DNA from: Caballeronia sp. SEWSISQ10-4 2
GTDB lineage: Bacteria > Pseudomonadota > Gammaproteobacteria > Burkholderiales > Burkholderiaceae
Length of the DNA: 64,000 nucleotides
Reading direction: 5' to 3'
Assembly: GCF_030464885.1 (NCBI RefSeq)
Contig: NZ_JALPRJ010000017.1
Span: forward strand, 62,001-126,000
Shown here: positions 1-64,000 of the stretch, in pieces
Numbering within the stretch: the stretch's first letter is position 1
How the letters are laid out: each line of letters opens with the position of its first letter
The notes under the pieces: generated by a model
What the model was told of the DNA's origin: nothing
Database searches by the model: none
Seen by the model: the letters and a program-made list of their open reading frames with translations, nothing else
Made by a program: the position numbers and the translations under genes

Positions 1-2
1 GC

Positions 3-98
3 GCCGAGCTGGATCACGACCAGCAAGGCGCGCATATCTTCCACGAGAAAATCCGCAAGCCTTTCTTGGCATGGCAGGAAGCCGGGGGGCACCGTTGA
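3..98 (+). CDS. C-terminal end of an unidentified phage protein (partial)
   Basis: The third frame is open from the window edge and ends in TGA at 96-98, giving a 31-residue tail with acidic and basic residues typical of a real C-terminus. It overlaps the start of the Ref-type gene, as expected inside a phage recombination operon. Its N-terminal part lies outside the window, so no function can be given. A recombinase or exonuclease would be a natural neighbour of Ref, but nothing here shows that. Confidence 0.45.
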   Translation, partial: AELDHDQQGAHIFHEKIRKPFLAWQEAGGHR

Positions 99-601
99 AG
101 CGTTCCGGTTTCAAGCCGCGCACCGCGCCGATGGCGCGCGGTAACACTCAACTCGCCCGGTCGAGCTTCAAACCGGGCGGGACGGCAAAGCCTCGCAAGA
201 CCTCCCCGCCCAAAGTAAAGGCCACACCACGCCCGCGCATCGTCACGTCGGCCGTTGAGGAATACCACCGCGACCGCGTAGCGCAGCTTGGGTGCGTCGT
301 CTGTCGCAATCTGCGTCTCGGCAAAAGCCCGGCCGAGCTGCACCACGCGCGGACCTATGCCGGCGGCGGCCAGAAGTCGAGCGAGTTCCACGTATTGCCT
401 ATCTGCCCGAACCATCACCGTCTCGGTGGCGCGGGTGTAGCGCTCCACGCCGGCCGTCAGACGTGGGCGAAGCTCTACGGCACTGAAGAATCTTTGTTGC
501 TTCAAGTCTTGCATGCGCTCGGTTTCGAGATCGAGCCCGACGACCTTTGGCGCCCTGACCTTGGCGCGATCCTCTATCCCACTGGAATACCCCTCAAATG
601 A
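71..601 (+). CDS. ref: Ref-family RecA-dependent nuclease
   Basis: The 176-residue protein has a basic, unstructured N-terminus (about residues 1-58) followed by a compact HNH-like zinc fold: Cys75 and Cys78, the His91-His92 pair, then Cys112 with His115-His116 and His126. This matches the phage P1 Ref family, which makes targeted DNA breaks at RecA-coated D-loops and boosts recombination. The ATG at 71 has no good ribosome binding site. A TTG at 95 sits behind a G-rich Shine-Dalgarno-like run and overlaps the upstream TGA (TTGA), so translation may start there by coupling and give a 168-residue protein. The next gene overlaps by ATGA. The family call is fairly sure, the start is not. Confidence 0.8.
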   Translation: MAGSRGAPLKRSGFKPRTAPMARGNTQLARSSFKPGGTAKPRKTSPPKVKATPRPRIVTSAVEEYHRDRVAQLGCVVCRNLRLGKSPAELHHARTYAGGGQKSSEFHVLPICPNHHRLGGAGVALHAGRQTWAKLYGTEESLLLQVLHALGFEIEPDDLWRPDLGAILYPTGIPLK

Positions 602-1101
602 GCAAACGATACGGCCGGAATCAGAGGCGCGCGCACCGCGAGCAGATCGAACGGCTTGCATCCATGTACATGGAACAACAGAGCATCAACCGCCGCCAGC
701 TCGAAACCATCGCCGACTTCCGCGAGCACCTTCAGTACGTTGCCGCGACGCTTGGGCATATGTCCATTTTGGCCGGCCGCGAGCTGCACCACATGGACGG
801 GCATGAAGGTATGCAGCTCGTGGCAGAAAAGCCTATGACATTGCCGCTCGATGGGCTCACCCAGGACGAACGGCTGTGCGTCGAGATCATGCGCTTACTC
901 GACATCAAGGCAGTGCGCGATATCGCCGGCCGTTCGATTCACGCGATCGTCCACCTTGCCGGTAACGACGCGGCCTATGCAATCAGCGAATACACGATAC
1001 GCACGCTGAAGCCGGAACAACTGAAACACCTGATCGAGCGTCAGGTAGCCCCAATGCTGTGCGCGCTGATCGCAGAGCAAGCCACTCGCAAGATCGCATG
1101 A
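598..1101 (+). CDS. Hypothetical phage protein, 167 aa
   Basis: The ATG overlaps the stop of the ref gene (ATGA), and its own stop overlaps the start of the VRR-NUC gene the same way, so the three genes form one translationally coupled block. The product is helical and charged, with a basic N-terminal stretch (RYGRNQRRAHREQ) that could bind nucleic acid. No family was recognised. Its place between two nucleases suggests a role in DNA recombination or processing, but this is inferred from position only. Confidence 0.6.
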   Translation: MSKRYGRNQRRAHREQIERLASMYMEQQSINRRQLETIADFREHLQYVAATLGHMSILAGRELHHMDGHEGMQLVAEKPMTLPLDGLTQDERLCVEIMRLLDIKAVRDIAGRSIHAIVHLAGNDAAYAISEYTIRTLKPEQLKHLIERQVAPMLCALIAEQATRKIA

Positions 1102-1556
1102 GGGTCCATAAGAACCACGTTGCGGTAAAGGGCCGGCCGGCGCCGCGCGGCGTGAAGGTGCGCCACGTCGAGCAACCGGAATTCCTTTCTCAGGCCGCGC
1201 TGTTCGATTGGGCGCGCATGCCGGCCGTCATCAAGAGCTTGCCGGGCATCGAGCTTTTGGAAGGGAGCATGAACGGCGTGCGCCTGTCGAAAGCGCAGGC
1301 AGGCAAAGCGAAGGCGGCCGGGATGCTGAAGGGCTCGCACGATGTCCGCCTGCCCGTGGCGCGCGGCCGCTGGATCGGGCTATCGATCGAGCTGAAGTAC
1401 GGCGACAACATGCCGAGCGATGAACAGCTCGAAATAGGGACCATGCTCGAACGCGAAGGCTGGCGAGTTCACTACATATGGGAGTGGACGGACGCGGTAA
1501 AGGTAATCACTGAATTCCTGTCCCTCCCCCGCCCCGCGATCACGCCTTGCAGCTAA
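1098..1556 (+). CDS. VRR-NUC domain nuclease
   Basis: This 152-residue protein fits the stand-alone VRR-NUC family (PD-(D/E)XK fold, Holliday-junction or flap resolvase type): a Glu/Asn-Gly strand (EGSMNGVRLS), the G-(x)-D-(V/L) strand in GSHDVRLPV, the I-E-L-K catalytic core, a following Gln in the helix (SDEQLE), and a WRVHYIW strand. The start at 1098 was chosen over an in-frame ATG at 1059 because it gives an ATGA overlap with the preceding stop. Phages use such nucleases to resolve branched DNA before packaging. The 3' end overlaps the convergent lipoprotein gene by 17 bases. Confidence 0.8.
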   Translation: MRVHKNHVAVKGRPAPRGVKVRHVEQPEFLSQAALFDWARMPAVIKSLPGIELLEGSMNGVRLSKAQAGKAKAAGMLKGSHDVRLPVARGRWIGLSIELKYGDNMPSDEQLEIGTMLEREGWRVHYIWEWTDAVKVITEFLSLPRPAITPCS

Positions 1557-1797
1557 CCACCATGTTGCGCTCGACCATCGGGCCGAGCCCGGTCGGCGTG
1601 CTCGATTGGTTCTTGTCGATCACTTCGTACTGACCGCCGCACGACTTTGTTGCGAGTTTGTAGCAGGTTCCCCACGAATCCGCCGATCCATTGCATGAGA
1701 TCGAGAACCCTTTGCCACCGCTCCCGGTCGAGATCGGATCGGCCGAAGCGCACGCGCCAAGGGACAAAACAGCGATGGCAATAAGCAATTTGTTCAC
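1540..1797 (-). CDS. Small phage-carried lipoprotein
   Basis: The 85-residue product has a signal peptide with a lipobox (LSLGAC, acylated Cys at about residue 16), then a short Ser/Gly linker and a domain with four further Cys residues that could form two disulfides. It starts with GTG behind a clear GAGGAG site. It lies against the surrounding operon, has its own upstream spacer, and ends inside the VRR-NUC gene. The arrangement is that of a moron, that is, an independently expressed prophage gene that may change the lysogen's envelope or block superinfection. No function is known to me. Confidence 0.7.
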   Translation of the reverse strand: MNKLLIAIAVLSLGACASADPISTGSGGKGFSISCNGSADSWGTCYKLATKSCGGQYEVIDKNQSSTPTGLGPMVERNMVVSCKA

Positions 1798-1906
1798 GGC
1801 GCGACTCCTCGAATTTTGGTGTTTCGCTAGGCTAACCGAATATCTTCAGACTAACAATCCGCTTTCGTCTACCTTCCAACATAATAAATGGGGACGGTTC
1901 TGTTTT

Positions 1907-1932
1907 CGCACCATTATTCGATGAATGGTGCG
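1907..1932. promoter_or_regulatory. Operator-like palindrome upstream of the C4/ant locus
   Basis: Two 9-base arms, CGCACCATT and AATGGTGCG, are perfect inverted repeats separated by 8 bases, and are followed directly by a GATACT that could be a -10 box. The same half-site recurs in many other gene gaps of this prophage. It lies just before the antisense RNA and antirepressor genes, where a repressor operator would be expected. Confidence 0.5.
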
Positions 1933-1943
1933 ATACTGCACAT

Positions 1944-2020
1944 GCCAACCGTAGTATGTGAAGTACGCGATGTTTCAAGGATTACTGTCAAGAGCCCTAT
2001 TCGTGGGGAAGCTACCCGGT
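1944..2020 (+). ncRNA. C4-like antisense RNA in the ant leader
   Basis: A stem ACCGTAG/CTACCCGGT (1948-1954 with 2012-2020) closes a region holding two small hairpins (AGTA/TACT and CCC/GGG). Two blocks in it are complementary to the downstream leader of the antirepressor mRNA: 1944-1952 with 2035-2043 (9 of 9) and 1995-2013 with 2048-2066 (18 of 19, the exception being a G-U pair). This is the a'/b' versus a/b layout of the C4 RNA of phages P1 and P7, which is processed from the ant transcript and blocks ant expression. The downstream gene is indeed of the AntA/AntB type. The exact ends are estimated. Confidence 0.6.
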
Positions 2021-2073
2021 ACGTCGCGGCCGGGACGGTTGGCGCCGAGCTTCCTCACGAATAGGGTTTTTTT
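1995..2073 (+). terminator. Long stem plus T-run before ant (terminator or attenuator)
   Basis: Arms 1995-2013 and 2048-2066 form a 19-base-pair stem with a 34-base loop, followed by seven T residues. In cis this is an intrinsic terminator only 24 bases before the ant start codon. In trans the first arm can act as antisense to the second. It probably limits antirepressor expression in the lysogen. Confidence 0.6.
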
Positions 2074-2096
2074 ACGTCCATCGAAAGGAGTATCAA

Positions 2097-2960
2097 TTGA
2101 CCGCACTTCTTGCCATTGCCGAGCGCGAGATCGGCCCCGACCGTATCCCCACGGTCAACGCGCGCGACCTTCACAAGTTTCTCGAAGTCGGGAAAGACTT
2201 CTCGACGTGGATTAAAGATCGCATCGACCAGTACGGTTTTTTCCTCGACCTGGACTATACGGTTTGCTCACCCGTTTCGGGGACCAGCGGGCGCGGCGGC
2301 CGCAACCGCAAGGATTACCACCTGTCGCTCGACACCGCGAAACAGTTGTCGATGGTCGAGCGCACCGAGAAAGGCCGGCAAGCCCGCCTCTATTTCCTCG
2401 AATGCGAGAAGCGCGCGAAGTCATTGCCGATCGCCGCACCTGTCGCGCCGTTGCACGAGCCGAACCCTGTAGCGAAAATCTCCGTCGATATCTGCCTATT
2501 TCAAGCGTATGCCAACACGTTCAAGATAGCCGACTCCTCGAAGATTGCATTGCTTCGCCAGATCGGAGAACGGCACGGCGCCGATACGTCCATCCTTCCG
2601 GCCTATGCCGTGGACGAGCCGCGCAGCTCGCATACAGGTTCGAGCTTCCGCACGGCCGCGCTGACTGTGTTGCTTGCGAATAGCGGCGCACGCATGAAGG
2701 CGCACGAGTTCAATGAATGGCTTGAGCGCGCCGGGTTCCTGCAAAAGAACGAGCGCAAGACGAATCAGGCTCGATACGCGGATCGTGGCGGGGTAAAGCC
2801 GTTCTGGACCATCATCGGCGCCGGCTTGGAATTTGGAAAGAACATGACGGACCCTTCGTGTCCGCGTGAAACGCAACCTCACTGGTACGCCGAAACGTTC
2901 AACGCACTGCTTGAGCGCGTGCGCGAGGTGTATCGCCAACAACGGGAGTTATTCGCATGA
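2097..2960 (+). CDS. AntA/AntB-type phage antirepressor
   Basis: The 287-residue protein starts with TTG, seven bases after a good AAAGGAG. Residues about 15-110 carry the AntA/AntB domain (N-A-R-D-L-H-x-F-L, then K-D-F-S-T-W-I-K-D-R-I and a later Y-H-L-S-x-D-x-A-K). The C-terminal half holds a second domain (about 185-285) with N-E-W-L-E-R-A-G-F-L and F-G-K-N, as seen in other antirepressors of this group. Such proteins neutralise the phage repressor and allow lytic growth. The leader carries an antisense RNA and terminator signal, so expression is probably kept off in the lysogen. The next gene overlaps by ATGA. Confidence 0.8.
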   Translation: MTALLAIAEREIGPDRIPTVNARDLHKFLEVGKDFSTWIKDRIDQYGFFLDLDYTVCSPVSGTSGRGGRNRKDYHLSLDTAKQLSMVERTEKGRQARLYFLECEKRAKSLPIAAPVAPLHEPNPVAKISVDICLFQAYANTFKIADSSKIALLRQIGERHGADTSILPAYAVDEPRSSHTGSSFRTAALTVLLANSGARMKAHEFNEWLERAGFLQKNERKTNQARYADRGGVKPFWTIIGAGLEFGKNMTDPSCPRETQPHWYAETFNALLERVREVYRQQRELFA

Positions 2961-3376
2961 ACCACTATGAAGAACAGGAAGCGCGCAAAGCCGCGCTTAA
3001 AGACTGGCTGATGTCCCTGAAGGAAGGCGACGAAGTAGCGATACCCGACCGCAGCAGGTACAACCGCGCGCCGCACATAACCACTGTGCTCCGCGTGACG
3101 GCAACGCAGATCGTCGTGAAAGAGTACGCGCAGGAGGTTCGCTACAACCGCTACGACGGCACGCGGCGCGGGACGGGCTTTGCGACGCTCAAGCCGGTAA
3201 CGGACGAGGTTCGTGCGCAGGTAAAGCGCGCCAACGATTGCGACTGGTTGCGCACGCTCACGCTGCGCGACGCCGACATCGAGAAGATTCCGCCCTACGT
3301 GCTCGGACGGATGCGCGACGCGTACAACAACAGCATGGCACTGCACAACACCACACAGCACCACGAGGGACCGTAA
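2957..3376 (+). CDS. Hypothetical phage protein, 139 aa
   Basis: The start overlaps the ant stop (ATGA) and the stop overlaps the next start (TAATG), so it belongs to the ant-replication operon. The central part alternates short beta-type strands (EVAIPDRSRY, ITTVLRVTATQIVVK) like a small barrel or SH3-like fold. The end is helical and His-rich. No family was recognised. Confidence 0.6.
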   Translation: MNHYEEQEARKAALKDWLMSLKEGDEVAIPDRSRYNRAPHITTVLRVTATQIVVKEYAQEVRYNRYDGTRRGTGFATLKPVTDEVRAQVKRANDCDWLRTLTLRDADIEKIPPYVLGRMRDAYNNSMALHNTTQHHEGP

Positions 3377-4158
3377 TGAGTGAGAGGAAGTTCAAGGGCG
3401 TATGGATACCGGCCGAAATGTGGCTTGATCGGTCGTTGTCGATCACGGAAAAGGTAATGCTGGTCGAGATAGATAGCCTGGACGCAGGGCCGCGCGGATG
3501 CTACGCGAGCAACGCTCATTTCGCCGAATTTTTCGGCTTGTCTATCTCGCGTGTGTCGGAAATTATCAATGGGCTTGCAAAGCGCGCGCTGATTGCAATA
3601 GAGCAAGTGAGTGATGGCAAACGTGTAATCGAGCGTCGTATAAAGATGGTGAACGTACCCCTTCGGAAAACCGAAGACCCCTTCGGAAAACACGAAGACC
3701 CCCTTCGGAAAACCGAAGACCCCCCTTCGGAAAAGGCGAAGGGAAGTAATACATCTTTGAGTAAACCAATGAGTAGTAAAAACCCTTCGGGCTATTCGCC
3801 TGAATTTGAAGAGATTTGGGCGGCCTATCCGAATCGTGCAGGCGGAAATTCAAAGGCCGATGCGTTCAAGGCAGTCGAGGCGCGGATCAAGGCGGGCGTG
3901 TTGCCGGCAGACATGCTCGAAGGCGCGAAGCGCTATGCGAAGTTCTGCGATGCGACGGACAAGACCGGAACGGAGTACGTGAAGCAAGCCGCAACGTTCT
4001 TTGGTCCCGGCCTGCACTTCGATGCGGATTGGACGGCGCCGGCCAAGGTAACGCCGAAAAGCGGCCGCCCCTCCATCAACAGCTTTGAAGACACCACCGA
4101 CTACACCGACCTGTTCGACGGCACTCACACTCGGAAGAAACCCAATGAACATGAATGA
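3376..4158 (+). CDS. Replication initiator with winged-helix N-terminus (lambda O-like role)
   Basis: The 260-residue product begins with a winged-helix domain (residues about 1-92; trigger W-L-D-R-S-L-S-I-T-E-K and recognition helix S-I-S-R-V-S-E-I-I-N-G-L). A repeated linker follows, with four variants of an (L/F)-(R/G)-K-x-E-D-P unit at about residues 95-125, then a C-terminal domain with E-I-W-A-A-Y-P-N-R and F-F-G-P-G-L-H-F as in phage replisome organisers. It should recognise the origin and recruit the DnaC-like loader encoded next. The linker DNA itself forms iteron hairpins, the arrangement of the lambda O gene. Start 3376 was chosen for its TAATG overlap. Confidence 0.75.
   Translation: MSERKFKGVWIPAEMWLDRSLSITEKVMLVEIDSLDAGPRGCYASNAHFAEFFGLSISRVSEIINGLAKRALIAIEQVSDGKRVIERRIKMVNVPLRKTEDPFGKHEDPLRKTEDPPSEKAKGSNTSLSKPMSSKNPSGYSPEFEEIWAAYPNRAGGNSKADAFKAVEARIKAGVLPADMLEGAKRYAKFCDATDKTGTEYVKQAATFFGPGLHFDADWTAPAKVTPKSGRPSINSFEDTTDYTDLFDGTHTRKKPNEHE
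3658..3785 (+). repeat. Iteron hairpins and AT-rich segment: candidate replication origin
   Basis: Four copies of a unit built on CTTCGGAAAACCGAAG begin at 3661, 3681, 3703 and 3725, spaced 20, 22 and 22 bases (about two helical turns). Copies 1 and 3 are perfect 6-bp hairpins with an AAAA loop, the others are imperfect. An AT-rich stretch follows at 3743-3785. Repeats plus an AT-rich element inside the initiator gene is the layout of lambda-type origins. Confidence 0.6.
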
Positions 4159-4954
4159 ACCGCTTGAGCCGCCCGCGAAGAAACCGATGATGACCGTGTT
4201 CGAGCGCGATATGGTTTGCGAGACGCACGGCGCGCGCATCGAGCGCGGCATTTCCCTGTTCGGCGGCGCAGACCGCGTTATCTGGCACGGTTGCGGGCAA
4301 TGCAACACCGACCATCGGGACCGCGAGGAAGAAGCCGAGCGAGTTACCGAGGAGCAGCGCAAGCAAGAGCGTATCGAGTCGCGCATCAAGGCGTCAGGCA
4401 TTCCGGCCGCGTTCCGCGATCGTTGCTTCACGAACTACTTGGCAGAGTCGGCCGACCAGCGCCGCGCGGCCGGCGTCGCTCACGAGTTTGCCAAGACGTT
4501 CTCGCGCTCCCACTTGCCCGAGGGAAGCATGCTTGTGTTCGGCGGCAATCCTGGCACTGGCAAGTCGCATCTTGCCCTGGCAATCCTGCAACACGTCATG
4601 AAGCGGCACACGGGCATGTACCTCGACGCTATGAGCTTGATTCGCCGCGTTCGCGCGACGTGGCGCCGCGACGCGGACGAGACTGAGGAGGAAGTGGTTC
4701 GCACGCTTGGCGAAACCATCGACCTCTTGGTTATCGACGAGATTGGTGTACAGCGCGGGACCGAGGACGAGCAAACCATCCTGTTCGACGTACTGAATCG
4801 CCGCTACCGCGAGAAGCGCCCCACGATCCTCCTGACCAACCTCGACGGTCCCGGTCTGAAGGAATTCCTTGGCCCTCGCATCATGGATCGCATATTCGAG
4901 CGCGCGGACATCGTGCCGTTCAAGTGGGAAAGCTACCGGAGAAAAAAACGCTAG
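4145..4954 (+). CDS. DnaC-like helicase loader (AAA+ ATPase)
   Basis: The 269-residue protein has an N-terminal Cys/His cluster (C-E-T-H, C-G-Q-C) likely to bind zinc, a Walker A motif G-N-P-G-T-G-K-S, a Walker B motif L-L-V-I-D-E-I-G, and a sensor-1 strand T-I-L-L-T-N. This matches phage and bacterial DnaC-type loaders that place the host DnaB helicase on melted origin DNA. The ATG at 4145 was chosen because GGAAG lies nine bases before it. It overlaps the end of the initiator gene by 14 bases, which fits a coupled initiator-loader pair. Confidence 0.85.
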   Translation: MNMNEPLEPPAKKPMMTVFERDMVCETHGARIERGISLFGGADRVIWHGCGQCNTDHRDREEEAERVTEEQRKQERIESRIKASGIPAAFRDRCFTNYLAESADQRRAAGVAHEFAKTFSRSHLPEGSMLVFGGNPGTGKSHLALAILQHVMKRHTGMYLDAMSLIRRVRATWRRDADETEEEVVRTLGETIDLLVIDEIGVQRGTEDEQTILFDVLNRRYREKRPTILLTNLDGPGLKEFLGPRIMDRIFERADIVPFKWESYRRKKR

Positions 4955-4963
4955 AAAATTCGC

Positions 4964-4993
4964 TTGTACGTTCGTCCGTAGCGGTTCTATAAT
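4964..4993 (+). promoter_or_regulatory. Sigma-70 promoter
   Basis: TTGTAC (4964-4969), an 18-base spacer and a perfect TATAAT (4988-4993) stand 39 bases before the next start codon, just after the end of the replication operon. This is the best consensus promoter seen in the prophage part. Confidence 0.65.
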
Positions 4994-5031
4994 CTAACCA
5001 TCGTAACGATGTAATCACCAAGGAGCTGAAA

Positions 5032-5409
5032 ATGAAGAAATTTGGTTTTGTAGTCACGACCACCGCGCGCATGTCGGTCTTTGCTTTGGCAGGCTTGGTG
5101 TTCGTCGGAGCGGTATTCACGTTCGCGGGCGAAGTCATGGGTAAGCCGGCAACCGAGCAAACCACGAAAGAACTGCTGGCAGTGTGCGACGCAACGGCGG
5201 ACTACGTTGAATACGTGGCAACCGAGCGCGACGCGGGCGTTCCCATCGCGGAACTGATCGATGCGATCGACGGCAGCAGCGGACCCGAGCGCGCAAAGAA
5301 GACCATGCGCAAGCTCGCCGCGACTACCTACGCAACCGCGCTCACCCCGAGCAAGGCCCGCCGCTACTACCACGCTGGTTGCATGGGCGAACCAAAGGCA
5401 TCCGTCTGA
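5032..5409 (+). CDS. Small exported or membrane-anchored protein
   Basis: The 125-residue protein begins with a basic tip and one long hydrophobic segment (about residues 14-33) that can act as a signal peptide or anchor, followed by a soluble helical part with two Cys residues. It has its own strong promoter and a GGAG site before the ATG. The next small gene overlaps by TGATG. No family was recognised. It may be part of a host-envelope or superinfection function, judged only from the membrane segment and the separate promoter. Confidence 0.6.
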   Translation: MKKFGFVVTTTARMSVFALAGLVFVGAVFTFAGEVMGKPATEQTTKELLAVCDATADYVEYVATERDAGVPIAELIDAIDGSSGPERAKKTMRKLAATTYATALTPSKARRYYHAGCMGEPKASV

Positions 5410-5543
5410 TGCGCGCTCACAACACCCTTTTGAATGTCGCGCTCGAACGCGACGGATTCCACGCCGGCCGCAAGATTCTGGCACTCGCAGGAGCAGTAAC
5501 CACCATCGGCGTGCTTGTTGGCATCGCCATTTTCGGAAACTAG
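5409..5543 (+). CDS. Tiny single-pass membrane protein, 44 aa
   Basis: The ORF starts in a TGATG overlap with the gene before it and ends 12 bases before the next gene's ATG. The C-terminal half is one hydrophobic helix (about residues 23-43) ending in a Gly-Asn. The coupled start and the tight packing support a real gene. Its function is unknown. Confidence 0.5.
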   Translation: MRAHNTLLNVALERDGFHAGRKILALAGAVTTIGVLVGIAIFGN

Positions 5544-5555
5544 AGGAGATTCACC

Positions 5556-6110
5556 ATGCTGTTCGAGATCATCAACCCGTCTGACCCGTACACCGTTGTC
5601 GCCGAGGACAAGGAAATCGCGGCCGTTGCTTGTGTCGTGCTCGGCGCCGGCAGCTACGCGTTCCGCCCGATCGACGGCGGCGAATTCGAAGTGCCCTTGT
5701 TCCTGTTCGGCCGGCACGCAGAATGGTTCAAGGCGACTTTCGACGCCACGACCACCGAAGTTATCGACCGCGTTATGGATGCGCGTCGCGCCGAGCTGGC
5801 GGATTGCCTGGACTCGGTTCTCTACGGCGACGCGGAAATGCGCGCCCGGTTCGAGTCGGACACCGCGAACGACACGCCGAAGCAGCGCTATGCCGCGAAG
5901 CTGGCGTTCCAGAAGCAAGCCAGCTCGCTTAACGACATCGGCATGAACGCGTATCGCACCGCCGTGCAGCTTCGGGGTTCGCCGACGGACGTTACCCCGC
6001 CGTTGCCGACCTCCGCGCCGGCCCACGTTCCGCCGGCACCGGAAACGCCGATCACCGAGGAAGAACGAGCCGCCATTCTGGCTAACTTGAAACCGCAGCA
6101 ATCCGATTAA
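5556..6110 (+). CDS. Hypothetical phage protein, 184 aa
   Basis: A clear AGAGGAG site precedes the ATG. The product has a globular N-terminal part (about 1-130), then a Pro/Ala-rich linker (about 140-165) and a short charged tail. It was not recognised. It is cotranscribed with the two small membrane proteins before it. Confidence 0.6.
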   Translation: MLFEIINPSDPYTVVAEDKEIAAVACVVLGAGSYAFRPIDGGEFEVPLFLFGRHAEWFKATFDATTTEVIDRVMDARRAELADCLDSVLYGDAEMRARFESDTANDTPKQRYAAKLAFQKQASSLNDIGMNAYRTAVQLRGSPTDVTPPLPTSAPAHVPPAPETPITEEERAAILANLKPQQSD

Positions 6111-6174
6111 AACGCTTTAGCACTACACCATGCCGCACCACATAGCACCAATCCATACTAAACGGAGAATCACC

Positions 6175-6993
6175 ATGAAAAAGCAAATCGCACTGGCAGC
6201 ACTGGCACTGGCACTGATCGGCAACGCGAACGCCGGAATCTTCGACGGCCCGCAAGGCCCGAAGGGCGACACGGGCGCACAAGGCCCGAAGGGCGAGAAA
6301 GGCGATAAGGGCGCGACTGGCGCAGCGGGCCGCGATGGCATCGACGGCAAGAACGGTATCGACGGCGCCGCCGGCCGCGACGGCATCGACGGCACGCATG
6401 GCACCAACGGCACGAACGGTATCGACGGCCGCAACGGCGTGGATGGCACGAACGGCCGCGACGGTATCGACGGCACGCACGGCACCAATGGAACGAACGG
6501 TGTTGACGGTGTGGCCGGAAAGGATGGCGCAGCAGGTTCGAACGGTGTTGACGGGGCCAAGGGAACGGACGGAGTGAACGGGACCGCTGGCGAGGCTGGC
6601 ACGGCCGGCAACGATGGCGCGAACGGCACGGATGGGAACCACGGCAAGGACGGCGCCGTGGGTAAGGACGGCGCGCAGGGCGAAACCGGCGCCGCCGGCC
6701 GCGACGCAGTAGTGCCAAAGTTCGACGGCGTATCCCGCGCCGACTTCGACTCGTTCAAGAAAGACACCTACGGCGGCATTGCGAACGTCCTGGCTATCGC
6801 CGGCTTGCCGCAGGCCACGGCGCCGGGCAAGAGCTTGGTTGGCGCCGCAGTCTCCACGTACCACGGACAGCAGGGTTTCGCTGTCGGCCTGTCGCACGTC
6901 ACGAGCGACAACCGTTTCGTGCTGAAGGCAGGCGTTAGCACGAGCACGCGCAGCGACTTCGGCGCAGCGATCGGCGCCGGCTACCAGTTCTGA
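6175..6993 (+). CDS. Collagen-like repeat protein with YadA-type membrane anchor
   Basis: The 272-residue protein has a signal peptide ending in A-N-A, then about 160 residues of near-continuous Gly-X-Y triplets rich in GRDGID, GTNGTN and GPKGD units, a short coiled linker, and a final 75 residues matching the YadA anchor (Y-G-G-I-A-N-V-L-A-I-A, P-G-K-S-L-V-G-A-A-V-S, repeated amphipathic strands, terminal Phe). YadA anchors trimerise in the outer membrane, and a collagen triple helix is also trimeric. The product is therefore a likely trimeric surface stalk shown by the lysogen. The ATG at 6175 follows a GGAG and starts the signal peptide cleanly. Confidence 0.8.
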   Translation: MKKQIALAALALALIGNANAGIFDGPQGPKGDTGAQGPKGEKGDKGATGAAGRDGIDGKNGIDGAAGRDGIDGTHGTNGTNGIDGRNGVDGTNGRDGIDGTHGTNGTNGVDGVAGKDGAAGSNGVDGAKGTDGVNGTAGEAGTAGNDGANGTDGNHGKDGAVGKDGAQGETGAAGRDAVVPKFDGVSRADFDSFKKDTYGGIANVLAIAGLPQATAPGKSLVGAAVSTYHGQQGFAVGLSHVTSDNRFVLKAGVSTSTRSDFGAAIGAGYQF

Positions 6994-6997
6994 GCCC

Positions 6998-7156
6998 GTG
7001 CGGACCTTCAGCATCGTCGCCACGCATGAGCAGTTCGGCCGCGTGACGTTCGAAATGGAGGTTCGCATTTCCGTGGAGGCCCGCTCGTTGAGCGACGCCT
7101 ACAAGGCAATACGAGCCCTACCCCAATTCAAGCACGCGCATTTGCGACCCGCGTAA
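6998..7156 (+). CDS. Small hypothetical protein, 52 aa
   Basis: A GTG start four bases after the stop of the collagen-like gene opens a 52-codon frame with alternating strand-like segments (TFSIVATHE, VTFEMEVRISVEA) and a C-terminal helix. It fills the gap before the next gene exactly. There is no recognisable family and no strong ribosome binding site, so it is moderately uncertain. Confidence 0.4.
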   Translation: MRTFSIVATHEQFGRVTFEMEVRISVEARSLSDAYKAIRALPQFKHAHLRPA

Positions 7157-7179
7157 CCCCATTTTTCAGAGAGAGAACC

Positions 7180-8580
7180 ATGACAACGACTGATCCGCTG
7201 GCACCTGATGCACCGGCCGAAACTGTAGCCAAGGCTGCGAGCACGCGCATGGCAGGCCCGAAGTCCACCATCGTCGATATGGCGACGGGCGAAGTCGTTG
7301 AACCCAAGACGGACATTGCCGCGCTCAAGCCCGAGGAGCGCGCGCTCGTCGTGCTGAAGTCCACGCAAACCGAGATCGACCTGAAGGCGCTGATCGAGCG
7401 CACGAAAGCGATCGTCACTGCGCCCAAGGACAAGGCCGGCCGCGAGGAGGTTCACCGCGCCGCGATGGATCACAAGAACGCGCGCCTTGCGATCACGAAC
7501 GGCGCGAAGGCCGCGACGGAAGACGCGAAGCAGTTCACCAAGGCGGTAAGCGCCGAGGAAAAGCGCTTGATCGCGCTCAACACCGAGGAGGAGGCCCGCC
7601 TGTTCAAGCTGCGCGACGACTACGACGAAGCCGAAAAGCTGCGCGTGGCCGAGGAGGAGCGCGTGGAAAAGCTGCGCGTGGACGCGATCAAGGAACGCAT
7701 CGAGCAAATTGCCGCGCTCCATCTGCAATCAATCGACGACACGGCGGCCGACCTTGCCGCGACCATCGACGACCTGACCGGGTTCGAAGTCACGTTCGAA
7801 GACTTCGCCGAGTTTCAAGACGAAGCGAAAGCCGTTATCACCACGGCCATTGCGGCACTGTCGGGACTCCACGCGAGCGCGGCCGCACGCGAGGCAGCAG
7901 CGGAAGCGACGAAGCGGGCCGAGGAAGCACTCGCGGCGCAGAAGGAAGCGTTCGAGCGCCAGCAGCGCGAGTTCGAGGAACAGCGGGCCGCGCAACAGCG
8001 CGAGCTGGACGCGCAGAAGGCCGAGCTTGCGCGCCAGCTCGACGAACTGGCAGCAGCGAAGCGCCCGCAGCCTGTCGCGGCGCCGGTCGATAGCGAGAAC
8101 GGCGAAGAGAAGTATCCGCGCAACGCGGCCGCCGAAGCGATGCGCGATAACCCGCCACCGTCCGACGTGTACACCGAGCAAGGCCACACGCAAGACTACT
8201 TGCCGGCGCACATTGGCGAGGACGCAAGCGGCGCCCAGGTAGCAATCGAGCTTTCGCCGAACGCATCGGAAGAAACGCGCACGTTCTTCGACGTGGCCGA
8301 GCAACCGGACGCAAGCGTTACGTCGATCCGCCGTGGCGGGTTCGTGAGTCACGTTCGCGCAGACCAGCCGCACCAGCAAACGCAGAACGCGCAGGCAGCT
8401 CGCACGCTCGACCTGATCGACGCCTACGCACCAGGCGCCCCGGCCGAGGAAATGGTCAAGATCCCGAAAGAGCGCTACGAGGCTTTGCTTGGTGACGAAA
8501 AGGTGCTGAAGGCGCTGTTTGCCGCAGGCGTGGATACGTGGGAAGGCTACGCTGACGCGATGGCCGAGGAGGTAGCGTGA
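7180..8580 (+). CDS. Coiled-coil phage protein, 466 aa
   Basis: AGAGAGA precedes the ATG. The N-terminal 100 residues are globular (K-A-L-I-E-R-T-K-A-I-V and a conserved-looking R-E-E-V-H-R). Two long heptad-rich helices follow (about 105-170 and 225-300, very rich in Glu, Arg, Gln and Ala), then a low-complexity tail. Similar long proteins are found beside phage recombination genes, but I cannot assign a family. The next gene overlaps by GTGA, pointing to a stable pair. Confidence 0.65.
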   Translation: MTTTDPLAPDAPAETVAKAASTRMAGPKSTIVDMATGEVVEPKTDIAALKPEERALVVLKSTQTEIDLKALIERTKAIVTAPKDKAGREEVHRAAMDHKNARLAITNGAKAATEDAKQFTKAVSAEEKRLIALNTEEEARLFKLRDDYDEAEKLRVAEEERVEKLRVDAIKERIEQIAALHLQSIDDTAADLAATIDDLTGFEVTFEDFAEFQDEAKAVITTAIAALSGLHASAAAREAAAEATKRAEEALAAQKEAFERQQREFEEQRAAQQRELDAQKAELARQLDELAAAKRPQPVAAPVDSENGEEKYPRNAAAEAMRDNPPPSDVYTEQGHTQDYLPAHIGEDASGAQVAIELSPNASEETRTFFDVAEQPDASVTSIRRGGFVSHVRADQPHQQTQNAQAARTLDLIDAYAPGAPAEEMVKIPKERYEALLGDEKVLKALFAAGVDTWEGYADAMAEEVA

Positions 8581-8981
8581 GGAACAAGCTCGCAGAACGC
8601 GCCGACTCGGGCGTGATCCAGCGTCTCGACATCGAGGCGGACAACTGGCCCGCGCTCGTGGGCGGGTGCATGATCGCGGCCAGCGAGCACAAGAGCGCTG
8701 ACCATTTCGTTGAAGGCACCGATAAGGACGGCGGCAACTTCCTCGCGCTCCGCTGGACCAAGAGCAGCAGTCACGGCGAAGAAGTGAAGCCGTTGCCGTT
8801 CAAGCTGGAAGGCCATGACGAGATCGCAGCGTTCATCGAGCAATGGATGGCGAAGCGAGCTGTGTACCCGAAGGATCGGCCGGACACGGACGGCGACACG
8901 GTACGCGGGTTCCGCATCCAGCAACGTGACTTCTACGACGTGCTGACCGTCAAGCCGCTTTGGATCGTGTACGGGAAGTAA
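8577..8981 (+). CDS. Hypothetical phage protein, 134 aa
   Basis: A GTG start overlaps the upstream stop (GTGA). The protein has an alpha/beta look: strand F-L-A-L-R-W-T-K, helix H-D-E-I-A-A-F-I-E-Q-W, and the end T-V-K-P-L-W-I-V-Y-G-K. It is the last gene before a strong terminator, so the early rightward operon ends here. The function is unknown. It is presumably a partner of the coiled-coil protein. Confidence 0.6.
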   Translation: MRNKLAERADSGVIQRLDIEADNWPALVGGCMIAASEHKSADHFVEGTDKDGGNFLALRWTKSSSHGEEVKPLPFKLEGHDEIAAFIEQWMAKRAVYPKDRPDTDGDTVRGFRIQQRDFYDVLTVKPLWIVYGK

Positions 8982-9002
8982 ATCAGGAAGGCAGAAAGAG
9001 AA

Positions 9003-9025
9003 AAGCCCGGCTAACCACCGGGCTT
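9003..9025. terminator. Bidirectional terminator hairpin
   Basis: AAGCCCGG and CCGGGCTT pair around a 7-base loop. The stem lies between two convergent genes and has an A-rich flank on the left that gives a U-rich tail for minus-strand transcripts. Confidence 0.75.
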
Positions 9026-9030
9026 ATTTG

Positions 9031-9303
9031 CTATGCGCGCCAAGCGCGAATGTACGTGTCGTTTTCGGAGTGCCACACGGCCCCCTTCATTGAGTTATCC
9101 ACAGGGATATCGTAACCCTCGCGCTCGGCCGCATAGAACAGGAAGTCGCGCACGCGGGCGTTATCCAAGTCCAACGGTTTCGCGTGCGCAGGCATCGAAC
9201 ATGCCCCGTAACACACCCTTGCGTCTTCTAGGCGATCAACGCCGTTTGGCATTTCCCGCACGATCACGCGCAATTGTTCAACGATCACTTCCCGCACACC
9301 CAT
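9031..9303 (-). CDS. Hypothetical phage protein, 90 aa, minus strand
   Basis: The ATG at 9303 has a GGGG-AAA site upstream and was preferred to an in-frame start at 9348. The product has an N-terminal helix, two Cys residues (C-Y-G-A-C) and an acidic C-terminal helix. It is a lone minus-strand gene between the early operon and the terminase operon, with its own terminator. A perfect TTATCCACA (DnaA-box sequence) lies inside it. No family was recognised. Confidence 0.5.
   Translation of the reverse strand: MGVREVIVEQLRVIVREMPNGVDRLEDARVCYGACSMPAHAKPLDLDNARVRDFLFYAAEREGYDIPVDNSMKGAVWHSENDTYIRAWRA
9093..9105 (+). repeat. Copy 1 of the 13-base repeat AGTTATCCACAGG (DnaA-box core)
   Basis: This is identical to copies at 12521-12533, 12597-12609 and 23296-23308. 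The core TTATCCACA is the consensus DnaA box. Confidence 0.5.
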
Positions 9304-9316
9304 GTTTTTCCCCGGT

Positions 9317-9345
9317 TTGATTCTGATACCATCGCGTCCTATTAG
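9317..9345 (+). promoter_or_regulatory. Promoter with GATACCAT in the spacer, before the terminase small subunit
   Basis: TTGATT (9317-9322), a 17-base spacer containing GATACCAT, and TATTAG (9340-9345) are followed by a TAGCACC element. The spacer motif is one of the recurrent prophage elements. The terminase small-subunit ATG is 44 bases downstream of the -10 box. Confidence 0.5.
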
Positions 9346-9388
9346 CACCGCGATATTACATTATCCTTATGAAAGGTGGGCAGAAGAC

Positions 9389-9985
9389 ATGAAAAAAATC
9401 CCGAAATCCTCGCCGGATAAAAAACTTACCGCCCGGCAGGCTGAATTCGTGAAGCAGTATTTGATCGACTTGAATCAATCCGAGGCCGCGCGACGCGCCG
9501 GATATAGCGACGCGCGGGCGAACGTGGCCGGCGCCGAGCTGATGGCAATGCCACACGTACAAAAGGCGATCCAAGAAGGCATGCGCGAGCGCAACGCCCG
9601 CGTGCAGATAACGCAGGACCGCGTGCTACAGGAAGTCGCCCGCCTTGCGTTCTTCGATATCCGCAAGCTCATGAATGACGACGGCAGCGCCAAGCCTATC
9701 AACGAGTTGGATGACGACACGGCCGCCGCGATTGCCGGGCTCGACCTGCTAGAGGAGTTCGCCGGCTCGGGCGAGGAGCGCGTACAGATCGGCTGGACGA
9801 AGAAGTTCAAGATCACCGACAAGAAAGGCTCGCTCGAATTGCTCATGCGCCACATGGGCATGCTGAACGACAAGCTAAAACTCCAGGGTGACGCGGCGAA
9901 TCCCCTTGTGCTTCTTTTACAACAGCTCTCGGGTAGCGCGGTGCGGCCGGTACAGAACCCGCCCGAAGACGAGGACGGAAAATAG
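9389..9985 (+). CDS. Terminase small subunit
   Basis: The 198-residue protein carries the Terminase_2 signature near its N-terminus: L-T-x-R-Q-x-x-F-V-x-x-Y-L-I-D-L-N-x-x-x-A-A-R-R-A-G-Y-S, followed by helices A-x-V-x-G-A-E-L-M and the typical E-V-A-R-L-A-F-F-D-I-R-K-L segment. It recognises the packaging site and feeds DNA to the large subunit. The ATG at 9389 starts just before the family core, and a longer in-frame extension has no support. The large subunit begins 5.4 kb downstream, which is an unusual distance. Confidence 0.85.
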   Translation: MKKIPKSSPDKKLTARQAEFVKQYLIDLNQSEAARRAGYSDARANVAGAELMAMPHVQKAIQEGMRERNARVQITQDRVLQEVARLAFFDIRKLMNDDGSAKPINELDDDTAAAIAGLDLLEEFAGSGEERVQIGWTKKFKITDKKGSLELLMRHMGMLNDKLKLQGDAANPLVLLLQQLSGSAVRPVQNPPEDEDGK

Positions 9986-9998
9986 TTTTGAAATTCTC

Positions 9999-10027
9999 TT
10001 GCACTAATGTGTGTGGTTCGATACCAT
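9999..10027 (+). promoter_or_regulatory. Weak promoter candidate containing GATACCAT
   Basis: TTGCAC, a 17-base spacer and TACCAT stand in the gap after the terminase small subunit, and the element GATACCAT overlaps the -10 position. Confidence 0.3.
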
Positions 10028-10071
10028 AACCATAAATGCGGAAACACCACCGCACACACTGGAGAGAGAAA

Positions 10072-10521
10072 ATGACGAAACTGCTGAATTCCCTGCTGGC
10101 GCAACGCGCAACCGAAGCGAACATCATCGCATCCTTCCCGGCCTACGACATCGTAAAGCCCGAAGTCAACCCGCTCACCGGCTACATCCGCGCTAAGGCA
10201 GGCCAACAGTTCGCGCTGAAGACCGACCGCGAACGCACCTGCTGGATGCGCCACTACTCAATCAGCTCGGTAGTCTCCTACTCGCTGGAAAACGGCGATG
10301 ACCCGATCGCGGCAGTGGAGCGCGCCACCCGCTTGGGCCATGAGCTGCACTGGCTGAACGGGCTCGGCGCCATCCTGACCGCTCACGAGCGCGCCAAAGA
10401 GACGTACATCGCTATCGAGCGCGGCAGCATGATCGAGTTCGAGGGCCGCGTGTTCGAAGTGATCGCACAGCCGAATGACAATCTCGGGCTGAAGTTCATC
10501 AAGCCGACCCGCGCGTACTAA
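10072..10521 (+). CDS. Hypothetical phage protein, 149 aa
   Basis: The ATG at 10072 follows GGAGAGAG, and an upstream in-frame ATG at 10036 lacks a site. The protein is mixed alpha/beta with a central helix (D-P-I-A-A-V-E-R-A-T-R-L-G-H-E-L-H-W) and a C-terminal strand pair (M-I-E-F-E-G-R-V-F-E-V-I-A-Q). It was not recognised. It opens a run of small genes between the two terminase genes. Confidence 0.6.
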   Translation: MTKLLNSLLAQRATEANIIASFPAYDIVKPEVNPLTGYIRAKAGQQFALKTDRERTCWMRHYSISSVVSYSLENGDDPIAAVERATRLGHELHWLNGLGAILTAHERAKETYIAIERGSMIEFEGRVFEVIAQPNDNLGLKFIKPTRAY

Positions 10522-10553
10522 TTTCGCACCATACCGCACGATACGACACCATG

Positions 10554-10573
10554 CGCCCGGCAATCGCCGGGCG
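10554..10573. other. GC-rich hairpin in the gene gap
   Basis: CGCCCGGC pairs with GCCGGGCG around a 4-base loop, just before the ribosome binding site of the next gene and just after a cluster of GCACCAT-type elements (10525-10555). There is no T-run, so this may be a weak terminator or an RNA processing signal. Confidence 0.4.
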
Positions 10574-10590
10574 GTACCGAGGAGAGCGCC

Positions 10591-10851
10591 GTGAGCATGA
10601 ACGCAATCGCAACCATCATTTTCGTGATCGTAGGAGCCTTGTGGGTTCTCGTGTTCGCGACGAAGGGCGCCACGAGTGACCGCGTGCTGAATATCGCCAT
10701 CTACGCGGTTCCGGCCGCCGGCGCCCTCCTCGCACTGATCCTCATTGGCGCATGGGCGCTCGGGTTCGATATGTCGCTCGGTTGGGAGCACACGCAGACG
10801 AAGCAAGAATACGCCGCGTCGTTCCACTCGGCCTACTACACCAAGGAATGA
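10591..10851 (+). CDS. Two-pass membrane protein, 86 aa
   Basis: A GTG start lies behind GAGGAGAG. Two hydrophobic helices (about residues 5-24 and 33-57) are followed by a short polar tail. It is coupled to the next gene by ATGA. The function is unknown. It is not in the lysis cassette, so it is unlikely to be the main holin. Confidence 0.5.
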   Translation: MSMNAIATIIFVIVGALWVLVFATKGATSDRVLNIAIYAVPAAGALLALILIGAWALGFDMSLGWEHTQTKQEYAASFHSAYYTKE

Positions 10852-11012
10852 CTATGTTCATCACCAACACCGACGCCGCATGGGAGACGCACGCGGCATG
10901 GCAAGACTTCGCGTGGCAGGAAGCATTGCGCGTCACGTTCGACATCGACCACAACCGCGAAGGCGCCTTGCCCAACCTGCGCGACGTGGACCTGATGCTG
11001 ATGGGAGCCTGA
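10848..11012 (+). CDS. Small hypothetical protein, 54 aa
   Basis: It overlaps the preceding stop by ATGA and is followed after two bases by the next GTG start. It is rich in aromatic and acidic residues (A-A-W-Q-D-F-A-W-Q-E). There is no recognised family. The evidence for the gene is coupling and codon usage only. Confidence 0.45.
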   Translation: MTMFITNTDAAWETHAAWQDFAWQEALRVTFDIDHNREGALPNLRDVDLMLMGA

Positions 11013-11014
11013 CC

Positions 11015-11206
11015 GTGGTATTCGTCACCCTCTACGAAGCCATGCACACCGCACAGCTCGCCGCGAACGTGTACGGCTTGCCGCAAACCGTGTTCCGCAC
11101 GGGCGACACGCACGGATGGGCCAACACCAACCCGTTCGCATCCTTCCTGTCGCACCACGCGACCGACATTCACGTAACGATGCTTCCCCAAGGATATTTC
11201 GCATGA
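11015..11206 (+). CDS. Small hypothetical protein, 63 aa
   Basis: A GTG start lies two bases after the upstream stop, and the frame ends in an ATGA overlap with the next gene. It has the look of a small alpha/beta domain (V-V-F-V-T-L-Y-E-A-M-H-T-A-Q-L-A-A-N-V-Y). The family is unknown. Confidence 0.45.
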   Translation: MVFVTLYEAMHTAQLAANVYGLPQTVFRTGDTHGWANTNPFASFLSHHATDIHVTMLPQGYFA

Positions 11207-11829
11207 ACACCGCAGACCAAGCCCGCATCCTGTACGCCTTCCTCGCCCGCGTGACCACGCGCGACCTCGACGCCATCGTGATTACCCGGCGCCTCCTGGC
11301 TGACGCAGCCATGAACGGGAACAACCGTTCGCAGCTCGACGCGCAAGCGAAGCTCGTGCAGGCATGCGAGCGCGCAGTCACCGGCCTGATCGAGCACGAC
11401 CGCAACCTTATCGCGGGCGTAATCAGCGCGAACGGCGTGGACCTCCCCGCCGATCCCACGCCGACCGATGAAGGCGTGTTCACGATCTACGGCAACCGCA
11501 CGGACTGCAAGATTCTCCACTACCACGGGAGCGGCACCTACGACGTGGAGCGCAAGAGCGACGGCAAGTGCTTCCGCGTCAGTGGCATGGCACTCCCGAT
11601 CAAGAGCCCGCGCGAGCCCGTGCGCGACGGCGCCTGCATCGAGTGCAACGAGCACGAGTCGCACTGCAACTGCCACGGGCAGATCGACAAGAGCATGGGG
11701 CTCGCGGACAAGCTCATGGACGCCGAGTGGAAGCTCCCCGAGACATCGCAGCGCAAGCCCGAGACGAAGCTCGCGCCCGATGCAGCGTGGCCCTTCCCCG
11801 CAACCACCAGCCGGAAGACCCAGGCATGA
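11203..11829 (+). CDS. Hypothetical phage protein with Cys-rich segment, 208 aa
   Basis: It is coupled by ATGA at both ends. The N-terminal third is helical, the middle has strand-rich segments (G-V-F-T-I-Y-G-N-R, V-E-R-K-S-D-G-K-C-F-R-V-S-G-M), and the C-terminal part has a compact Cys/His patch (C-I-E-C-N-E-H-E-S-H-C-N-C-H) that could bind a metal. No family was recognised. Confidence 0.55.
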   Translation: MNTADQARILYAFLARVTTRDLDAIVITRRLLADAAMNGNNRSQLDAQAKLVQACERAVTGLIEHDRNLIAGVISANGVDLPADPTPTDEGVFTIYGNRTDCKILHYHGSGTYDVERKSDGKCFRVSGMALPIKSPREPVRDGACIECNEHESHCNCHGQIDKSMGLADKLMDAEWKLPETSQRKPETKLAPDAAWPFPATTSRKTQA

Positions 11830-12047
11830 AGCTCGAAGAACGATTCAACCTCCGCAGTGCGCAGCTCGTAGAGGTACAGAAGCCGAGCGTTCGCACTGGC
11901 GGCGGACTGGCACTCGGCATCAAGGTGACGTTCATCGCGGCCGCCGAACACGACTTCCGATCCATCGGCCTGCACCTGACGCCCACGGAAGCATTGCAGC
12001 TCGCAGAGGACTTGATCCACTGCGCCCACCACCAACTCACGAGGTAA
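11826..12047 (+). CDS. Small hypothetical protein, 73 aa
   Basis: It starts with an ATGA overlap and stops two bases before the next ATG. It has strand-helix content ending in L-A-E-D-L-I-H-C-A-H-H, reminiscent of small phage proteins with a terminal helix. It is unassigned. Confidence 0.45.
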   Translation: MKLEERFNLRSAQLVEVQKPSVRTGGGLALGIKVTFIAAAEHDFRSIGLHLTPTEALQLAEDLIHCAHHQLTR

Positions 12048-12049
12048 GC

Positions 12050-12337
12050 ATGGCATCGACCGTAGAACGCAAATGCCAGTGGTGCAAGGAACCGTTCACC
12101 GCACGCACGGCAGACGTGAAACGCGGATGGGCTCGGTTCTGCTCCAAGAGCTGCAAGGCGAGTACGCAAGAGAAGCGCAACGGCCAGCACCGCGCCTTCA
12201 TGCGCACGCTCAACGCAGAGCAGGACGGCCAGTTCGAGAACGAGTACGCCGGCATGACTTCAGCCGAGCGCATGCACCACGAAGCCATGATGGATTCGAC
12301 CACCACGCACGGGCAGGACGGGACAGGAGGCTGGTAA
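12050..12337 (+). CDS. Small zinc-ribbon-like protein, 95 aa
   Basis: The N-terminal 40 residues contain C-Q-W-C and C-S-K-S-C pairs separated by about 20 residues (R-K-C-Q-W-C-K-E-P-F, R-F-C-S-K-S-C-K-A), a treble-clef or zinc-ribbon pattern found in many phage-encoded small zinc-finger proteins. The rest is polar and probably flexible. It likely binds nucleic acid or protein. It ends in a TAATG overlap with the next gene. Confidence 0.55.
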   Translation: MASTVERKCQWCKEPFTARTADVKRGWARFCSKSCKASTQEKRNGQHRAFMRTLNAEQDGQFENEYAGMTSAERMHHEAMMDSTTTHGQDGTGGW

Positions 12338-12537
12338 TGGGACTCTTCAGTCGCATCCTCCCGAGCGGCAAACCGAAGCCTCACCTTCGGCATGGGTTCC
12401 GTGGCTACTGGATGGTGGAGAACGTCAACCAGCAGACGTGCTACCCGGAGAAGGGCCAAGCGTATGACTTCGCCCACATCAAGAACACCACCCTGTTCAA
12501 TGATCGGCTCGGAATCTTGAAGTTATCCACAGGCTAA
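12337..12537 (+). CDS. Small hypothetical protein, 66 aa
   Basis: It starts by TAATG overlap after GGAGG. Its last codons contain the first of two nearby AGTTATCCACAGG repeats. The sequence is rich in aromatic residues and unassigned. Confidence 0.45.
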   Translation: MGLFSRILPSGKPKPHLRHGFRGYWMVENVNQQTCYPEKGQAYDFAHIKNTTLFNDRLGILKLSTG

Positions 12538-12609
12538 CCGCTTTATAGCACCGCATCGCACCATGCAGCACCGTAGCAAAACGTAATCAACCTCAAAGTT
12601 ATCCACAGG
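12521..12609 (+). repeat. Pair of identical 13-base DnaA-box repeats flanking a GCACC-rich gap
   Basis: AGTTATCCACAGG occurs at 12521-12533 and 12597-12609 in the same orientation, 76 bases apart. Between them lies the GCACC cluster (12547-12573: TAGCACCGCATCGCACCATG and on). The gap is AT-richer than its surroundings. It could be a DnaA-binding, replication-related site or a composite regulatory element. Confidence 0.5.
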
Positions 12610-12619
12610 AGAAGCAACC

Positions 12620-12889
12620 ATGATGAATTCAGGACGCCGCGTAGTTCTCGCAGGACTCGCAAGCATTGGCTCGATGGGCTCGGCAATCGGCCGCTCGTTG
12701 CGCGACGCAGGCGCATCGGTAGTTGGCATCACGCCACCGCGCACGAAGAACGAGCACGGCCTGCCGGTTCACGAGCGCATCGCCCGCACGAGCGGCAAGG
12801 CTATCAGCGTGGCTCAAGGCAAGCGCAACGCGACGAAGGCACGCAACGTGAAGCGCCACCGTGCAGCAGTTGAGAGGGCCGCGCGATGA
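12620..12889 (+). CDS. Small basic phage protein, 89 aa
   Basis: AGGAGA precedes the ATG (a second ATG is the next codon). The N-terminus looks like a short signal or hydrophobic helix (V-V-L-A-G-L-A-S-I-G-S-M-G-S-A-I-G), and the C-terminal half is strongly basic (K-R-N-A-T-K-A-R-N-V-K-R-H-R). It is coupled to the next gene by ATGA. No family was recognised. Confidence 0.5.
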   Translation: MMNSGRRVVLAGLASIGSMGSAIGRSLRDAGASVVGITPPRTKNEHGLPVHERIARTSGKAISVAQGKRNATKARNVKRHRAAVERAAR

Positions 12890-13014
12890 GCTACGACGAT
12901 TGGATCATGGCCGGTGTGAACGAATGGTACGGGGACATCCGCGAGATGACATCCGAGGAGCGCGAGGAGCGCGCCCGCCAGGACGCAGAGGCTAAAGAGG
13001 ACGCTGAAGCTTGA
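12886..13014 (+). CDS. Very small acidic protein, 42 aa
   Basis: The ATG overlaps the upstream stop (ATGA). The frame ends ten bases before a terminator hairpin, so it is the last gene of the block. The product is an acidic helix rich in Glu and Arg. The function is unknown. Confidence 0.45.
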   Translation: MSYDDWIMAGVNEWYGDIREMTSEEREERARQDAEAKEDAEA

Positions 13015-13024
13015 CGCAAGAAGG

Positions 13025-13047
13025 AGCCCGCCACGCGCGGGCTTTTC
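13025..13047 (+). terminator. Intrinsic terminator after the small-gene block
   Basis: AGCCCGC and GCGGGCT form a 7-bp stem with a 5-base loop followed by TTT, right after the last small gene and before the minus-strand cassette. Confidence 0.75.
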
Positions 13048-13159
13048 ATTGTGGGATACCTGTATTACGTGGATGACGCTCACGTTGCACACTGCGTCAC
13101 AGCAGTTATCACCGGAGTGTATAGGCGGGCTGATCGATCCGTTTCCTGCTGGATTTGAC

Positions 13160-14176
13160 CTACAGTTGTGTGTTCAGGATATCCATCAACAATTCTACAA
13201 CTAACTCGGGGTACGATTTTTCGACAAATTGTTGGGCGCGGTTGATCGAAGGCCACCACTTATCACCCTTTTCGCCTTGTATGAGCGATATCCATTGCGT
13301 GGGGTAATATCTCACCAACATTCCTATAATGTAGGAGACGATATATGTGATGCACAATTGCGAATACCGTGCACCACTTTGGAATGGCGATGTAAGGTAT
13401 AGCCTAGGGATAGCGCCAAAATTCTTTTGGATGTAGGTGTGGATAAATAACGGCAATTGGGATTCGAAAATTTTCGCGTCACCCGTGACCGCGTACATGC
13501 CATTTTCAGACACGCTCGTGTATCCGCAGGCATCGTACACTTCCTTAAATTTAAGAAAATTTTTATCGTTAACCCGAACTGTGAATCCGGCTTCTGGGTT
13601 GAATGTGACATCGTGAACCCACGCGTATTTGGCGTCATCGGACGCATGCTCGTAGTCTTTTTCTAGGTCCGGAATGCGTGCGAAGAGATCGCCCAAAGAG
13701 ATCTCGTCGCCACTTTCCGGGACGTCATAGCTTATGCGCCAATCGACAGCCGATGAACGTACGTGAATGGAAGTTCTGTTTTTCGTGCGGACTAGGAGAT
13801 CGTAAAATAGGCCGCCGCACGTTTTTACCTTAAGATCAAGCGCATTGCTAAGTCCGTTGGCATCAGTGATAACACTGCTCCAACCGACTGTTTCCAATCC
13901 ATGCCCCTTGGTTAGCACTTCTTCTCCGTTGTGACTCTGCAGGAGAAGTAAAAGCGAGCGGCTTAAGCTGGCGACCCCATAAAATGTGAGTAGTGGACGA
14001 ACTGAATAGTCCGCGCTGCTTGCATTTCTGAAATACTCCCGCGCTTGTTTCGCCGCCGCGTTAATTTCCTTCGCGCGGCGTGCGGATAGTTGGCGCCCAT
14101 GTATTTTTTCGAACCATCTGGATATAACGTCTCTGCTTTCAAACGAGAGCAGTTGCTGCCATATCTCGGCGTCCAT
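13160..14176 (-). CDS. YaaC-like protein of the minus-strand cassette
   Basis: The 338-residue protein resembles the YaaC family: an N-terminal L-x-x-F-E-S, the helix A-x-x-A-R-E-Y-F-x-x-A, then R-P-L-L-T-F-Y-G-V-A-S-L-S-R-S-L-L-L-L and an H-G-L motif, and a C-terminal part with L-V-R-Y-Y-P-x-Q-W. The family is of unknown biochemistry. The gene is AT-richer than the phage genes on both sides and is read against them. It is the last of three minus-strand genes with a membrane protein first. That pattern fits a cargo, exclusion or defence cassette. The family call rests on motif order from memory, so it is moderate. Confidence 0.6.
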   Translation of the reverse strand: MDAEIWQQLLSFESRDVISRWFEKIHGRQLSARRAKEINAAAKQAREYFRNASSADYSVRPLLTFYGVASLSRSLLLLLQSHNGEEVLTKGHGLETVGWSSVITDANGLSNALDLKVKTCGGLFYDLLVRTKNRTSIHVRSSAVDWRISYDVPESGDEISLGDLFARIPDLEKDYEHASDDAKYAWVHDVTFNPEAGFTVRVNDKNFLKFKEVYDACGYTSVSENGMYAVTGDAKIFESQLPLFIHTYIQKNFGAIPRLYLTSPFQSGARYSQLCITYIVSYIIGMLVRYYPTQWISLIQGEKGDKWWPSINRAQQFVEKSYPELVVELLMDILNTQL

Positions 14177-14257
14177 TGAATGATCCTAAAAGAATGTAAT
14201 TTTGGTTAGATTCGGCAGCGGGACGCGCACTATCCGCAGCTCATTGTTGATTGCGCT

Positions 14258-14794
14258 TCAACCAAGAAAAGAGATATCCAATTTGTCAACATCAATAGTA
14301 ATATTCACGGTATTTTCGAAGTTTGCTTCAACTTCGTCCGCTCCAAACAACTCGCAACTCAAAGTAACTTGCTGAGAGCATCCCATTAAAACGAGGCAAT
14401 TTGTGAAGTCGAAAGGGGGAAGGAAGACTCTAAGGTGTCCGACATTCGAATTCTCAATCTGAAAGATGCAGGAAACCTTGTCGCCTTCAGCATTGTATGG
14501 GGAGCGCAACGGATAGATCGAGGCGTGGACAGGGTGCGTCCGGAGGAACTCCTGGAAGTTCGGATATGCCTCGTCGGATTCTTGACCGTAAGAGCACTCC
14601 CAAAGCTTTATTGAGCTTTCCACGGCCTCATCCTGTTTTAACCGAGAATGAGACTTTGGGTTACTAATGCTGACGTACCGGTTGACTTGTGATGCGTTAC
14701 CTTTCAATTCTTTCTTCAATAGAAAGTTCATATTAGGGAGTCGTTTAAAATTAGGTGTCGAGACGTTGTTATCGCGCACGGATAGGTCAGTCAT
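14258..14794 (-). CDS. Unknown protein of the minus-strand cassette, 178 aa
   Basis: This is the middle gene of the three-gene minus-strand set, 30 bases after the membrane-protein gene and 81 bases before the YaaC-like gene. The C-terminal half is rich in beta-type strands (K-V-S-C-I-F-Q-I-E-N, L-R-V-F-L-P-P-F-D-F, V-T-L-S-C-E-L-F-G, T-V-N-I-T-I-D-V-D-K-L) and the N-terminal part is polar and helical. No family, signal peptide or membrane segment is seen. AAGGG stands before the ATG. The base composition is unlike the phage background. Confidence 0.6.
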   Translation of the reverse strand: MTDLSVRDNNVSTPNFKRLPNMNFLLKKELKGNASQVNRYVSISNPKSHSRLKQDEAVESSIKLWECSYGQESDEAYPNFQEFLRTHPVHASIYPLRSPYNAEGDKVSCIFQIENSNVGHLRVFLPPFDFTNCLVLMGCSQQVTLSCELFGADEVEANFENTVNITIDVDKLDISFLG

Positions 14795-14824
14795 ACGGCT
14801 ACTACCCTTCCAGGCATGGAAAAG

Positions 14825-15229
14825 CTATAGACGAGTAATTCCAAATCCGGCAATTGCACATGCTGCGAGAAAGAAGAGTGTGGACGCGAGTAGCAGCTTC
14901 ATCATCCTCATTGTCCAGATCATCTCCCCCTTCACAGAGCTATTAATCGAAAAGTTGGCGGCTTGCCATCTGGCGAAAAAGGTCAACGGCACAAGCAGCG
15001 CGCCAAAGACAAACACCGCGAGACCTACGAGCCCATATGGCTTATAGCAATGAAATTGCGGTTCCTTGCCGATCATTGCTTGTAAAAAAGCGAGCATTGC
15101 CACCGCGCCGCCGCTGTTTAGAATCCCAACGATCCTGAGTGTCTCTGTTAATTGGCCTTGCGCGTGCTCGGCCGATGCAAGTTGAGCGGCATGCACTCGA
15201 TTCTCTTGGCCATCATCATTGCGAGCCAT
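14825..15229 (-). CDS. Three-helix membrane protein of the minus-strand cassette
   Basis: The ATG at 15229 follows a clear GGAGAAG, and an upstream in-frame start at 15283 has no site. The 134-residue product has a polar N-terminal helix (about 1-30) and three hydrophobic segments (about 33-53, 65-87 and 110-131). As the first gene of the cassette it would place a sensor or effector in the inner membrane. Membrane protein plus soluble partners is common in phage exclusion and defence systems, but no member of this trio is a known defence protein to me. Confidence 0.6.
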   Translation of the reverse strand: MARNDDGQENRVHAAQLASAEHAQGQLTETLRIVGILNSGGAVAMLAFLQAMIGKEPQFHCYKPYGLVGLAVFVFGALLVPLTFFARWQAANFSINSSVKGEMIWTMRMMKLLLASTLFFLAACAIAGFGITRL

Positions 15230-15404
15230 GATCTTCTCCAGTCGGCTGGTCGCTGTCGTCGCGATTGGAAGAAATCGTAGCACGAAATAACTGGGTAACT
15301 TTTGCCGAAAATGCTAGTTCGGTAAAGTATGGCGCTCAGCACCGGTTAGAAAACAGCACCAATATCATGTAAAGTGCGGCACTACACCATACGGTAGCGT
15401 CGTT

Positions 15405-16988
15405 ATGCCCGCAGAATCAACCGTCGATCCGAATAGCGCGCCGCTTTCCACAGAGGAGCTATCGCGTTGCTTCGCCGATCCGATATGGCGCCTTTGTTCC
15501 GGCGCCCTCTACAAAATCCTTATCAAGGGCGACGACGAGGACGACGGACTCGTTCTGCCCTTCAAGCCAAACCGCGCGCAACGCCGGCTGATTCGGCGCC
15601 TTTGGCATCGCAACCTGATTCTGAAGGCGCGGCAGCTCGGTTTCACCACACTCATTTGCATCATGTGGCTAGACCACGCCCTGTTCAATCCGAACAGTCG
15701 GTGCGGGATTATCGCGCAGGACCGCGAGGCGGCCGAAGTCATCTTCCGGGACAAGGTGAAGTTCGCCTACGAGAACCTGCCGGCAGTGCTTCAGGAAGCC
15801 ATGCCGATGATTACCTGCAACAAGTCGGAGATCGTGTTCAAGAACAACAGCTCGGTGCGCGTGGCAACGTCCATGCGCTCGGGCACGATCCACCGCTTGC
15901 ATATCTCGGAGTTCGGGAAGATTTGCGCCAAGCACCCCGAGAAGGCGGCCGAAGTAGTGACGGGCTCGATACCAGCGGTACCGAAGTCAGGGATTCTCGT
16001 GATCGAGTCCACGGCCGAGGGTCAAGGTGGAGAGTTCCACGAAATCTCGAAGCGGGCCGAAGCACTGATGCAGGAAGGCCGCGAGCTTTCCCCGCGTGAC
16101 TACAGATTCCACTTCTACCCGTGGTGGCAGGCGCCTGAGTACGTGATGAATCCCAAGCTCGTGCGCATATCGCGCAAAGACGAGCGGTACTTCGAGCGCG
16201 TGGAAGCTCGGATGAAGACCATCCTCACGCCCGAGCAACGCGCGTGGTACGTGGCGACCCGCGAAGCAGACTTCTCGAACAACGAGGAGCGCATGTGGCA
16301 GGAGTATCCGTCCGACCCCGACGAACCATTCAAGGTATCGACGGAAGGCACCTACTACGCGCAGCAGATCGCGGCCGCACGCTTGTCCGGACGAATAAAA
16401 GAGCACATTTCCCTACTCAACTCGCCGGCCTACTCCTTTTGGGACATCGGCTCGACGGACGGCACCGCGATATGGGTTATCCAGCACCTTGACGGCGAGT
16501 GGCGCGTGGTGCGCTTCAAGGAAGGTTGGGGAGAAGCCTACTCGTACTTCTCGAAGTGGCTGATCGACACGGGCATCCTGTTCGCCGAGCACTTCCTCCC
16601 GCACGACGCGGACCACATTCGCCAGGGCGCGACCTCGAATGAAAGCCCCAAGCAGATGCTTGAAAAGCTGATGCCTGGACATCGTTTCACCACTGTGCCG
16701 GTCATTCCCGATGTCAATTGGGGCATCCAGCAGACCCGCGATGTCTTCCCTACCCTTTGGTTCGACGAGACGGAATGCAAAGAGGGAATGGTCCATCTGG
16801 AGAACTACAAGAAAAAGTGGATGACGCAGACGCAGACGTGGGGCCAGCCGGACAAAACCGGCGGTCACAGTGAAGCGGCCGACGCCCTACGCCAGTTTGC
16901 CCAAGCTTATACTGGCGGCCTCATAAACGTTCGTCGCGGAACACCGACGAAGAAACCCAAGCGCCAAGGTAGCTGGCGCACTGTCTAA
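15405..16988 (+). CDS. Terminase large subunit
   Basis: The 527-residue packaging motor has an ATPase domain with a deviant Walker A (L-I-L-K-A-R-Q-L-G-F-T-T, about residue 65), a Walker B/coupling segment (L-H-I-S-E-F-G, about 167), and a C-terminal RNase H-like nuclease (S-F-W-D-I-G-S-T-D-G-T-A about 345, P-H-D-A-D about 400, and a final Asp-containing helix S-E-A-A-D-A-L-R). The length and motif order are typical of podophage TerL of the P22/Bcep22 type. It starts the morphogenesis operon that continues to the portal gene. The gap before it carries another ACACCATACGG element. Confidence 0.9.
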   Translation: MPAESTVDPNSAPLSTEELSRCFADPIWRLCSGALYKILIKGDDEDDGLVLPFKPNRAQRRLIRRLWHRNLILKARQLGFTTLICIMWLDHALFNPNSRCGIIAQDREAAEVIFRDKVKFAYENLPAVLQEAMPMITCNKSEIVFKNNSSVRVATSMRSGTIHRLHISEFGKICAKHPEKAAEVVTGSIPAVPKSGILVIESTAEGQGGEFHEISKRAEALMQEGRELSPRDYRFHFYPWWQAPEYVMNPKLVRISRKDERYFERVEARMKTILTPEQRAWYVATREADFSNNEERMWQEYPSDPDEPFKVSTEGTYYAQQIAAARLSGRIKEHISLLNSPAYSFWDIGSTDGTAIWVIQHLDGEWRVVRFKEGWGEAYSYFSKWLIDTGILFAEHFLPHDADHIRQGATSNESPKQMLEKLMPGHRFTTVPVIPDVNWGIQQTRDVFPTLWFDETECKEGMVHLENYKKKWMTQTQTWGQPDKTGGHSEAADALRQFAQAYTGGLINVRRGTPTKKPKRQGSWRTV

Positions 16989-17001
16989 CTGGAGAGAGCC
17001 C

Positions 17002-17448
17002 ATGATTGAAGCAGCACGCCCGAACCTTGACCTGACTCGATACCACTTCGCCAAGACGCTCGGCGACGTGGCTTTGTACGGTACATGGTGGTGGAACGAC
17101 GAAGAGAACGAGGACGAACCCTGTCTTGTGCTCGTTCCGGCCCGGCGCCTATCGCACGGTATCGTGCCATGCGTTATCTTGCTGTCGGCCGCGTTCCTGT
17201 ACGACGATCCTCGCTACCTCGCCATGCGCGCACTGACGTTCGCCACGACGCTCGGGTTCGATGACACGCCGATGGCGAGCGCGCAGAAGATCGGCGGGAT
17301 CATTCACGATCACTTGCTCGACCTGATAAAGATGCCCGAGAACCCCACAGAGCTGGTCGTGGGCGCCACGGGCAACGTTGACTTTGGCGACGGGCGCGGC
17401 CGCCAATCGGTCGATTTGATGGACCACGTACCTATCGCGCAGGCATAA
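17002..17448 (+). CDS. Hypothetical phage protein between terminase and portal, 148 aa
   Basis: GGAGAGAG precedes the ATG, and the gene sits in the TerL-portal gap. The product has a strand-rich N-terminus (A-L-Y-G-T-W-W-W), a central hydrophobic-amphipathic stretch (I-V-P-C-V-I-L-L-S-A-A-F-L-Y) and helices. It was not recognised. A role in head assembly or host modification cannot be told apart. Confidence 0.6.
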   Translation: MIEAARPNLDLTRYHFAKTLGDVALYGTWWWNDEENEDEPCLVLVPARRLSHGIVPCVILLSAAFLYDDPRYLAMRALTFATTLGFDDTPMASAQKIGGIIHDHLLDLIKMPENPTELVVGATGNVDFGDGRGRQSVDLMDHVPIAQA

Positions 17449-17460
17449 GGAGCCGCAACC

Positions 17461-19809
17461 ATGTTCGACTTGAACGATGACGACGCAACCCGCGTAGTCC
17501 CATACCGCACCGACGAAAGCGACGTATCCGGCGACGCAAGGGACTCGCTTGCAGAGTCCGTCAAGCCGAGCGACCTCGATAGCGAGAAGATGACCGAGCT
17601 TCAGAGCCGGCTTATCTCGTTCTACCGCCAAGAGCTTTCCCGACAAGAAAGTAATCGGGCGGAAATGGCAGTAGATGAGGACTACTATGACAATATCCAG
17701 TGGACTCAGGAAGACATCGAGGAGTTGAAAGAGCGCGGGCAAGCCGCCACGGTCTACAACGTGATCGCGCAATCGATCAATTGGATCATTGGTAGTGAGA
17801 AGCGCGGTCGCTCCGACTACAAGGTGTTGCCGCGTCGCAAGGATGGCGGCAAGGCGGCCGAGCGCAAGACAGCCCTCCTCAAATACCTGTCGGACGTGAA
17901 TCAGCTTCAGTTCGAGCGTTCGCAGGCGTTCGAGGAGACGGTAAAAGCCGGCCTGTCGTGGCTGGAAACGCAGATTCAGGACGAGAACGACGGCGAGCCG
18001 ATCTACGCGGGCGCCGAGACGTGGCGGAACATCATCTTCGATAGCACCTATCGCCGGCTGAACCTCGACGATTGCCGCTATATCTTCCGCGTCAAATGGG
18101 TAGACCTCGACGTGGCCCTTGCGATCTTCCCGGAACGTGCCGAGCAATTGCGCCGCGCGTCGATGGACAACTACGAGACGTGGGGCGCGACTGACCTCGA
18201 CGGCGACGACGCAATGGACGCGAACGAGTACGAGCGCGAGATCGCCGGCAACATCGGCGAAGCCTCGACCTACGCCCGGCGCCGCGTTCGCCTGATCGAG
18301 GCATGGTTCCGCGTTCCCGAGCGCGTGAAGAAGCTGAAAGGCGCCCGCTCGGAGTTTCGTGGCGAGATTTACGACGAAGACGACGAGCGCCACCAGCTCG
18401 AAGTGCAGACCGGCCGCGCCACGCTGGCAGTCTCCCCCATGATGCGCATGTACTGCGCCGTCATGACGACAACCGATATGCTGGTTTTCAACCCGAGCCC
18501 GTACCGTCACAACCGCTACCCGTTCACGCCCATTTGGGGCTATCGCCGCGCGCGCGACGGAATGCCCTACGGCACCATCCGGTTCATGCGTGGCATGCAG
18601 GATGACGTGAACAAGCGGCTTTCGAAGTCGCTCTACATTCTGTCCACGAACAAAGTCATCATGGACGAAGGCGCGGTAGACGACATCGAGAAGTTCCGCC
18701 AGGAAGCGGCGCGGCCGGATGCAGTGATCGAGAAGCGCGCCGGCAAGTCGCTCGAAATGAACGTGGACCGCGACCTTGCGCCCGCTCACCTGGACCTCGC
18801 ATCGCGTGCTATCCAGATGATGCAGCAGGTAGGCGGCGTCACTGACGAATTGCTCGGCCGCTCGACGAACGCCGTTTCTGGCGTCGCAGTGCAGGCCCGG
18901 CAAGAGCAAGGCTCGATTGCCACGAACAAGCTGTTCGACAATCTGCGCCTCGCGTTCCAGCAGCACGGCGAGAAAGAGCTGTCGCTGATCGAGCAGTACA
19001 TGACGGACGAGAAGCAATTCCGCATCACCAACATGCGCGGCAACCCGGAGTACGTCACGCTCAACGACGGCCTGCCCGAGAACGACATCACGCGCACGAA
19101 GGCAGACTTCATCATCGACGAAGCGGAATGGCGCGCGACCATGCGCCAAGCGGCTGTGTCCGAGCTGATGGAGGTTATGAGCAAGATGCCGCCGGAAATC
19201 AGCCTCACGATGCTGGACTTGCTTGTGGATAACATGGACATTCCGAACCGGGACGAGCTGGTGAACCGCATTCGCTCAGTCAACGGCCAGAAAGACCCGG
19301 ATCAAGACCCGGAGAACATGTCGCCGGAAGAAATGCAGCGCGAGCAGGCACAAGCGCAGCAGAACGCCATGAATCAGGCAATGGCCGAGGCACAGCTCGA
19401 AGAGGCTCAGGGACGCGCGGCAGAAGCGAAGGCGCGCGCACAGAAGGCAATCGCAGAGGCGGCCGTGGCCGAGGCGAACGTGGACAAGACGAAGGCCCAA
19501 GCACTGCAAGCAGCAGCGCAGGCGGACGTTACCCACAAGCAAGGCATCCGCGAAGGCGTTCTCACCATCAAAGACGCAACGGACGCGGCTACGGCCGTGG
19601 CATTTATGCCAGAATTGGCGGGCTTGGCAGATGGCATTCTCAAAGAAGCCGGATGGGAGCACACCGCCACGCCGAGCGCCGATGCGCCGCAGGACATTCC
19701 GTACCGCCCGAAGACCCTTGTTGAGAACGGCGGCGAAATGGTAGGAGCAGCACCCGCACCAAGCGCCCATATCGCACCATACGATGCGGCACCTAACCAA
19801 CCCATGTGA
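17461..19809 (+). CDS. Portal protein (P22-type)
   Basis: The 782-residue protein matches large podophage portals: a crown/wing region with V-Y-N-V-I-A-Q-S-I-N-W-I-I-G-S-E-K-R, the W-V-D-L-D strand region, P-Y-R-H-N-R-Y-P-F-T-P-I-W-G-Y, the stem region M-R-G-M-Q-D-D-V-N-K-R-L-S-K, and a long Ala/Gln/Glu-rich C-terminal coiled coil (about 610-700). It forms the dodecameric DNA gate at one capsid vertex, docks the terminase and carries the tail. It lies directly between TerL and scaffold, as in Bcep22-like phages. A GCACCATA element overlaps its last codons. Confidence 0.9.
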   Translation: MFDLNDDDATRVVPYRTDESDVSGDARDSLAESVKPSDLDSEKMTELQSRLISFYRQELSRQESNRAEMAVDEDYYDNIQWTQEDIEELKERGQAATVYNVIAQSINWIIGSEKRGRSDYKVLPRRKDGGKAAERKTALLKYLSDVNQLQFERSQAFEETVKAGLSWLETQIQDENDGEPIYAGAETWRNIIFDSTYRRLNLDDCRYIFRVKWVDLDVALAIFPERAEQLRRASMDNYETWGATDLDGDDAMDANEYEREIAGNIGEASTYARRRVRLIEAWFRVPERVKKLKGARSEFRGEIYDEDDERHQLEVQTGRATLAVSPMMRMYCAVMTTTDMLVFNPSPYRHNRYPFTPIWGYRRARDGMPYGTIRFMRGMQDDVNKRLSKSLYILSTNKVIMDEGAVDDIEKFRQEAARPDAVIEKRAGKSLEMNVDRDLAPAHLDLASRAIQMMQQVGGVTDELLGRSTNAVSGVAVQARQEQGSIATNKLFDNLRLAFQQHGEKELSLIEQYMTDEKQFRITNMRGNPEYVTLNDGLPENDITRTKADFIIDEAEWRATMRQAAVSELMEVMSKMPPEISLTMLDLLVDNMDIPNRDELVNRIRSVNGQKDPDQDPENMSPEEMQREQAQAQQNAMNQAMAEAQLEEAQGRAAEAKARAQKAIAEAAVAEANVDKTKAQALQAAAQADVTHKQGIREGVLTIKDATDAATAVAFMPELAGLADGILKEAGWEHTATPSADAPQDIPYRPKTLVENGGEMVGAAPAPSAHIAPYDAAPNQPM

Positions 19810-19827
19810 TAGAAAGAGGACAACACC

Positions 19828-20802
19828 ATGACCACCCCGACCGGCTACACCGAGAACGACATCGACGGCCTGACCCCCGAGGAAATCGAGGCTCTTGCCG
19901 AGGATGACGGCGCGGGCGACAAGACCACGCTTGGCGAAAGCATCGGCGATGAAGGCGACGACGACACCGCCGGCACCGCAGCAGCGGACGCGGCCGCAGC
20001 AGCAACGGCCGCCGCAGCAGCAGAAGCGGCCAAGGTAGCAGCAGCGAAGACCGGCAAGACGGACGAAACGACGGACACCACGCCCGTGGAAACCGTTGCC
20101 AAGGTTGAGCCCGCCAAGCCCCTGCCCTTGTTCGTGGTCGATGCGCCGGCAAACGCTGACGCCGACCTGAAGGCAATCAGCGAGAAGAAAGGCTCGTTGC
20201 TCGACCAGTTCGACAACGGCGATATCACCGCGAAGGAATATCAGACGCAGCTCGACGGCCTGAACCGCGAGGAACGCAAGATCGAGAACGCCGTGGAGAA
20301 GGCCAACACCGCCACGGAAATGAATCAGCAGCAGGAAAAGAACGCGTGGCTTGGTCAGGTGCAGGCGTTCACCACTACCGACCATCCTGAGTACAGCACG
20401 AGCAAGTCTCGCTGGCTGGCTCTCGATTCGTTCGTGAAGGAGATTGCGAACGACCCGGCCAATGCGCAATTGAGCGGCCCGCAAATCCTTGCGAAGGCGC
20501 ATGAAGCTGTCGTTGCCGACCTGGGCGCAGTGGCCGGCGCGGCAAACACCGCAGTGAAGATCGACCCGAAGACCAATAAGCCCGTGGTCGATGACAAGGC
20601 AGGCCGCCCGCTGAAAGGCGCCAAGGTAGTCCCGCCTGTCACGCTGCAAAAGGTTCCGGCCACGGACAACGTAGACCTGAACGACACGAAGTTCGCCGCG
20701 CTCGACCGCTTGGGCGAATCGAACCCGCTGGCGCTCGAAGACAAGCTCATGAGTATGTCGGCCGCCGACCGTGACGAATACCTCTCCTCGCGGACGGACT
20801 AA
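19828..20802 (+). CDS. Scaffolding protein candidate
   Basis: The 324-residue protein is acidic at the N-terminus, has a long Ala/Lys/Glu low-complexity helix (about 50-80), and a helical rest with several coiled-coil stretches (G-L-N-R-E-E-R-K-I-E-N-A-V-E-K-A). This composition and the position after the portal are those of capsid scaffolds. AAGAGGA lies before the ATG. The assignment is by position and composition, not by motif. Confidence 0.65.
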   Translation: MTTPTGYTENDIDGLTPEEIEALAEDDGAGDKTTLGESIGDEGDDDTAGTAAADAAAAATAAAAAEAAKVAAAKTGKTDETTDTTPVETVAKVEPAKPLPLFVVDAPANADADLKAISEKKGSLLDQFDNGDITAKEYQTQLDGLNREERKIENAVEKANTATEMNQQQEKNAWLGQVQAFTTTDHPEYSTSKSRWLALDSFVKEIANDPANAQLSGPQILAKAHEAVVADLGAVAGAANTAVKIDPKTNKPVVDDKAGRPLKGAKVVPPVTLQKVPATDNVDLNDTKFAALDRLGESNPLALEDKLMSMSAADRDEYLSSRTD

Positions 20803-20805
20803 GCC

Positions 20806-21282
20806 ATGAAGTTCATCGCCAACCCTGTGCGCGTCGATGCGCACCAAATCGTCGAGGTTCAGATCAACGGCACGGACAAGACCGGCGCAGCCCGGTTCTT
20901 GGTCTACCTCGACGACGGCCGCACCGAAGCACTCACGCCCGAGCAGACCGCGCGCCACATTCCCGAGCCCGGCGATTACATCGTCGTGCAGGAAGACGGC
21001 TACACGTACATCAACCCGCGCGAGACGTTCGAGCGAAAGTACGCGCCAGAAGGCTCGCAGGTTCGTTTCGGCACGAGTGAAAGCGTGGCCGAGCACGTCT
21101 GCAACGCCGCAGCTCATATCCGCGACTCGAACGAGCCCGTTGAATCGGCTGTCGTGGTGTACGGCACCTACGGCGGGAAGTTCTACGTCTGGTCCACGGA
21201 ATCGGGCGTTACCGCGCTCGGCCTGCTGGACATCGGCAAACGGACCATGCAGGACGCAATCATTCGGCCGCTTATCGACTAA
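20806..21282 (+). CDS. Hypothetical head-region protein, 158 aa
   Basis: It starts three bases after the scaffold stop. It is a beta-rich small protein (V-E-V-Q-I-N, F-L-V-Y-L-D-D-G-R, G-D-Y-I-V-V-Q-E-D-G-Y-T-Y-I-N) with a C-terminal helix. It is likely structural or an assembly factor by location. No family was recognised. Confidence 0.6.
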   Translation: MKFIANPVRVDAHQIVEVQINGTDKTGAARFLVYLDDGRTEALTPEQTARHIPEPGDYIVVQEDGYTYINPRETFERKYAPEGSQVRFGTSESVAEHVCNAAAHIRDSNEPVESAVVVYGTYGGKFYVWSTESGVTALGLLDIGKRTMQDAIIRPLID

Positions 21283-21314
21283 TTCACCCACGTACCACCA
21301 CCCAAGGAGCTTCA

Positions 21315-21647
21315 ATGCCCACTCGCATAGAGAAAGATGCACAGGTAGTAACCATCCTCGACGGCGCCAAGAGCGCCGTTGCGGGCGATTGGTTTCTCGT
21401 CCCCCCTCGCACGTCGCGCCGCGCTGTTCAAGGCTCGGTTACGGGAAGCGGGCTGGTAACGGCAACCATCGCCATTGAGGGGAGCAACGACGGGGCCAAC
21501 GCCTTGTTGCTCGGCACCATCATGCTGAACGGTGCAACGCCTCAGTCGGACGGCCTGCTGATCGATGCGCCGTGGGCATACGTCCGCGCGCGCGTCGTTT
21601 CGGTATCAGGCACCAATGCAACGGTTTCTTCGCAATTGGGGTTCTGA
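21315..21647 (+). CDS. Beta-rich head or decoration protein, 110 aa
   Basis: AAGGAG stands before the ATG. The product is almost wholly beta-type (V-T-A-T-I-A-I-E-G-S-N-D-G, W-A-Y-V-R-A-R-V-V-S-V-S-G-T-N-A-T-V-S), the pattern of small capsid-surface or tail-associated jelly-roll domains. It ends two bases before the SGNH gene. The role is inferred from fold and place. Confidence 0.55.
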   Translation: MPTRIEKDAQVVTILDGAKSAVAGDWFLVPPRTSRRAVQGSVTGSGLVTATIAIEGSNDGANALLLGTIMLNGATPQSDGLLIDAPWAYVRARVVSVSGTNATVSSQLGF

Positions 21648-21649
21648 CC

Positions 21650-23083
21650 ATGACGACAACCGTAACTTCATTGGGAGCATTCCCGAGCAGCAACGGCGGG
21701 GGTGGAGACGCACCGCCCTACGTGTTGCCGCCGGCCACGAATTCCAAGTTAGGCGGGGTTATCCCCGGCGCCAATCTGACGATTACGCCGGAAGGCGTGT
21801 TGAACGCGCCCGCGCCGAGTAGTGGCGGAAGCACGGGCAAACCGAAGATTCTGCAAAACATCGCCACGCGCTGCCGGCCGAATGGCGGTATCAATGCAAC
21901 GTTCCCCTTCGCTTGGTCCCGCACCATGCACATCAACCGCGGCGACTCGGTTGAATCCGTGCAGCTCGTGTTTGCACATTGGGGCGCGTCATACCAGGGC
22001 GAAACGACCGTAGCAGCCGACCTCTCGATTGCATGCTCGATTGAGTACCCGATGGGCGTCTACTATCAAGGGCTATGGAACGGCACCGCACTCGGAATCA
22101 TTAACCCCGGCAAGAACGGCACGTCTGATCCTATCTCCGTGGCAATCCCGAAGGGCGCAACGTTTTGGGTTCGGACGTGGCAGAACTGTGCGTCTGGTAC
22201 GTGGGGCTCTAGCGCGGCCGCGCTGCAACGCAACGCACCCGCGATCGGCTCGCCTTCCATGCAGTGTATCGAGACGGCCCGCTACGGCACGACGGCGGCC
22301 GACACCTACGACGCGACCGTGATCGCAGGCTCGGGCGCACTGGCGATAAACGGGTTCGGCCCGGCCGGCACGAACGCTAACGGATTCTTCCCGCTGGCAG
22401 TGCTTGGTATGTCTTCCGTCGAGTCGGTTCTCGTTGTGGGCGACAGTCGCAACTCGGGCAAGCAGGATTCGGCAAGCGCGAACATGGGCTATCTCGGCAT
22501 CGGCGAAATCTGCCGTTCGCTTGACTACACGAACCCGTATTGCAACGCCGGCTTCGATACCGACCAAGCAGCAACGTTCGTGGCAAACAGCACGTACCGC
22601 AAAACGATGGGCGCGTTCCACTCGGCGGTCCATTCGGAATACGCGATCAACGACCTGACGTTCGGCCGCACCGTGGCGCAGCTCCAGGCGTCGCAACAAG
22701 CGATCTTCGCCATGTTCCCCGGCAAGCTCTATTCGCTGTCCACCTGTACGCCGAAAACCACCTCGACGAACGGATGGATAGATCAAGACGGGCAGACGGT
22801 CACGAACGGCGGCAATGAGTCGCAACGGCCCGTTTACAATACGTGGGTTCGCAGCAAGCCCTTGGGCGTGACTGCCATTTTCGACGTGGCGGCCGTGGTG
22901 GAAAGCCCGGTGAACGTCGGGAAGTGGAAGACGCCGGACGGTGACACGTACACCAACCGCGCGAACGTCGTCGTGCCGGTCACTGCCCCGCTCACGGGAG
23001 ACGGCACGCATGAGGCGCCTTACGGCTATGGCGTGATTCAGAAGTCGCCAGCGATCGACGGGCGTTTGCTTGTCGCTGCGTGA
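21650..23083 (+). CDS. SGNH-hydrolase tailspike/esterase candidate
   Basis: The 477-residue protein has a Gly/Pro/Ala-rich N-terminal segment with the repeat-like S-K-L-G-G-V-I-P-G, typical of virion-attachment parts, followed by a large domain with SGNH-type blocks: G-D-S-R (block I, about residue 270), an Asn-Asp in Y-A-I-N-D-L (about 337), and D-G-T-H (block V, about 455). These give the catalytic Ser, Asn and Asp/His of GDSL/SGNH esterases. Phage members deacetylate host polysaccharide at adsorption. It lies between scaffold-type genes and the coat gene, away from the other fibre genes. The start at 21650 was chosen because it directly follows the upstream stop. Confidence 0.7.
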   Translation: MTTTVTSLGAFPSSNGGGGDAPPYVLPPATNSKLGGVIPGANLTITPEGVLNAPAPSSGGSTGKPKILQNIATRCRPNGGINATFPFAWSRTMHINRGDSVESVQLVFAHWGASYQGETTVAADLSIACSIEYPMGVYYQGLWNGTALGIINPGKNGTSDPISVAIPKGATFWVRTWQNCASGTWGSSAAALQRNAPAIGSPSMQCIETARYGTTAADTYDATVIAGSGALAINGFGPAGTNANGFFPLAVLGMSSVESVLVVGDSRNSGKQDSASANMGYLGIGEICRSLDYTNPYCNAGFDTDQAATFVANSTYRKTMGAFHSAVHSEYAINDLTFGRTVAQLQASQQAIFAMFPGKLYSLSTCTPKTTSTNGWIDQDGQTVTNGGNESQRPVYNTWVRSKPLGVTAIFDVAAVVESPVNVGKWKTPDGDTYTNRANVVVPVTAPLTGDGTHEAPYGYGVIQKSPAIDGRLLVAA

Positions 23084-23112
23084 TTCTGTACTACTAAGGG
23101 AATGAGGATCAA

Positions 23113-23295
23113 ATGCTAAAGATGGACTTAAAGCCGGGCGAAAGCGTGAAGATTGGCGACGTGACAATCACGCTCGAAGACAAGAGCGGGAAGGTAGCTC
23201 GGCTGTCCATCGAGGCGCCGACCTCTGTTCCCATTGACCGCGTATCCCAAGCGACGCCGGCCAGCATGGCGGCCCGCTCGGGCATCGGCTCATAA
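23113..23295 (+). CDS. CsrA-like RNA-binding regulator
   Basis: The 60-residue protein aligns over its first 43 residues with CsrA: M-L at the start, P-G-E-S at 8-11, I-G-D at 14-16, V-T-I-T strand, A-P at 35-36, and V-P-I-D-R at 39-43 where CsrA has its RNA-binding V-x-V-H-R. The two Arg residues of CsrA strand 1 are missing (Leu-Lys here), so RNA specificity may differ. GAGGA precedes the ATG. It sits just before the coat gene, whose leader has a hairpin that hides its ribosome binding site. CsrA proteins bind GGA motifs in such leaders. The family call is good, the function inferred. Confidence 0.65.
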   Translation: MLKMDLKPGESVKIGDVTITLEDKSGKVARLSIEAPTSVPIDRVSQATPASMAARSGIGS

Positions 23296-23308
23296 AGTTA
23301 TCCACAGG
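23296..23308 (+). repeat. Copy 4 of the 13-base repeat AGTTATCCACAGG
   Basis: It is identical to the copies at 9093, 12521 and 12597 and lies right after the CsrA-like gene stop. The core is the consensus DnaA box TTATCCACA. Confidence 0.5.
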
Positions 23309-23312
23309 TATC

Positions 23313-23342
23313 TTGTAGCACCGCACCATATGGTGCGATAAT
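23313..23342 (+). promoter_or_regulatory. Coat-gene promoter with palindromic operator in the spacer
   Basis: TTGTAG (23313-23318), an 18-base spacer and GATAAT (23337-23342) form a promoter. The perfect 16-base palindrome CGCACCATATGGTGCG (23322-23337) fills the spacer and touches the -10 box. A bound dimeric repressor would block polymerase here. Confidence 0.6.
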
Positions 23343-23361
23343 CCACGCCAGCGATAGCGCA

Positions 23362-23403
23362 GGAGTGCTCCGCGAATGTTATTCACAACCTCTGGAGCAC
23401 TCC
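23362..23403 (+). promoter_or_regulatory. RBS-sequestering leader hairpin of the coat gene
   Basis: GGAGTGCTCC (23362-23371) and GGAGCACTCC (23394-23403) are perfect reverse complements with a 22-base loop. The 3' arm holds the Shine-Dalgarno GGAG and abuts the ATG at 23404. Folding would hide the ribosome site. Confidence 0.6.
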
Positions 23404-24498
23404 ATGACGACTACCGTAATTCCCTTTGGCGATCCCAAGGCAGTCAAGCGCTGGTCCGCCGACCTCGCCGTTGACGTTCGTAAGAAGTCCTACTTCGAAC
23501 AGCGCTTTATCGGCACTTCCGAAAACAGCATCATCCAGCGCAAGACCGAGCTGGAATCCGATGCTGGCGATCAAATCACGTTCGACCTCTCCGTGCATCT
23601 GCGCGGCAAGCCGACCTACGGCGATGCCCGCGTGGAAGGCAAGGAAGAAAACCTCCGCTTCTACAGCGATCAAGTGAAGATCGACCAAGTACGTCACTCG
23701 GTTTCGGCCGGTGGGCGTATGTCGCGTAAGCGCACGATCCACAACATTCGCCGCATCGCGCGCGACCGCCTGGGCGATTACTTCTATCGCTTCACCGATG
23801 AACTGCTGTTCATCTACCTGTCGGGCGCACGCGGCGTCAACCTGGACTTCATCGAAGGGCCGGCATTCCAAGGCTACGCGGGCAACCCGCTCGAAGCCCC
23901 GGATACGGACCACCAGCTCTACGGCGGAAACGCTACGAGCAAGCTCTCGCTGACGGCGGCCGATGTCATGGACCCGCTGGTTATCGAAAAGGCGGTGGAA
24001 AAGGCCGGCATGATGCAAGCCGAAAACCCGAACGTGGCGAACATGGTCCCGGTTTCGATCGACGGCGCCGACCACTACGTTTGCGTGATGTCCGAGTATC
24101 AGGCAACGGATATGCGTACCGCTTCCGGCGGACGCTGGATCGACTTCCAGAAGGCGGCCGCTGCCGCTGAAGGCGCGAAGAACCCGATCTTCCGTGGCGG
24201 CCTCGGGATGATTAACGATGTCGTGCTGCACAAGCACCGCAACGCGATCCGCTTCAACGACTACGGCGCGGGCGCGAACGTGCTCGCCGCTCGTGCGCTG
24301 TTCATGGGCCGCCAAGCAGGCGTTATCGCCTACGGCACGGCCAACGGCTTGCGCTTCGATTGGGAAGAAACCGTGAAGGACTACGGTAACGAGCCCGCAA
24401 TCGCGGCCGGCTTTATCGCGGGGATGAAGAAGGCGCGGTTCAACAACCTCGACTTCGGCATCATTTCTATCGACACCGCCGCGAAGAAGCACAGCTAA
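23404..24498 (+). CDS. Major capsid protein (N4-gp56 family)
   Basis: The 364-residue protein fits the N4-gp56 coat family: K-R-W-S-A-D-L-A-V-D-V-R-K-K-S-Y-F near the N-terminus, F-I-G-T-S-E-N-S-I-I-Q, D-Q-I-T-F-D-L, the G-x-R-M-S-R-K-R-T segment, and a C-terminal half with G-G-L-G-M-I-N-D-V-V-L-H-K-H. It builds the icosahedral head (HK97-like fold). The ATG at 23404 was chosen over 23365 because GGAG lies six bases before it. The leader has its own promoter and operator and an RBS hairpin, so this gene can be controlled apart from the upstream head genes. Confidence 0.9.
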   Translation: MTTTVIPFGDPKAVKRWSADLAVDVRKKSYFEQRFIGTSENSIIQRKTELESDAGDQITFDLSVHLRGKPTYGDARVEGKEENLRFYSDQVKIDQVRHSVSAGGRMSRKRTIHNIRRIARDRLGDYFYRFTDELLFIYLSGARGVNLDFIEGPAFQGYAGNPLEAPDTDHQLYGGNATSKLSLTAADVMDPLVIEKAVEKAGMMQAENPNVANMVPVSIDGADHYVCVMSEYQATDMRTASGGRWIDFQKAAAAAEGAKNPIFRGGLGMINDVVLHKHRNAIRFNDYGAGANVLAARALFMGRQAGVIAYGTANGLRFDWEETVKDYGNEPAIAAGFIAGMKKARFNNLDFGIISIDTAAKKHS

Positions 24499-24505
24499 TC
24501 GGATG

Positions 24506-24521
24506 GGCGCCTTCGGGCGCC
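24506..24521 (+). terminator. GC hairpin after the coat gene
   Basis: GGCGCC-TTCG-GGCGCC, a short, very stable tetraloop hairpin, lies eight bases after the coat stop codon. There is no full T-run, so it may protect the 3' end or terminate weakly. Confidence 0.5.
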
Positions 24522-24564
24522 TGTTCTGCTGTGTCGGTTCCCTTTCGATACTTTGGAGATTCAC

Positions 24565-25068
24565 ATGCCCGCTATCTATCAATCCCGTTGGGTCACTGGT
24601 CAAGAAATGACGGCCGTTGGCTGCAACGCTGGCGAAGTCGTTCAAAACCTGTTCGAGTTCCCGATGCCGGCCGCTGGTCTGCAAATCGGCGACATCATCG
24701 AGCTTGGCATCCTGCCGGCGCACAACCGTTTTGTTGACGCTCTGTTCGTCTCGGACAAGCTCGACGGCGGCGGCACCCCGGCCTTGGCGTTCAAGATTGG
24801 CGTTATGTCGGGCGTCGTCGGTGTGGTCGATGCGACTCGCACGGTCGGACAAGAGCTTTGGCTCCCGTTCAATCCGGGTGACTACAGCACCATCCTGCGC
24901 CCGAGCAACAAGGAGTTCGTTGTGTTGCCGGCTGTGTCGTATGACCGTTCCATTGGCTTGCAGGTAACGGCCGCAGCTCAAGCGGCCGCACCGGCAGGCG
25001 CGATGCTGCGCGTGCAAACGCGTATCGCGGCCGCAAGCAACTTCGGTGGCGGCGCCGGCACGTTCTAA
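24565..25068 (+). CDS. Head-associated protein after coat gene, 167 aa
   Basis: TTGGAG stands before the ATG at 24565. The product has a central beta-rich domain (I-G-D-I-I-E-L-G-I-L-P, A-F-K-I-G-V-M-S-G-V-V-G) and an Ala-rich amphipathic end. Proteins of this size directly after N4-gp56 coat genes are usually minor head or decoration proteins. It is bounded by a hairpin on the left and a terminator on the right, suggesting a coat-plus-partner unit made in high amounts. Confidence 0.65.
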   Translation: MPAIYQSRWVTGQEMTAVGCNAGEVVQNLFEFPMPAAGLQIGDIIELGILPAHNRFVDALFVSDKLDGGGTPALAFKIGVMSGVVGVVDATRTVGQELWLPFNPGDYSTILRPSNKEFVVLPAVSYDRSIGLQVTAAAQAAAPAGAMLRVQTRIAAASNFGGGAGTF

Positions 25069-25085
25069 GCACGCTGAGTAGTCCT

Positions 25086-25115
25086 GCCCGTACCTCGCAA
25101 GGGGTGCGGGCTTTT
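25086..25115 (+). terminator. Intrinsic terminator after the head genes
   Basis: GCCCGTACC pairs with GGTGCGGGC (one G-U) around a short loop and is followed by TTTT. It ends the coat transcript. Confidence 0.75.
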
Positions 25116-25146
25116 GTCCATCAAATCCATGCCAACGGAACAGACC

Positions 25147-25848
25147 ATGAAAATTGAATGCACCATCCAGCGCAAAGACGGCACCATTGTTGAACTGTCG
25201 GGCCGCCCTTACCACTTCAAGCCGTCCGCTGACGATCCGCGCCACGTCGCCGAAGTCACGGACGAAGCGCACATCGAACGCCTGCTTTCCATCCGCGAGG
25301 CATACCGCATTCTCCGCACGCCGGGCGCGGCCGCTGTCTCGGAAACGCTCGAACCCGCCGACGATGCGCCGCTGCCGCTGATCGACGAGGATTCGCGCGA
25401 GCCGATCAAGATTGGCGACGCCTACATCGCGTCCGCCGACTCGTTCCCGCAGTTTTTCGAGATTCACGCCGTGCGTTATGGCCTGCTGGACGTTGCGCAC
25501 CGTGCGTTCCTCGACTCGGGATTGACGATTGAGGATTGGAACGGCCTGGACGATGAGCACCGCGCGGTGAAGATTGAAATGGTTCTCGATGCACTCGACG
25601 CGAAAGAAATCGCGATCGAGCGTTTGAAGCCTGTCGATCCGCCGGCCAATCCCGTGCATGAGGCGCCTCCGGTCAAGCGCGACGTGAAGGAAGACTTGCC
25701 GAGTCATACCGAGCTGAACGAGCGCGCGGACCTCGATTCGGCGTATCGCAAGGCGTTCGGCAAGCTGCCGCCGAGCAACATGAAGATTGAAACCCTGCGC
25801 ATCAAGCTGGCGGACTACGCCAAGGGCCAAAAGAGCGCCGAGGAGTAA
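25147..25848 (+). CDS. Hypothetical structural-region protein, 233 aa
   Basis: The ATG at 25147 follows GGAAC, and in-frame ATGs at 25114 and 25129 lie in the terminator region and are less likely. The N-terminal 60 residues are a small beta/alpha domain (M-K-I-E-C-T-I-Q-R-K-D-G-T-I-V-E-L), as in phage proteins that cap head-tail connector operons. The rest is acidic and helical, ending in a segment with L-R-I-K-L-A-D-Y. The function is unknown, probably head completion or assembly. Confidence 0.6.
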   Translation: MKIECTIQRKDGTIVELSGRPYHFKPSADDPRHVAEVTDEAHIERLLSIREAYRILRTPGAAAVSETLEPADDAPLPLIDEDSREPIKIGDAYIASADSFPQFFEIHAVRYGLLDVAHRAFLDSGLTIEDWNGLDDEHRAVKIEMVLDALDAKEIAIERLKPVDPPANPVHEAPPVKRDVKEDLPSHTELNERADLDSAYRKAFGKLPPSNMKIETLRIKLADYAKGQKSAEE

Positions 25849-25850
25849 GC

Positions 25851-26498
25851 ATGCCGATCCCCGCTTCCGCCCTTCTCTCGCGCGCTGCGTACATCCTTCA
25901 GGACGAAGGGCATGCCCGATGGAGCGTGCCTGAGTTGCTGGACTGGATCAACGACGCCGCGCGCGAGACGATCGTGCGGCGGCCGGCGGCTCGCTCGGTC
26001 ACTCGCGTACTTGTGCTGAAGGCAGGCACGCATCAAGAGCTGGCCGAGCGCGGTATCGAGTTGTTGGACGTGGTGCGCAACATCGGCGCCGATGGCATCA
26101 AGCCCGGCCGCGCTATCACGCGCGTGGAGCGGCGCCTCCTCGACAACCAAGACCCGGATTGGCACACGAAGCGGCCCAAGAACGTGGTGAAGCATTTCTC
26201 GTTCGATGAGCGCGCGCCTCGCGTCTTCTACGTCTACCCGCCCGTGCTCGCCGACACGCGCGTCGAGGCATTGCATTCTGAGCTGCCTCCTCACCTGACC
26301 GCGCAGACGGACACGCTTGATATGGGCGCGGAGTACGTCAACACGCTGGTTTCCTACATGGCCTACGCCGCGCTGTCGAAAGATAGCGAGTTTGCGAACG
26401 GCACCGTAGCGGCCGCGCACTATGCCGCGTTCAATGACGCAGTGGGCGCGAACAACCAGACCACCACGGCCAACTCTCCTAACGCGAACCATCCATGA
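25851..26498 (+). CDS. Phage head-tail adaptor (DUF6682-like)
   Basis: The 215-residue protein has the pattern of adaptor proteins in Bcep22/BPP-1-like podophages: A-x-x-I-L-Q-D-E-G-H-x-R-W-S-x-x-E-L-L-D-W-I-N-D-A-A-R-E near the start, I-G-A-D-G-I-x-P-G-R-A-I-T-R-V in the middle, F-Y-V-Y-P-P-V and a C-terminal helix E-Y-V-N-T-L-V-S-Y-M-A-Y-A-A-L-S-K-D. It should bind below the portal. It starts two bases after the preceding stop, and the next gene overlaps by ATGA. Confidence 0.7.
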   Translation: MPIPASALLSRAAYILQDEGHARWSVPELLDWINDAARETIVRRPAARSVTRVLVLKAGTHQELAERGIELLDVVRNIGADGIKPGRAITRVERRLLDNQDPDWHTKRPKNVVKHFSFDERAPRVFYVYPPVLADTRVEALHSELPPHLTAQTDTLDMGAEYVNTLVSYMAYAALSKDSEFANGTVAAAHYAAFNDAVGANNQTTTANSPNANHP

Positions 26499-27133
26499 GC
26501 ACCGTAGACCTCGATGTTTTCCTGACGAAGGTATTGCCCTACGCGCCGGGATGCCCCGAGCCGACCGCGTTCGAGCATATCCGCAACGCGGCATCGGACT
26601 TCTGCGAGGAGACGAAGCTCTGGCGCTTCGAACAAACGTTCACCCTGGGCGACACGCCGAATTTCTGCGCTACGCCCGTCGATGCAGTGATCCACGATAT
26701 CGAGCGCTGCGACTTCAACGGCCAGCGCCTTGACCCCACTGGCGTCGAATGGCTGGACGATCGTTACCCGACGTGGCGCAGCGATTCCAATTTGTGGACC
26801 GGGCAACCACGATGGTTCACGCAGACTGAGCCCGACACTATCCGCGTCGTGCCGGCGCCGCTCGAAACTGAGAAGCGCGTGAAGGTGTGGTTGCGTCTGA
26901 AGCCGTCCGAGGACGCGGAAACCCTGCCCGCCTTCATCCATAACCAGCACGCCGGCTTGATTGCATGGGGCGCGCTCGGAAGCATTCTTATGCTGCCGGG
27001 TCAGACGTTCTCGGACCCCGAGCGGGCTGTGTACTTCCAGGGCAAATTCGATCAAGCTCTCGGGCGGAAGTCGAAGTTAGCAGCAACCGGCCAGCAACGT
27101 GCGCCGATTCGCGTCAAAGGCAATTTCTTTTGA
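26495..27133 (+). CDS. Head-tail connector/tail protein, 212 aa
   Basis: It is coupled by ATGA to the adaptor gene. The N-terminal helix C-P-E-P-T-A-F-E-H-I-R-N-A-A-S-D-F-C-E-E-T-K-L-W is the hallmark of a common podophage connector family, followed by a beta-rich core with the pattern P-T-W-R and a terminal basic strand. It is likely a second ring or tail-terminator component. The role is inferred from order and the helix motif. Confidence 0.65.
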   Translation: MSTVDLDVFLTKVLPYAPGCPEPTAFEHIRNAASDFCEETKLWRFEQTFTLGDTPNFCATPVDAVIHDIERCDFNGQRLDPTGVEWLDDRYPTWRSDSNLWTGQPRWFTQTEPDTIRVVPAPLETEKRVKVWLRLKPSEDAETLPAFIHNQHAGLIAWGALGSILMLPGQTFSDPERAVYFQGKFDQALGRKSKLAATGQQRAPIRVKGNFF

Positions 27134-27156
27134 TCCGCACTGTATCGTGCGATACC
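27130..27156 (+). promoter_or_regulatory. Promoter candidate with GTGCGATA element before the tail genes
   Basis: TTGATC (27130-27135), a 15-base spacer with CGCACTGTATCGTGC, and GATACC (27151-27156) lie in the gap between connector and tail genes. The spacer is short, but the operator-like element is of the recurrent type (compare GTGCGATAAT at 23334-23342). Confidence 0.35.
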
Positions 27157-27179
27157 GTATCAACCTTTAGGAGTAAATC

Positions 27180-27605
27180 ATGCCGGTAGCTTCCGCTTAC
27201 ACGAAAGACAACATCATCAATTGCTTGCTGCGCGGTGTGCCGTTCCCGGTCCCGGCGGGCTCGTTCCTGTCGCTGCACACGGGCGACCCCGGCGACACGG
27301 GCGCCAACGAAGCCACTCTCGTGAACTGGCCGAGTTACGTCCGCAGGGACGCAAACACCGGTCAAGCGATGGGTACGGGCTGGTCCGCTTCGGCGAACGG
27401 TCAAGGCTTGTCGCAAAACGCAAACCAAATTCTCTGGCCGTCGATGAATGGCGGCGCACTCGTGCAAATCGGCTGGTTTGGCGTGTGGGATAGCGCGTCC
27501 GGCGGAAAGTTCTTGCTCGGCGCACCGCTCTACGCGCCGAAGGGCTTGAACCCCGGCGACGTGTTTGTGTTCGACGTTCAATCCCTGACCGTGCGCGAGC
27601 TGTAA
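27180..27605 (+). CDS. Tail fibre-region structural protein, 141 aa
   Basis: TTAGGAG precedes the ATG. The sequence has the features of small phage structural proteins found before fibre genes: Y-T-K-D-N-I-I-N-C-L-L-R-G near the start, L-S-L-H-T-G-D-P-G-D-T-G-A-N-E, G-W-F-G-V-W-D and a terminal strand F-V-F-D-V-Q-S-L-T-V. It is four bases before the next gene. It is probably a virion component of the tail-fibre base. Confidence 0.65.
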   Translation: MPVASAYTKDNIINCLLRGVPFPVPAGSFLSLHTGDPGDTGANEATLVNWPSYVRRDANTGQAMGTGWSASANGQGLSQNANQILWPSMNGGALVQIGWFGVWDSASGGKFLLGAPLYAPKGLNPGDVFVFDVQSLTVREL

Positions 27606-27608
27606 AAG

Positions 27609-28466
27609 ATGAACAGCTACCCGCTCGACGAAGTAGCACTCAATGGCTACGCCACATTCAACGGCGTAGGCAGTGGGGCTATGGATGGATCGGCGAGCGG
27701 GCGAGCTGCAACGGTGGCGCGCGGCACTGTGTCTGCTGCCAACATGCAGATGGCGGCCAACGCGGAAGCGACGCGTCACCGCTTGGGTAGCTCGAATGCG
27801 CTGATGGAAATGTCTGTGTTGGCGGAAGGCATGCTTGCCGCTCTCGGCAAATCGAATGCGCTGATGCAGTTCGTTGTATTAGCGATGGGCCAATCCTTCA
27901 GCGTCGTGGGCTCTACTGCCACGATGGTTATGGATAACCCCCTGTCGCGCGGTGGCATGTTGGCGTTCGGCGAAAGCGATACGGACATCGAAATGCTTGC
28001 CGAGGCGCACGGGATCGCAGCTCACGGCGTCACCGGCCGAGTGCGGGCAGACCTGACGCTCGATATGTCCGGTCGCGCGTGGACTACGGTTCCGATTCGT
28101 GCTGGCGGTGAAGCGCTCGGATGGACCTACGCCACAGCGCGAGCGACCTACATCGCGCATGCGCGCGCACTGGCAGAGCTTGGGCTCGATGCGAAGGCGA
28201 TCGGCAAGGTAGGCGCGATCGTTAAGGCCGAGGGTAGCGCGGCCCTTGCGCTCGAATTGCTGCGCGCGATACCTGATAGCTACCGCCAGATCAACGGCGA
28301 AGCGGACGTTGCGATGGCGCTCGAAGCAATCGCCAGCATGTACCGCGTCGTCGTGTTGCCGGAAGTGTTTTACCCGGCGCCACGTTCCCGCATAATTCAG
28401 GTACGCAAGGAACAGCGCATCGTGCGCGTGCAGAAGGGAAGCCGAATCATTAAGGTGCGCGAATAA
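27609..28466 (+). CDS. Repeat-containing tail-region protein, 285 aa
   Basis: After an N-terminal segment Y-P-L-D-E-V-A-L-N-G-Y, the protein has several degenerate repeats of about 30-35 residues (S-S-N-A-L-M-E-M-S-V-L-A-E-G, K-S-N-A-L-M-Q-F-V-V-L-A-M-G, E-S-D-T-D-I-E-M-L-A-E-A-H-G), then a C-terminal basic strand-repeat (R-I-I-Q-V-R-K, R-I-V-R-V-Q-K, R-I-I-K-V-R-E). Similar Ala/Met-rich repeat proteins occur in tail operons of related phages. It is likely structural, exact role unknown. It overlaps the next gene by TAATG. Confidence 0.6.
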   Translation: MNSYPLDEVALNGYATFNGVGSGAMDGSASGRAATVARGTVSAANMQMAANAEATRHRLGSSNALMEMSVLAEGMLAALGKSNALMQFVVLAMGQSFSVVGSTATMVMDNPLSRGGMLAFGESDTDIEMLAEAHGIAAHGVTGRVRADLTLDMSGRAWTTVPIRAGGEALGWTYATARATYIAHARALAELGLDAKAIGKVGAIVKAEGSAALALELLRAIPDSYRQINGEADVAMALEAIASMYRVVVLPEVFYPAPRSRIIQVRKEQRIVRVQKGSRIIKVRE

Positions 28467-28738
28467 TGGATATCTTTACGAAGTACCCGGCCGAGGTTTG
28501 GGACTACGACGTTGACTTTACGCGTTCACTCCCTGATAACGACTTCGTTGTGAGCGCGACGGTAAGCGTCGAGCCCCCGGAGAGCTTGGTCAGTTCTCCG
28601 ATGAACGTTGTTTCGCCTGAGACGGTGAAGGTGTGGCTTGTGGACGGTGCGAGCGGCAAGACCGCGATCGTTACTGTCATTGCCACGACTGACGAAGGCC
28701 GCGTGATCGAGCAACAATTTCAAATTCGAGTGACGTAA
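28466..28738 (+). CDS. Fibre-tail adaptor protein
   Basis: The 90-residue protein matches small phage fibre-tail adaptors: F-T-K-Y-P-A-E-V-W-D-Y-D-V-D-F near the start, V-S-V-E-P-P-E, V-K-V-W-L-V-D-G-A-S-G-K-T and the closing strand V-T-T-D-E-G-R-V-I-E-Q-Q-F-Q-I-R-V (paraphrased pattern, small Ig-like fold). It lies directly before the tail fibre gene, which fits an attachment role. Confidence 0.65.
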   Translation: MDIFTKYPAEVWDYDVDFTRSLPDNDFVVSATVSVEPPESLVSSPMNVVSPETVKVWLVDGASGKTAIVTVIATTDEGRVIEQQFQIRVT

Positions 28739-28748
28739 GGGAGTCAAC

Positions 28749-29825
28749 ATGGCACAGAAATGGGCAAATAACGCAACGACCACGCTGGCAACGGACCTCG
28801 CGCCGGGCGCCCTGTCGATGTCGGTTCTGCCGGGCGCGGGCGTGAAGTTCCCGACCCTCGCGGCCGGCGACTTCGTACAGATCACGCTTATCAAAGCGAA
28901 TGGCTCGCTCGAAATAGTGCGAGCCACGGCCAAGACGAACGATACGTTCACCATCGCGCGCGCGCAGGAAGGCACGCAGGCGCTTCAATTCCTCGCGGGC
29001 GAACGAGTTGAGGCTCGCTGGACGGCTATCTCGCCGCAGACGTTGCAGGCGGCAATCGACGCCGCCTCCGCGCTGGCCGGCACCAAGGTTGCCAAGTCGG
29101 GCGACACGATGACGGGCGACCTTTACATTCGCGCCACCTCGCCCGCGTCGCCGTGGATTCACTTGTGCGCGGATGGCTATGTCTTCACGCATATCCGCGC
29201 GGCCAATGGCGGCATGGAGTGGTACAACAGCGCGATCAACGCCCGCAATATGCTTCTGGATGACGCGGGTACGATTACCAATCGGGGCGGCGTTTATGCC
29301 GGCGGCCGCATCCAGGGTGGCGACCTTCTTTCTAACGGCATTGTGTACAGCGGGGGCGGCGCATCACAGCTCACGCCAGATGGCAATGTCTACGGTAGCG
29401 CTTGGGGCGGCTACTTGAGCAACTGGCTGAATAACCAACTCGCGGCCAAGCAAAACGATATCAACAACCGCACGCCGATCCGCAACGCTGGTTGGAATAA
29501 CTATGGCTACGTCGTCACCAACAGCGTCAACAGCATGCAGATTTGGTGGGACGGCCGCGTTCAGGTTCAAGTGGACGGCTCGTATCAGGGCTACATGTGG
29601 ACCTCTGGCAACTTCAACCCCGGCGCCAAAGCCAACTACGATGCTATGCCGGATACGGTCGGGACTCAAATTGAGATTGGGCCGGCTTCGCGTCCCGGCA
29701 CCGGGGCTATCGACGCGGGCTCGCCGTGGGTTATGTGCGGCATTCGTGTTGGGAATTGGGTAGGCCCGTCCGCCGACTCGGCCGGCTCCATCTACCCGCG
29801 TTTCACCTCCATTCGTCAACGGTAA
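28749..29825 (+). CDS. Tail fibre protein
   Basis: The 358-residue protein has an N-terminal virion-binding domain (about 1-100: A-Q-K-W-A-N-N-A, then F-T-I-A-R-A-Q-E-G-T-Q-A-L-Q-F with G-E-R-V-E-A-R-W-T), a short coiled linker ending in the G-D-T-M-T-G-D-L fibre motif (about 121-128), and a beta-rich receptor-binding region with many Asn, Gly and Tyr. Fibres of this type contact the host surface. AAGGGAG precedes the ATG. Unlike Bcep22, which carries a series of tandem fibre genes, only one clear fibre of this type is present here. Confidence 0.75.
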   Translation: MAQKWANNATTTLATDLAPGALSMSVLPGAGVKFPTLAAGDFVQITLIKANGSLEIVRATAKTNDTFTIARAQEGTQALQFLAGERVEARWTAISPQTLQAAIDAASALAGTKVAKSGDTMTGDLYIRATSPASPWIHLCADGYVFTHIRAANGGMEWYNSAINARNMLLDDAGTITNRGGVYAGGRIQGGDLLSNGIVYSGGGASQLTPDGNVYGSAWGGYLSNWLNNQLAAKQNDINNRTPIRNAGWNNYGYVVTNSVNSMQIWWDGRVQVQVDGSYQGYMWTSGNFNPGAKANYDAMPDTVGTQIEIGPASRPGTGAIDAGSPWVMCGIRVGNWVGPSADSAGSIYPRFTSIRQR

Positions 29826-29831
29826 ATAAAC

Positions 29832-30227
29832 ATGGCCTATATCTCTCACGAACAGTTAATGCTGGCTATCGAAACCCGCTGGCCTCACCTCGTCCACGGT
29901 GAAGACTATGTTGTCGCTCACCAACTTGACCCGCAGACGGGCAAGCATGGCGCAGACGCCTTCATCCTTCGTTGGCAGGCTGAAGGCATTCCCAAGCCGG
30001 CACTCGCGCCGCTTCTGGACGAGGCGCGCTCACTGCTGCCCGTGTACATGGCGAATAACGTGCGCCAGCAACGCGACACCCTTCTCTCGGGTTCCGATTG
30101 GACGATGGGCCACGACTCGCCCGAGGATAAGCGGCCGGCATGGGCCGAATATCGGCAGGCACTGCGCGACGTGCCCGAGCAACCGGGGTTTCCTGCTGAC
30201 GTTGATTGGCCTGAAAAGCCGGCCTGA
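29832..30227 (+). CDS. Tail assembly chaperone-type protein (XkdW/APC-like)
   Basis: The 131-residue protein ends with the pattern R-D-x-L-L-x-x-S-D-W-T, P-x-x-W-x-x-Y-R-Q-A-L-R-D-V-P and G-F-P-x-D-V-x-W-P that typifies phage tail assembly chaperones placed after fibre genes. The N-terminal domain is helical (L-M-L-A-I-E-T-R-W-P-H-L). It probably helps fold or attach the fibre. It is followed by a gap holding two GCACCAT elements. Confidence 0.7.
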   Translation: MAYISHEQLMLAIETRWPHLVHGEDYVVAHQLDPQTGKHGADAFILRWQAEGIPKPALAPLLDEARSLLPVYMANNVRQQRDTLLSGSDWTMGHDSPEDKRPAWAEYRQALRDVPEQPGFPADVDWPEKPA

Positions 30228-30266
30228 ATAGCACCATACGACACGGCACCATGCGGCGAGGATTGA

Positions 30267-32018
30267 ATGACCATTATTAAACTGATCGGGTTCCAGGGCG
30301 AAGTCCCGCGAATCGTGTCGCGCCTGCTTCCCGAAGCGGCCGCCGCGAGCGCGGTGAATGCGCGCCTCGAAACGGGCAGTCTGACGCCTTACCGCAAGCC
30401 TAAGTTTGTGGCGCGGCAATCGCAGTTCGCGGCCGGCACGGTGAAAACCATCTACCGCGACTTGGCCCGCAACTGGCTGGTGTGGGACAAACAGGTGTAC
30501 GTGACACCCGGCCCGGTCGCGGCCGATCGGCTTTACTACATGGGCGACGGTGCGCCGAAGATGCGCGTAGCGGGTGTAACGTACCCGCTTGCGCTCCCGT
30601 TCCCGGCCACGAAACCGACCGCAACGCCGAGCGGCGCAGGCTCGGGCGATATCTTCACGCGCGTCTACGTCTACACCTATGTGTCGGTATTCGATGAGGA
30701 GACGGAACCGAGCGCCGCATCGTCCGCAATCAACTGGCAAGCCGGGCAGACCGTCACGCTGACTAACCTTTCTCTGCCGCCGAACGGTACGCGCATCAAC
30801 CGCATGCGGATCTACCGCTCTCAGACGAGCTTGAGCGGGACGGACCTGTATTTCATCGCCGAGATCGCGGCGAGCACCACCACCTTTGTGGATAACGTCC
30901 CGCTTAACCAGCAGAACGAGCCGATTCCCTCGCTCGATTGGAACGCACCGCCGGACGGCCTGACCGGGCTAATCGCTCTGTCCAACGGCATGATGGCGGC
31001 CTTTCGTGGGAAAGAGCTTTGGTTTTGCGAGCCGTGGCGACCGCACGCGTGGCCCGAGTCCTACATGCTGACGATGGCCTACGACATCGTTGGGCTTGGC
31101 GCATTCGGGACCACCATTGTTGTGGCGACCAAGGGCCAGCCGTACATGGTGAACGGCACGTCGCCTGATGCGATGGCCGAGGAAAAGATCGAGCTTAATC
31201 TCCCGTGCATCAACCCGCGCGGCATCGTTGACCTGGGCTATGCCATTGCTTACCCGTCTACCGATGGCCTCGCCGTCATTTCGTCGGCCGGCGCGCGCGT
31301 GGTGACGGACAACCTCATGACGCGCAACCAGTGGCTACGCACGGCGCCCGATCGGTTTGTGGCCTGCCAGTTCTTCGGCCGCTACTTCGCCAGCTATGAG
31401 TATGTTGACCCTGACGGCCGCGCGCTCGTCGGCTCGTTCATCATCGACTTGACCGGGCAGGAAGCATTCATGCACCGGGTATCGACGAAGGCGGACGCGA
31501 CTTGGTACGACCTCGCCACGGGAACCATGTACCTGTGCATGGGGACCGACATTTACGAGTGGGATTCGATCGAAGCGCCTAGCGACATCCTTGTTTGGAA
31601 GTCGAAACAGTTTGTCGTGGCCCGCCCTACCAACTTCGGCGCGATCCTGATTGAAGGCTCAACGCTCGTGAGTGCCGAGGAAGATGCGGCAGTATCGGCG
31701 GCGATCCAAGCCGCGATCACCTACAACGCATCGATCTACGCCCGGCCGAGTATCGGCGGCGAAATGAACGGTAGCGCATTCAATGACTTCCCGATTGACG
31801 GCGACATGATGATGGTTATCCCGACCGCAGACCGCTACGTGTCTGTTGCGATCTACGCGGACGGGAAGCTCGTAGCGACCGTAGACCGGCTCAATCGCAT
31901 GGCTCGCCTGCCCGGCGGGTTCCTCGCGCGGACGTGGGAGATTGAGGTATCCACGAACGCGGACATCGCGCAAGTGACCCTAGCCGGCACGGGCGCAGAA
32001 CTGGCAGGAGCGCAGTAA
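30267..32018 (+). CDS. Tail hub/nozzle protein (gp10- or gp12-like)
   Basis: The 583-residue protein is almost all beta-structure, with repeated blade-like units (L-I-A-L-S-N-G-M-M-A-A-F-R-G-K-E-L-W-F, T-T-I-V-V-A-T-K-G-Q-P-Y-M-V-N-G) and an embedded fibronectin-like segment (V-Y-V-Y-T-Y-V-S-V-F-D-E-E-T-E-P-S). This fits the tail-tube nozzle or DNA-stabilisation proteins of P22-like and T7-like podophages. A perfect DnaA-box sequence at 30887-30895 is probably chance within the gene. The start lies after GAGGAT. The specific homology is inferred. Confidence 0.65.
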   Translation: MTIIKLIGFQGEVPRIVSRLLPEAAAASAVNARLETGSLTPYRKPKFVARQSQFAAGTVKTIYRDLARNWLVWDKQVYVTPGPVAADRLYYMGDGAPKMRVAGVTYPLALPFPATKPTATPSGAGSGDIFTRVYVYTYVSVFDEETEPSAASSAINWQAGQTVTLTNLSLPPNGTRINRMRIYRSQTSLSGTDLYFIAEIAASTTTFVDNVPLNQQNEPIPSLDWNAPPDGLTGLIALSNGMMAAFRGKELWFCEPWRPHAWPESYMLTMAYDIVGLGAFGTTIVVATKGQPYMVNGTSPDAMAEEKIELNLPCINPRGIVDLGYAIAYPSTDGLAVISSAGARVVTDNLMTRNQWLRTAPDRFVACQFFGRYFASYEYVDPDGRALVGSFIIDLTGQEAFMHRVSTKADATWYDLATGTMYLCMGTDIYEWDSIEAPSDILVWKSKQFVVARPTNFGAILIEGSTLVSAEEDAAVSAAIQAAITYNASIYARPSIGGEMNGSAFNDFPIDGDMMMVIPTADRYVSVAIYADGKLVATVDRLNRMARLPGGFLARTWEIEVSTNADIAQVTLAGTGAELAGAQ

Positions 32019-32389
32019 TGGGACGCGGCGACTTAAACGTAAGCCAGAACGACCAAGGATCACGCGGCGGCTCGCTGGCCGATCGTCAGATCGAGGCGGC
32101 CATTGTCCGCGTCATGAAGTCGAAATTCGGCCTGTCCGAGCGCGCCATTCAGGCGATCGGCGAGCTGTCCGGCTTGCGCGGTATCGAGGACAACGGCACG
32201 CGGCCGAAGATGAGCGTAGTTCGTGGAGACTTCGCGCCGTTGCTGCGCGTGAAGGCGCCCACCACCAAGCTCCTCTCGGCGGCCCCAACCGCTGCCGACT
32301 ACAACGCACTGCGCGCGGACGTGAATGCGCTGTACGAAGCATTCGGCCTGATTGCACAAGCAATCGCTTCCAACATGGCAAACCCGTAA
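32018..32389 (+). CDS. Small virion-region protein, 123 aa
   Basis: It is coupled by TAATG to the tail hub gene. The N-terminal part is basic and Gly-rich, and the C-terminal 45 residues form a helix with heptads (A-A-D-Y-N-A-L-R-A-D-V-N-A-L-Y-E-A-F). It is likely a small structural or assembly component. An ATGGTGCGAA element follows the stop codon. Confidence 0.55.
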   Translation: MGRGDLNVSQNDQGSRGGSLADRQIEAAIVRVMKSKFGLSERAIQAIGELSGLRGIEDNGTRPKMSVVRGDFAPLLRVKAPTTKLLSAAPTAADYNALRADVNALYEAFGLIAQAIASNMANP

Positions 32390-32419
32390 AATGGTGCGAA
32401 TTTCTAACCACGAGCTGCC

Positions 32420-32848
32420 ATGTACAAACTGATCTACGGCGAGAACGCGCGCTTGCTCCCGTGGGCGGCCCCTCGAATCGGCGTGACTGCCTTTCGCCAG
32501 GACGCGCAGACGATCGGCTACGAGCGCGACGGCGAGCTTGTGGCCGTAGTTGTGTTCGATGGGTTCTCGTATGGCGACGGGTACATGCACGTTGCAAGCG
32601 ACGGTTCGCGCAGATGGCTCACGCGCGAGCTGCTGTCGGCCGCATTCGCCTACCCGTTCATTCAGTGCGGGCTACGTCGAATCACGGCACTTGTGCCGGC
32701 CAAGAATAGCGTAGCGCTGAAGTTCGACGAGGAGCTTGGATTCCGGCGCGAAGGCTATCACCCGCATGCCGCTGAAAGTGGCGGCGACATTATCTCTCTC
32801 GGCATGCTGCGCGAGCAGTGCCGTTTCTTGCCGCAGGAGGCTCGATGA
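32420..32848 (+). CDS. GNAT-fold acetyltransferase
   Basis: The 142-residue protein has the GNAT plan: strand I-G-Y-E-R-D-G-E-L-V-A-V-V-V-F, a helix after F-A-Y-P-F, the strand R-R-I-T-A-L-V-P, then N-S-V-A-L-K-F-D-E-E-L-G-F-R-R-E-G, the hallmark helix-turn of acetyl-CoA-dependent acyltransferases. Substrates of phage GNATs are mostly unknown; they may be phage or host proteins. It sits in the tail operon of structural genes, overlapping the ejection-protein gene by ATGA. Confidence 0.75.
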   Translation: MYKLIYGENARLLPWAAPRIGVTAFRQDAQTIGYERDGELVAVVVFDGFSYGDGYMHVASDGSRRWLTRELLSAAFAYPFIQCGLRRITALVPAKNSVALKFDEELGFRREGYHPHAAESGGDIISLGMLREQCRFLPQEAR

Positions 32849-33792
32849 AGCGCAAATACCAGACTCGCAAGGGCGACGATGTACGGTTGTCCGTGTGGCG
32901 TTCGCGCCATGTCTGCTACGGCAAGGGCGGGGGCGGTAGTGCGCCCGCGCCCGATCCGGCGGTAGGTCAGGCCGCGCTCGAAAATATCCAGCTCGGCAAA
33001 GACTGGCTTTCGTTCGCGCAAGACCAGTTCGCGCAGGGCAATGTACGGCAAGCGGACCTTGATGCGCTGACCAGCGAAGTGACCAAGCAGCAGATGGCGC
33101 AGGCGCAGCAGCAGATGGCTACGCAGACGCAGCAAAACCAATGGGCACAGGAAGACCGCGACCGGTACAAGAACACGTTCCAGCCGTTGCAGGACGACTA
33201 CATCAAGCAGGCGAAGGAATACGGCTCAGTCGAGAAACAAGAATCTCTCGCGGCCGAAGCCGTTGCCGATGCGCAGCAAGGCGCGCGCGCAGCGAATGAT
33301 GCGAATAACCGCTCGATGGCAAGCATGGGCATCAATCCCAACAGCGGACGGTTCGAGGGGATTACTCGCGGTCAGGAAGTGCTCAACTCGCTCAACCAAG
33401 CCGGCGCAGCGAACAACGCACGAAGCGCGGCGCGAGACAAGGCACTCGCTCTGCAATCCGATGCAATCAACCTGGGTAACGGGCTCCCTTCGAGCGCGGC
33501 AAGCTCTATCGGGCTCGGCATGGGCGCGGGGATGAACGGCGTAGGTGCAGGCAGCTCGGCCGTTGGAAATAACCAAGCCGCTAATCAAAACTTCTACGCA
33601 AATCAGGGCATCATGGGCCAAGGTTTTGGCGGTGCGATGAACGGAAACAATAGCGGCGCGGGCATCTTCAACAGCCAATACCAAAGCCAAGTTGGCGCTT
33701 ACAATGCGCAGCAACAAGCAAGCGGCGCCAGCTCGGGCGCTTTGATGGGCGGCATCGGCTCACTGGCCGGCGCCGGAATTATGGCCTTCTAA
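32845..33792 (+). CDS. Internal virion (ejection) protein 1
   Basis: The 315-residue protein has a basic N-terminus, a long Gln/Ala-rich helical region (about 40-140, with many Q-Q-M and Q-N-Q-W-A-Q-E-D-R-D-R-Y repeats), and a Gly/Asn/Ala-rich C-terminal part ending in hydrophobic G-x-x-x-G helices (S-G-A-L-M-G-G-I-G-S-L-A-G-A-G-I). This is the pattern of podophage gp14-like or gp7-like ejection proteins that form a channel through the envelope. Start 32845 was chosen for the ATGA overlap with the GNAT gene. Confidence 0.65.
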   Translation: MKRKYQTRKGDDVRLSVWRSRHVCYGKGGGGSAPAPDPAVGQAALENIQLGKDWLSFAQDQFAQGNVRQADLDALTSEVTKQQMAQAQQQMATQTQQNQWAQEDRDRYKNTFQPLQDDYIKQAKEYGSVEKQESLAAEAVADAQQGARAANDANNRSMASMGINPNSGRFEGITRGQEVLNSLNQAGAANNARSAARDKALALQSDAINLGNGLPSSAASSIGLGMGAGMNGVGAGSSAVGNNQAANQNFYANQGIMGQGFGGAMNGNNSGAGIFNSQYQSQVGAYNAQQQASGASSGALMGGIGSLAGAGIMAF

Positions 33793-33802
33793 AGAGAGAG
33801 AC

Positions 33803-34525
33803 ATGAACAATATAATCGACAATCATGAAAAGATAGGACTCCAATTTAGTGGCGGCAAAGACTCGCTCGCCATGCTGCACCTGATGCGCGAGCATTGGGA
33901 CAAGCTGACGGTTTATTGGCTGGACACGGGCGACGCGTTTCCCGAGACGGTTGCACTTGTGGACGAGATCGAAAAGCTTGTGCCGCGTCTTGTGCGCATC
34001 GCCGGGCGCCAGCGCGAGACGATCGAGCAGTACGGTATCCCGAGCGATATCGTGCCGGCGGCAAACACGCCCATCGGGCTCGCGGCCAAGGGTGGCACGG
34101 TCCTGATTCAGGATCGTTACTCGTGTTGCATGCGCTCCCTCATGTGGCCGTTGCACGAGCAGATGATCGGCGACGGCATTACGCTGATCGTGCGCGGCCA
34201 GAAGAACAGCGACAAGCTGCGCGCGCCGATCAAGTCGGGCTATGTCGAGGACGGTATCGAATACCTGTTCCCGCTGGAAGATTGGGACGATAGCGACGTG
34301 CGCGCCTTCCTGAAGGATGAGGGTGTGGAGCTGCCGCGCTTCTACGAGCGCATGAGTGCATCGCCCGATTGCATGACGTGTTCGGCGTATTGGGAAGACG
34401 GGCGCGGCGCGTACCTAAAGGAGCACCACCCGGAAGCGTATGCCGAGTATCAAAGCCGGCTGAACGCAATCAGCGCAGCGAACGCGCAGGCGATCACGTT
34501 TTTCAACATGGAGATTGGTGGGTGA
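33803..34525 (+). CDS. PP-loop ATPase with Fe-S motif (PAPS reductase/DndC-like fold)
   Basis: The 240-residue protein has the PP-loop S-G-G-K-D-S at residues 16-21, which binds ATP and activates a substrate by adenylation. It has Cys108-Cys109 and Cys190-x-x-Cys193, the CC...CxxC spacing that holds a [4Fe-4S] cluster in APS reductases. The reductase catalytic Cys motif near the C-terminus is absent, so it is unlikely to reduce sulfate. Related PP-loop enzymes load sulfur onto nucleic acids (for example DndC/SspD, TtcA). It is coupled by GTGA to a methyltransferase gene, all inside the ejection-protein operon. The substrate is unknown. Confidence 0.75.
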   Translation: MNNIIDNHEKIGLQFSGGKDSLAMLHLMREHWDKLTVYWLDTGDAFPETVALVDEIEKLVPRLVRIAGRQRETIEQYGIPSDIVPAANTPIGLAAKGGTVLIQDRYSCCMRSLMWPLHEQMIGDGITLIVRGQKNSDKLRAPIKSGYVEDGIEYLFPLEDWDDSDVRAFLKDEGVELPRFYERMSASPDCMTCSAYWEDGRGAYLKEHHPEAYAEYQSRLNAISAANAQAITFFNMEIGG

Positions 34526-35187
34526 AGCCGCTCGATATCACTGCACTCGAAACAGCTACCCGCATGGCTCTGGCCGGCGGACATCGCCTTTTGCAAACGC
34601 ACAAGCTCTCGGCGAACGACGAGTCGCACGCGTGGTATCTGCTGAAGGCCATGCAACCGCCTGAAGGCGCGATGATCCTCGACGCCGGATGCGGTATCGG
34701 CGAGCTGTCCCGCCTGATGTCGGAGAAGCGGCCCGACCTGACGTTCATTCTCGCTAACCTGAGTCTGATGCAGCTCGAACTATGCCCCGTGGCGCCACAG
34801 TATCGGCGCTTGCATGCCGATTGCCACGACTTGCCGGTACGCGATGAAATGGTGGACGTGGTTATGTTCGCGTCTGCTATCTCGCAGATGGAAGCGAAAT
34901 TCGTGCTGCACGAGGCCGCGCGCGTGCTGAAGCCGGGAGGCGTGGTGTTTCTGGCTGAAATGGTGCGCTTGGGCGGTGACGCGGCCGAGTTCGAACGTGT
35001 GACCACGGCGCACGTTCATACCTTCGCCGAGCTGGAAGGCTACGCGGCGGCCGCCGGTTTGAAGCTGGATTTTGGTTTCACCGTCGATTCTGACGACTCG
35101 CACTTTCGCGGACTGCTGCGCGAGATCGGGCAAGAGGCTTTGCTTGACCCGATCCGCCTTGCAATCATGCGTTTCATCAAGGGGTAA
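34522..35187 (+). CDS. SAM-dependent methyltransferase
   Basis: The 221-residue protein begins with a GTG overlapping the PP-loop gene stop (GTGA). It has a class I methyltransferase core: motif I I-L-D-A-G-C-G-I-G-E (about residues 51-60), a motif II acidic region, D-L-P-V-R-D-E-M-V-D-V-V-M-F-A (motif IV) and V-L-K-P-G-G-V-V-F-L-A-E (motif V/VI). No N-P-P-Y-type target motif is visible, so DNA-amino methylation is not indicated. Together with the PP-loop Fe-S enzyme it may modify phage DNA, tRNA or a small molecule. Confidence 0.75.
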   Translation: MKPLDITALETATRMALAGGHRLLQTHKLSANDESHAWYLLKAMQPPEGAMILDAGCGIGELSRLMSEKRPDLTFILANLSLMQLELCPVAPQYRRLHADCHDLPVRDEMVDVVMFASAISQMEAKFVLHEAARVLKPGGVVFLAEMVRLGGDAAEFERVTTAHVHTFAELEGYAAAAGLKLDFGFTVDSDDSHFRGLLREIGQEALLDPIRLAIMRFIKG

Positions 35188-35189
35188 TC

Positions 35190-36701
35190 ATGGCTATCAA
35201 CGGTATCGGCATTGGCGCTTTCATGCAGGGCATCGGGCAAGGTATGCAGCTCGGGCGCGCGTACAAGCAAGCGAAGGATGAGTACGACGACCAGCAGATC
35301 ACGAAGGATGCGATGGCCGAGGCGCGTGCGCAGCAAGCACAGCTCCAAGACGCTGAAAGCCAACGCCTTCAGGGTTCGCAAGGCTTGCCCGCGCAGACTC
35401 AGCCGACGCCGCAACAGCCGTTGTCGCCGACCGATCCGAACGGCGTGCAGACGGCGCCGGTCAGTCTCGACCAGCCGCAGGCAACCGCCCTTCCCGGCGG
35501 TGCGCCGGCCACGCCCGCACCCATGCCGCAGCAGAAACAGGCGCCGCAACCGCAACCGGCGGCCGCACTGGCGCCGAACGAGCAGCAGATTGCAGCAGCA
35601 GGCGCACCGGCTGCGAACCCGAGCGCGCAAGGCTTGGCGCCGGGCGCGATGGCGCCGACCGTAGCGCCGATGGAGAAGGCGGCCGCCGACAAGCAGGCCG
35701 TCCAATCCGTTCCTACCGTCATGAAGATTTTCCGGGAACAGGGCGTGCCGAAGATCGCCGAGGCGTTCCTTGCGAAGGGCGACGCGGCGAAGGCATCCGC
35801 CTGGACGAAGTGGGCCGAGGAGGAGCGCAGCCAGGACACCATGAAGACGTGGACCAAAATGTGGCGTGCGTCGCAAACCGGCGACTTCAAGGGCATGGCC
35901 GATCACGCGCTCAACCTGTTCAACCAGCTCGACGACGGCACCGAGGCGACGAAGCACGAAGTTGTGAAGAACAACGACGGCGACATCACCGGGTTCAATG
36001 TCACGCTGCGCGACAAGAAAACGGGCGAGGACCGTTCCGCGTTCGTCGGCAAGGAGCAATTGCTCGATATGGGCCTGTCCGCGCTCTCGCCTACCGCGCA
36101 GTTCGATGCGGTCTACAAGAAACAGCAGACCATCGACGCCAACCGGGCGAAGGCCGTCGAGAAGGCCGGCGAAATGGCGCTGAAGTTCAAGCAGGACGTT
36201 GCGCTCGAAGGCGTGAAGCAAGGCGGCCGCGTGCAGATCGAAGGCATCAAGGGCGATCAGGAAATGGACCGCGACGTGGCGCGCAGCACGCTGAAGCGCG
36301 GCGAGAACCGCGCCGAAGCCCGCGACAAAATCGATGTCAAGGTGGAGGCACTTCAGAAGGCCGGCCACTCGCAGGAGTTCATCGACCGGATGATGCCCGA
36401 GATTGTTGGTGCGGGCGACCTGAAGAAGCGCACCGCGCCGGAAGAAGCCAAGCGCATGATGATGGGCGACCTGATGAAGTCTGACCCGACGTTTGCGTAC
36501 AAGTCGATCGACGAGAAGCGGAAGATCGTCGATGAGCACTACGGCATGATCTATCCGAACGGTAGCGACGACTCTGGCCCGGCGGCCGATGGGAAATCTG
36601 TATCGGGCAAGGTAGACAATATGTTTTCCGGTAATTCCAATCCTGCAAAAAAGGGAATTCCCATGTTGGATACGAAAACAGGGAAAGTCGTGTATCGGTA
36701 A
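35190..36701 (+). CDS. Internal virion (ejection) protein 2
   Basis: The 503-residue protein starts with a short Gly-rich hydrophobic segment (G-I-G-I-G-A-F-M-Q-G-I-G-Q-G-M), a helical stretch, then a Pro/Gln/Ala-rich linker (about 60-150) and a long helical, charged region. The composition and the place directly before the giant gene fit a second ejection protein, acting with the giant protein in DNA entry. It starts two bases after the methyltransferase stop. No enzymatic motif is visible. Confidence 0.6.
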   Translation: MAINGIGIGAFMQGIGQGMQLGRAYKQAKDEYDDQQITKDAMAEARAQQAQLQDAESQRLQGSQGLPAQTQPTPQQPLSPTDPNGVQTAPVSLDQPQATALPGGAPATPAPMPQQKQAPQPQPAAALAPNEQQIAAAGAPAANPSAQGLAPGAMAPTVAPMEKAAADKQAVQSVPTVMKIFREQGVPKIAEAFLAKGDAAKASAWTKWAEEERSQDTMKTWTKMWRASQTGDFKGMADHALNLFNQLDDGTEATKHEVVKNNDGDITGFNVTLRDKKTGEDRSAFVGKEQLLDMGLSALSPTAQFDAVYKKQQTIDANRAKAVEKAGEMALKFKQDVALEGVKQGGRVQIEGIKGDQEMDRDVARSTLKRGENRAEARDKIDVKVEALQKAGHSQEFIDRMMPEIVGAGDLKKRTAPEEAKRMMMGDLMKSDPTFAYKSIDEKRKIVDEHYGMIYPNGSDDSGPAADGKSVSGKVDNMFSGNSNPAKKGIPMLDTKTGKVVYR

Positions 36702-36715
36702 TGGGCTATTTTGGT

Positions 36716-36743
36716 TTGATAAGCGCACCGGTTAGGCTAAAAT
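36716..36743 (+). promoter_or_regulatory. Promoter before the giant gene
   Basis: TTGATA (36716-36721), a 16-base spacer containing GCACC, and TAAAAT (36738-36743). GGTTAG and CTAACC form an inverted repeat around the -10 box. The giant gene's ATG is 36 bases further on. Confidence 0.5.
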
Positions 36744-36779
36744 CTAACCGCTGTGCCGCCCCAAGCCAAAGGAAGCCCC

Positions 36780-39700
36780 ATGCCGAAGAATTTATTGCTG
36801 CAAACGCCGGACGCTGGCGATGTTGCCGACCTGTTCACCCAAGCCGCGAGCGACATTCCGCGCTTCGAAATGCCCGCCTTCCCCGGCACGGCCGCGCCAA
36901 GTGCTGCGCCTGCCCCTGCACCATCTGGCCCGATCCAAACCGCATCGCAACCCGCACCGGCACCGGCCACGCCCGGCGGCCGCGCCGCGCCTACGCACGG
37001 CGACCTGATCGCGCGCGCGAAGGCACTCGGCATTGACGAAGGGCTCGCAACGTCCATCTTCGGCGTGGAATCGTCCGGCAACTGGAACAGCAAGGATTCG
37101 CCGAAAGGCGCGGTTGGCGGCATGCAGGTTATGCCGGACACGTACAAGCAGATGATGGGGACGTACTCGGGCCAGCGCGATCCGTGGAACAACATGGAAG
37201 CGGGCTTGCGCTATCTGCAATACGGCATGAAGACGCTCGGCACGTCGGACCCTTCCCTTTTGGCGGCCGGCTATCAGGCGGGCTACGGCAACAAGGACGT
37301 GCGCGCCGGCAAGCTGCCGACGAACGTATCGGACGGCAACCTGACACCGGCACAGTACGCGGCGAAGGTCGCAAAAGGCGGCCTGACGGGCGACATCACG
37401 GAAGGCGGCCGCTATAAGCAGCTCACGCCCGAGCAAGCGGCACAGATGGAAGCGGACGCGGGCGAGCCCGGCCGGTTCAAGGCGCTCACGCCTGACGAGC
37501 TGGAAAAGCTGCCGGCGAGCGCACTGGTTGACGGCGCGCAGAAGAAAGACGGCGAAGGCTGGTGGAAGCGCAATCTCGGCCACCTTGGGACCGATGCAAA
37601 AGTGGGCTGGAACAACCTGCTTTCGTCGATCGACGGTATCAAGCAATCGGAATCGGCCGATATGCTTGACCTGTTCACGAAGCGTTATTCGCAGGACCAG
37701 ATCAACGCCGATCCGAAGCTGCAAGCCGAGTTTGCCGCGCGCGCGAAGGATTACGCCGATGTCACGAAAAAGATCAAGGACCGTGGCGAGGAAAACTCCA
37801 AGCTGAATAAGGAAGGCGGCCGCGCATCCACGAACGAATTCCTTGGCTTGAGCGAAAACGCCAAGTGGGATATGCCGACCCTGAAGGCGATCGGCGCCGC
37901 CGTGGTGAAAGACCCCGTTGGCGTTATCGCCGACTTGGGCGTGCAATCCGGCCCGCAGATGATTGCCATGATGGCGGCCGCCGTTCTCGCACGCGGGGCC
38001 GGCACGGGCGTAGGCGGCGCAGCTCTGGCGGGCGGCGCCACGTCGGGCTTTCTGCAATTCGGTTCCGACTATTCCGACTTGCGCGAGCAAGGTATGTCGC
38101 ACGACGAAGCGTTCAAGACGGCGGCCGCGAAAGCATCCGTTGTCGGCGCGCTCGATGGCGTTTCGATGGGCTCGGCCGGCCATGCGCTCGATGTCGTCAT
38201 GGCAAAGAGCGGTGGCAACAAACTGCTTGGCATCGCAAAGAAGGCCGGCACGATCGCGGCCGAGACTGGCAAGCAAGGCGCGCTCGGGATGACGGGCGAG
38301 GCTGGCGGTTCGCTGGCATCCGGCCGCACGCCGAACCCGGTTGACGTTGCAGCGGAAGGGCTCGGCGAAATCGCTGGCGCACCGTTCGAGGCAATCAGCA
38401 TGAAGTCGGGCAAGCCGAAGGCCGCGCCCGCGCCTGCTGTGCCGCCTGCCGGTACGGTGGCAACTGGCCCGGTTACGCCTGCTGCGCCGCCGGCCGCGCC
38501 GGCCGCTCCCACTGGCCCGATTGGCACCGCAGTAGCAGCCGCCGGCCTGAATCCGCAACCGGCACCGGCCGCGCCTGCTGCACCGGCCGCGCCTGCCGGC
38601 GGGAAGGCCGTGGTAGTGCCTGGGGATGATGGCTCGCAATACACCGTCACGAGCGGCCCGCAAGGTTTGAGCGTGACCAAGATCGACCCGGAAACCGGCG
38701 AGATCATCGCGGACACGCCGACGCCTGCCGCACCGGCCGCGCCTGCTGCCACTGCGCCGGCCGAACCCGCGAAGCCGGCCGTCGAGCAGGCCGCGCCGAT
38801 CGCGGACGAACCGCTCTATCAGCAAGCCGTGGACATCGTGCGCGCAGGCGACACGGGTTCTATCTCGCTCGTGCAGCGTCAATTGAAGATCGGCTACAAC
38901 CGCGCCGCGCGCCTCCTCGAACAGATGGAAGCGGATGGCATCGTGTCGGCGCAGACGCCGGACGGTAAGCGCACGGTCCTGAAAGGTGAGAAGAAACAGG
39001 AGGCGGCCGCGCCTGCCGAGAAGCCGGCCAAGGTGGACGTAGCGGGAATGTCTGACGCGGACCTGACCGGCCGCAATGAATACCTGTCGGAACAAGCGAA
39101 GGCGAACGGCGGATGGAACAAGGTTCTCACGGGGGAACGTCGCCGTGTGCTTGCCGAGATCGACCGCCGGGCAAAAGCCGCAACCAAGGAGGCAACGAAT
39201 GTACAGGCCGCCACTGTCGGCGCAGGTAGCGTCAATCCTAATGCACAAGCTGACGTTCAATCTGAAGCATCTAAACCCGGTAGCACGGTCGCTGCGAATC
39301 CGGTTCCTGCTAACCCTGTCGCCACTGGTAAGCCAGCGGAAACACTGAGCACCGAGCTTGCGGGCGCCAAGCCGCGCTATGCGTTCGGCTCCAAGCAATT
39401 CGACCTGTCGTTTGATAGCGATATCGACCGCGCCGCGTACATCACTGCGCAGAAGAACCCGAGCAAGCGCGATGCGGACTTCGTGAAGTTCGTTACCGAT
39501 GCCACGGGCATGACTGAGGAGCAAGTTCGCGCCCACGGCGCCGCAGTGCGCGAGAACATCAAGGGCATGGCCCGCGACGCGGAACCCGGCATGCTGAAGG
39601 TTCCCGCTGTCGAGCGCGGCGCCGCGCCGGCCGCACCGGAAAGTGCCAAATCTGGCACCGACCTGACCGATATCGCCGACCGTTGGTCCCGTGCCACGAC

Positions 39701-42700
39701 GGCCGAGCGCGCCGCGATCCTCGGCGATGCGAAGCTCTCGGACTCGCTGGCATCGCGCGGTTTCGACAAGATCGAGGGACCGGGCCAGCAACGCATTGCG
39801 AAGGCCATGCGCTCGCGCGAAACCACGGCGCCGGCCGTCGAAGCTACGCCCGACATTGCCGCCGGCAAGTGGTTCGGCTCGCAAGAGAAGGCTGACGCGT
39901 TCGTGGCGAAGAAGAAGCTCGGCGAATCGCATAGTGTGGTGCAGACCGGTAAGGTGCGTTTCGAGATCAAGCCGAAGGCGGCCGTCGAGATCGACGCGGC
40001 CGCGCACGAAGCGCAGACCAGCCAGAACAACGACTTGCCGGCGCCGACTCAGGCGCAGATCGAGGCAGGCAATTACAAGAAGGGCCACGTCAATGTGCAA
40101 GGGCTCGATATCACTGTCGAGAACCCGCAGGGCTCTACCCGCTCTGGCGTGGCCGAAGATGGCACCGCATGGTCTAGCACTATGTCTGACCACTACGGCT
40201 ACGTGCGCGGCACGGAGGGTGCGGACGGCGATCAAGTGGACGTGTACGTGGGCGCGAACCCTGACGCCGAGCGCGTGTACGTCATTGACCAGATCGACCA
40301 GAAGACCGGCAAGTTCGACGAGCACAAGGCCATGATCGGCTTTGACTCGAAGGAAGCCGCAACGGCCGCGTATAGCAAGAATTTTGATGCAGGTTGGAAG
40401 GTTGGCGAAGTGGCCGATATGTCGATGGCCGACTTCAAGACGTGGCTGAAGGAAGGCGACACCAAGGCGCCGGCCGTCGATCCTGACGCGCCGACGTTCA
40501 CCGACGCCTACCGCCTCGCGGTGAAAGACCCTGAAGGCAAGACGCTGAAGGGCTGGCAAGAGATCGGCGAGAACGCGGACGGCGACAAGGTATATGACAC
40601 GGTTGGCATTCGTGCCGTGAAGACTGGTGACTACGTTGTGAAGGAAGTCGCGCACATGCCGAAGGGCCAGCGCGTCGCCGAGTTCAACACCGTTTCCAGC
40701 ACCCTGGACCACAACCTGTCCCCCGAGCACGGCGGCATCACGCGCCGCGAGTCGATCGATCAAGACATCGCGGACGGCAAGACCACGCTGAAAGAATTCA
40801 AGTCTAAGGAAGGCGTGAAGTGGTGGGAGCTGTCGGAAAAGGGTAGCAAGGCGCCCGCCTCCCTCCTCAACAATCAGGAGCAAGCGGACTATGCCCGCGA
40901 GCAAATCGCCAAGCTCGGCGTGGCCCAAGCCAAAGCGGCCGCACCGAAGAAGCCGGTAACGGTGAAGAAGGTTTCGGAAGGCATCACGGCTATCGTGATC
41001 GACCCGAGCGCAGCGAACGACGGTGCGAAGCCGAACGGAACGGACCCGTTTGCAGGTAATACCCTGTTCACGTCGGACAAGGTAGCGGCCGCACGCGACC
41101 GCCTGAAGAGGAAGCTCGGCACGCTGAACAGCGGGTTTGATCCCGAGCTGGTAATGGACGGCATGACCATCGCAGGCGCATACATCGAATCGGGCGTGCG
41201 CTCGTTCTCGGACTATGCGGCCGCCATGACCGCCGACATCGGCGAGTCGGTAAAGCCCTACCTCCTGTCGTTTTGGGAAGGCGCGCGCAACTTCCCCGGC
41301 CTGAACACCGATGGTATGACCAGCGTAGCGGAATCCAAGAAAGCGCATGACGCTCTCATTGCAAAGCAACCTGTATCGCCTACAATCGAATCGGCAACCA
41401 CGCCTGAAGGAATCCAAAATGAACGACTCGCAACTCAGGAGTCTCCTGCTGGAAGCGATGCAGGAGTACGCGCCGCAAGCACTCGCGCAGATGAAAGCGC
41501 GGGGCCATCTGAATCCGTATCTGGACGAGCTGATGGGTCAGACGTTGCAGGCGATCAACGATCCCATGCAGGAAGCAACGATCGGGCTCGTGACGCAGGG
41601 AAGCGAGACGTTCGAGCCGAACCCGCTGAAGCGCGTGCAGAAGATCAACATGGCGACCAACAGCGCAACGGAGATAGCGCTCGCGCAGGCAATGGAAACG
41701 ATCAAGGCGCTAAGTCCCGAGTCGGCAGTGACTACCGCATCGGACCCGGAAGCCTGAAGCGTGAAGGTTCTTGGCGTGCTACGGCTACGCGGAACGTCGA
41801 TGCTGTAGAGCTGGCGATCAAGCTGACCGCAGAGAACCGCGCGCCGACGCCGGACGAACAGGCGCAGCTCTCGAAGTTCACTGGTTGGGGTGCATCCGAG
41901 ATCGCTAACGGCATCTTCCCGGATAAGTACGGCCGCTATAAGGACTCGACTTGGCAAGCGCTCGGCGAACGCCTGAAGGCCGCGCTCACGCCGGAACAGT
42001 ACGACACGGCCAAGCGGACCACGCAGTATGCGCACTACACGTCGGAAGGCATCATCACGGGTATCTACGGCGCCATGCGGCGCATGGGTTTCGGTGGCGG
42101 TAAGCTGCTTGAGCCCGGCATGGGCGTGGGCTCGTTCAAGGGCTTGATGCCTGCCTCGATGGCGGCCAGCTCGCACTACACCGGCATCGAAATGGACCCG
42201 ATAACGGGCATGATTGCGAAGCTCCTCTACCCTCAATCGAACATCATCAATGGCGACTTCACGAAGACCGCGCTCCCGCGCGATTACTTCGACGCCGCGA
42301 TCGGCAACCCGCCGTTCGGCCAGATCACCATTAGCAACGATCCCGAGTATCGGAAGAACAGCTTCCTGCTGCACGACTATTTCTTTGCGAAGACGCTGGA
42401 CCGCGTGAAGCCGGGCGGCATGCTGGTGTTTGTCACGTCCAAGGGCACGATGGACAAGGGTTCCGACCGTGCGCGGACCTACCTCGCCGAGCGCGCGAAT
42501 CTGGTTGGCGCCGTGCGCCTGCCGCAGACCGCATTCAAGGACAACGCCGGCACTGAAGTTGTGACCGATGTTCTGTTCCTGCAAAAGCGCGGCAACGGTG
42601 TAGAGGACAACGGCGTGAAGTGGCTGGACACGGCCGAAGTGACCACGCCGCAAGGCCCGACCAAGATCAATGAATACTTCGCGGCGCACCCCGAGCAAGT

Positions 42701-45700
42701 GCTTGGCGCTCACGCGCTCTCGGGCTCGATGTACCGCATGAACGAGTACACCGTGGTTCCCGAGCCGGGCGTCAATCTCGATGAGGCATTCGCCAACGCC
42801 GTGGCCCGCCTGCCGGAAAACATCTACAAGGCCGGCGCGAAGAACCCGCAGGCCGCCAAGGCACAGGCGCTGCAACGCGACTTCAACCCGCTCAACAAGA
42901 AGGAAGGCGGTGTTTATGTCGGCCAGGATGGCGCCCTTATGCAGACGGACAACGGTTCGGGCGTAGCACTCGAATCCCGGCGCGGCGCCGATGGTAAAGA
43001 GATCGCGCTCAAGCCGAAGGAAAAGGAATTCCTGAAGTCGTGGGCGGGCTTGCGTGACTCGCTGAAGCTAGCGCAGCTCGACCAGCTCACCAACGGCGAT
43101 TGGGAGAAGTCCCTTGCCGCGCTGAACGCGACCTACGATGCGTTCGTGAAGAAGCACGGCAACATCCTCGACTTCTCGACCATCACGCGCACCGACGACG
43201 AAGGAAACGTCACGGAAACCAAGCGTTTTAAGAACGATCCGCTCTTGCGCCTGGACGTCGATGGCCCCCTCGCCTACTCGCTCGAACACATCACGCCTAC
43301 CGGCGAGATCGTGAAGGCGCCGGTATTGTCCGAGCGCGTGCTCGAACAACCGCGCGAGGCCGAGATCAAGACGACGAACGACGCGCTGTTCGTTTCCATG
43401 AACAACCTTGGCAAGCTCGACCTCGACGACGTTGCGAAACTCGGCAGCATGACGCGCGCCGAAGTTATCGAAGCGCTCGGGACCGCGATCTACGAAGACC
43501 CGGCAAAGGGCTGGCAGACGAACGATGAATACCTGTCGGGCAACGTCGTGCGCAAGCTGAAAGAAGTCGAAGCGGCCGCCAAGACCGACAAGCGTTTCAA
43601 GCGCAACGTCGATGCGCTCCTCGCGGTGCAACCGAAGCCGCTTGGCCCGACCGATATCACGGTGAAGCTCGGGCAGAATTGGGTTCCGCCGAAAGACATC
43701 GTTAAGTTCGCAACCGAATCGCTCGGCGAGCAGATCGACGTTTCGTATAGCGAGCGCACCGGCCAGTGGTCCACCGAACAGTCGGGCTCGAACATGAGCG
43801 CGTTCAACGGCCCGCGCATGAACGCCGGCATGATCCTCGAAAACGTGCTGAATAATAAGCAACTGAAGATCACCTTCCGCGATCAGGACGGCAAGACGCA
43901 CGTTGACGCCGAATCCACGGAGAAGGTGAACGACATCGCCAACAAGATGCGTGCGGCCTTCAGCTCGTGGATTTGGACGGACACGGCCCGCGCTGACCGG
44001 CTCGTTAGCTACTACAACGAACACTTCAACAACATCGCGCCGCGCCAGTTCGACGGCTCGCACCTGACGTTGCCGGGCGTGTCGATGCGCTTCGACCTTC
44101 GCGCGAACCAGAAGCGGGCTATCTGGCGCGCGATCCAGCAGGGAGACACGTACCTTGCTCACGCCGTGGGCGCCGGCAAGACGTTTGAAATGATCGCCAT
44201 TGGCATGGAGGAGCGCCGGCTCGGGCTCTCGAACAAGCCCATGTACGCGGTCCCGAATCACATGCTGGCGCAATTCGCCCGCGAGTTCTTGGAGCTTTAC
44301 CCGGCCGCCAACATCATGGTTGCGGACGAGCAGAATTTCCACACGCACAACCGCCGGAAGTTTGTCGCGCAAGCCGCGCTGAACAACCCTGACGCGATTG
44401 TTATCACGCACTCGGCGTTCGGCCGCATCGGTATGTCGGACGAGTTTGCATCGAAGTTCATTTCTGACCAGATCGCCGAGTGGCAAGCCGCGCTCGACGA
44501 AACGGACAAGGGCGACCGCATCACGCGTAAGCAGATCGAGAAGCGCATCGAGCAATTGGAGCGCCGCCTCGAATCGCGCCAGTCGGCCGAGAAGAAAGAC
44601 CGCGTAATGTCGTTCGAGGAGCTTGGCGTGGACCGCCTGCTGGTGGACGAAATCCACGAGTTCCGTAAGCTCGACTTCGCCACGAACCAAGGCAACATCA
44701 AGGGCATTGACCCGAACGGGTCACAGCGCTCCCTCGACCTGTACATGAAGAAGACGTACCTCGACCAGAAGAACCCCGGCCGCGCGCTCGTGGGTGCATC
44801 CGGCACGCCGGTAACGAACACGATGGGCGAGCTGTTCACGGTGCAACGCCTGTTCCAAGCCAAGCAGCTTGAGGAAGACGGCCTTCACAACTTCGATGCG
44901 TGGTCGAACCAGTACGGCGACATCGTTGCAGGGTTCGAGCAGAACGCGGCCGGCGGGTACGAGATCGTCTCGCGCTTCGCCAAGTTCCAGAACGTTCCCG
45001 AGCTGATGCGCCGAGTTCGCTCGTTCATGGACATTCTCACGTCGCAACAGCTCTCGCAGTACGTCGAGCGTCCGAACGTCAAGACCGGCGGCCGCGAAGT
45101 GAAGGTTACGCCCTCGCCTTTCGGCTACAAGGAATATCAGAAATCGCTCGAGTCGCGTATCAATGCGATCCGTGCGCGCAAGGGACCGCCGAAAAAGGGT
45201 GACGACATCATCCTGAAGGTTATTTCCGACGGCCGGTTCTCCGCTATCGACATGCGCTTCGTCGATCCGACCGCGCCGAGCGACCCGAACAGCAAGCTGA
45301 ATCAAATGCTGGCATCGGTCGCGGCCGACTACCACGCATCCGCCGACTTCGAGTATTCGACGAACGGCAAGATCGACGCCAACAAGGGCGCCTCGCACAT
45401 CATTTTCACGGACATAGGGCTCGGCGAGCAGTCCGCCGAAACGCGCGGGTTTGATATGAAGGCGTGGATCGAGCACGCCCTTGTCGAGGCCGGCGTGAAG
45501 CGCGAGCACATTGCGTTCGTGCGCGACTACAACACGCACGCGAAGAAAGAACGCCTGTTTGCCGCAATGCGCGCGGGCGACAAGCGCATCATGATCGGCG
45601 GCAAGGATATGGAAACGGGCGTCAACGTCCAAAAGCGCCTGTACACCGAGGAGCACTTGGACGCGCCGTGGTTCCCGGCATCGGTCGAGCAGCGCGAAGG

Positions 45701-48700
45701 CCGCATCATCCGCCAGGGCAACCAAAACAAGGAAGTCGGCATTCGCGCCTGGGCGACCAAGGGCAGCTACGACGCAACCATGTGGGGCATGAACGCCCGC
45801 AAGGCGCGGTTCATCGAGCAAGCGCTGACCGGCGACGATAGCGTGCGCTCCCTCGAAGACGTGTCCGAAGCCTCCGCGTTCGATATGGCGGCCGCTCTGG
45901 CGTCGGGCGACGAGCGTTACATGAAGCTCGCCGGCCTGAAGGCGGACGTTGAACGTCTGGACCGCCTTGCGCACGCCCACCACGACGAGCAGAACAAGCT
46001 GCGCCGCGATAAGAATTACGCCGAGTCCCAAATCGAGCACGATCAAAAGATCACGGACGAGCTGACGGAAGCACTGACGAAGGCCAAGCCGATCCGCGCG
46101 GGCGAGTTCTCGGGCAAGGTGGGTAATGTCACGATCGAGGACCGTGCCGAGTTTGGGGGCGCCGTGTTCAATCGCTTCAAGGAGCTGGCAGAGAAGGAAG
46201 CGGACACGTCCGAGCAGATCGGCGAGATCGGCGGTTTCCCGATCATGTACCACGGCATAACGCTGAAGGGCTCGGGCGAATACAACGCCGCTGTCACCAT
46301 CGACATTCCCGGCGACCCGAACCCGATCATTTCCCTGCCGCTCGACCCGGATTTGCCGATCGGCGGCATTGCGACGCGCGCAGCGAATCAGGTGAACAAC
46401 CTCGAAGGCCAGCGCGCGCAGCTCGCCGAGCGTATCAAGATCAACGGCAACCGCCTGAAGGGCATCAACGGCCGGCTTGGCGCCGTGTTCCCCGAGCAAG
46501 CGATGTTGCTCGAAAAGGTTGCCGAGCTGCACAACCTGCAAGACGAGCTGACGAAGGAAAAGACGGCCGAGAACGCGCCGGCACCGTCCGCTGACGCGGC
46601 GGCCGCAACGGTCGATATCGAAGGCAAGGAGAAATTCAGCACGGCACCGGTCGAGCAGGAAAAGACCGGCACGGCCGCCGAGCAATTGGACGCGAGCTTG
46701 CGCGAAGGCCAGTACGGAGACTTCGCCGGCAAGCTGATCGATGCCGGTAGTGTGGTGCTGCACGATACCGCACTAACCCTCCCGACCGAGAACGGCGCCG
46801 GGCGCCAGGGTATGACGACGGAAGACGGCAAGATTCACCTTGTTGCCGATCAGCTCACGCCGCAAAGCGCGGCCGCCGTTCTGCTGCACGAGGCTTTCCA
46901 CTCTGGCGGCAAGAGCCTGATGAATGAAGCGGCATGGACGGGCTTGCTCGGGCGCCTCGAAGCGCTGATGAACCAAGGGCGCCAGTCCGGCGGCCGCGCG
47001 CGCGAGTTCTACGACAAGGCCCGCGCCAGCGTGGAAGCAGCAAACACGCCGGCCGACCAGCGCGCCGAGGAGTTCGGCGCCTACGTGATCGAGCACTTCG
47101 AGCAGGCTCCGCGCGTGTTCCTCCGTTGGGCGGATGACGCGGCCGGCGAGATCAAGGCATGGGTTCTGCGCAAGTTCGGCAAGCAGCTCGGCGCCGTCAC
47201 GCCGGCACAGCTCCGCGCTCTGGCCGTTGCCGCGCTGCGCGATGGTCGCGTAGGCACAAACGGCCCGCAGGGTGGCACGCGCTTCTCGACGCCGACCACC
47301 GGCACCCCGCCGGCAAACAGCCTGACGCCGGCCGCGCCTACCTTTTTCGAGCGCCAGCAGGCCCGCGCGCAGAACAACATGAACCGCGTGAAGAAGGTTC
47401 AAGAGCGCATCGCGGAACTGACGGGCGCACCGATCGAGGAACGCGCCGATTACTACCAAGCCGAAACGAACCGGCCGGGCCGCATCGCTGCGCGCAAGGA
47501 TGACGCCGAGGCTCATATGTTCAAGCCGCTGATGAAGGCGCTGAAGAAAACCGGGTTCAAGCCGGATGACCTCGCCGACTTGCTTCACGCTGAACACGCG
47601 GTAGAGCGCAACGACGCAATCGCGCGCATCAACCCGGATATGCCGGACGGTGGCTCGGGCATGACGAATGCCGAGGCTCACGCCATTCTCGTGAAGTACG
47701 CGAACGCAACCGAGCTGAAGGCTATCGCGCAGAAGGCACGCGACATCGCCAAGGCTACCCTTCAGCTCAAGCTGAACTACGGCCTGATCGATCAACAGAC
47801 GTTCGATACGATCGACAAGGCATACGCGAACTACGTGCCGCTGAAGGGCGACGGCGAGTATGGTCCCAAGGTAAAGCGGGCGATGGGCCACAGCTCGCGC
47901 GACGAATACATTCTGGAAAACATCGCGCGCGACTACGATCAAGTCATATCGAGCGGCGAGAAGAACCTCGCACGTCAATTCCTCCTCGCGCTCGTGGCCG
48001 AAAACCCGGATGACGACCTCTGGACCATCGGCGTGCCGCCGAAGGGCCGCTACATCGCCGGCCGCGTGTACAACGTGGTCGATACCGGCCCGCTCGGCGG
48101 CAAGACCGGCAAGACGGTAGGCTCGTTCACGTCGCAATCTCAGGTGAATGCTTTCCTCGAAGGGCTTGGAGCGCACGCCCGCGCCAACTACACCGTGCTC
48201 GACTCGAACGGCGATCGTGTGGCCGAGTTCGTCAAGCCGTTGCAGGAAAACGAGGTAATGGTCTACGTGGACGGCCAGCCGGTTCGCATCCAGATCCACG
48301 ATTTGCCGCTTGCCGCGCAGCTTCGCCCGCTCGACAACGCGCAGATGCACCCGATCCTCGAAGCCATGCGGACCATGAACCGCTACTTCTCGAAGATTTA
48401 CACGGGCGCGAACCCGGCATTCATTCTGCGCAACGCGATCCGCGACTTCGGCACGGGCTCGGTGAACATGGCCGGCCAGTACGGCGCCGCGACGATGGCA
48501 AGCGCCTGGAAGCACTACCCGATGGCGTTCAAGTCTCTCGGCCAGTGGGCGGCCACGGGCAAGGCGCCGGCCGGCAAGATGGGGACGTACCTGACGGAAT
48601 ACCGCATGCAGGGCGGCAAGACCGGCGCATCGTGGATGAGCGACCTCGACGCGCATGGCAAGAACCTGACGGCCATGTTCGAGGACGCATACGGCGCGCG

Positions 48701-50051
48701 CGGTTTCCTGAAAGACGGCATGAAGGGTAAGGCCGCCGTCGTGGCCGGCCGCAAGATCGTGAGCGGCCTCGCGCACGTCTTCGAGATCGGCAACCAAGCG
48801 GCCGAAAACGCGATGCGTCTCGGGCTCTATGCCACGCTGCGCGACAAGGGCGAAACGCCGGGCAAGGCAGCAGCGGCCGCGAAGAACGTCACCGTTGACT
48901 TTGACCGCAAGGGTTCGACCACGAGCGCGCTCGGCGCAATCTGGCTGTTCTTCAACCCGGCCATTCAAGGTACGTCGAACGCGTTCAAGACCATCCTGAA
49001 GGGCGACCACAAGGTGCAGGGCATGGCAGCACTCGGCATGCTCGGCGCGCTCGGGTTCATGACGGCCGCTGGCGGCATGGATGATGATAAAGACGAATGG
49101 CTCGGGACCGCTTGGAGCATGCGCACCAAGAATTTCCGCATGCGCATCGGCAGCAAGACCTTGCAGGTTCCTGTGTCTCAGGAATTCGCGCCGATCTACG
49201 CTATGGGTGTTGGCCTCGCCGAATTGACGCGTGGCATTAGCCCGATGAAAACGACGGCGCGGATGGTATCGAGCTTTATCGATGCCTACTTCCCGCTGAA
49301 TGGCATCTACGACGCGGATAGCGACAACCACAAAGCAGACATCGCGGCCGCCGTCACGCCGACGATTGCCAAGCCCTTCGCCGAGCTGGCAAACAACCGC
49401 AATTCGTTCGGCAACAAGATTGTTCCCGAGAACGAGCACGCACCGAACACGCCCGCGAACCTGAAGAAATACCGTTCGAGCGAAGGCTCTGTCTACGATG
49501 ACATCGCGCAGGCGACGGCGAAGGCTGGCGAGTTCATCGGCATGAAGCCCTACCAAGACGACATCACGAAGGTGAGCCCCGAGACGTTGAAACACCTTTG
49601 GCGCTCGTATGCCGGCGGCTTGGGTCAGTTCGTGGCGGATATGGTTGGCATCGGCAAGCTGGCAGTCACCGAGCCGAGCGCGATCGAAGCCAAGGATATG
49701 CCGTTCGTGCAGGACTTCGTTAAGGATCAAACGATGGGCGCTCTGCGCTCGCGCTACTACGACGTTACGGCCGAGTCGAAGGCGGCACGCGAGGAGCTGA
49801 TGCTTGCGAAGAAGGCGAAAGACCCGGAAGCGATCACCGAGGTTGCGACGCGCGAGGGTAACGGTATCTTGATCGGTACGGCCAAGGTGGCAGACAAGAC
49901 CACGAAGACGCTCTCAACGATCCGGGAAATGGAGGTTGCTATCCAGAAGGATAAAACCCTGTCCGTGGGCGAGCGTCGCGCCAAGCTGAAGGAAAACGAG
50001 GCATTGCAGCAGCAGATCATTCGCAACGCCTTGGACGTCATCCAGCGCTAA
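36780..50051 (+). CDS. Giant polyvalent virion protein (4423 aa) of Bcep22 gp75 type
   Basis: One frame of 4423 residues. Regions seen: lytic transglycosylase (about 80-185, catalytic Glu97 in G-V-E-S-S-G); Gly/Ala hydrophobic helices (about 375-540); Pro/Ala linkers; an FtsK-gamma-like winged helix (676-736, Q-R-Q-L-K-I-G-Y-N-R-A-A-R); pyrophosphatase-like domain (1095-1231); N6-methylase with L-E-P-G-M-G-V-G near 1777 and N-P-P-F near 1843; SNF2-like helicase (Walker A Lys2467, D-E-I-H 2623-2626, Q-R-E-G-R about 2971); H-E-A-F-H metal site (3370-3374); LPD38-like C-terminal part (about 3860-4300). Known relatives are virion-associated and thought to protect or help entry of phage DNA. The ATG at 36780 follows AAGGAAG. 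Confidence 0.85.
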   Translation: MPKNLLLQTPDAGDVADLFTQAASDIPRFEMPAFPGTAAPSAAPAPAPSGPIQTASQPAPAPATPGGRAAPTHGDLIARAKALGIDEGLATSIFGVESSGNWNSKDSPKGAVGGMQVMPDTYKQMMGTYSGQRDPWNNMEAGLRYLQYGMKTLGTSDPSLLAAGYQAGYGNKDVRAGKLPTNVSDGNLTPAQYAAKVAKGGLTGDITEGGRYKQLTPEQAAQMEADAGEPGRFKALTPDELEKLPASALVDGAQKKDGEGWWKRNLGHLGTDAKVGWNNLLSSIDGIKQSESADMLDLFTKRYSQDQINADPKLQAEFAARAKDYADVTKKIKDRGEENSKLNKEGGRASTNEFLGLSENAKWDMPTLKAIGAAVVKDPVGVIADLGVQSGPQMIAMMAAAVLARGAGTGVGGAALAGGATSGFLQFGSDYSDLREQGMSHDEAFKTAAAKASVVGALDGVSMGSAGHALDVVMAKSGGNKLLGIAKKAGTIAAETGKQGALGMTGEAGGSLASGRTPNPVDVAAEGLGEIAGAPFEAISMKSGKPKAAPAPAVPPAGTVATGPVTPAAPPAAPAAPTGPIGTAVAAAGLNPQPAPAAPAAPAAPAGGKAVVVPGDDGSQYTVTSGPQGLSVTKIDPETGEIIADTPTPAAPAAPAATAPAEPAKPAVEQAAPIADEPLYQQAVDIVRAGDTGSISLVQRQLKIGYNRAARLLEQMEADGIVSAQTPDGKRTVLKGEKKQEAAAPAEKPAKVDVAGMSDADLTGRNEYLSEQAKANGGWNKVLTGERRRVLAEIDRRAKAATKEATNVQAATVGAGSVNPNAQADVQSEASKPGSTVAANPVPANPVATGKPAETLSTELAGAKPRYAFGSKQFDLSFDSDIDRAAYITAQKNPSKRDADFVKFVTDATGMTEEQVRAHGAAVRENIKGMARDAEPGMLKVPAVERGAAPAAPESAKSGTDLTDIADRWSRATTAERAAILGDAKLSDSLASRGFDKIEGPGQQRIAKAMRSRETTAPAVEATPDIAAGKWFGSQEKADAFVAKKKLGESHSVVQTGKVRFEIKPKAAVEIDAAAHEAQTSQNNDLPAPTQAQIEAGNYKKGHVNVQGLDITVENPQGSTRSGVAEDGTAWSSTMSDHYGYVRGTEGADGDQVDVYVGANPDAERVYVIDQIDQKTGKFDEHKAMIGFDSKEAATAAYSKNFDAGWKVGEVADMSMADFKTWLKEGDTKAPAVDPDAPTFTDAYRLAVKDPEGKTLKGWQEIGENADGDKVYDTVGIRAVKTGDYVVKEVAHMPKGQRVAEFNTVSSTLDHNLSPEHGGITRRESIDQDIADGKTTLKEFKSKEGVKWWELSEKGSKAPASLLNNQEQADYAREQIAKLGVAQAKAAAPKKPVTVKKVSEGITAIVIDPSAANDGAKPNGTDPFAGNTLFTSDKVAAARDRLKRKLGTLNSGFDPELVMDGMTIAGAYIESGVRSFSDYAAAMTADIGESVKPYLLSFWEGARNFPGLNTDGMTSVAESKKAHDALIAKQPVSPTIESATTPEGIQNERLATQESPAGSDAGVRAASTRADESAGPSESVSGRADGSDVAGDQRSHAGSNDRARDAGKRDVRAEPAEARAEDQHGDQQRNGDSARAGNGNDQGAKSRVGSDYRIGPGSLKREGSWRATATRNVDAVELAIKLTAENRAPTPDEQAQLSKFTGWGASEIANGIFPDKYGRYKDSTWQALGERLKAALTPEQYDTAKRTTQYAHYTSEGIITGIYGAMRRMGFGGGKLLEPGMGVGSFKGLMPASMAASSHYTGIEMDPITGMIAKLLYPQSNIINGDFTKTALPRDYFDAAIGNPPFGQITISNDPEYRKNSFLLHDYFFAKTLDRVKPGGMLVFVTSKGTMDKGSDRARTYLAERANLVGAVRLPQTAFKDNAGTEVVTDVLFLQKRGNGVEDNGVKWLDTAEVTTPQGPTKINEYFAAHPEQVLGAHALSGSMYRMNEYTVVPEPGVNLDEAFANAVARLPENIYKAGAKNPQAAKAQALQRDFNPLNKKEGGVYVGQDGALMQTDNGSGVALESRRGADGKEIALKPKEKEFLKSWAGLRDSLKLAQLDQLTNGDWEKSLAALNATYDAFVKKHGNILDFSTITRTDDEGNVTETKRFKNDPLLRLDVDGPLAYSLEHITPTGEIVKAPVLSERVLEQPREAEIKTTNDALFVSMNNLGKLDLDDVAKLGSMTRAEVIEALGTAIYEDPAKGWQTNDEYLSGNVVRKLKEVEAAAKTDKRFKRNVDALLAVQPKPLGPTDITVKLGQNWVPPKDIVKFATESLGEQIDVSYSERTGQWSTEQSGSNMSAFNGPRMNAGMILENVLNNKQLKITFRDQDGKTHVDAESTEKVNDIANKMRAAFSSWIWTDTARADRLVSYYNEHFNNIAPRQFDGSHLTLPGVSMRFDLRANQKRAIWRAIQQGDTYLAHAVGAGKTFEMIAIGMEERRLGLSNKPMYAVPNHMLAQFAREFLELYPAANIMVADEQNFHTHNRRKFVAQAALNNPDAIVITHSAFGRIGMSDEFASKFISDQIAEWQAALDETDKGDRITRKQIEKRIEQLERRLESRQSAEKKDRVMSFEELGVDRLLVDEIHEFRKLDFATNQGNIKGIDPNGSQRSLDLYMKKTYLDQKNPGRALVGASGTPVTNTMGELFTVQRLFQAKQLEEDGLHNFDAWSNQYGDIVAGFEQNAAGGYEIVSRFAKFQNVPELMRRVRSFMDILTSQQLSQYVERPNVKTGGREVKVTPSPFGYKEYQKSLESRINAIRARKGPPKKGDDIILKVISDGRFSAIDMRFVDPTAPSDPNSKLNQMLASVAADYHASADFEYSTNGKIDANKGASHIIFTDIGLGEQSAETRGFDMKAWIEHALVEAGVKREHIAFVRDYNTHAKKERLFAAMRAGDKRIMIGGKDMETGVNVQKRLYTEEHLDAPWFPASVEQREGRIIRQGNQNKEVGIRAWATKGSYDATMWGMNARKARFIEQALTGDDSVRSLEDVSEASAFDMAAALASGDERYMKLAGLKADVERLDRLAHAHHDEQNKLRRDKNYAESQIEHDQKITDELTEALTKAKPIRAGEFSGKVGNVTIEDRAEFGGAVFNRFKELAEKEADTSEQIGEIGGFPIMYHGITLKGSGEYNAAVTIDIPGDPNPIISLPLDPDLPIGGIATRAANQVNNLEGQRAQLAERIKINGNRLKGINGRLGAVFPEQAMLLEKVAELHNLQDELTKEKTAENAPAPSADAAAATVDIEGKEKFSTAPVEQEKTGTAAEQLDASLREGQYGDFAGKLIDAGSVVLHDTALTLPTENGAGRQGMTTEDGKIHLVADQLTPQSAAAVLLHEAFHSGGKSLMNEAAWTGLLGRLEALMNQGRQSGGRAREFYDKARASVEAANTPADQRAEEFGAYVIEHFEQAPRVFLRWADDAAGEIKAWVLRKFGKQLGAVTPAQLRALAVAALRDGRVGTNGPQGGTRFSTPTTGTPPANSLTPAAPTFFERQQARAQNNMNRVKKVQERIAELTGAPIEERADYYQAETNRPGRIAARKDDAEAHMFKPLMKALKKTGFKPDDLADLLHAEHAVERNDAIARINPDMPDGGSGMTNAEAHAILVKYANATELKAIAQKARDIAKATLQLKLNYGLIDQQTFDTIDKAYANYVPLKGDGEYGPKVKRAMGHSSRDEYILENIARDYDQVISSGEKNLARQFLLALVAENPDDDLWTIGVPPKGRYIAGRVYNVVDTGPLGGKTGKTVGSFTSQSQVNAFLEGLGAHARANYTVLDSNGDRVAEFVKPLQENEVMVYVDGQPVRIQIHDLPLAAQLRPLDNAQMHPILEAMRTMNRYFSKIYTGANPAFILRNAIRDFGTGSVNMAGQYGAATMASAWKHYPMAFKSLGQWAATGKAPAGKMGTYLTEYRMQGGKTGASWMSDLDAHGKNLTAMFEDAYGARGFLKDGMKGKAAVVAGRKIVSGLAHVFEIGNQAAENAMRLGLYATLRDKGETPGKAAAAAKNVTVDFDRKGSTTSALGAIWLFFNPAIQGTSNAFKTILKGDHKVQGMAALGMLGALGFMTAAGGMDDDKDEWLGTAWSMRTKNFRMRIGSKTLQVPVSQEFAPIYAMGVGLAELTRGISPMKTTARMVSSFIDAYFPLNGIYDADSDNHKADIAAAVTPTIAKPFAELANNRNSFGNKIVPENEHAPNTPANLKKYRSSEGSVYDDIAQATAKAGEFIGMKPYQDDITKVSPETLKHLWRSYAGGLGQFVADMVGIGKLAVTEPSAIEAKDMPFVQDFVKDQTMGALRSRYYDVTAESKAAREELMLAKKAKDPEAITEVATREGNGILIGTAKVADKTTKTLSTIREMEVAIQKDKTLSVGERRAKLKENEALQQQIIRNALDVIQR
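41419..41757 (+). CDS. Candidate overprinted gene inside the giant ORF, 112 aa
   Basis: In the +1 frame relative to the giant gene, an ATG behind GAAGGA (7-base spacing) opens a 112-codon frame. It encodes a helical, globular-looking protein (L-L-L-E-A-M-Q-E-Y-A-P-Q-A-L-A-Q-M, L-D-E-L-M-G-Q-T-L-Q-A-I). Over the same bases the giant protein reads as a low-complexity Arg/Asp/Ala/Gly/Ser linker between its pyrophosphatase-side domains and the N6-methylase, as expected when the other frame is the constrained one. The family and function are unknown. It could also be a chance frame in GC-rich DNA, but the ribosome site and the composition contrast argue against that. Confidence 0.55.
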   Translation: MNDSQLRSLLLEAMQEYAPQALAQMKARGHLNPYLDELMGQTLQAINDPMQEATIGLVTQGSETFEPNPLKRVQKINMATNSATEIALAQAMETIKALSPESAVTTASDPEA

Positions 50052-50209
50052 CGAAGGGACGCGACTCGGGGATACAACTCAAAGCATGAGGCGGCCCCGA
50101 TCCGCGTTTGCGCGCGGACGGCGCACTCTTCGGCGCTCGAATACCCCAGGGTGAAGCGCCCTATCACCATCCCGAACACGAGCGCGATAACTACGGCAAC
50201 GTAGTTCAT
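50048..50209 (-). CDS. Small single-pass membrane protein, minus strand, 53 aa
   Basis: It starts in an ATGA overlap with the stop of the RHH regulator gene and ends overlapping the last 4 bases of the convergent giant gene. The N-terminus is one membrane helix (about residues 3-21), followed by a soluble part with two Cys residues. The function is unknown. It is likely made together with the RHH protein. Confidence 0.5.
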   Translation of the reverse strand: MNYVAVVIALVFGMVIGRFTLGYSSAEECAVRAQTRIGAASCFELYPRVASLR

Positions 50210-50514
50210 CGCGTTTTCCTTGCGCGATCCTCCGCGTCGATCACTTCAACGGCGCGCTGCACACGGCGCAAGCGCTCTATCTCGCGGATGGCGGCCGCCT
50301 CTACACAGTCGCGGATAAACGACGATTTGCTATGAATGGCGCGGTGCTCGACGAGGTAATCGAGCTGGATCATAAGAGGTTCGGGAAACGGAACGTTGAT
50401 AGAGATTTTCACGCCGGGATTGCCGGCGGACCACGGCGTTTCCGCCTGTTCTGCCTTTGTCAGTCTGCGTGCGGGCACGTGCTCTGTGTTTCTGCGCGGC
50501 GTGGTGTTTCCCAT
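50206..50514 (-). CDS. RHH (CopG/Arc-like) regulator, minus strand
   Basis: The 102-residue product has a basic N-terminal arm and a ribbon-helix-helix core at about 36-80: the strand V-K-I-S-I-N-V-P-F-P, helix L-M-I-Q-L-D-Y-L-V-E-H, a Ser-rich turn (S-K-S-S-F) and helix I-R-D-C-V-E-A-A-A-I-R-E-I, the layout of Arc/MetJ-type repressors. The ATG at 50514 is preferred over 50574 because the longer form would cover the operator. An inverted repeat 20 bases upstream (50535-50555) is a good candidate for its own operator. It lies divergent to the lysis cassette and may control it. Confidence 0.65.
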   Translation of the reverse strand: MGNTTPRRNTEHVPARRLTKAEQAETPWSAGNPGVKISINVPFPEPLMIQLDYLVEHRAIHSKSSFIRDCVEAAAIREIERLRRVQRAVEVIDAEDRARKTR

Positions 50515-50534
50515 TTTTTCGGCCTCTATAGCAC

Positions 50535-50555
50535 GGTTCCGCACAATGCGAAACC
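50535..50555. promoter_or_regulatory. Inverted repeat upstream of the RHH gene (candidate operator)
   Basis: GGTTCCGCA and TGCGAAACC form 9-base arms (one mismatch) with a 3-base centre. On the minus strand TTCGCA and TATAGA, 16 bases apart, overlap it as a possible promoter for the RHH gene. Confidence 0.5.
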
Positions 50556-50626
50556 ATAGGACAAATATTCGCATTTAATCCTTTTAGGCACTAGCGCCCG
50601 CGCGCGATATGTGGTTAGCAAAACCC

Positions 50627-50656
50627 TTGACGGTGCTACAATCGCACCATTATTTC
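50627..50656 (+). promoter_or_regulatory. Lysis-cassette promoter with GCACCAT in the spacer
   Basis: TTGACG (50627-50632), an 18-base spacer containing GGTGC and TCGCACCAT, and TATTTC (50651-50656) stand 18 bases before the holin ATG. This supports the start at 50674 and links lysis to the recurrent operator family. Confidence 0.5.
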
Positions 50657-50673
50657 TTGGTGGGTCAATCGGG

Positions 50674-51039
50674 ATGAACGAGGAAATCCGACAAGTCGCA
50701 GAAGCAGCTAAAGACCCTACCTCATACGATCTTTTGACGTATGGATGGGTCTTTGCGCTTTCTGCCTGGGGCGGCTGCGTTCGGTTTATCCGTAAAGTCA
50801 AGGCGGGCGAAATGAACACGAAGCAAGCTCTCAATTCTTTGGCATGCGAAGTAATTATTTCGGGCTTCTCGGGCGTAGTGACCTTCTACGCGGCGCAAGC
50901 CACTGGCGTATCGCCGCTTTGGACTGCTGTGCTCGTGGGCGTGGCCGGACATATGGGCGGCCGCAGCATCGAGATATTCGAAGGGTTCTTCAAGCGGTGG
51001 GCCGGCGCACCGGCTGACGACGATAAAGGCAAGCAATGA
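50674..51039 (+). CDS. Holin (LydA-like)
   Basis: The 121-residue protein has three hydrophobic stretches (L-L-T-Y-G-W-V-F-A-L-S-A-W-G-G-C, V-I-I-S-G-F-S-G-V-V-T-F-Y-A-A and L-W-T-A-V-L-V-G-V-A-G-H-M) with charged spacers, the plan of LydA-type phage holins, which open the inner membrane to the endolysin. The ATG at 50674 is supported by the promoter just upstream, and a frame extension to 50611 would include the promoter. The endolysin gene overlaps by ATGA. Confidence 0.75.
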   Translation: MNEEIRQVAEAAKDPTSYDLLTYGWVFALSAWGGCVRFIRKVKAGEMNTKQALNSLACEVIISGFSGVVTFYAAQATGVSPLWTAVLVGVAGHMGGRSIEIFEGFFKRWAGAPADDDKGKQ

Positions 51040-51641
51040 CCGTTACCACTCTCACCCTCGACGACTACAAGAAAGCGGCCGCAGACCTTGGCGTGTCGGT
51101 CGCGGCCGTTCGTGCCGTTGCATCCGTCGAGACTAAGGGCGCCGGGTTCCTGCCCGATGGCGTGCGGCCCGTGATCCTGTTCGAGCGGCACATCATGCGC
51201 CGCCAGCTCGTGAGCAACGGCCTCCCCGGCGATGCGCAGCACTTCGCCATGACGCAACCGGACATCGTGAACGCGACGCCGGGCGGGTATTCGAATAAGG
51301 CCGGCGAGTGGGACCGCCTCGCGCGGGCTATTACGATCCATCGGCCGTCCGCGATCGAGTCGGCATCGTGGGGCATTTTTCAAATCATGGGCTTTCACTG
51401 GAAGCTCATGGGCTACGCATCGGCGCAAGCATTCCTTAATGCCATGTATAGCGGTGCAGGCGCGCACCTCGATGCCTTCATCCGCTTTGTGAAGGCGAAC
51501 CCGAATCTGATTCGCGCGCTGCGCGCCCTCGACTTCGCCGCGTTCGCGTCCGGCTATAACGGCAAGGATTACGCGATCAACAAGTACGACACGAAGATGC
51601 GCGACGCCTTCATTACCTACAGCAAGGAGCAAGCAGCATGA
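51036..51641 (+). CDS. Endolysin (N-acetylmuramidase family)
   Basis: The 201-residue protein matches the phage N-acetylmuramidase family (PF11860-type): A-V-A-S-V-E-T-K-G-A-G-F-L-x-D-G with the likely catalytic Glu at about residue 32, then V-I-L-F-E-R-H, A-S-W-G-I-F-Q-I-M-G-F-H-W and the final A-S-G-Y-N-G-K-D-Y. It cuts the glycan strands of peptidoglycan. It has no signal peptide, so it needs the holin. It is ATGA-coupled to holin and to the next membrane protein. Confidence 0.9.
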   Translation: MTVTTLTLDDYKKAAADLGVSVAAVRAVASVETKGAGFLPDGVRPVILFERHIMRRQLVSNGLPGDAQHFAMTQPDIVNATPGGYSNKAGEWDRLARAITIHRPSAIESASWGIFQIMGFHWKLMGYASAQAFLNAMYSGAGAHLDAFIRFVKANPNLIRALRALDFAAFASGYNGKDYAINKYDTKMRDAFITYSKEQAA

Positions 51642-51874
51642 GGAAGCTTATCGACGCCATCGCGGCGCATTTGATCGACGACATTCACCGCGCGCACACG
51701 TTCCTTGTGACGTGGCTCGCGCTCGGCCTGGGCGTCGTGGCGGAAGCGGCCGAATACCTGCCCTTCCTGCGCGATTACTTCGACCCGACCACGTTGAAGT
51801 GGATCGCACTCGCGATCTTTGTGGCTCGAATCATCAAGCAGGGCAAGCCGGCCGAGGCTAAGAATGCTGGCTAA
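51638..51874 (+). CDS. Small lysis-cassette membrane protein, 78 aa
   Basis: It is coupled by ATGA to the endolysin and overlaps the i-spanin start. There are two hydrophobic segments (about 20-37 and 53-66) with an acidic turn between. This small family is common between endolysin and spanin genes in Burkholderia phages. It could be a second holin or antiholin. The assignment is positional. Confidence 0.6.
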   Translation: MRKLIDAIAAHLIDDIHRAHTFLVTWLALGLGVVAEAAEYLPFLRDYFDPTTLKWIALAIFVARIIKQGKPAEAKNAG

Positions 51875-52337
51875 AGCGATTGCCGTTCTCGTCGCGGCCG
51901 CGCTCCTGTTCGGCGCGGGCTGGACGGTGAACGGCTGGCGCGCAGACGCGGAAATCAACACGCTCAAGTCGGGCTATGACAAGACGGCGGCCGATGCAAC
52001 CGAGAAGGCGCGCGCGACTGAGCAAGGCTGGCAAAAGAAAGTCGCCGACATCGACAAACAACGTTCAAAGGAACTGGAAGATGCGAAGCTTGAAAACGCT
52101 CGGCTGTCTGCTGCCGTCGCTGCTGGCGATGTCCGCTTGCGTGTCCGCGCCTCCTGCTCGGCAAGCAGTGGATTGCCCCAAGCCCCCGGCGCCGCCGGCA
52201 TGGCTGATGAAGGCACCGCCGAACTCGATTCAGACGCTCGACAAGATTATTTCGCCCTACGCGATCAACTAGCGGAAAGCGAGAAACAGATATTTGGCCT
52301 TCAGGACTACATCAACACCGTACTGTCGCCGCAATAG
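51864..52337 (+). CDS. i-Spanin (Rz-like)
   Basis: The 157-residue product has an N-terminal membrane anchor (A-I-A-V-L-V-A-A-A-L-L-F-G-A-G-W) and a long periplasmic, charged coiled-coil (about 30-80) that ends in a flexible and a helical part. With the nested lipoprotein gene it forms the spanin pair that fuses inner and outer membranes in the final step of lysis. The ATG at 51864 places the anchor at the very start. Confidence 0.85.
   Translation: MLAKAIAVLVAAALLFGAGWTVNGWRADAEINTLKSGYDKTAADATEKARATEQGWQKKVADIDKQRSKELEDAKLENARLSAAVAAGDVRLRVRASCSASSGLPQAPGAAGMADEGTAELDSDARQDYFALRDQLAESEKQIFGLQDYINTVLSPQ
52081..52272 (+). CDS. o-Spanin (Rz1-like lipoprotein), nested in Rz
   Basis: The gene lies wholly inside the i-spanin gene in the +1 frame. 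The 63-residue product has a signal peptide with lipobox L-L-A-M-S-A-C and a Pro-rich mature part (C-P-K-P-P-A-P-P-A-W), the hallmarks of Rz1. AAGGAAC lies before the ATG. It pairs with the i-spanin across the periplasm. Confidence 0.85.
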   Translation: MRSLKTLGCLLPSLLAMSACVSAPPARQAVDCPKPPAPPAWLMKAPPNSIQTLDKIISPYAIN

Positions 52338-52363
52338 TCTCTCTCCCCTTGGCATGGGGTTTG

Positions 52364-52391
52364 GCCTCGCTCTCGGGCGGGGCTTTTTTTT
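52364..52391 (+). terminator. Intrinsic terminator after the lysis cassette
   Basis: GCCTCGC and GCGGGGC (one G-T pair) flank a short loop and are followed by eight T residues, a strong end for the lysis transcript. Confidence 0.85.
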
Positions 52392-52406
52392 ACCCATCGG
52401 CGCATA

Positions 52407-52422
52407 CTGTACGTTTATACAG
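52407..52422. promoter_or_regulatory. LexA (SOS) box
   Basis: CTGTACGTTTATACAG matches the LexA consensus CTGT-N8-ACAG perfectly. It lies 15 bases before the ATG of the last prophage gene, so that gene is expected to be switched on by DNA damage. Confidence 0.7.
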
Positions 52423-52436
52423 CTTCCGATATCTCG

Positions 52437-52652
52437 ATGGGCTTCCTCCAAGACCGTGACTTCTCGCATCCGTGCTGGCGATGCGAGCATTGGGCCGGCG
52501 ACATTCCCAACACGGCGCACGCCTATTGTGTCCGTGACGGCCGTTTGCTTGTCCAGGCGATTGCGGCTACTGGCTGCGCGTTTTGGGTAGTGGCGACCGG
52601 CTTGGATGAGGACGAACAGCCCGCAAAATGGCGCCAACCGAGCGTGCGATGA
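52437..52652 (+). CDS. SOS-controlled small Cys-rich phage protein, 71 aa
   Basis: The 71-residue product has four Cys residues (C13-x-x-C16, C31, C47) with H-P-C-W-R-C-E-H-W and T-G-C-A-F-W, probably a metal or Fe-S binding fold. It is the last phage-type gene before host DNA and stands alone behind a perfect LexA box and after the lysis terminator. In other prophages such isolated LexA-controlled genes act in induction (for example tum of phage 186). Whether this one does is unknown. Confidence 0.6.
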   Translation: MGFLQDRDFSHPCWRCEHWAGDIPNTAHAYCVRDGRLLVQAIAATGCAFWVVATGLDEDEQPAKWRQPSVR

Positions 52653-52758
52653 GCCCCATTTCCCACGGTTTTCAGTCTACGCATTTTCTCCCCACGCACC
52701 CCGCAAACCCTTTGTTTATATAAAGGTTCGTAGCCGACCTCACGCACCAGGTTGAAAA
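52653..52758. other. Prophage-host junction region
   Basis: The last phage-type gene ends at 52652 and host genes begin beyond the hairpin at 52759. This 106-base stretch has no gene and is AT-richer in its middle (about 52710-52730). It probably holds attR, but without the left prophage end the core repeat cannot be named. Confidence 0.45.
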
Positions 52759-52790
52759 CAAAGCCTCGCAGTGAAAACTGCGAGGCTTTG
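52759..52790. terminator. Strong bidirectional terminator downstream of clpP
   Basis: A perfect 14-bp stem (CAAAGCCTCGCAGT with its complement) closed by a GAAA loop, with A-rich and T-containing flanks, lies 35 bases after the clpP stop on the minus strand. Confidence 0.85.
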
Positions 52791-52825
52791 TCGTTCCTGG
52801 CGCTGGTTTGTAGGGCGATGACAGA

Positions 52826-53431
52826 TCAAGCGGCCCCGCGCTGCGTCAGCACTTCATCGATCAAACCGTACTCCCGCGCCTGATCCGCCGACATGAAATT
52901 GTCCCGGTCGGTATCGCGGACGATCTCCTCCACGCTCTTGCCCGTGCGCTCCGCCATGATCCCGTTCAGGCGCCGGCGCAAGTGCAGCACCTCTTCGGCC
53001 TGGATGGCGATATCCGCAGCCGTGCCCTGCGAACCGCCCGAAGGCTGGTGGATCATGATGCGCGCGTTGGTTAACGCGAACCGCTTGCCCTTGGCGCCCG
53101 CGTTCAGCAGGAACGTGCCCATGCTGGCGGCGAATCCGGTGCATAGCGTGGAGACGTCCGGGCGGATGAACTGCATGGTGTCGAAAATCGCCATGCCGTC
53201 ATAGACCGAGCCGCCCGGCGAATTGATGTACAGCGAGATGTCCTTGTCGGGGTTCTCGGCTTCGAGGAACAGCAACTGCGCCACGACCAGACTCGCCGTC
53301 TGGTCCGTCACCGGTCCCACCAGGAAGATGATGCGTTCGCGCAGCAGCCGCGAATAGACGTCGTAGGCACGTTCGCCGCGTCCGGATTGTTCTATGACGG
53401 TCGGCACGAGGCCAAGGTTGTGGGGATTCAT
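52826..53431 (-). CDS. clpP: ClpP protease subunit (orphan copy)
   Basis: The 201-residue protein is a ClpP serine peptidase: Ser103 in G-F-A-A-S-M-G, His128 in M-I-H-Q-P-S-G-G and Asp177 in D-R-D-N-F-M form the catalytic triad, and N-S-P-G-G-S-V marks the Gly-rich loop. The barrel degrades proteins delivered by ClpX or ClpA. The ATG at 53431 follows AAGGAAA, and the longer reading to 53527 lacks a start signal. No clpX or tig is adjacent, so this is a second, stand-alone copy. Confidence 0.95.
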
Positions 53432-53628
53432 ATCGCTGCGTTTCCTTTGTTTTTGCCGATATCGGCTGAAGGTGGTTGCCTCACCCGATATGACGCGCAC
53501 CGTCGTCCGTGCGTGACGCCCGTTCACGCGATATATTTTTGCCGGCGACTGTCACATTCGCGCGATGCCAGCCGTCAGGCCGTAGTCAGACCGCTACATG
53601 GCGGAAGCACGTGATGAGGGGAACCTGC

Positions 53629-54411
53629 ATGACTGGTGATACGGATATTGATCGCGACACGGCGCAACTCGCCATCTTCGAGGCGTCGCGCGCACGGCTG
53701 TTTTCGCTTGCGTACCGGATTTTGGGCGTGCGCGCGGATGCCGAGGACGTGGTCCAGGACACATTCGTGAAATGGCATCTGCAGCAACGCTCAGCGGGTT
53801 TGGACTCGCTGGACTCGCCGGCCGCGTGGCTTGCGACGGTCGCAAAACGCACGGCCATCGACCGCCTGCGGCATCTGAAATATGAAACGCCGTTGGCCGG
53901 CGGTATCGACCGGTCCGATTCCATCGATACCGCCCCTTCGGCCCAGACGCTCGCGGAACAAACGTCCGATTTGTCGTACGGAATGCGCCGCGTGCTCGAG
54001 CGGCTGTCGGCGGAAGAACGGGCGGCCTTCCTGCTGCGCGAGGCGTTCGAAGCGGACTACGCGAGCATCGCGAAGATCCTGAACCGAAGCGCCGCGCATT
54101 GCCGGCAGATGGTGCATCGCGCGAAAGACCGGGTGCGCGACGAGCGGACTCGCGATGGTGCGCAACGTTCTCGTCTCGGCGACGAGGCGATTGAGCCGCT
54201 GCTTGACGCCATCGCGCGCCAGGACGTCAGCGCGCTAGTCGCGTTGACGCTTGCTGCTTCGCCGGCAATCGCGGTAATCACCGCTGTCGCGAGCGCCGAA
54301 CGACAAGCGGCCTTGCTGACTCGCGCGCTGATCGCACGCCTTCGGATCGGCCGTATCGACTTGGGGGCACCGGTCGACTACGAGCGCGTATCCGCTCTCG
54401 CGGCCGCTTGA
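53629..54411 (+). CDS. Sigma-70 family (ECF, SigJ-like) sigma factor
   Basis: The 260-residue protein has region 2 (L-F-S-L-A-Y-R-I-L-G-V-R-A-D-A-E-D-V-V-Q-D-T-F, about 25-50), a linker, and region 4 (L-E-R-L-S-A-E-E-R-A-A-F-L-L-R-E, then the HTH Y-A-S-I-A-K-I-L-N-R-S). A C-terminal extension of about 80 residues resembles the ECF41/SigJ class, in which the extension controls activity. GAGGGG before the ATG at 53629 decides the start. No anti-sigma gene is adjacent. It is divergent to clpP. Confidence 0.8.
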   Translation: MTGDTDIDRDTAQLAIFEASRARLFSLAYRILGVRADAEDVVQDTFVKWHLQQRSAGLDSLDSPAAWLATVAKRTAIDRLRHLKYETPLAGGIDRSDSIDTAPSAQTLAEQTSDLSYGMRRVLERLSAEERAAFLLREAFEADYASIAKILNRSAAHCRQMVHRAKDRVRDERTRDGAQRSRLGDEAIEPLLDAIARQDVSALVALTLAASPAIAVITAVASAERQAALLTRALIARLRIGRIDLGAPVDYERVSALAAA

Positions 54412-54713
54412 CACCTTTTTCTTCGTGTTGGCCGCGCGGGTAACGGCATCCATTGACCGCCGCCGCGTGCCCGATCTCGCGCCGGCGTATCGTCGGAAAA
54501 ACCCGCACAGGACCGCCAGCCACGCCGCAAACGAATTCTTTCGCCCGAACCGTCTCGTGTATCCTGAAAACTGGTGTCCGGAGAATCCGGCCACCTCGAT
54601 CAAGGATCCACAATGGCTTTCAACCATCAGGCCGCGACTGTCGCGGCAGGGTCGCGGAGCATGTTTGCCAGCGGCCTCCTCCCTGTTGGTTTTCGCTTGA
54701 GCGGGGCAGCCAG
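54412..54713 (+). other. Intergenic region of 302 bases before the first transglutaminase gene
   Basis: There is no gene with a ribosome site. The frame of the downstream gene is open back to 54453 but without recognisable protein character, so it is regarded as untranslated. No clear promoter was seen. Confidence 0.5.
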
Positions 54714-55586
54714 GTGAACGAGCCACAACGCTTTACTGTACGGCATACGAGCATCTACCGGTATTCGGAACCGGTGGATTTTGGCGAGCATCGAATGCTG
54801 TTCCGGCCGAGGTCCAGCCACGATCTGCGCCTCGTCACCATGCAACTGAAGATCACGCCGGAACCGGCGCGGTTGCGCTGGCTGCACGACATTTTCGACA
54901 ACTCGGTGGCCGTCGCCACGTTCGACAGCCAAGCGAAAGAACTGGCGTTCGAGAGCGAAGTCACGCTCGAGCACTTCGAAACGCCGCAGCCGGATTACGC
55001 GCTCGAGCGCTACGCCGCCACATTTCCGTTTGCGTACACGAACGAGGAGGCGTCGGATCTCGTCAACGCGCGTAATCGGCCGGAGCCGGATGGCGATGTC
55101 GATGCCTGGGCCAAGCGCTTCGTCACGCCCGGCAAAACCATGGGCACGATGGCGCTGCTGCGCGCGATGACGCAATCGATCAACGACGACTTCAAGTACG
55201 TCCGCCGCACGGAGAAAGGCGTGAATCGTCCCGCCGATACCTTGCGCCTGCGCAGCGGCAGTTGCCGGGATTTCGCGGTATTCATGATGGACGCGGTGCG
55301 CTCGCTGGGGCTCGCCGCGCGTTTTGTCAGCGGCTACATCTTCGTGCCCGATCATGACGCCACGCGCGGTGGCGGCGCCACGCACGCATGGCTGCAGATT
55401 TATCTTCCCGGCGCCGGCTGGGTCGATTTCGACCCGACCAACAGCATTATCGGCAACCGTCATCTCATCCGCGTCGCGGTTGCATGGGACCACCATCAGG
55501 CCCTCCCGCTCTGGGGAACCTGGAACGGTGAGCCCGGCTCGTTCCGCGGCCTCGATGTCGAGGTCAGCGTGACCGAAAACCGCTGA
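54714..55586 (+). CDS. Transglutaminase-like cysteine protease family protein 1
   Basis: The 290-residue protein has an N-terminal beta-sandwich (Bact_transglu_N type: F-T-V-R-H-T-S-I-Y-R-Y-S-E-P-V) and a transglutaminase core with catalytic Cys in R-S-G-S-C-R-D-F-A, His in G-A-T-H-A-W-L-Q and Asp in V-D-F-D-P-T-N. It probably cleaves or links peptides. A GTG at 54714 was chosen because the N-terminal domain begins there. The second transglutaminase-like gene follows 28 bases later, so the two are likely one operon. Confidence 0.85.
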   Translation: MNEPQRFTVRHTSIYRYSEPVDFGEHRMLFRPRSSHDLRLVTMQLKITPEPARLRWLHDIFDNSVAVATFDSQAKELAFESEVTLEHFETPQPDYALERYAATFPFAYTNEEASDLVNARNRPEPDGDVDAWAKRFVTPGKTMGTMALLRAMTQSINDDFKYVRRTEKGVNRPADTLRLRSGSCRDFAVFMMDAVRSLGLAARFVSGYIFVPDHDATRGGGATHAWLQIYLPGAGWVDFDPTNSIIGNRHLIRVAVAWDHHQALPLWGTWNGEPGSFRGLDVEVSVTENR

Positions 55587-55614
55587 TGTCCTCTTCCATA
55601 GAAAGGCCACTCCC

Positions 55615-56418
55615 ATGAAACTCCGCGTTGGTTACGAGCTGGTCTACGAGTGTCCGCAACCGACACCCATGCTTCTCATGCTGAACACGCATTTCTCGTT
55701 CGCGCCCCAGGTTTTGCTCGCTGATTTGCTGGTGGTCGATCCGCCGGTGCCGATCTCGCAGTATCGCGACGGTTTCGGCAACCTGTGCAGCCGGATCGTC
55801 GCGCCCGAGGGCCAGATAGCACTGTCGACGTCGGCGTTGCTGGAGGTGCCGGAGGAATTCGAAAAGCCCGGACCGGATGGCTGGCAGCATCCGGTTGAAA
55901 ACCTGCCCAACGAATGCCTGGTCTTCTTGCTTGGCAGCCGATATTGCGAGACGGATCTGCTCTCGGATATCGCGTGGAAAATGTTCGGCAATACGCCACT
56001 GGGACGCCCACGGGTGCAGGCTATCTGCGACTTCGTGCACAACCATATTGTGTTCAATTATGCGCATGCGCGGCCGACCAAGACGGCGTGGGAAGCCTAT
56101 CAGGAGCGTCAGGGCGTATGCCGCGACTTCGCGCATCTGGCCGTTACGCTATGCCGCGCGATGAATATTCCGGCGCGCTACTGCACGGGTTATATCAGCG
56201 ACGCAGGCATGCCGCCGCCGTACACGTCGATGGATTTCGCCGCGTGGTTCGAGGCTTATATTGGCGGAAACTGGCAGACGTTCGATGCGCGTAACAACGT
56301 TCCGCGCATGGGCCGCGTGTTGATGGCGCGAGGCCGCGATGCCGCCGATGTCGCTATCAGCAACACGTTCGGGCCCACGACCCTGCTTAAATTCGATGTG
56401 GTTTGCCAACCGCAGTAA
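55615..56418 (+). CDS. Transglutaminase-like protein 2 (His-lacking variant)
   Basis: The 267-residue protein has an N-terminal beta domain and a transglutaminase-type core with Cys in G-V-C-R-D-F-A-H and a terminal Asp in T-F-D-A-R-N-N. The usual catalytic His position (F-H-A-W) reads F-A-A-W here. Relatives with a replaced His are known in this subgroup, so it may be non-catalytic or use another residue. AAAGG precedes the ATG. It follows the first, intact copy directly. Confidence 0.8.
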   Translation: MKLRVGYELVYECPQPTPMLLMLNTHFSFAPQVLLADLLVVDPPVPISQYRDGFGNLCSRIVAPEGQIALSTSALLEVPEEFEKPGPDGWQHPVENLPNECLVFLLGSRYCETDLLSDIAWKMFGNTPLGRPRVQAICDFVHNHIVFNYAHARPTKTAWEAYQERQGVCRDFAHLAVTLCRAMNIPARYCTGYISDAGMPPPYTSMDFAAWFEAYIGGNWQTFDARNNVPRMGRVLMARGRDAADVAISNTFGPTTLLKFDVVCQPQ

Positions 56419-56702
56419 CCATCTCTTTTGCTTTGGATTTCTAACTGATATTTGGTCGACGGAAACGGGCTCGCCGCATCGCGCGGCGTCGCCGGTTCCG
56501 CCCCGCCTTGCAGCACATTCCCATCCGGGGGATAATTCGGCTTGAACATCGCGTGCAGTCAGGCTTCCGCCGCACCGATAAATACAATGCTTCATGCTCC
56601 CTTACCTGTCCTGTTTCCAGAACGCGCCCGAGCCATTGAGTTTCAATGGCTTTTTTTCTGGCCCGGACCGGTCGGCTCACGCCGTCATCACCTTCCATTG
56701 CC

Positions 56703-57539
56703 GTGAACTTCGACGACTACTGCCAGCAAAAAGCCGCTCCCGATGGCTCCAGCACGTACTACGCCCTGCGCCGTGCCCCCTCGGCCAGACAGCCGCTTCT
56801 GACAGCGCTTTACGCATTGCGCCGGGAGCTGGAAGACACCGTCAAGGAAACCAGCGACCCCACCATCGGCCGGACCAAACACGCCTGGTGGCAAAAGGAA
56901 CTGGCCAGCCTGTTCGGCGGCGAACCCGCGCACCCCGTGACGAAGGCGATCGCCGCGCATCAGGCGAACACCCCGGTTCTGGACGAGCAAGGACGGGCAT
57001 CGATTGAAAATCTGGTCGACGGTTTCAGCATGGACCTCGATCAAGCGCGTTATCTCGACTGGCCGGGTCTGCGGCGCTATCTGGACAACGTCGGTGGCGC
57101 GTTTGCCTTGATGATCGCCCGCGCGAGTGCACGCCGTCCTGATGATGTATCGGGCTGGGCCAACTCGCTTGGCACGGCGTTGACGCTGGCGGAGCGCGTA
57201 GCAGAAGTCGGCGACGACGCGCGCCACGGCCGCATTTATCTCCCCATCGACGAACTGCAGCGCCTCAATGTCACCGCGGCCGATCTCATCAACCGCAAAT
57301 ACAGCGATGCGTTCACTGACCTCATGCGCTTCCAGACCGGCCGCGCACGCGAAGCGCTTAAGCAGTCACTGGCCGCGATCCCCTCGGACGAGCGCGCGAC
57401 CCAGCGCGTGTTGCGTACGCAAGCGGCTTTATCGCTGGCATTGCTCGATGAGATCGAACGCGAAAACTTCCAGGTGCTCCATCAGCGGATTGCGCTGACG
57501 CCCATTCGCAAACTGTGGATCAGTTGGCGCGTCCGATAG
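56703..57539 (+). CDS. Squalene/phytoene synthase-like protein
   Basis: The 278-residue protein (GTG start at 56703, or ATG at 56646) shows the family fold: S-S-T-Y-Y-A-L-R at the start, L-T-A-L-Y-A-L-R-R-E-L-E-D, then the second motif region L-A-E-R-V-A-E-V-G-D-D-A-R-H-G-R-I-Y-L-P-I-D-E-L. The first Asp-rich motif is replaced by E-L-E-D-T-V-K-E, so prenyl condensing activity is doubtful. It is closer to the NDUFAF6-like group of unknown activity. A true terpenoid role is not supported by neighbours. Confidence 0.7.
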   Translation: MNFDDYCQQKAAPDGSSTYYALRRAPSARQPLLTALYALRRELEDTVKETSDPTIGRTKHAWWQKELASLFGGEPAHPVTKAIAAHQANTPVLDEQGRASIENLVDGFSMDLDQARYLDWPGLRRYLDNVGGAFALMIARASARRPDDVSGWANSLGTALTLAERVAEVGDDARHGRIYLPIDELQRLNVTAADLINRKYSDAFTDLMRFQTGRAREALKQSLAAIPSDERATQRVLRTQAALSLALLDEIERENFQVLHQRIALTPIRKLWISWRVR

Positions 57540-57571
57540 CTTGACCGTGGTCGCTTCCTGATGCCCTGTGC

Positions 57572-58789
57572 TTACACGCGCAGCAAAGGCAGCGGCTCGA
57601 ACTTCTGGCCGAGGACCGTGGCGGAATTCATACCCCACCACGGCCCGAGCACGGTCGCATACATCTGCCTGAAGTCCACGCCGACAGGGAGATTGCCGTT
57701 CCCGTCCAGCCGCGCCAATTCCGGCGCTGCACCATGAAGCCCGCCGTTCACCCGGCCACCCATCACGAAATGCGGCGCGACCGTGCCATGATCCGTCCCG
57801 TTGCTCTGGTTCTCACGCGGCCGCCGGCCAAACTCGGCGTAAGTCATGACGAGCGTCTCGTTCCATCGGCCCAGTTCGAGGAGCGCCGAGCGCATCGCGA
57901 CCAGGCCCTCCGATAACTGCTTGAGCAACGCCGCCTGCTGACCCGGCTGGTTCTGATGGGTATCGAAGCCAGTGAGCGTCAGGCGAATCACCGCGACGCC
58001 CTGCCCCGTTTGCGGCACGCCGGCGGGGGTATCGGTGGCGGCAAGCACTTGCATGGCGGTCTTGATCGATGTACCGAATGCACCGCCCGGAAATTGCGTC
58101 TTCAGCACGAACTGGCCGGCGCGTGGACGCAACCGGTCGGCTGCCTTCACGATCTCGTTTTCCACATCGAGAATATGCGCGAGCGCCGGGTTGCGTTCTT
58201 TCAACGATATCGGCGTCGCGAGCCGTGCCTGTTTCTCGAACTGCGCCGGATTCACGAGCGCAACCGCTCGTGCGCCATTCGCAAGCGGCCCCATTTCCGC
58301 GCTGCCAATAACCACGGCATCGGCAGCAAATCCTGCCGGCACGGGCTGCGCGCGAAACGTACGCGTGAGCCAGCCTTCGTGCAGATATTGATCGGCGCGC
58401 GAGGCGGTGTCCCAGATCTCGATGGATCGAAAATGCGAGAGGTTCGGTTGCGGATAACTGACGCCCTGCACGATCGCGAGCTGGCGGTCTTTCCATAGCG
58501 GCATCAAGGGCTGCATCGCGGGGTGAAGGCCCGTGCGCTCGTCGAGTTGCACGACCTCCTCACGCTTGATGCCAATCTTTGGACGCAGCGCGGCGTAAGC
58601 AGCATCGGCGAACGGGATCACCGTGTTCAGGCCGTCGTTGCCGCCCTTCAGTTCGACCAGGATCAGCACGTTGCCATAACCGGTCGCACGCATCCCGACC
58701 GGGAGTTGACTTGCTGCGGCAAACGCCGACGGCGCAAGAGCGAAAGCGCTGGCTGCACCGGTCATCGAAAGGAAGTCGCGTCGGTTCAT
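57572..58789 (-). CDS. DUF1501 Tat-exported protein
   Basis: The 405-residue protein starts with a Tat signal (R-R-D-F-L with a hydrophobic stretch ending in A-F-A-A) and shows DUF1501 features: L-V-L-I-E-L-K-G-G-N-D-G-L-N-T (pattern), an M-T-Y-A-E-F-G-R-R segment and D-H-G-T-V-A-P. DUF1501 proteins resemble sulfatase/alkaline-phosphatase folds and are nearly always paired with DUF1800, as here (nine bases apart, same strand). Their function in the periplasm is unknown. Confidence 0.9.
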   Translation of the reverse strand: MNRRDFLSMTGAASAFALAPSAFAAASQLPVGMRATGYGNVLILVELKGGNDGLNTVIPFADAAYAALRPKIGIKREEVVQLDERTGLHPAMQPLMPLWKDRQLAIVQGVSYPQPNLSHFRSIEIWDTASRADQYLHEGWLTRTFRAQPVPAGFAADAVVIGSAEMGPLANGARAVALVNPAQFEKQARLATPISLKERNPALAHILDVENEIVKAADRLRPRAGQFVLKTQFPGGAFGTSIKTAMQVLAATDTPAGVPQTGQGVAVIRLTLTGFDTHQNQPGQQAALLKQLSEGLVAMRSALLELGRWNETLVMTYAEFGRRPRENQSNGTDHGTVAPHFVMGGRVNGGLHGAAPELARLDGNGNLPVGVDFRQMYATVLGPWWGMNSATVLGQKFEPLPLLRV

Positions 58790-58798
58790 GGTGACCGC

Positions 58799-60427
58799 CT
58801 ATTTCAACTGGTACGCAGGGTCCATCAACAAGACCCGCAGATACGCGCTGCTCGTGACGTCGGGTTCGATGGCATCGGCGGGGGAAACCGCCAGAACCGC
58901 GCGCTGCAACTGCAATTGCGTCGACAGATCGGGGCGCGCGTCGGGCGTCGTATTGTATTGCGCGAGCCATGCGCCCAGATCGAAGCGCAAGCCAGGACGC
59001 GGCGGGAGCATCGCCGCGGATTTCATGGCGGCGTTCGTCATCATGCTTGCCATCGGATTGACCGGTCCTCGTGCGGCCGTCGCCGGGCGCATGCCGTGTG
59101 CTTCGGTCGCCCGAAACAACTGTTCGATGAACTGCTTGCGCGCGAGCAGCGTAGAGCTGTTGATCCAGTTTTCACCGCCCGGCCAGCCCTTCACGTTCGG
59201 CGGATAAAACAGGTTCTCGCCGAAATTGCGCACCTGGGCGGCAAGCGGCGTCGCGTCCTGATCGGCGTAACCGATATCGAACTCGCGCACAGCGCCAACC
59301 ACGAATTCCGCTGGCGACTTCACCAGCACGCCACGGTTGCGCTCGTCCCAGAATGCCTCCGATAAAAACACCCCCCGCAACGCCGTCTTGATGTCGTAAT
59401 GCGACTCGCGAAAACGCTCGGCGACCGGCGCAATCTGCGCCGGATCCGGCGTCTCGGAGATGAACTCGCGCCACAGTTCGGTCGTGATGAAGGTAGCCGT
59501 TTCCGGTTGAGCAAGGAGGATGTCGAGCACCTGATCGCCATCGAAATTGCCCATCTGGCCGAGCACGGTCTTGTCGCCGTCGTCGTGGATCTTTGGATTG
59601 AACTGGTAGGCGAGCGTATTCGGATCGAGCGTCCAGCCCGTGTAGGCCCGTGCGGCTTCGGCCACGTCGCGCTGCGAATAATGTCCCTCACCGAGCGTGA
59701 ACAGTTCCATCACCTCGCGGGCGAAGTTTTCGTTGGGACGGCCCTTGCGGCTGCCGGCGCCGTCGAGGTATTGCAGCATGGCGGGATCTTTCGAGACCGC
59801 ATGCAGCAAGTCGCCGAAATTACCCAGCGCGTCGCGACGCAGCAGCGCGTTCTGCCGGAACATGAGCTGCGGATAGTGAACCTTCTCTTCGGCGGACGGG
59901 AAGTGATCGTGCCAGAAGAGTGTCATGCGCTCGGTGAGCGGCGAGCGTGTGGTCACCATTTCCCGCACCCACCAGCCGCGCAACTCGTCGTATCGACGGC
60001 TTTGTTCGCGCTGGTCGTCACGGCGCTGATCCTGTGCCCATGCACGGCGTATATCGGCCGATGGGATGGGCTCCGTGACCCACGCGGGCGGCGGCGTGGC
60101 GGCTTCGGTGCGTGCGCCGGCGAGCAAGGCATCGACTGCCTCCTCACGCGTTTTGCCGATATACACCGCGACCTCGCTCGCATTCGCCGCGAAGCCGGTT
60201 CGGGTGAGCAGGAAACGGGCGTCGGTGGCGTCTAGTGGATCGGCATCGGGCGCTGCCTCTTCCGTCCGATGCACATTGCGCATCCGGTGCTGCGTAGTGT
60301 TCTGCGCCGCCTGTGCCGTCAGCGCGCAGGCCAGCATCACGCACAGCGCGATCGCGCCAGTACCGATACCAACGCCGATGCGGGAATCGCGAGCAACGTG
60401 GAAATGAAGAAGCCTGGAGAGTGGCAT
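58799..60427 (-). CDS. DUF1800 exported protein
   Basis: The 542-residue protein has a signal-type hydrophobic segment (about 18-40) and DUF1800 motifs: L-L-T-R-T-G-F near the start, M-T-L-F-W-H-D-H-F, N-E-N-F-A-R-E-V-M-E-L-F-T-L-G-E-G-H-Y, and P-P-N-V-K-G-W-P-G-G. The ATG at 60427 was chosen, and a TTG at 60463 would add 12 residues. It is the first gene of the DUF1800-DUF1501 pair and presumably acts with it in the periplasm. Confidence 0.9.
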   Translation of the reverse strand: MPLSRLLHFHVARDSRIGVGIGTGAIALCVMLACALTAQAAQNTTQHRMRNVHRTEEAAPDADPLDATDARFLLTRTGFAANASEVAVYIGKTREEAVDALLAGARTEAATPPPAWVTEPIPSADIRRAWAQDQRRDDQREQSRRYDELRGWWVREMVTTRSPLTERMTLFWHDHFPSAEEKVHYPQLMFRQNALLRRDALGNFGDLLHAVSKDPAMLQYLDGAGSRKGRPNENFAREVMELFTLGEGHYSQRDVAEAARAYTGWTLDPNTLAYQFNPKIHDDGDKTVLGQMGNFDGDQVLDILLAQPETATFITTELWREFISETPDPAQIAPVAERFRESHYDIKTALRGVFLSEAFWDERNRGVLVKSPAEFVVGAVREFDIGYADQDATPLAAQVRNFGENLFYPPNVKGWPGGENWINSSTLLARKQFIEQLFRATEAHGMRPATAARGPVNPMASMMTNAAMKSAAMLPPRPGLRFDLGAWLAQYNTTPDARPDLSTQLQLQRAVLAVSPADAIEPDVTSSAYLRVLLMDPAYQLK

Positions 60428-60569
60428 CGAAGAGCGGTCCGGTAGCCGTGCTAAGTCAATCAACGGCGACGCGTCGATGCCCGTTGACCACGTCGACTCC
60501 GTTGCGCCTCACGTCAGGAGTTGAAAACCGCCAATCCTTGATCGCGGGTCTGGTCAACTACCCAAGCGC

Positions 60570-61040
60570 TCAACGCTTATAAAGATCCCTGACCGCTTCC
60601 TCGATATGCTGGCGCAGCAGACGCCGTTCATCTGCGGTCATCACAGAGTGTCTCGGAGGCCGCGCGGGTGGCTGTGGATCGCTTTGCGGTGCAGGCATGG
60701 GCGGCTGCAGGTCGCGGCTGTCATTCAACGGCTTTTGCATGCGATGCTGAGCGCGCATGAAGCGGCCGTCGAAGCTGCGTTTCTTGAGTGGATGTGAGTT
60801 GGAATCAGAACTGTCGCCCTCTGGATTCGAATACCGGGAAGACGATGCGGACGAAGAGGAAGACGACGATGACAACGACGAATCCGGCCGGTCGGACGCC
60901 GCCGAACTGCGATTGGAAGACTGCGATGGTTGCGCCATGGCGGTGCGCGTGGCAAACACGGCGTAAAACGCGCTAGCGATCAGCGTTAGTCGGATGATGC
61001 GCTTGGTGCGCACAGGTATGCGCCGCCGCGCTCCCTTCAT
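60570..61040 (-). CDS. Ser-rich exported hypothetical protein, 156 aa
   Basis: The ATG at 61040 follows AAGGGAAC. There is a signal peptide (about 1-36), a long Ser-rich low-complexity segment (about 40-75), and a Pro-rich part before a charged C-terminal helix (M-T-A-D-E-R-R-L-L-R-Q-H-I-E-E-A). Small periplasmic proteins ending this way are common in Burkholderiaceae. The role is unknown. Confidence 0.6.
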   Translation of the reverse strand: MKGARRRIPVRTKRIIRLTLIASAFYAVFATRTAMAQPSQSSNRSSAASDRPDSSLSSSSSSSSASSSRYSNPEGDSSDSNSHPLKKRSFDGRFMRAQHRMQKPLNDSRDLQPPMPAPQSDPQPPARPPRHSVMTADERRLLRQHIEEAVRDLYKR

Positions 61041-61306
61041 GTTGTTCCCTTCGTTGCTCGACAACCGGACAGTCTCAGGCTCTTTGGCGTGTTTGCGTGT
61101 CATGCAGCAGTGACGGTTAATGCCGCCATGATGCTGACGTGCAATCATTGTACTAATGGAGTATCCACCGAATGACGGGCTTAGGTAAAGGAGTGTACGC
61201 ATAGAAACTTTATGTCGTGCCACGCTCACCGTAAATTTTGTAACTATCTGTTACCTTAGAAATGGCGCAAACTAGCAGCTCTTTCTAATCGCGCTAAGAT
61301 GCGGGC

Positions 61307-62032
61307 ATGGAAACCAAAAATCCCTCAAAAATACTCGTAGTCGACGACGATCCCCGTTTGCGTGATCTTTTGCGACGTTACCTCGGCGAACAGGGCTTTA
61401 ACGTCTATGTCGCTGAAAATGCGCCGTCGATGAACAAGCTCTGGGTTCGAGAACGTTTCGACCTGCTCGTGCTCGACCTGATGTTGCCGGGGGAAGACGG
61501 ACTCTCGATCTGCCGGCGCCTGCGTGGCAGCAACGACCGTACGCCCATCATCATGCTCACGGCGAAAGGCGAAGACGTCGACCGCATCGTGGGCCTGGAA
61601 ATGGGCGCGGACGACTATCTGCCGAAGCCGTTCAACCCGCGCGAACTCGTCGCGCGGATTCATGCCGTGCTGCGCCGGCAATCTCCGTCGGAACTGCCGG
61701 GCGCGCCGTCTGAAACCACCGAAGTCTTTGAATTCGGCGAATTCGCGTTAAATCTCGCCACCCGCACGCTGACCAAGAACGGCCAGGAAATCCCGCTGAC
61801 CACCGGCGAATTCTCCGTGCTGAAAGTATTCGCGCGTCATCCGCGTGCGCCGCTGTCGCGTGAAAAGCTGATGGAACTGGCACGCGGCCGTGAATACGAA
61901 GTTTTCGACCGCAGTCTCGATGTCCAGATCTCCCGGTTGCGCAAGCTGATCGAGCCGGACCCGAGCAGCCCTCGCTTTATCCAGACCGTGTGGGGTCTTG
62001 GCTACGTCTTCATTCCCGACGGCGCAGCGTGA
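61307..62032 (+). CDS. ompR: OmpR-type response regulator
   Basis: The 241-residue protein has a receiver domain with the acidic pair V-D-D-D, phospho-acceptor Asp57 in L-V-L-D-L-M-L-P-G and Lys in P-K-P-F-N, and an OmpR/PhoB winged helix (R-T-L-T-K-N-G-Q-E-I-P-L-T, F-S-V-L-K, V-Q-I-S-R-L-R-K-L-I, V-W-G-L-G-Y-V-F). It is followed by an EnvZ-type kinase gene, giving an OmpR/EnvZ system for osmotic and envelope control. Confidence 0.9.
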   Translation: METKNPSKILVVDDDPRLRDLLRRYLGEQGFNVYVAENAPSMNKLWVRERFDLLVLDLMLPGEDGLSICRRLRGSNDRTPIIMLTAKGEDVDRIVGLEMGADDYLPKPFNPRELVARIHAVLRRQSPSELPGAPSETTEVFEFGEFALNLATRTLTKNGQEIPLTTGEFSVLKVFARHPRAPLSREKLMELARGREYEVFDRSLDVQISRLRKLIEPDPSSPRFIQTVWGLGYVFIPDGAA

Positions 62033-62116
62033 GACCTGAGTCCTCTGGATTTGAGTCCTGATTGAGTACCGACAAACGCGCCCCGTGCGCGCCACGAGCA
62101 CGAGCATCAACGACCC

Positions 62117-63475
62117 ATGCGGATTGACAGGCGGCTACTGACGCTCGCGTTCGGCGGCCTGTTCTGGCGGACCTTCGCCTTGATCGCGTTGCTGATCGCG
62201 GTCAGCATTGCTGCGTGGTTCCAGAGCTTTCGGGTCATCGAACGCGAACCGCGCGCGCAACGCGTCGCGCTGCAACTCGTCGCGGTCGTCAAGCTCACGC
62301 GTACTGCCCTCCTTTACTCCGATCCCGATCTGCGCCGCGCGTTGCTGCAGGATCTGGAAAGCAATGAAGGCGTGCGCGTGTATCCGCGCGAGACCACCGA
62401 TAAATACCGCCTTCAGCCGGACGAATCGCTTAACCGTTTGATCGAGCGCGACGTGCGCGGCCGGCTTGGCAACGACACGGTGATCGCGCAATCCGTCAAC
62501 GACATTCCGGGTGTCTGGATCAGCTTCAAGATCGACGACGACGATTACTGGGTGGCGCTCGATCGCGATCAACTCGATAACGTCACCGGCCTGCAATGGG
62601 CCGGCTGGGGCATTTTCGCTCTCGCGCTATCGCTGTTCGGCGCGGCGTTCATCACCAGCCTCGTGAACCGGCCGTTCGCGCGGCTGGCGCTGGCGGCGCG
62701 CAAGGTCGGCTCGGGGCAGTCGCCCGAACCGTTGCCCGAGCGCGGCATGGGCGTGGCCGCCGAAACCAATCGCAGTTTCAATCAGATGGTGCAGGACCTC
62801 GAGCAACTCGATGCCGACCGCGCGCTGATGCTCGCGGGCATCTCGCACGACTTGCGTACACCGCTCGCACGTCTGCGGCTCGAAACCGAAATGAGCCCCT
62901 CCGACGAAGCGACGAAACTCGCGATGGTCGATGACATCGAACAGATGGACATGATCATCGGGCGCTTCCTTGATTACGCCCGACCGATGCAGCGCATGGC
63001 CGAAGCCGTGGATCTTTCGTTGATCGGCGGCGAAATGGCCGCGCGTTTCTATGGGGAAGACGGCGTGGTCATGAAGACCGACCTGGCGCAGGGCGCGGTC
63101 ATAGAAGGCGATCCGACCGATATGCGGCGGGTGATTGGCAACCTGCTGGAAAACGCGCGCAAGTACGGCCGTAGCGCGGCGGACGACATCGCGCGGATCA
63201 CGCTGCAAACGCATGTGAACCATGGGCGCGTGGAGTTGTCGGTCATGGATGAAGGCCGCGGCATTCCCGAAGATCAGGTGGCGCTGATTACGCGCCCGTT
63301 TTATCGCGTGGACACCGCTCGGACGCAGGCCAACGGCACCGGGCTCGGCATGGCGATCGTGCAACGGCTTGTCACGCGGCAGCGCGGCACGCTGCGCCTG
63401 CGCAACCGCCATCCGCATGCGGGGTTCGAGGTCACCATCGACTTCCCGGCGATTGAAAAACGCACCTTCCGATAA
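62117..63475 (+). CDS. envZ: EnvZ-type sensor histidine kinase
   Basis: The 452-residue protein has two membrane helices (about 10-35 and 158-180) flanking a periplasmic domain of about 120 residues, a HAMP-like segment, the H-box G-I-S-H-D-L-R-T-P with His244, and the N (L-L-E-N-A-R-K-Y), G1 (D-E-G-R-G-I-P) and G2 (G-T-G-L-G-M-A-I-V) boxes of the ATPase domain. It phosphorylates the OmpR-type regulator encoded just before it. Confidence 0.9.
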   Translation: MRIDRRLLTLAFGGLFWRTFALIALLIAVSIAAWFQSFRVIEREPRAQRVALQLVAVVKLTRTALLYSDPDLRRALLQDLESNEGVRVYPRETTDKYRLQPDESLNRLIERDVRGRLGNDTVIAQSVNDIPGVWISFKIDDDDYWVALDRDQLDNVTGLQWAGWGIFALALSLFGAAFITSLVNRPFARLALAARKVGSGQSPEPLPERGMGVAAETNRSFNQMVQDLEQLDADRALMLAGISHDLRTPLARLRLETEMSPSDEATKLAMVDDIEQMDMIIGRFLDYARPMQRMAEAVDLSLIGGEMAARFYGEDGVVMKTDLAQGAVIEGDPTDMRRVIGNLLENARKYGRSAADDIARITLQTHVNHGRVELSVMDEGRGIPEDQVALITRPFYRVDTARTQANGTGLGMAIVQRLVTRQRGTLRLRNRHPHAGFEVTIDFPAIEKRTFR

Positions 63476-63541
63476 GCCGATGCTCAGAGAACGCTATCGG
63501 TCCATTCGTTAAAAGCTATTTGGCTTGTTAGTCAAAAACTA

Positions 63542-63570
63542 TTTATTAAATAATTCAATAGATATATAAT
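63542..63570 (+). promoter_or_regulatory. Promoter of the peroxiredoxin gene
   Basis: TTTATT (63542-63547), a 17-base spacer and a perfect TATAAT (63565-63570) in a markedly AT-rich gap of about 200 bases. CTAT/ATAG elements lie nearby (63516, 63539, 63558), but their spacing does not fit an OxyR site well. Confidence 0.5.
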
Positions 63571-63682
63571 GAGATTCGTTCAACGCATTCATCGGCTCGT
63601 CGGCGAGTTTGGTGTGCGTCATGTGAGCGTTACAGCGATCAAGTAGTGTTAATTTTCTTCCAACGAACACAGGAGTATTCAT

Positions 63683-64000
63683 ATGAAGACCGTGGGCGAT
63701 AAAGTTGAAGCGTTTACCGTTACTGCTGCCAAGCCGGGTTTCAATCATCACGAAGAAAATGGCGTGTCGGCGTTCGAAGAGATCACCGAACAGTCGTTTC
63801 CTGGCAAGTGGAAGATCCTGTATTTCTACCCGAAGGATTTCACGTTCGTCTGCCCGACGGAAATCGTCGAGTTCGGCAAGCTGGCTACGGATTTCGCTGA
63901 TCGCGATGCCGTCTTGCTCGGTGGCAGCGTGGACAACGAGTTCGTGAAGCTGGCCTGGCGCCGGGAGCACAAGGACCTGAGCAAGCTGAACCACTACGCG
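63683..64000 (+). CDS. ahpC: AhpC-type peroxiredoxin (5' part, cut by window end)
   Basis: AGGAG precedes the ATG. The visible 106 codons contain the thioredoxin-fold peroxidatic motif F-T-F-V-C-P-T-E with its catalytic Cys, the flanking F-Y-P-K-D-F and the strand L-L-G-G-S-V-D-N-E-F. It resembles the AhpC group that works with AhpD, which reduces peroxides. The C-terminal half with the resolving Cys lies beyond the window, as would any ahpD gene. Confidence 0.9.
   Translation, partial: MKTVGDKVEAFTVTAAKPGFNHHEENGVSAFEEITEQSFPGKWKILYFYPKDFTFVCPTEIVEFGKLATDFADRDAVLLGGSVDNEFVKLAWRREHKDLSKLNHYA

Follow-up and report, generated by a model that had tools for sequence, protein, structure and literature searches.

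Can the disordered linker of a giant phage gene owe its character to a second gene written over the same bases? The question is raised by a window of 64,000 nucleotides from Caballeronia sp. SEWSISQ10-4 2 (NCBI RefSeq assembly GCF_030464885.1, contig NZ_JALPRJ010000017.1), in which a DarB-like polyvalent gene contains, directly before its N6-methylase region, an open frame in the +1 phase. A first-pass annotation, made from the sequence alone, had proposed this frame as an overprinted gene and had supposed that the linkers of related giant proteins may hide unannotated genes as well. From the comparison of related sequences, we put the probability that 41419-41757 is a real, conserved and selected gene, nested in the +1 frame of the giant gene, at roughly 0.88.

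The giant gene and its linker

The giant open reading frame lies on the forward strand, as do all features below unless stated, and encodes 4432 aa from a GTG (36753..50051); judged by eye, the ATG at 36780 is the likelier start. Pfam matches in the giant protein include an SLT transglycosylase domain (37011..37295), an Eco57I-type N6-adenine methylase (42258..42506, residues 1836-1918; 27.6 bits, cut-off 25.3) and an LPD38 domain (49095..49709; 100.2 bits, cut-off 27). FtsK-gamma and pyrophosphatase also match above the cut-off, and Helicase_C (16.2 bits) and SNF2 (14.7 bits) both remain below theirs. On its 5' side, the linker is preceded by a conserved giant-frame segment (41079..41360) with 65-73% identity across the 14 other loci compared. 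On its 3' side, before the methylase, lies a segment with a GWGAS motif (41790..41960, borders approximate and set by eye), which we call LPD36-like by motif and position only, following the accessible parts of PMC5512222.

The linker itself, i.e., the giant frame as read across the nested gene (41421..41753), is weakly conserved and, judged from its composition, disordered, with 91% of its residues being G, R, D, S, T, N, Q, E, K, P or A. Over the shared bases, bulky hydrophobic residues make up 7% of the giant frame versus 28% of the nested frame, which bears out the contrast between a linker-like and a protein-like reading that the first-pass annotation had drawn. Across the nested gene, the giant frame is stop-free in 30/30 related loci tested, a count that cannot be read as a product of independent chances because the loci are related; synonymous shuffles of the nested gene leave the giant frame open in 6-81% of cases per locus (9% in the window). 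This openness speaks for translation of the giant frame across the nested gene.

On the reverse strand, 36792-41417 holds an open frame of 1541 codons antisense to the giant gene, for which the codon usage at high GC probably accounts.

The nested frame and its start

The nested gene (41419..41757) runs from ATG to TGA with both its start and its stop inside the giant ORF, encodes a predicted TnpV-like helical product of 112 aa in the +1 frame, and occupies a stretch in which the third frame is closed. A Shine-Dalgarno sequence, GAAGGA (41406..41411), stands 7 bases before the ATG, as the first-pass annotation had described it. In the ORF listing, the longest form opens further upstream, at ATG 41347, and would give 136 aa. 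At three related loci (L016, L017 and L018), the frame is interrupted by a stop two codons upstream of the equivalent ATG, and we therefore favour 41419 over 41347 as the start. For the same reason, internal initiation is the likely route of expression and frameshifting is unlikely at those loci. The Shine-Dalgarno sequence and the position of the start are conserved among relatives. For 25 nested starts, a set that includes some near-duplicates, the median duplex energy is -7.9, compared with -2.9 at 1000 other ATGs in the phase of the nested ORF (p=1e-13).

The length of the open frame carries no evidential weight. When the giant gene was shuffled 500 times among synonymous codons, the 112-codon stretch stayed open in 68% of the shuffles, and 81% of them contained at least one +1 run of at least 142 codons. 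The case for a nested gene must therefore rest on comparison.

Selection on the two frames

Comparison of the window with loci L006, L001 and L002 gave identities of 79, 55 and 58% for the nested protein, of 64, 45 and 42% for the linker and of 62, 44 and 47% for the third frame. Identity does not discriminate the frames in distant pairs, as shown for nested, linker and third frame by the window and the same-genus genome G017 (34, 34 and 33%) and by L006 and G017 (36, 34 and 39%), and for nested and linker by the window and L009 (34% each); between the window and L011, the nested frame (25%) falls below the linker (34%) and the third frame (35%). Stops or a lack of conservation in the nested frame, alongside a conserved linker, had been named beforehand as the outcome that would speak against the gene. 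Among close relatives the opposite was seen, with the nested frame open, its ATG and Shine-Dalgarno sequence conserved, and its protein better conserved than the linker.

The position of substitutions within codons gives a clearer division. In the near flanks, the most variable base is giant position 3, and over the nested ORF it is giant position 1, i.e., nested position 3. Giant position 1 leads in all three thirds of the ORF in Lessievirus (8 sequences), Pavtokvirus (3) and Lastavirus (2), with a small lead in two thirds in Lessievirus (0.23 vs 0.19 and 0.25 vs 0.21); when G017 is added to this group, position 2 leads the middle third (0.28 vs 0.27). Beyond -600 on the upstream side, variability of the Lessievirus linker is too high for any codon position to lead clearly. 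Scans of the whole giant gene flagged the two nested windows together with one hypervariable window (40662-40899) for the pair window-L006, and the two nested windows together with two hypervariable ones (from 38637 and 40548) for window-L007.

Over the nested ORF, the overlap-aware dN/dS of the giant frame is 0.87 in Lessievirus (interval 0.64-1.21). Nine windows downstream of it give 0.07-0.34, and the two windows on the upstream side give 0.24 and 0.61. In the Pavtok group, the giant-frame ratio over the nested ORF is 0.71, versus 0.01-0.17. The comparison of rates in both frames that had been proposed at the outset thus finds giant-frame constraint lost over the nested ORF. The ratios of the nested frame are 0.57 (Lessie), 0.20 (Pavtok) and 0.06 (Lasta), and are to be read against their flanks: the Lessie value is barely under its flanking windows (0.59-1.06), the Pavtok flanks, where changes are few, extend from 0.11 (one window, below the nested value) to 5.76, and the Lasta flanks are mostly undefined or zero. 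The argument is therefore carried by the loss of constraint in the giant frame and by the position pattern.

Base composition and codon usage were also informative. In the window, GC at nested-phase positions 1, 2 and 3 is 0.62, 0.41 and 0.79, and the giant frame downstream has 0.62, 0.42 and 0.82. Codon-usage log-odds per codon over the nested ORF are +0.261 in the nested, -0.286 in the giant and -1.117 in the third frame. Over its length, the nested frame is the dominantly selected coding frame.

Distribution among phages

By tblastn, the nested frame was found in 8 of 50,697 phage records, which represent five distinct Burkholderia phages (57-60% identity), and in two viral contigs. Two of 199 genomes carry it, its own included; in the other, G017, it is 32% identical and again in the +1 frame of a giant. 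At all eight loci examined, the frame is open, the ATG is in place and the stop falls within five codons of the same point. With the nested protein of Pseudomonas phage Itty13 as the query, 21 phage records were retrieved. Six more distant phages (PEp14, Itty13, 8P, Mwe-JY07, USP_18 and Pavtok) also have an ORF in +1 ahead of the methylase, where the giant again reads as a similar linker. The tblastn and HMM searches that the first-pass annotation had suggested therefore extend the family well beyond Burkholderia phages.

The small protein was used to fetch 107 loci, some contigs of which are the same phage. At 101 of these, a large ORF (400 codons or more) covers the nested protein, which is in its +1 frame each time and never in +2. 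The remaining six (L031, L105, L115, L116, L121 and L125) have no such large ORF over the nested domain; when 26 loci were tested for a methylase match, exactly these six gave none. In two of them, from Pseudidiomarina (L115, ~5971-6762; L116, 5974-6762), the domain occurs without a giant ORF over it or an adjoining methylase match, and in L116 it forms the start of a 262-aa protein. Six further loci (L123, L124 and L126-L129), of which four belong to Verrucomicrobia MAGs, have a large ORF that begins only 35-49 codons upstream. In L123, L124 and L129, a QLSLF or QLELF motif, reminiscent of a sliding-clamp motif, stands at the opening of this methylase ORF, just before the nested gene (about 5907-6010).

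To avoid choosing loci by the small protein, we also fetched them by the methylase, taking the best 80 of 357 relatives for one query and the best 80 of 335 for another. A small ORF positive by HMM (E < 0.01) was present at 73/80 loci in the first sample and 62/80 in the second (135/160), every one in +1. The two samples have no methylase cluster in common, and at 70% identity they form 75 clusters, 64 of which have a positive. The HMMs drew in part on these same phages, and each methylase query was taken from a carrier, so that these rates are valid for this clade and not for all DarB proteins. In P1 darB, no nested ORF occurs within the first 1500 nt, and the HMMs gave no match.

The HMM-negative loci are varied. 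In the first sample, all seven also hold +1 ORFs at this place, which by eye are kin at most. The second sample leaves 18 negatives: six contain an ORF resembling the one in phage 8P, L256 and L262 show a TnpV-like pattern by eye, and five (L221, L229, L233, L240 and L273) have their highest GC at giant position 1; L246 comes without upstream sequence and L243 was left out of the display. No nested gene was found at L253, L254 and L255, and the two of these that were displayed, L253 and L254, also have no disordered linker. The 8P-type proteins constitute a second nested family in the same place (L012, L241, L251, L263, L266, L268 and L272; MQ.LYKP...AIEIANRW..GWP) and are barely similar to the TnpV-like ones.

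A homology-free phase test on the 300 nt before the methylase could be measured at 153/160 loci. It picks +1 in 66/77 and 65/76 loci of the two samples (131/153) and fails to show +1 in 22/153. In the controls inside the methylase, it picks the giant phase in 153/153 and +1 in 0/153, and in the upstream controls it picks the giant phase in 267/278 and +1 in 11/278. Taken with the HMM counts, these results uphold the supposition that linkers of related giants hide genes.

Fold and family of the product

AlphaFold2, supplied with 64 sequences, predicts a helical fold for the window product with a pLDDT of 91.8 and a pTM of 0.79, the last dozen residues being loose, in agreement with the folded helical protein that had been anticipated. 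The model of the Pavtok-type product, whose alignment also held sequences of the first type, reaches a pLDDT of 80.3 and a pTM of 0.59; its first two helices and the start of its third are predicted nearly as in the window-type model. By profile, the two families match over residues 1-51 (P 3.5e-5, probability 72%). A structure search with the models of the nested products gave no fold match above noise.

TnpV (Pfam PF14198) is the family that most relatives match, at E values up to 1: 8/12 relatives in one set (best E 0.0035), 20/25 in another (best 1.2e-4) and 6/8 further members, of which L170 alone passes the cut-off (28.3 vs 27 bits). The window protein scores 12.6 bits against a gathering threshold of 27 (E 0.14), tied with an unrelated family. 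We consider the nested product likely to be a distant relative of TnpV, and do not file the window protein as a member.

Annotation and literature

None of the 23 phage records viewed over the locus, which cover 18 phages, lists the nested ORF as a gene of its own. In Sinorhizobium phage PBC5, the nested frame forms the tail of the giant's upstream half (L020, 6733-7309): the two share a frame and terminate together, and the methylase half begins in the other frame, through either a natural split or a sequencing error. In other sequences, gene callers have picked the small gene up. Two protein searches returned relatives of 104-122 aa, 5 in one and 16 in the other, most of which lie on short contigs; one of them is an NCBI hypothetical protein of Citrobacter farmeri.

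Family models are already affected. The last part of the PHROG 938 'endolysin' profile, positions 2084-2173 of 2185, is the nested domain, and the profile is matched by the nested proteins of L010, L011, L013 and L015. This tail is perhaps due to PBC5-like entries, in which case nested ORFs would be mislabelled. The annotation of L011 (phage Itty13, 1776-10263) places three hypothetical proteins antisense to the giant gene and leaves the giant gene itself out, which is likely a mis-annotation.

Among the titles and abstract openings that the paper searches listed, none describes the nested gene. The passages available from the JC1 paper (PMC9144972) and the CSP3 paper describe the giant gene and do not mention the nested one.

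Discussion

We interpret 41419-41757 as a gene whose protein would be made from the mRNA of the giant through internal initiation. At high GC, a linker rich in G, R, D and A might open the +1 frame by composition only, with conservation of the frame simply following that of the DNA. The many shuffles in which the stretch stays open fit this, as does another ORF in the same phase (45464-45841), whose protein is also 60-69% conserved across 8 loci although its codon positions behave as giant-coding. Substitutions over the nested ORF, however, concentrate at nested position 3 with giant-frame constraint lost, the Shine-Dalgarno sequence and start are conserved, and the phase test finds +1 at most loci, so that composition is hardly credible as the whole explanation. 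Programmed frameshifting, by which the upstream giant half would gain a TnpV-like C-terminal tail with no internal initiation, could draw on PBC5 (L020/L048), where upstream half and nested domain share a frame, and on the end of PHROG 938. But PBC5 is one phage with a possible sequencing error or natural split, the stop two codons before the nested ATG in L016, L017 and L018 leaves almost no room to shift, and a Shine-Dalgarno sequence stands at that ATG; we regard frameshifting as very improbable.

Two other alternatives concern the giant chain and the relative age of the two frames. The giant product might not be one chain, the methylase half restarting after the nested gene and the linker being never or rarely translated, which would suit a linker that looks non-coding by codon usage (-0.286 per codon). 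The uninterrupted giant frame at the related loci, set against the shuffles, makes this improbable; the giant product is present in JC1 virions according to the passages available from PMC9144972, a finding compatible with more than one chain. The small gene might also be the newer, born by overprinting in an existing disordered linker, in favour of which stands a linker composition that leaves +1 open in most shuffles. We think it unlikely, given the distant kinship with TnpV, which is a family of separate genes, a linker conserved like an unused frame in close pairs, and the lack of a disordered linker at the gene-less loci L253 and L254, with P1 DarB showing neither.

Our preferred reading would also place the small gene first, its kinship with TnpV and the character of the linker making it the likelier elder. 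The giant ORF would have arisen when upstream virion modules were joined to a methylase-helicase, and the joint may have run through the other frame of the small gene, making the linker the overprint. The term 'overprinted gene' in the first-pass annotation was thus apt as to a nested gene in a shifted frame, and probably reversed as to direction. The nested product may be a co-made partner of the virion-carried methylase-helicase, i.e., an escort, a packaging aid or a cofactor, although such a role is a tentative guess by analogy with the P1 helpers, not by homology. The full account, in which across a large superfamily of phage DarB-like proteins virion modules were fused to an LPD36-methylase-helicase via an older TnpV-like gene that was kept nested, its product being a dedicated partner of the injected enzyme from the same message, seems possible at somewhat less than even odds.

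The locus looks like two genes fused across a third that was kept, with the protein linker a by-product of another gene's code. Many phages carry this gene family, and no phage record viewed annotates it separately, because it sits inside one of their largest genes. The nested gene is also a new candidate component for DarB-type antirestriction, the P1 version of which works with several helper proteins.

Comparison with known systems

The role of TnpV in Tn4451 excision is only postulated in the part of PMC3158075 available, and unlike TnpV the window protein is encoded among phage virion genes and inside the frame of another gene. DarB-like polyvalent proteins, in the accessible parts of PMC5512222, have an LPD36-methylase-helicase order, to which our host gene, with its helicase matches below the cut-offs, would correspond, here joined to virion modules; the words 'overlap' and 'TnpV' gave no hit in the text of that paper. 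In P1, Ulx and DdrB are listed as aiding the localisation of DarB or its addition to the capsid (PMC9024508, in part). Ulx is likewise a small protein encoded beside a DarB gene, but from a separate gene, and the likeness would be one of function; profile comparison found no similarity between Ulx and the nested protein (probability 0.67%).

Among nested phage genes, the Rz/Rz1 pair has a known role in lysis, and both of its frames encode functional proteins. Embedded Rz/Rz1 spanin genes are present in the same phages, according to passages of PMC9144972. The nearest idea in print, as far as the available parts of PMC11855218 go, is the ShiLan-type hidden HNH, likewise an out-of-frame gene in a phage DNA methylase gene whose host frame is left open. 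ShiLan is described there as a homing insertion with a disjoint distribution that encodes an HNH nuclease, and no HNH family appeared among the Pfam hits of the nested proteins. As for empty sites of the ShiLan kind, 73/80 and 62/80 methylase loci carry the nested gene and L253-L255 lack it. Unlike ShiLan, the nested gene occupies one place and one frame in most loci of two methylase samples.
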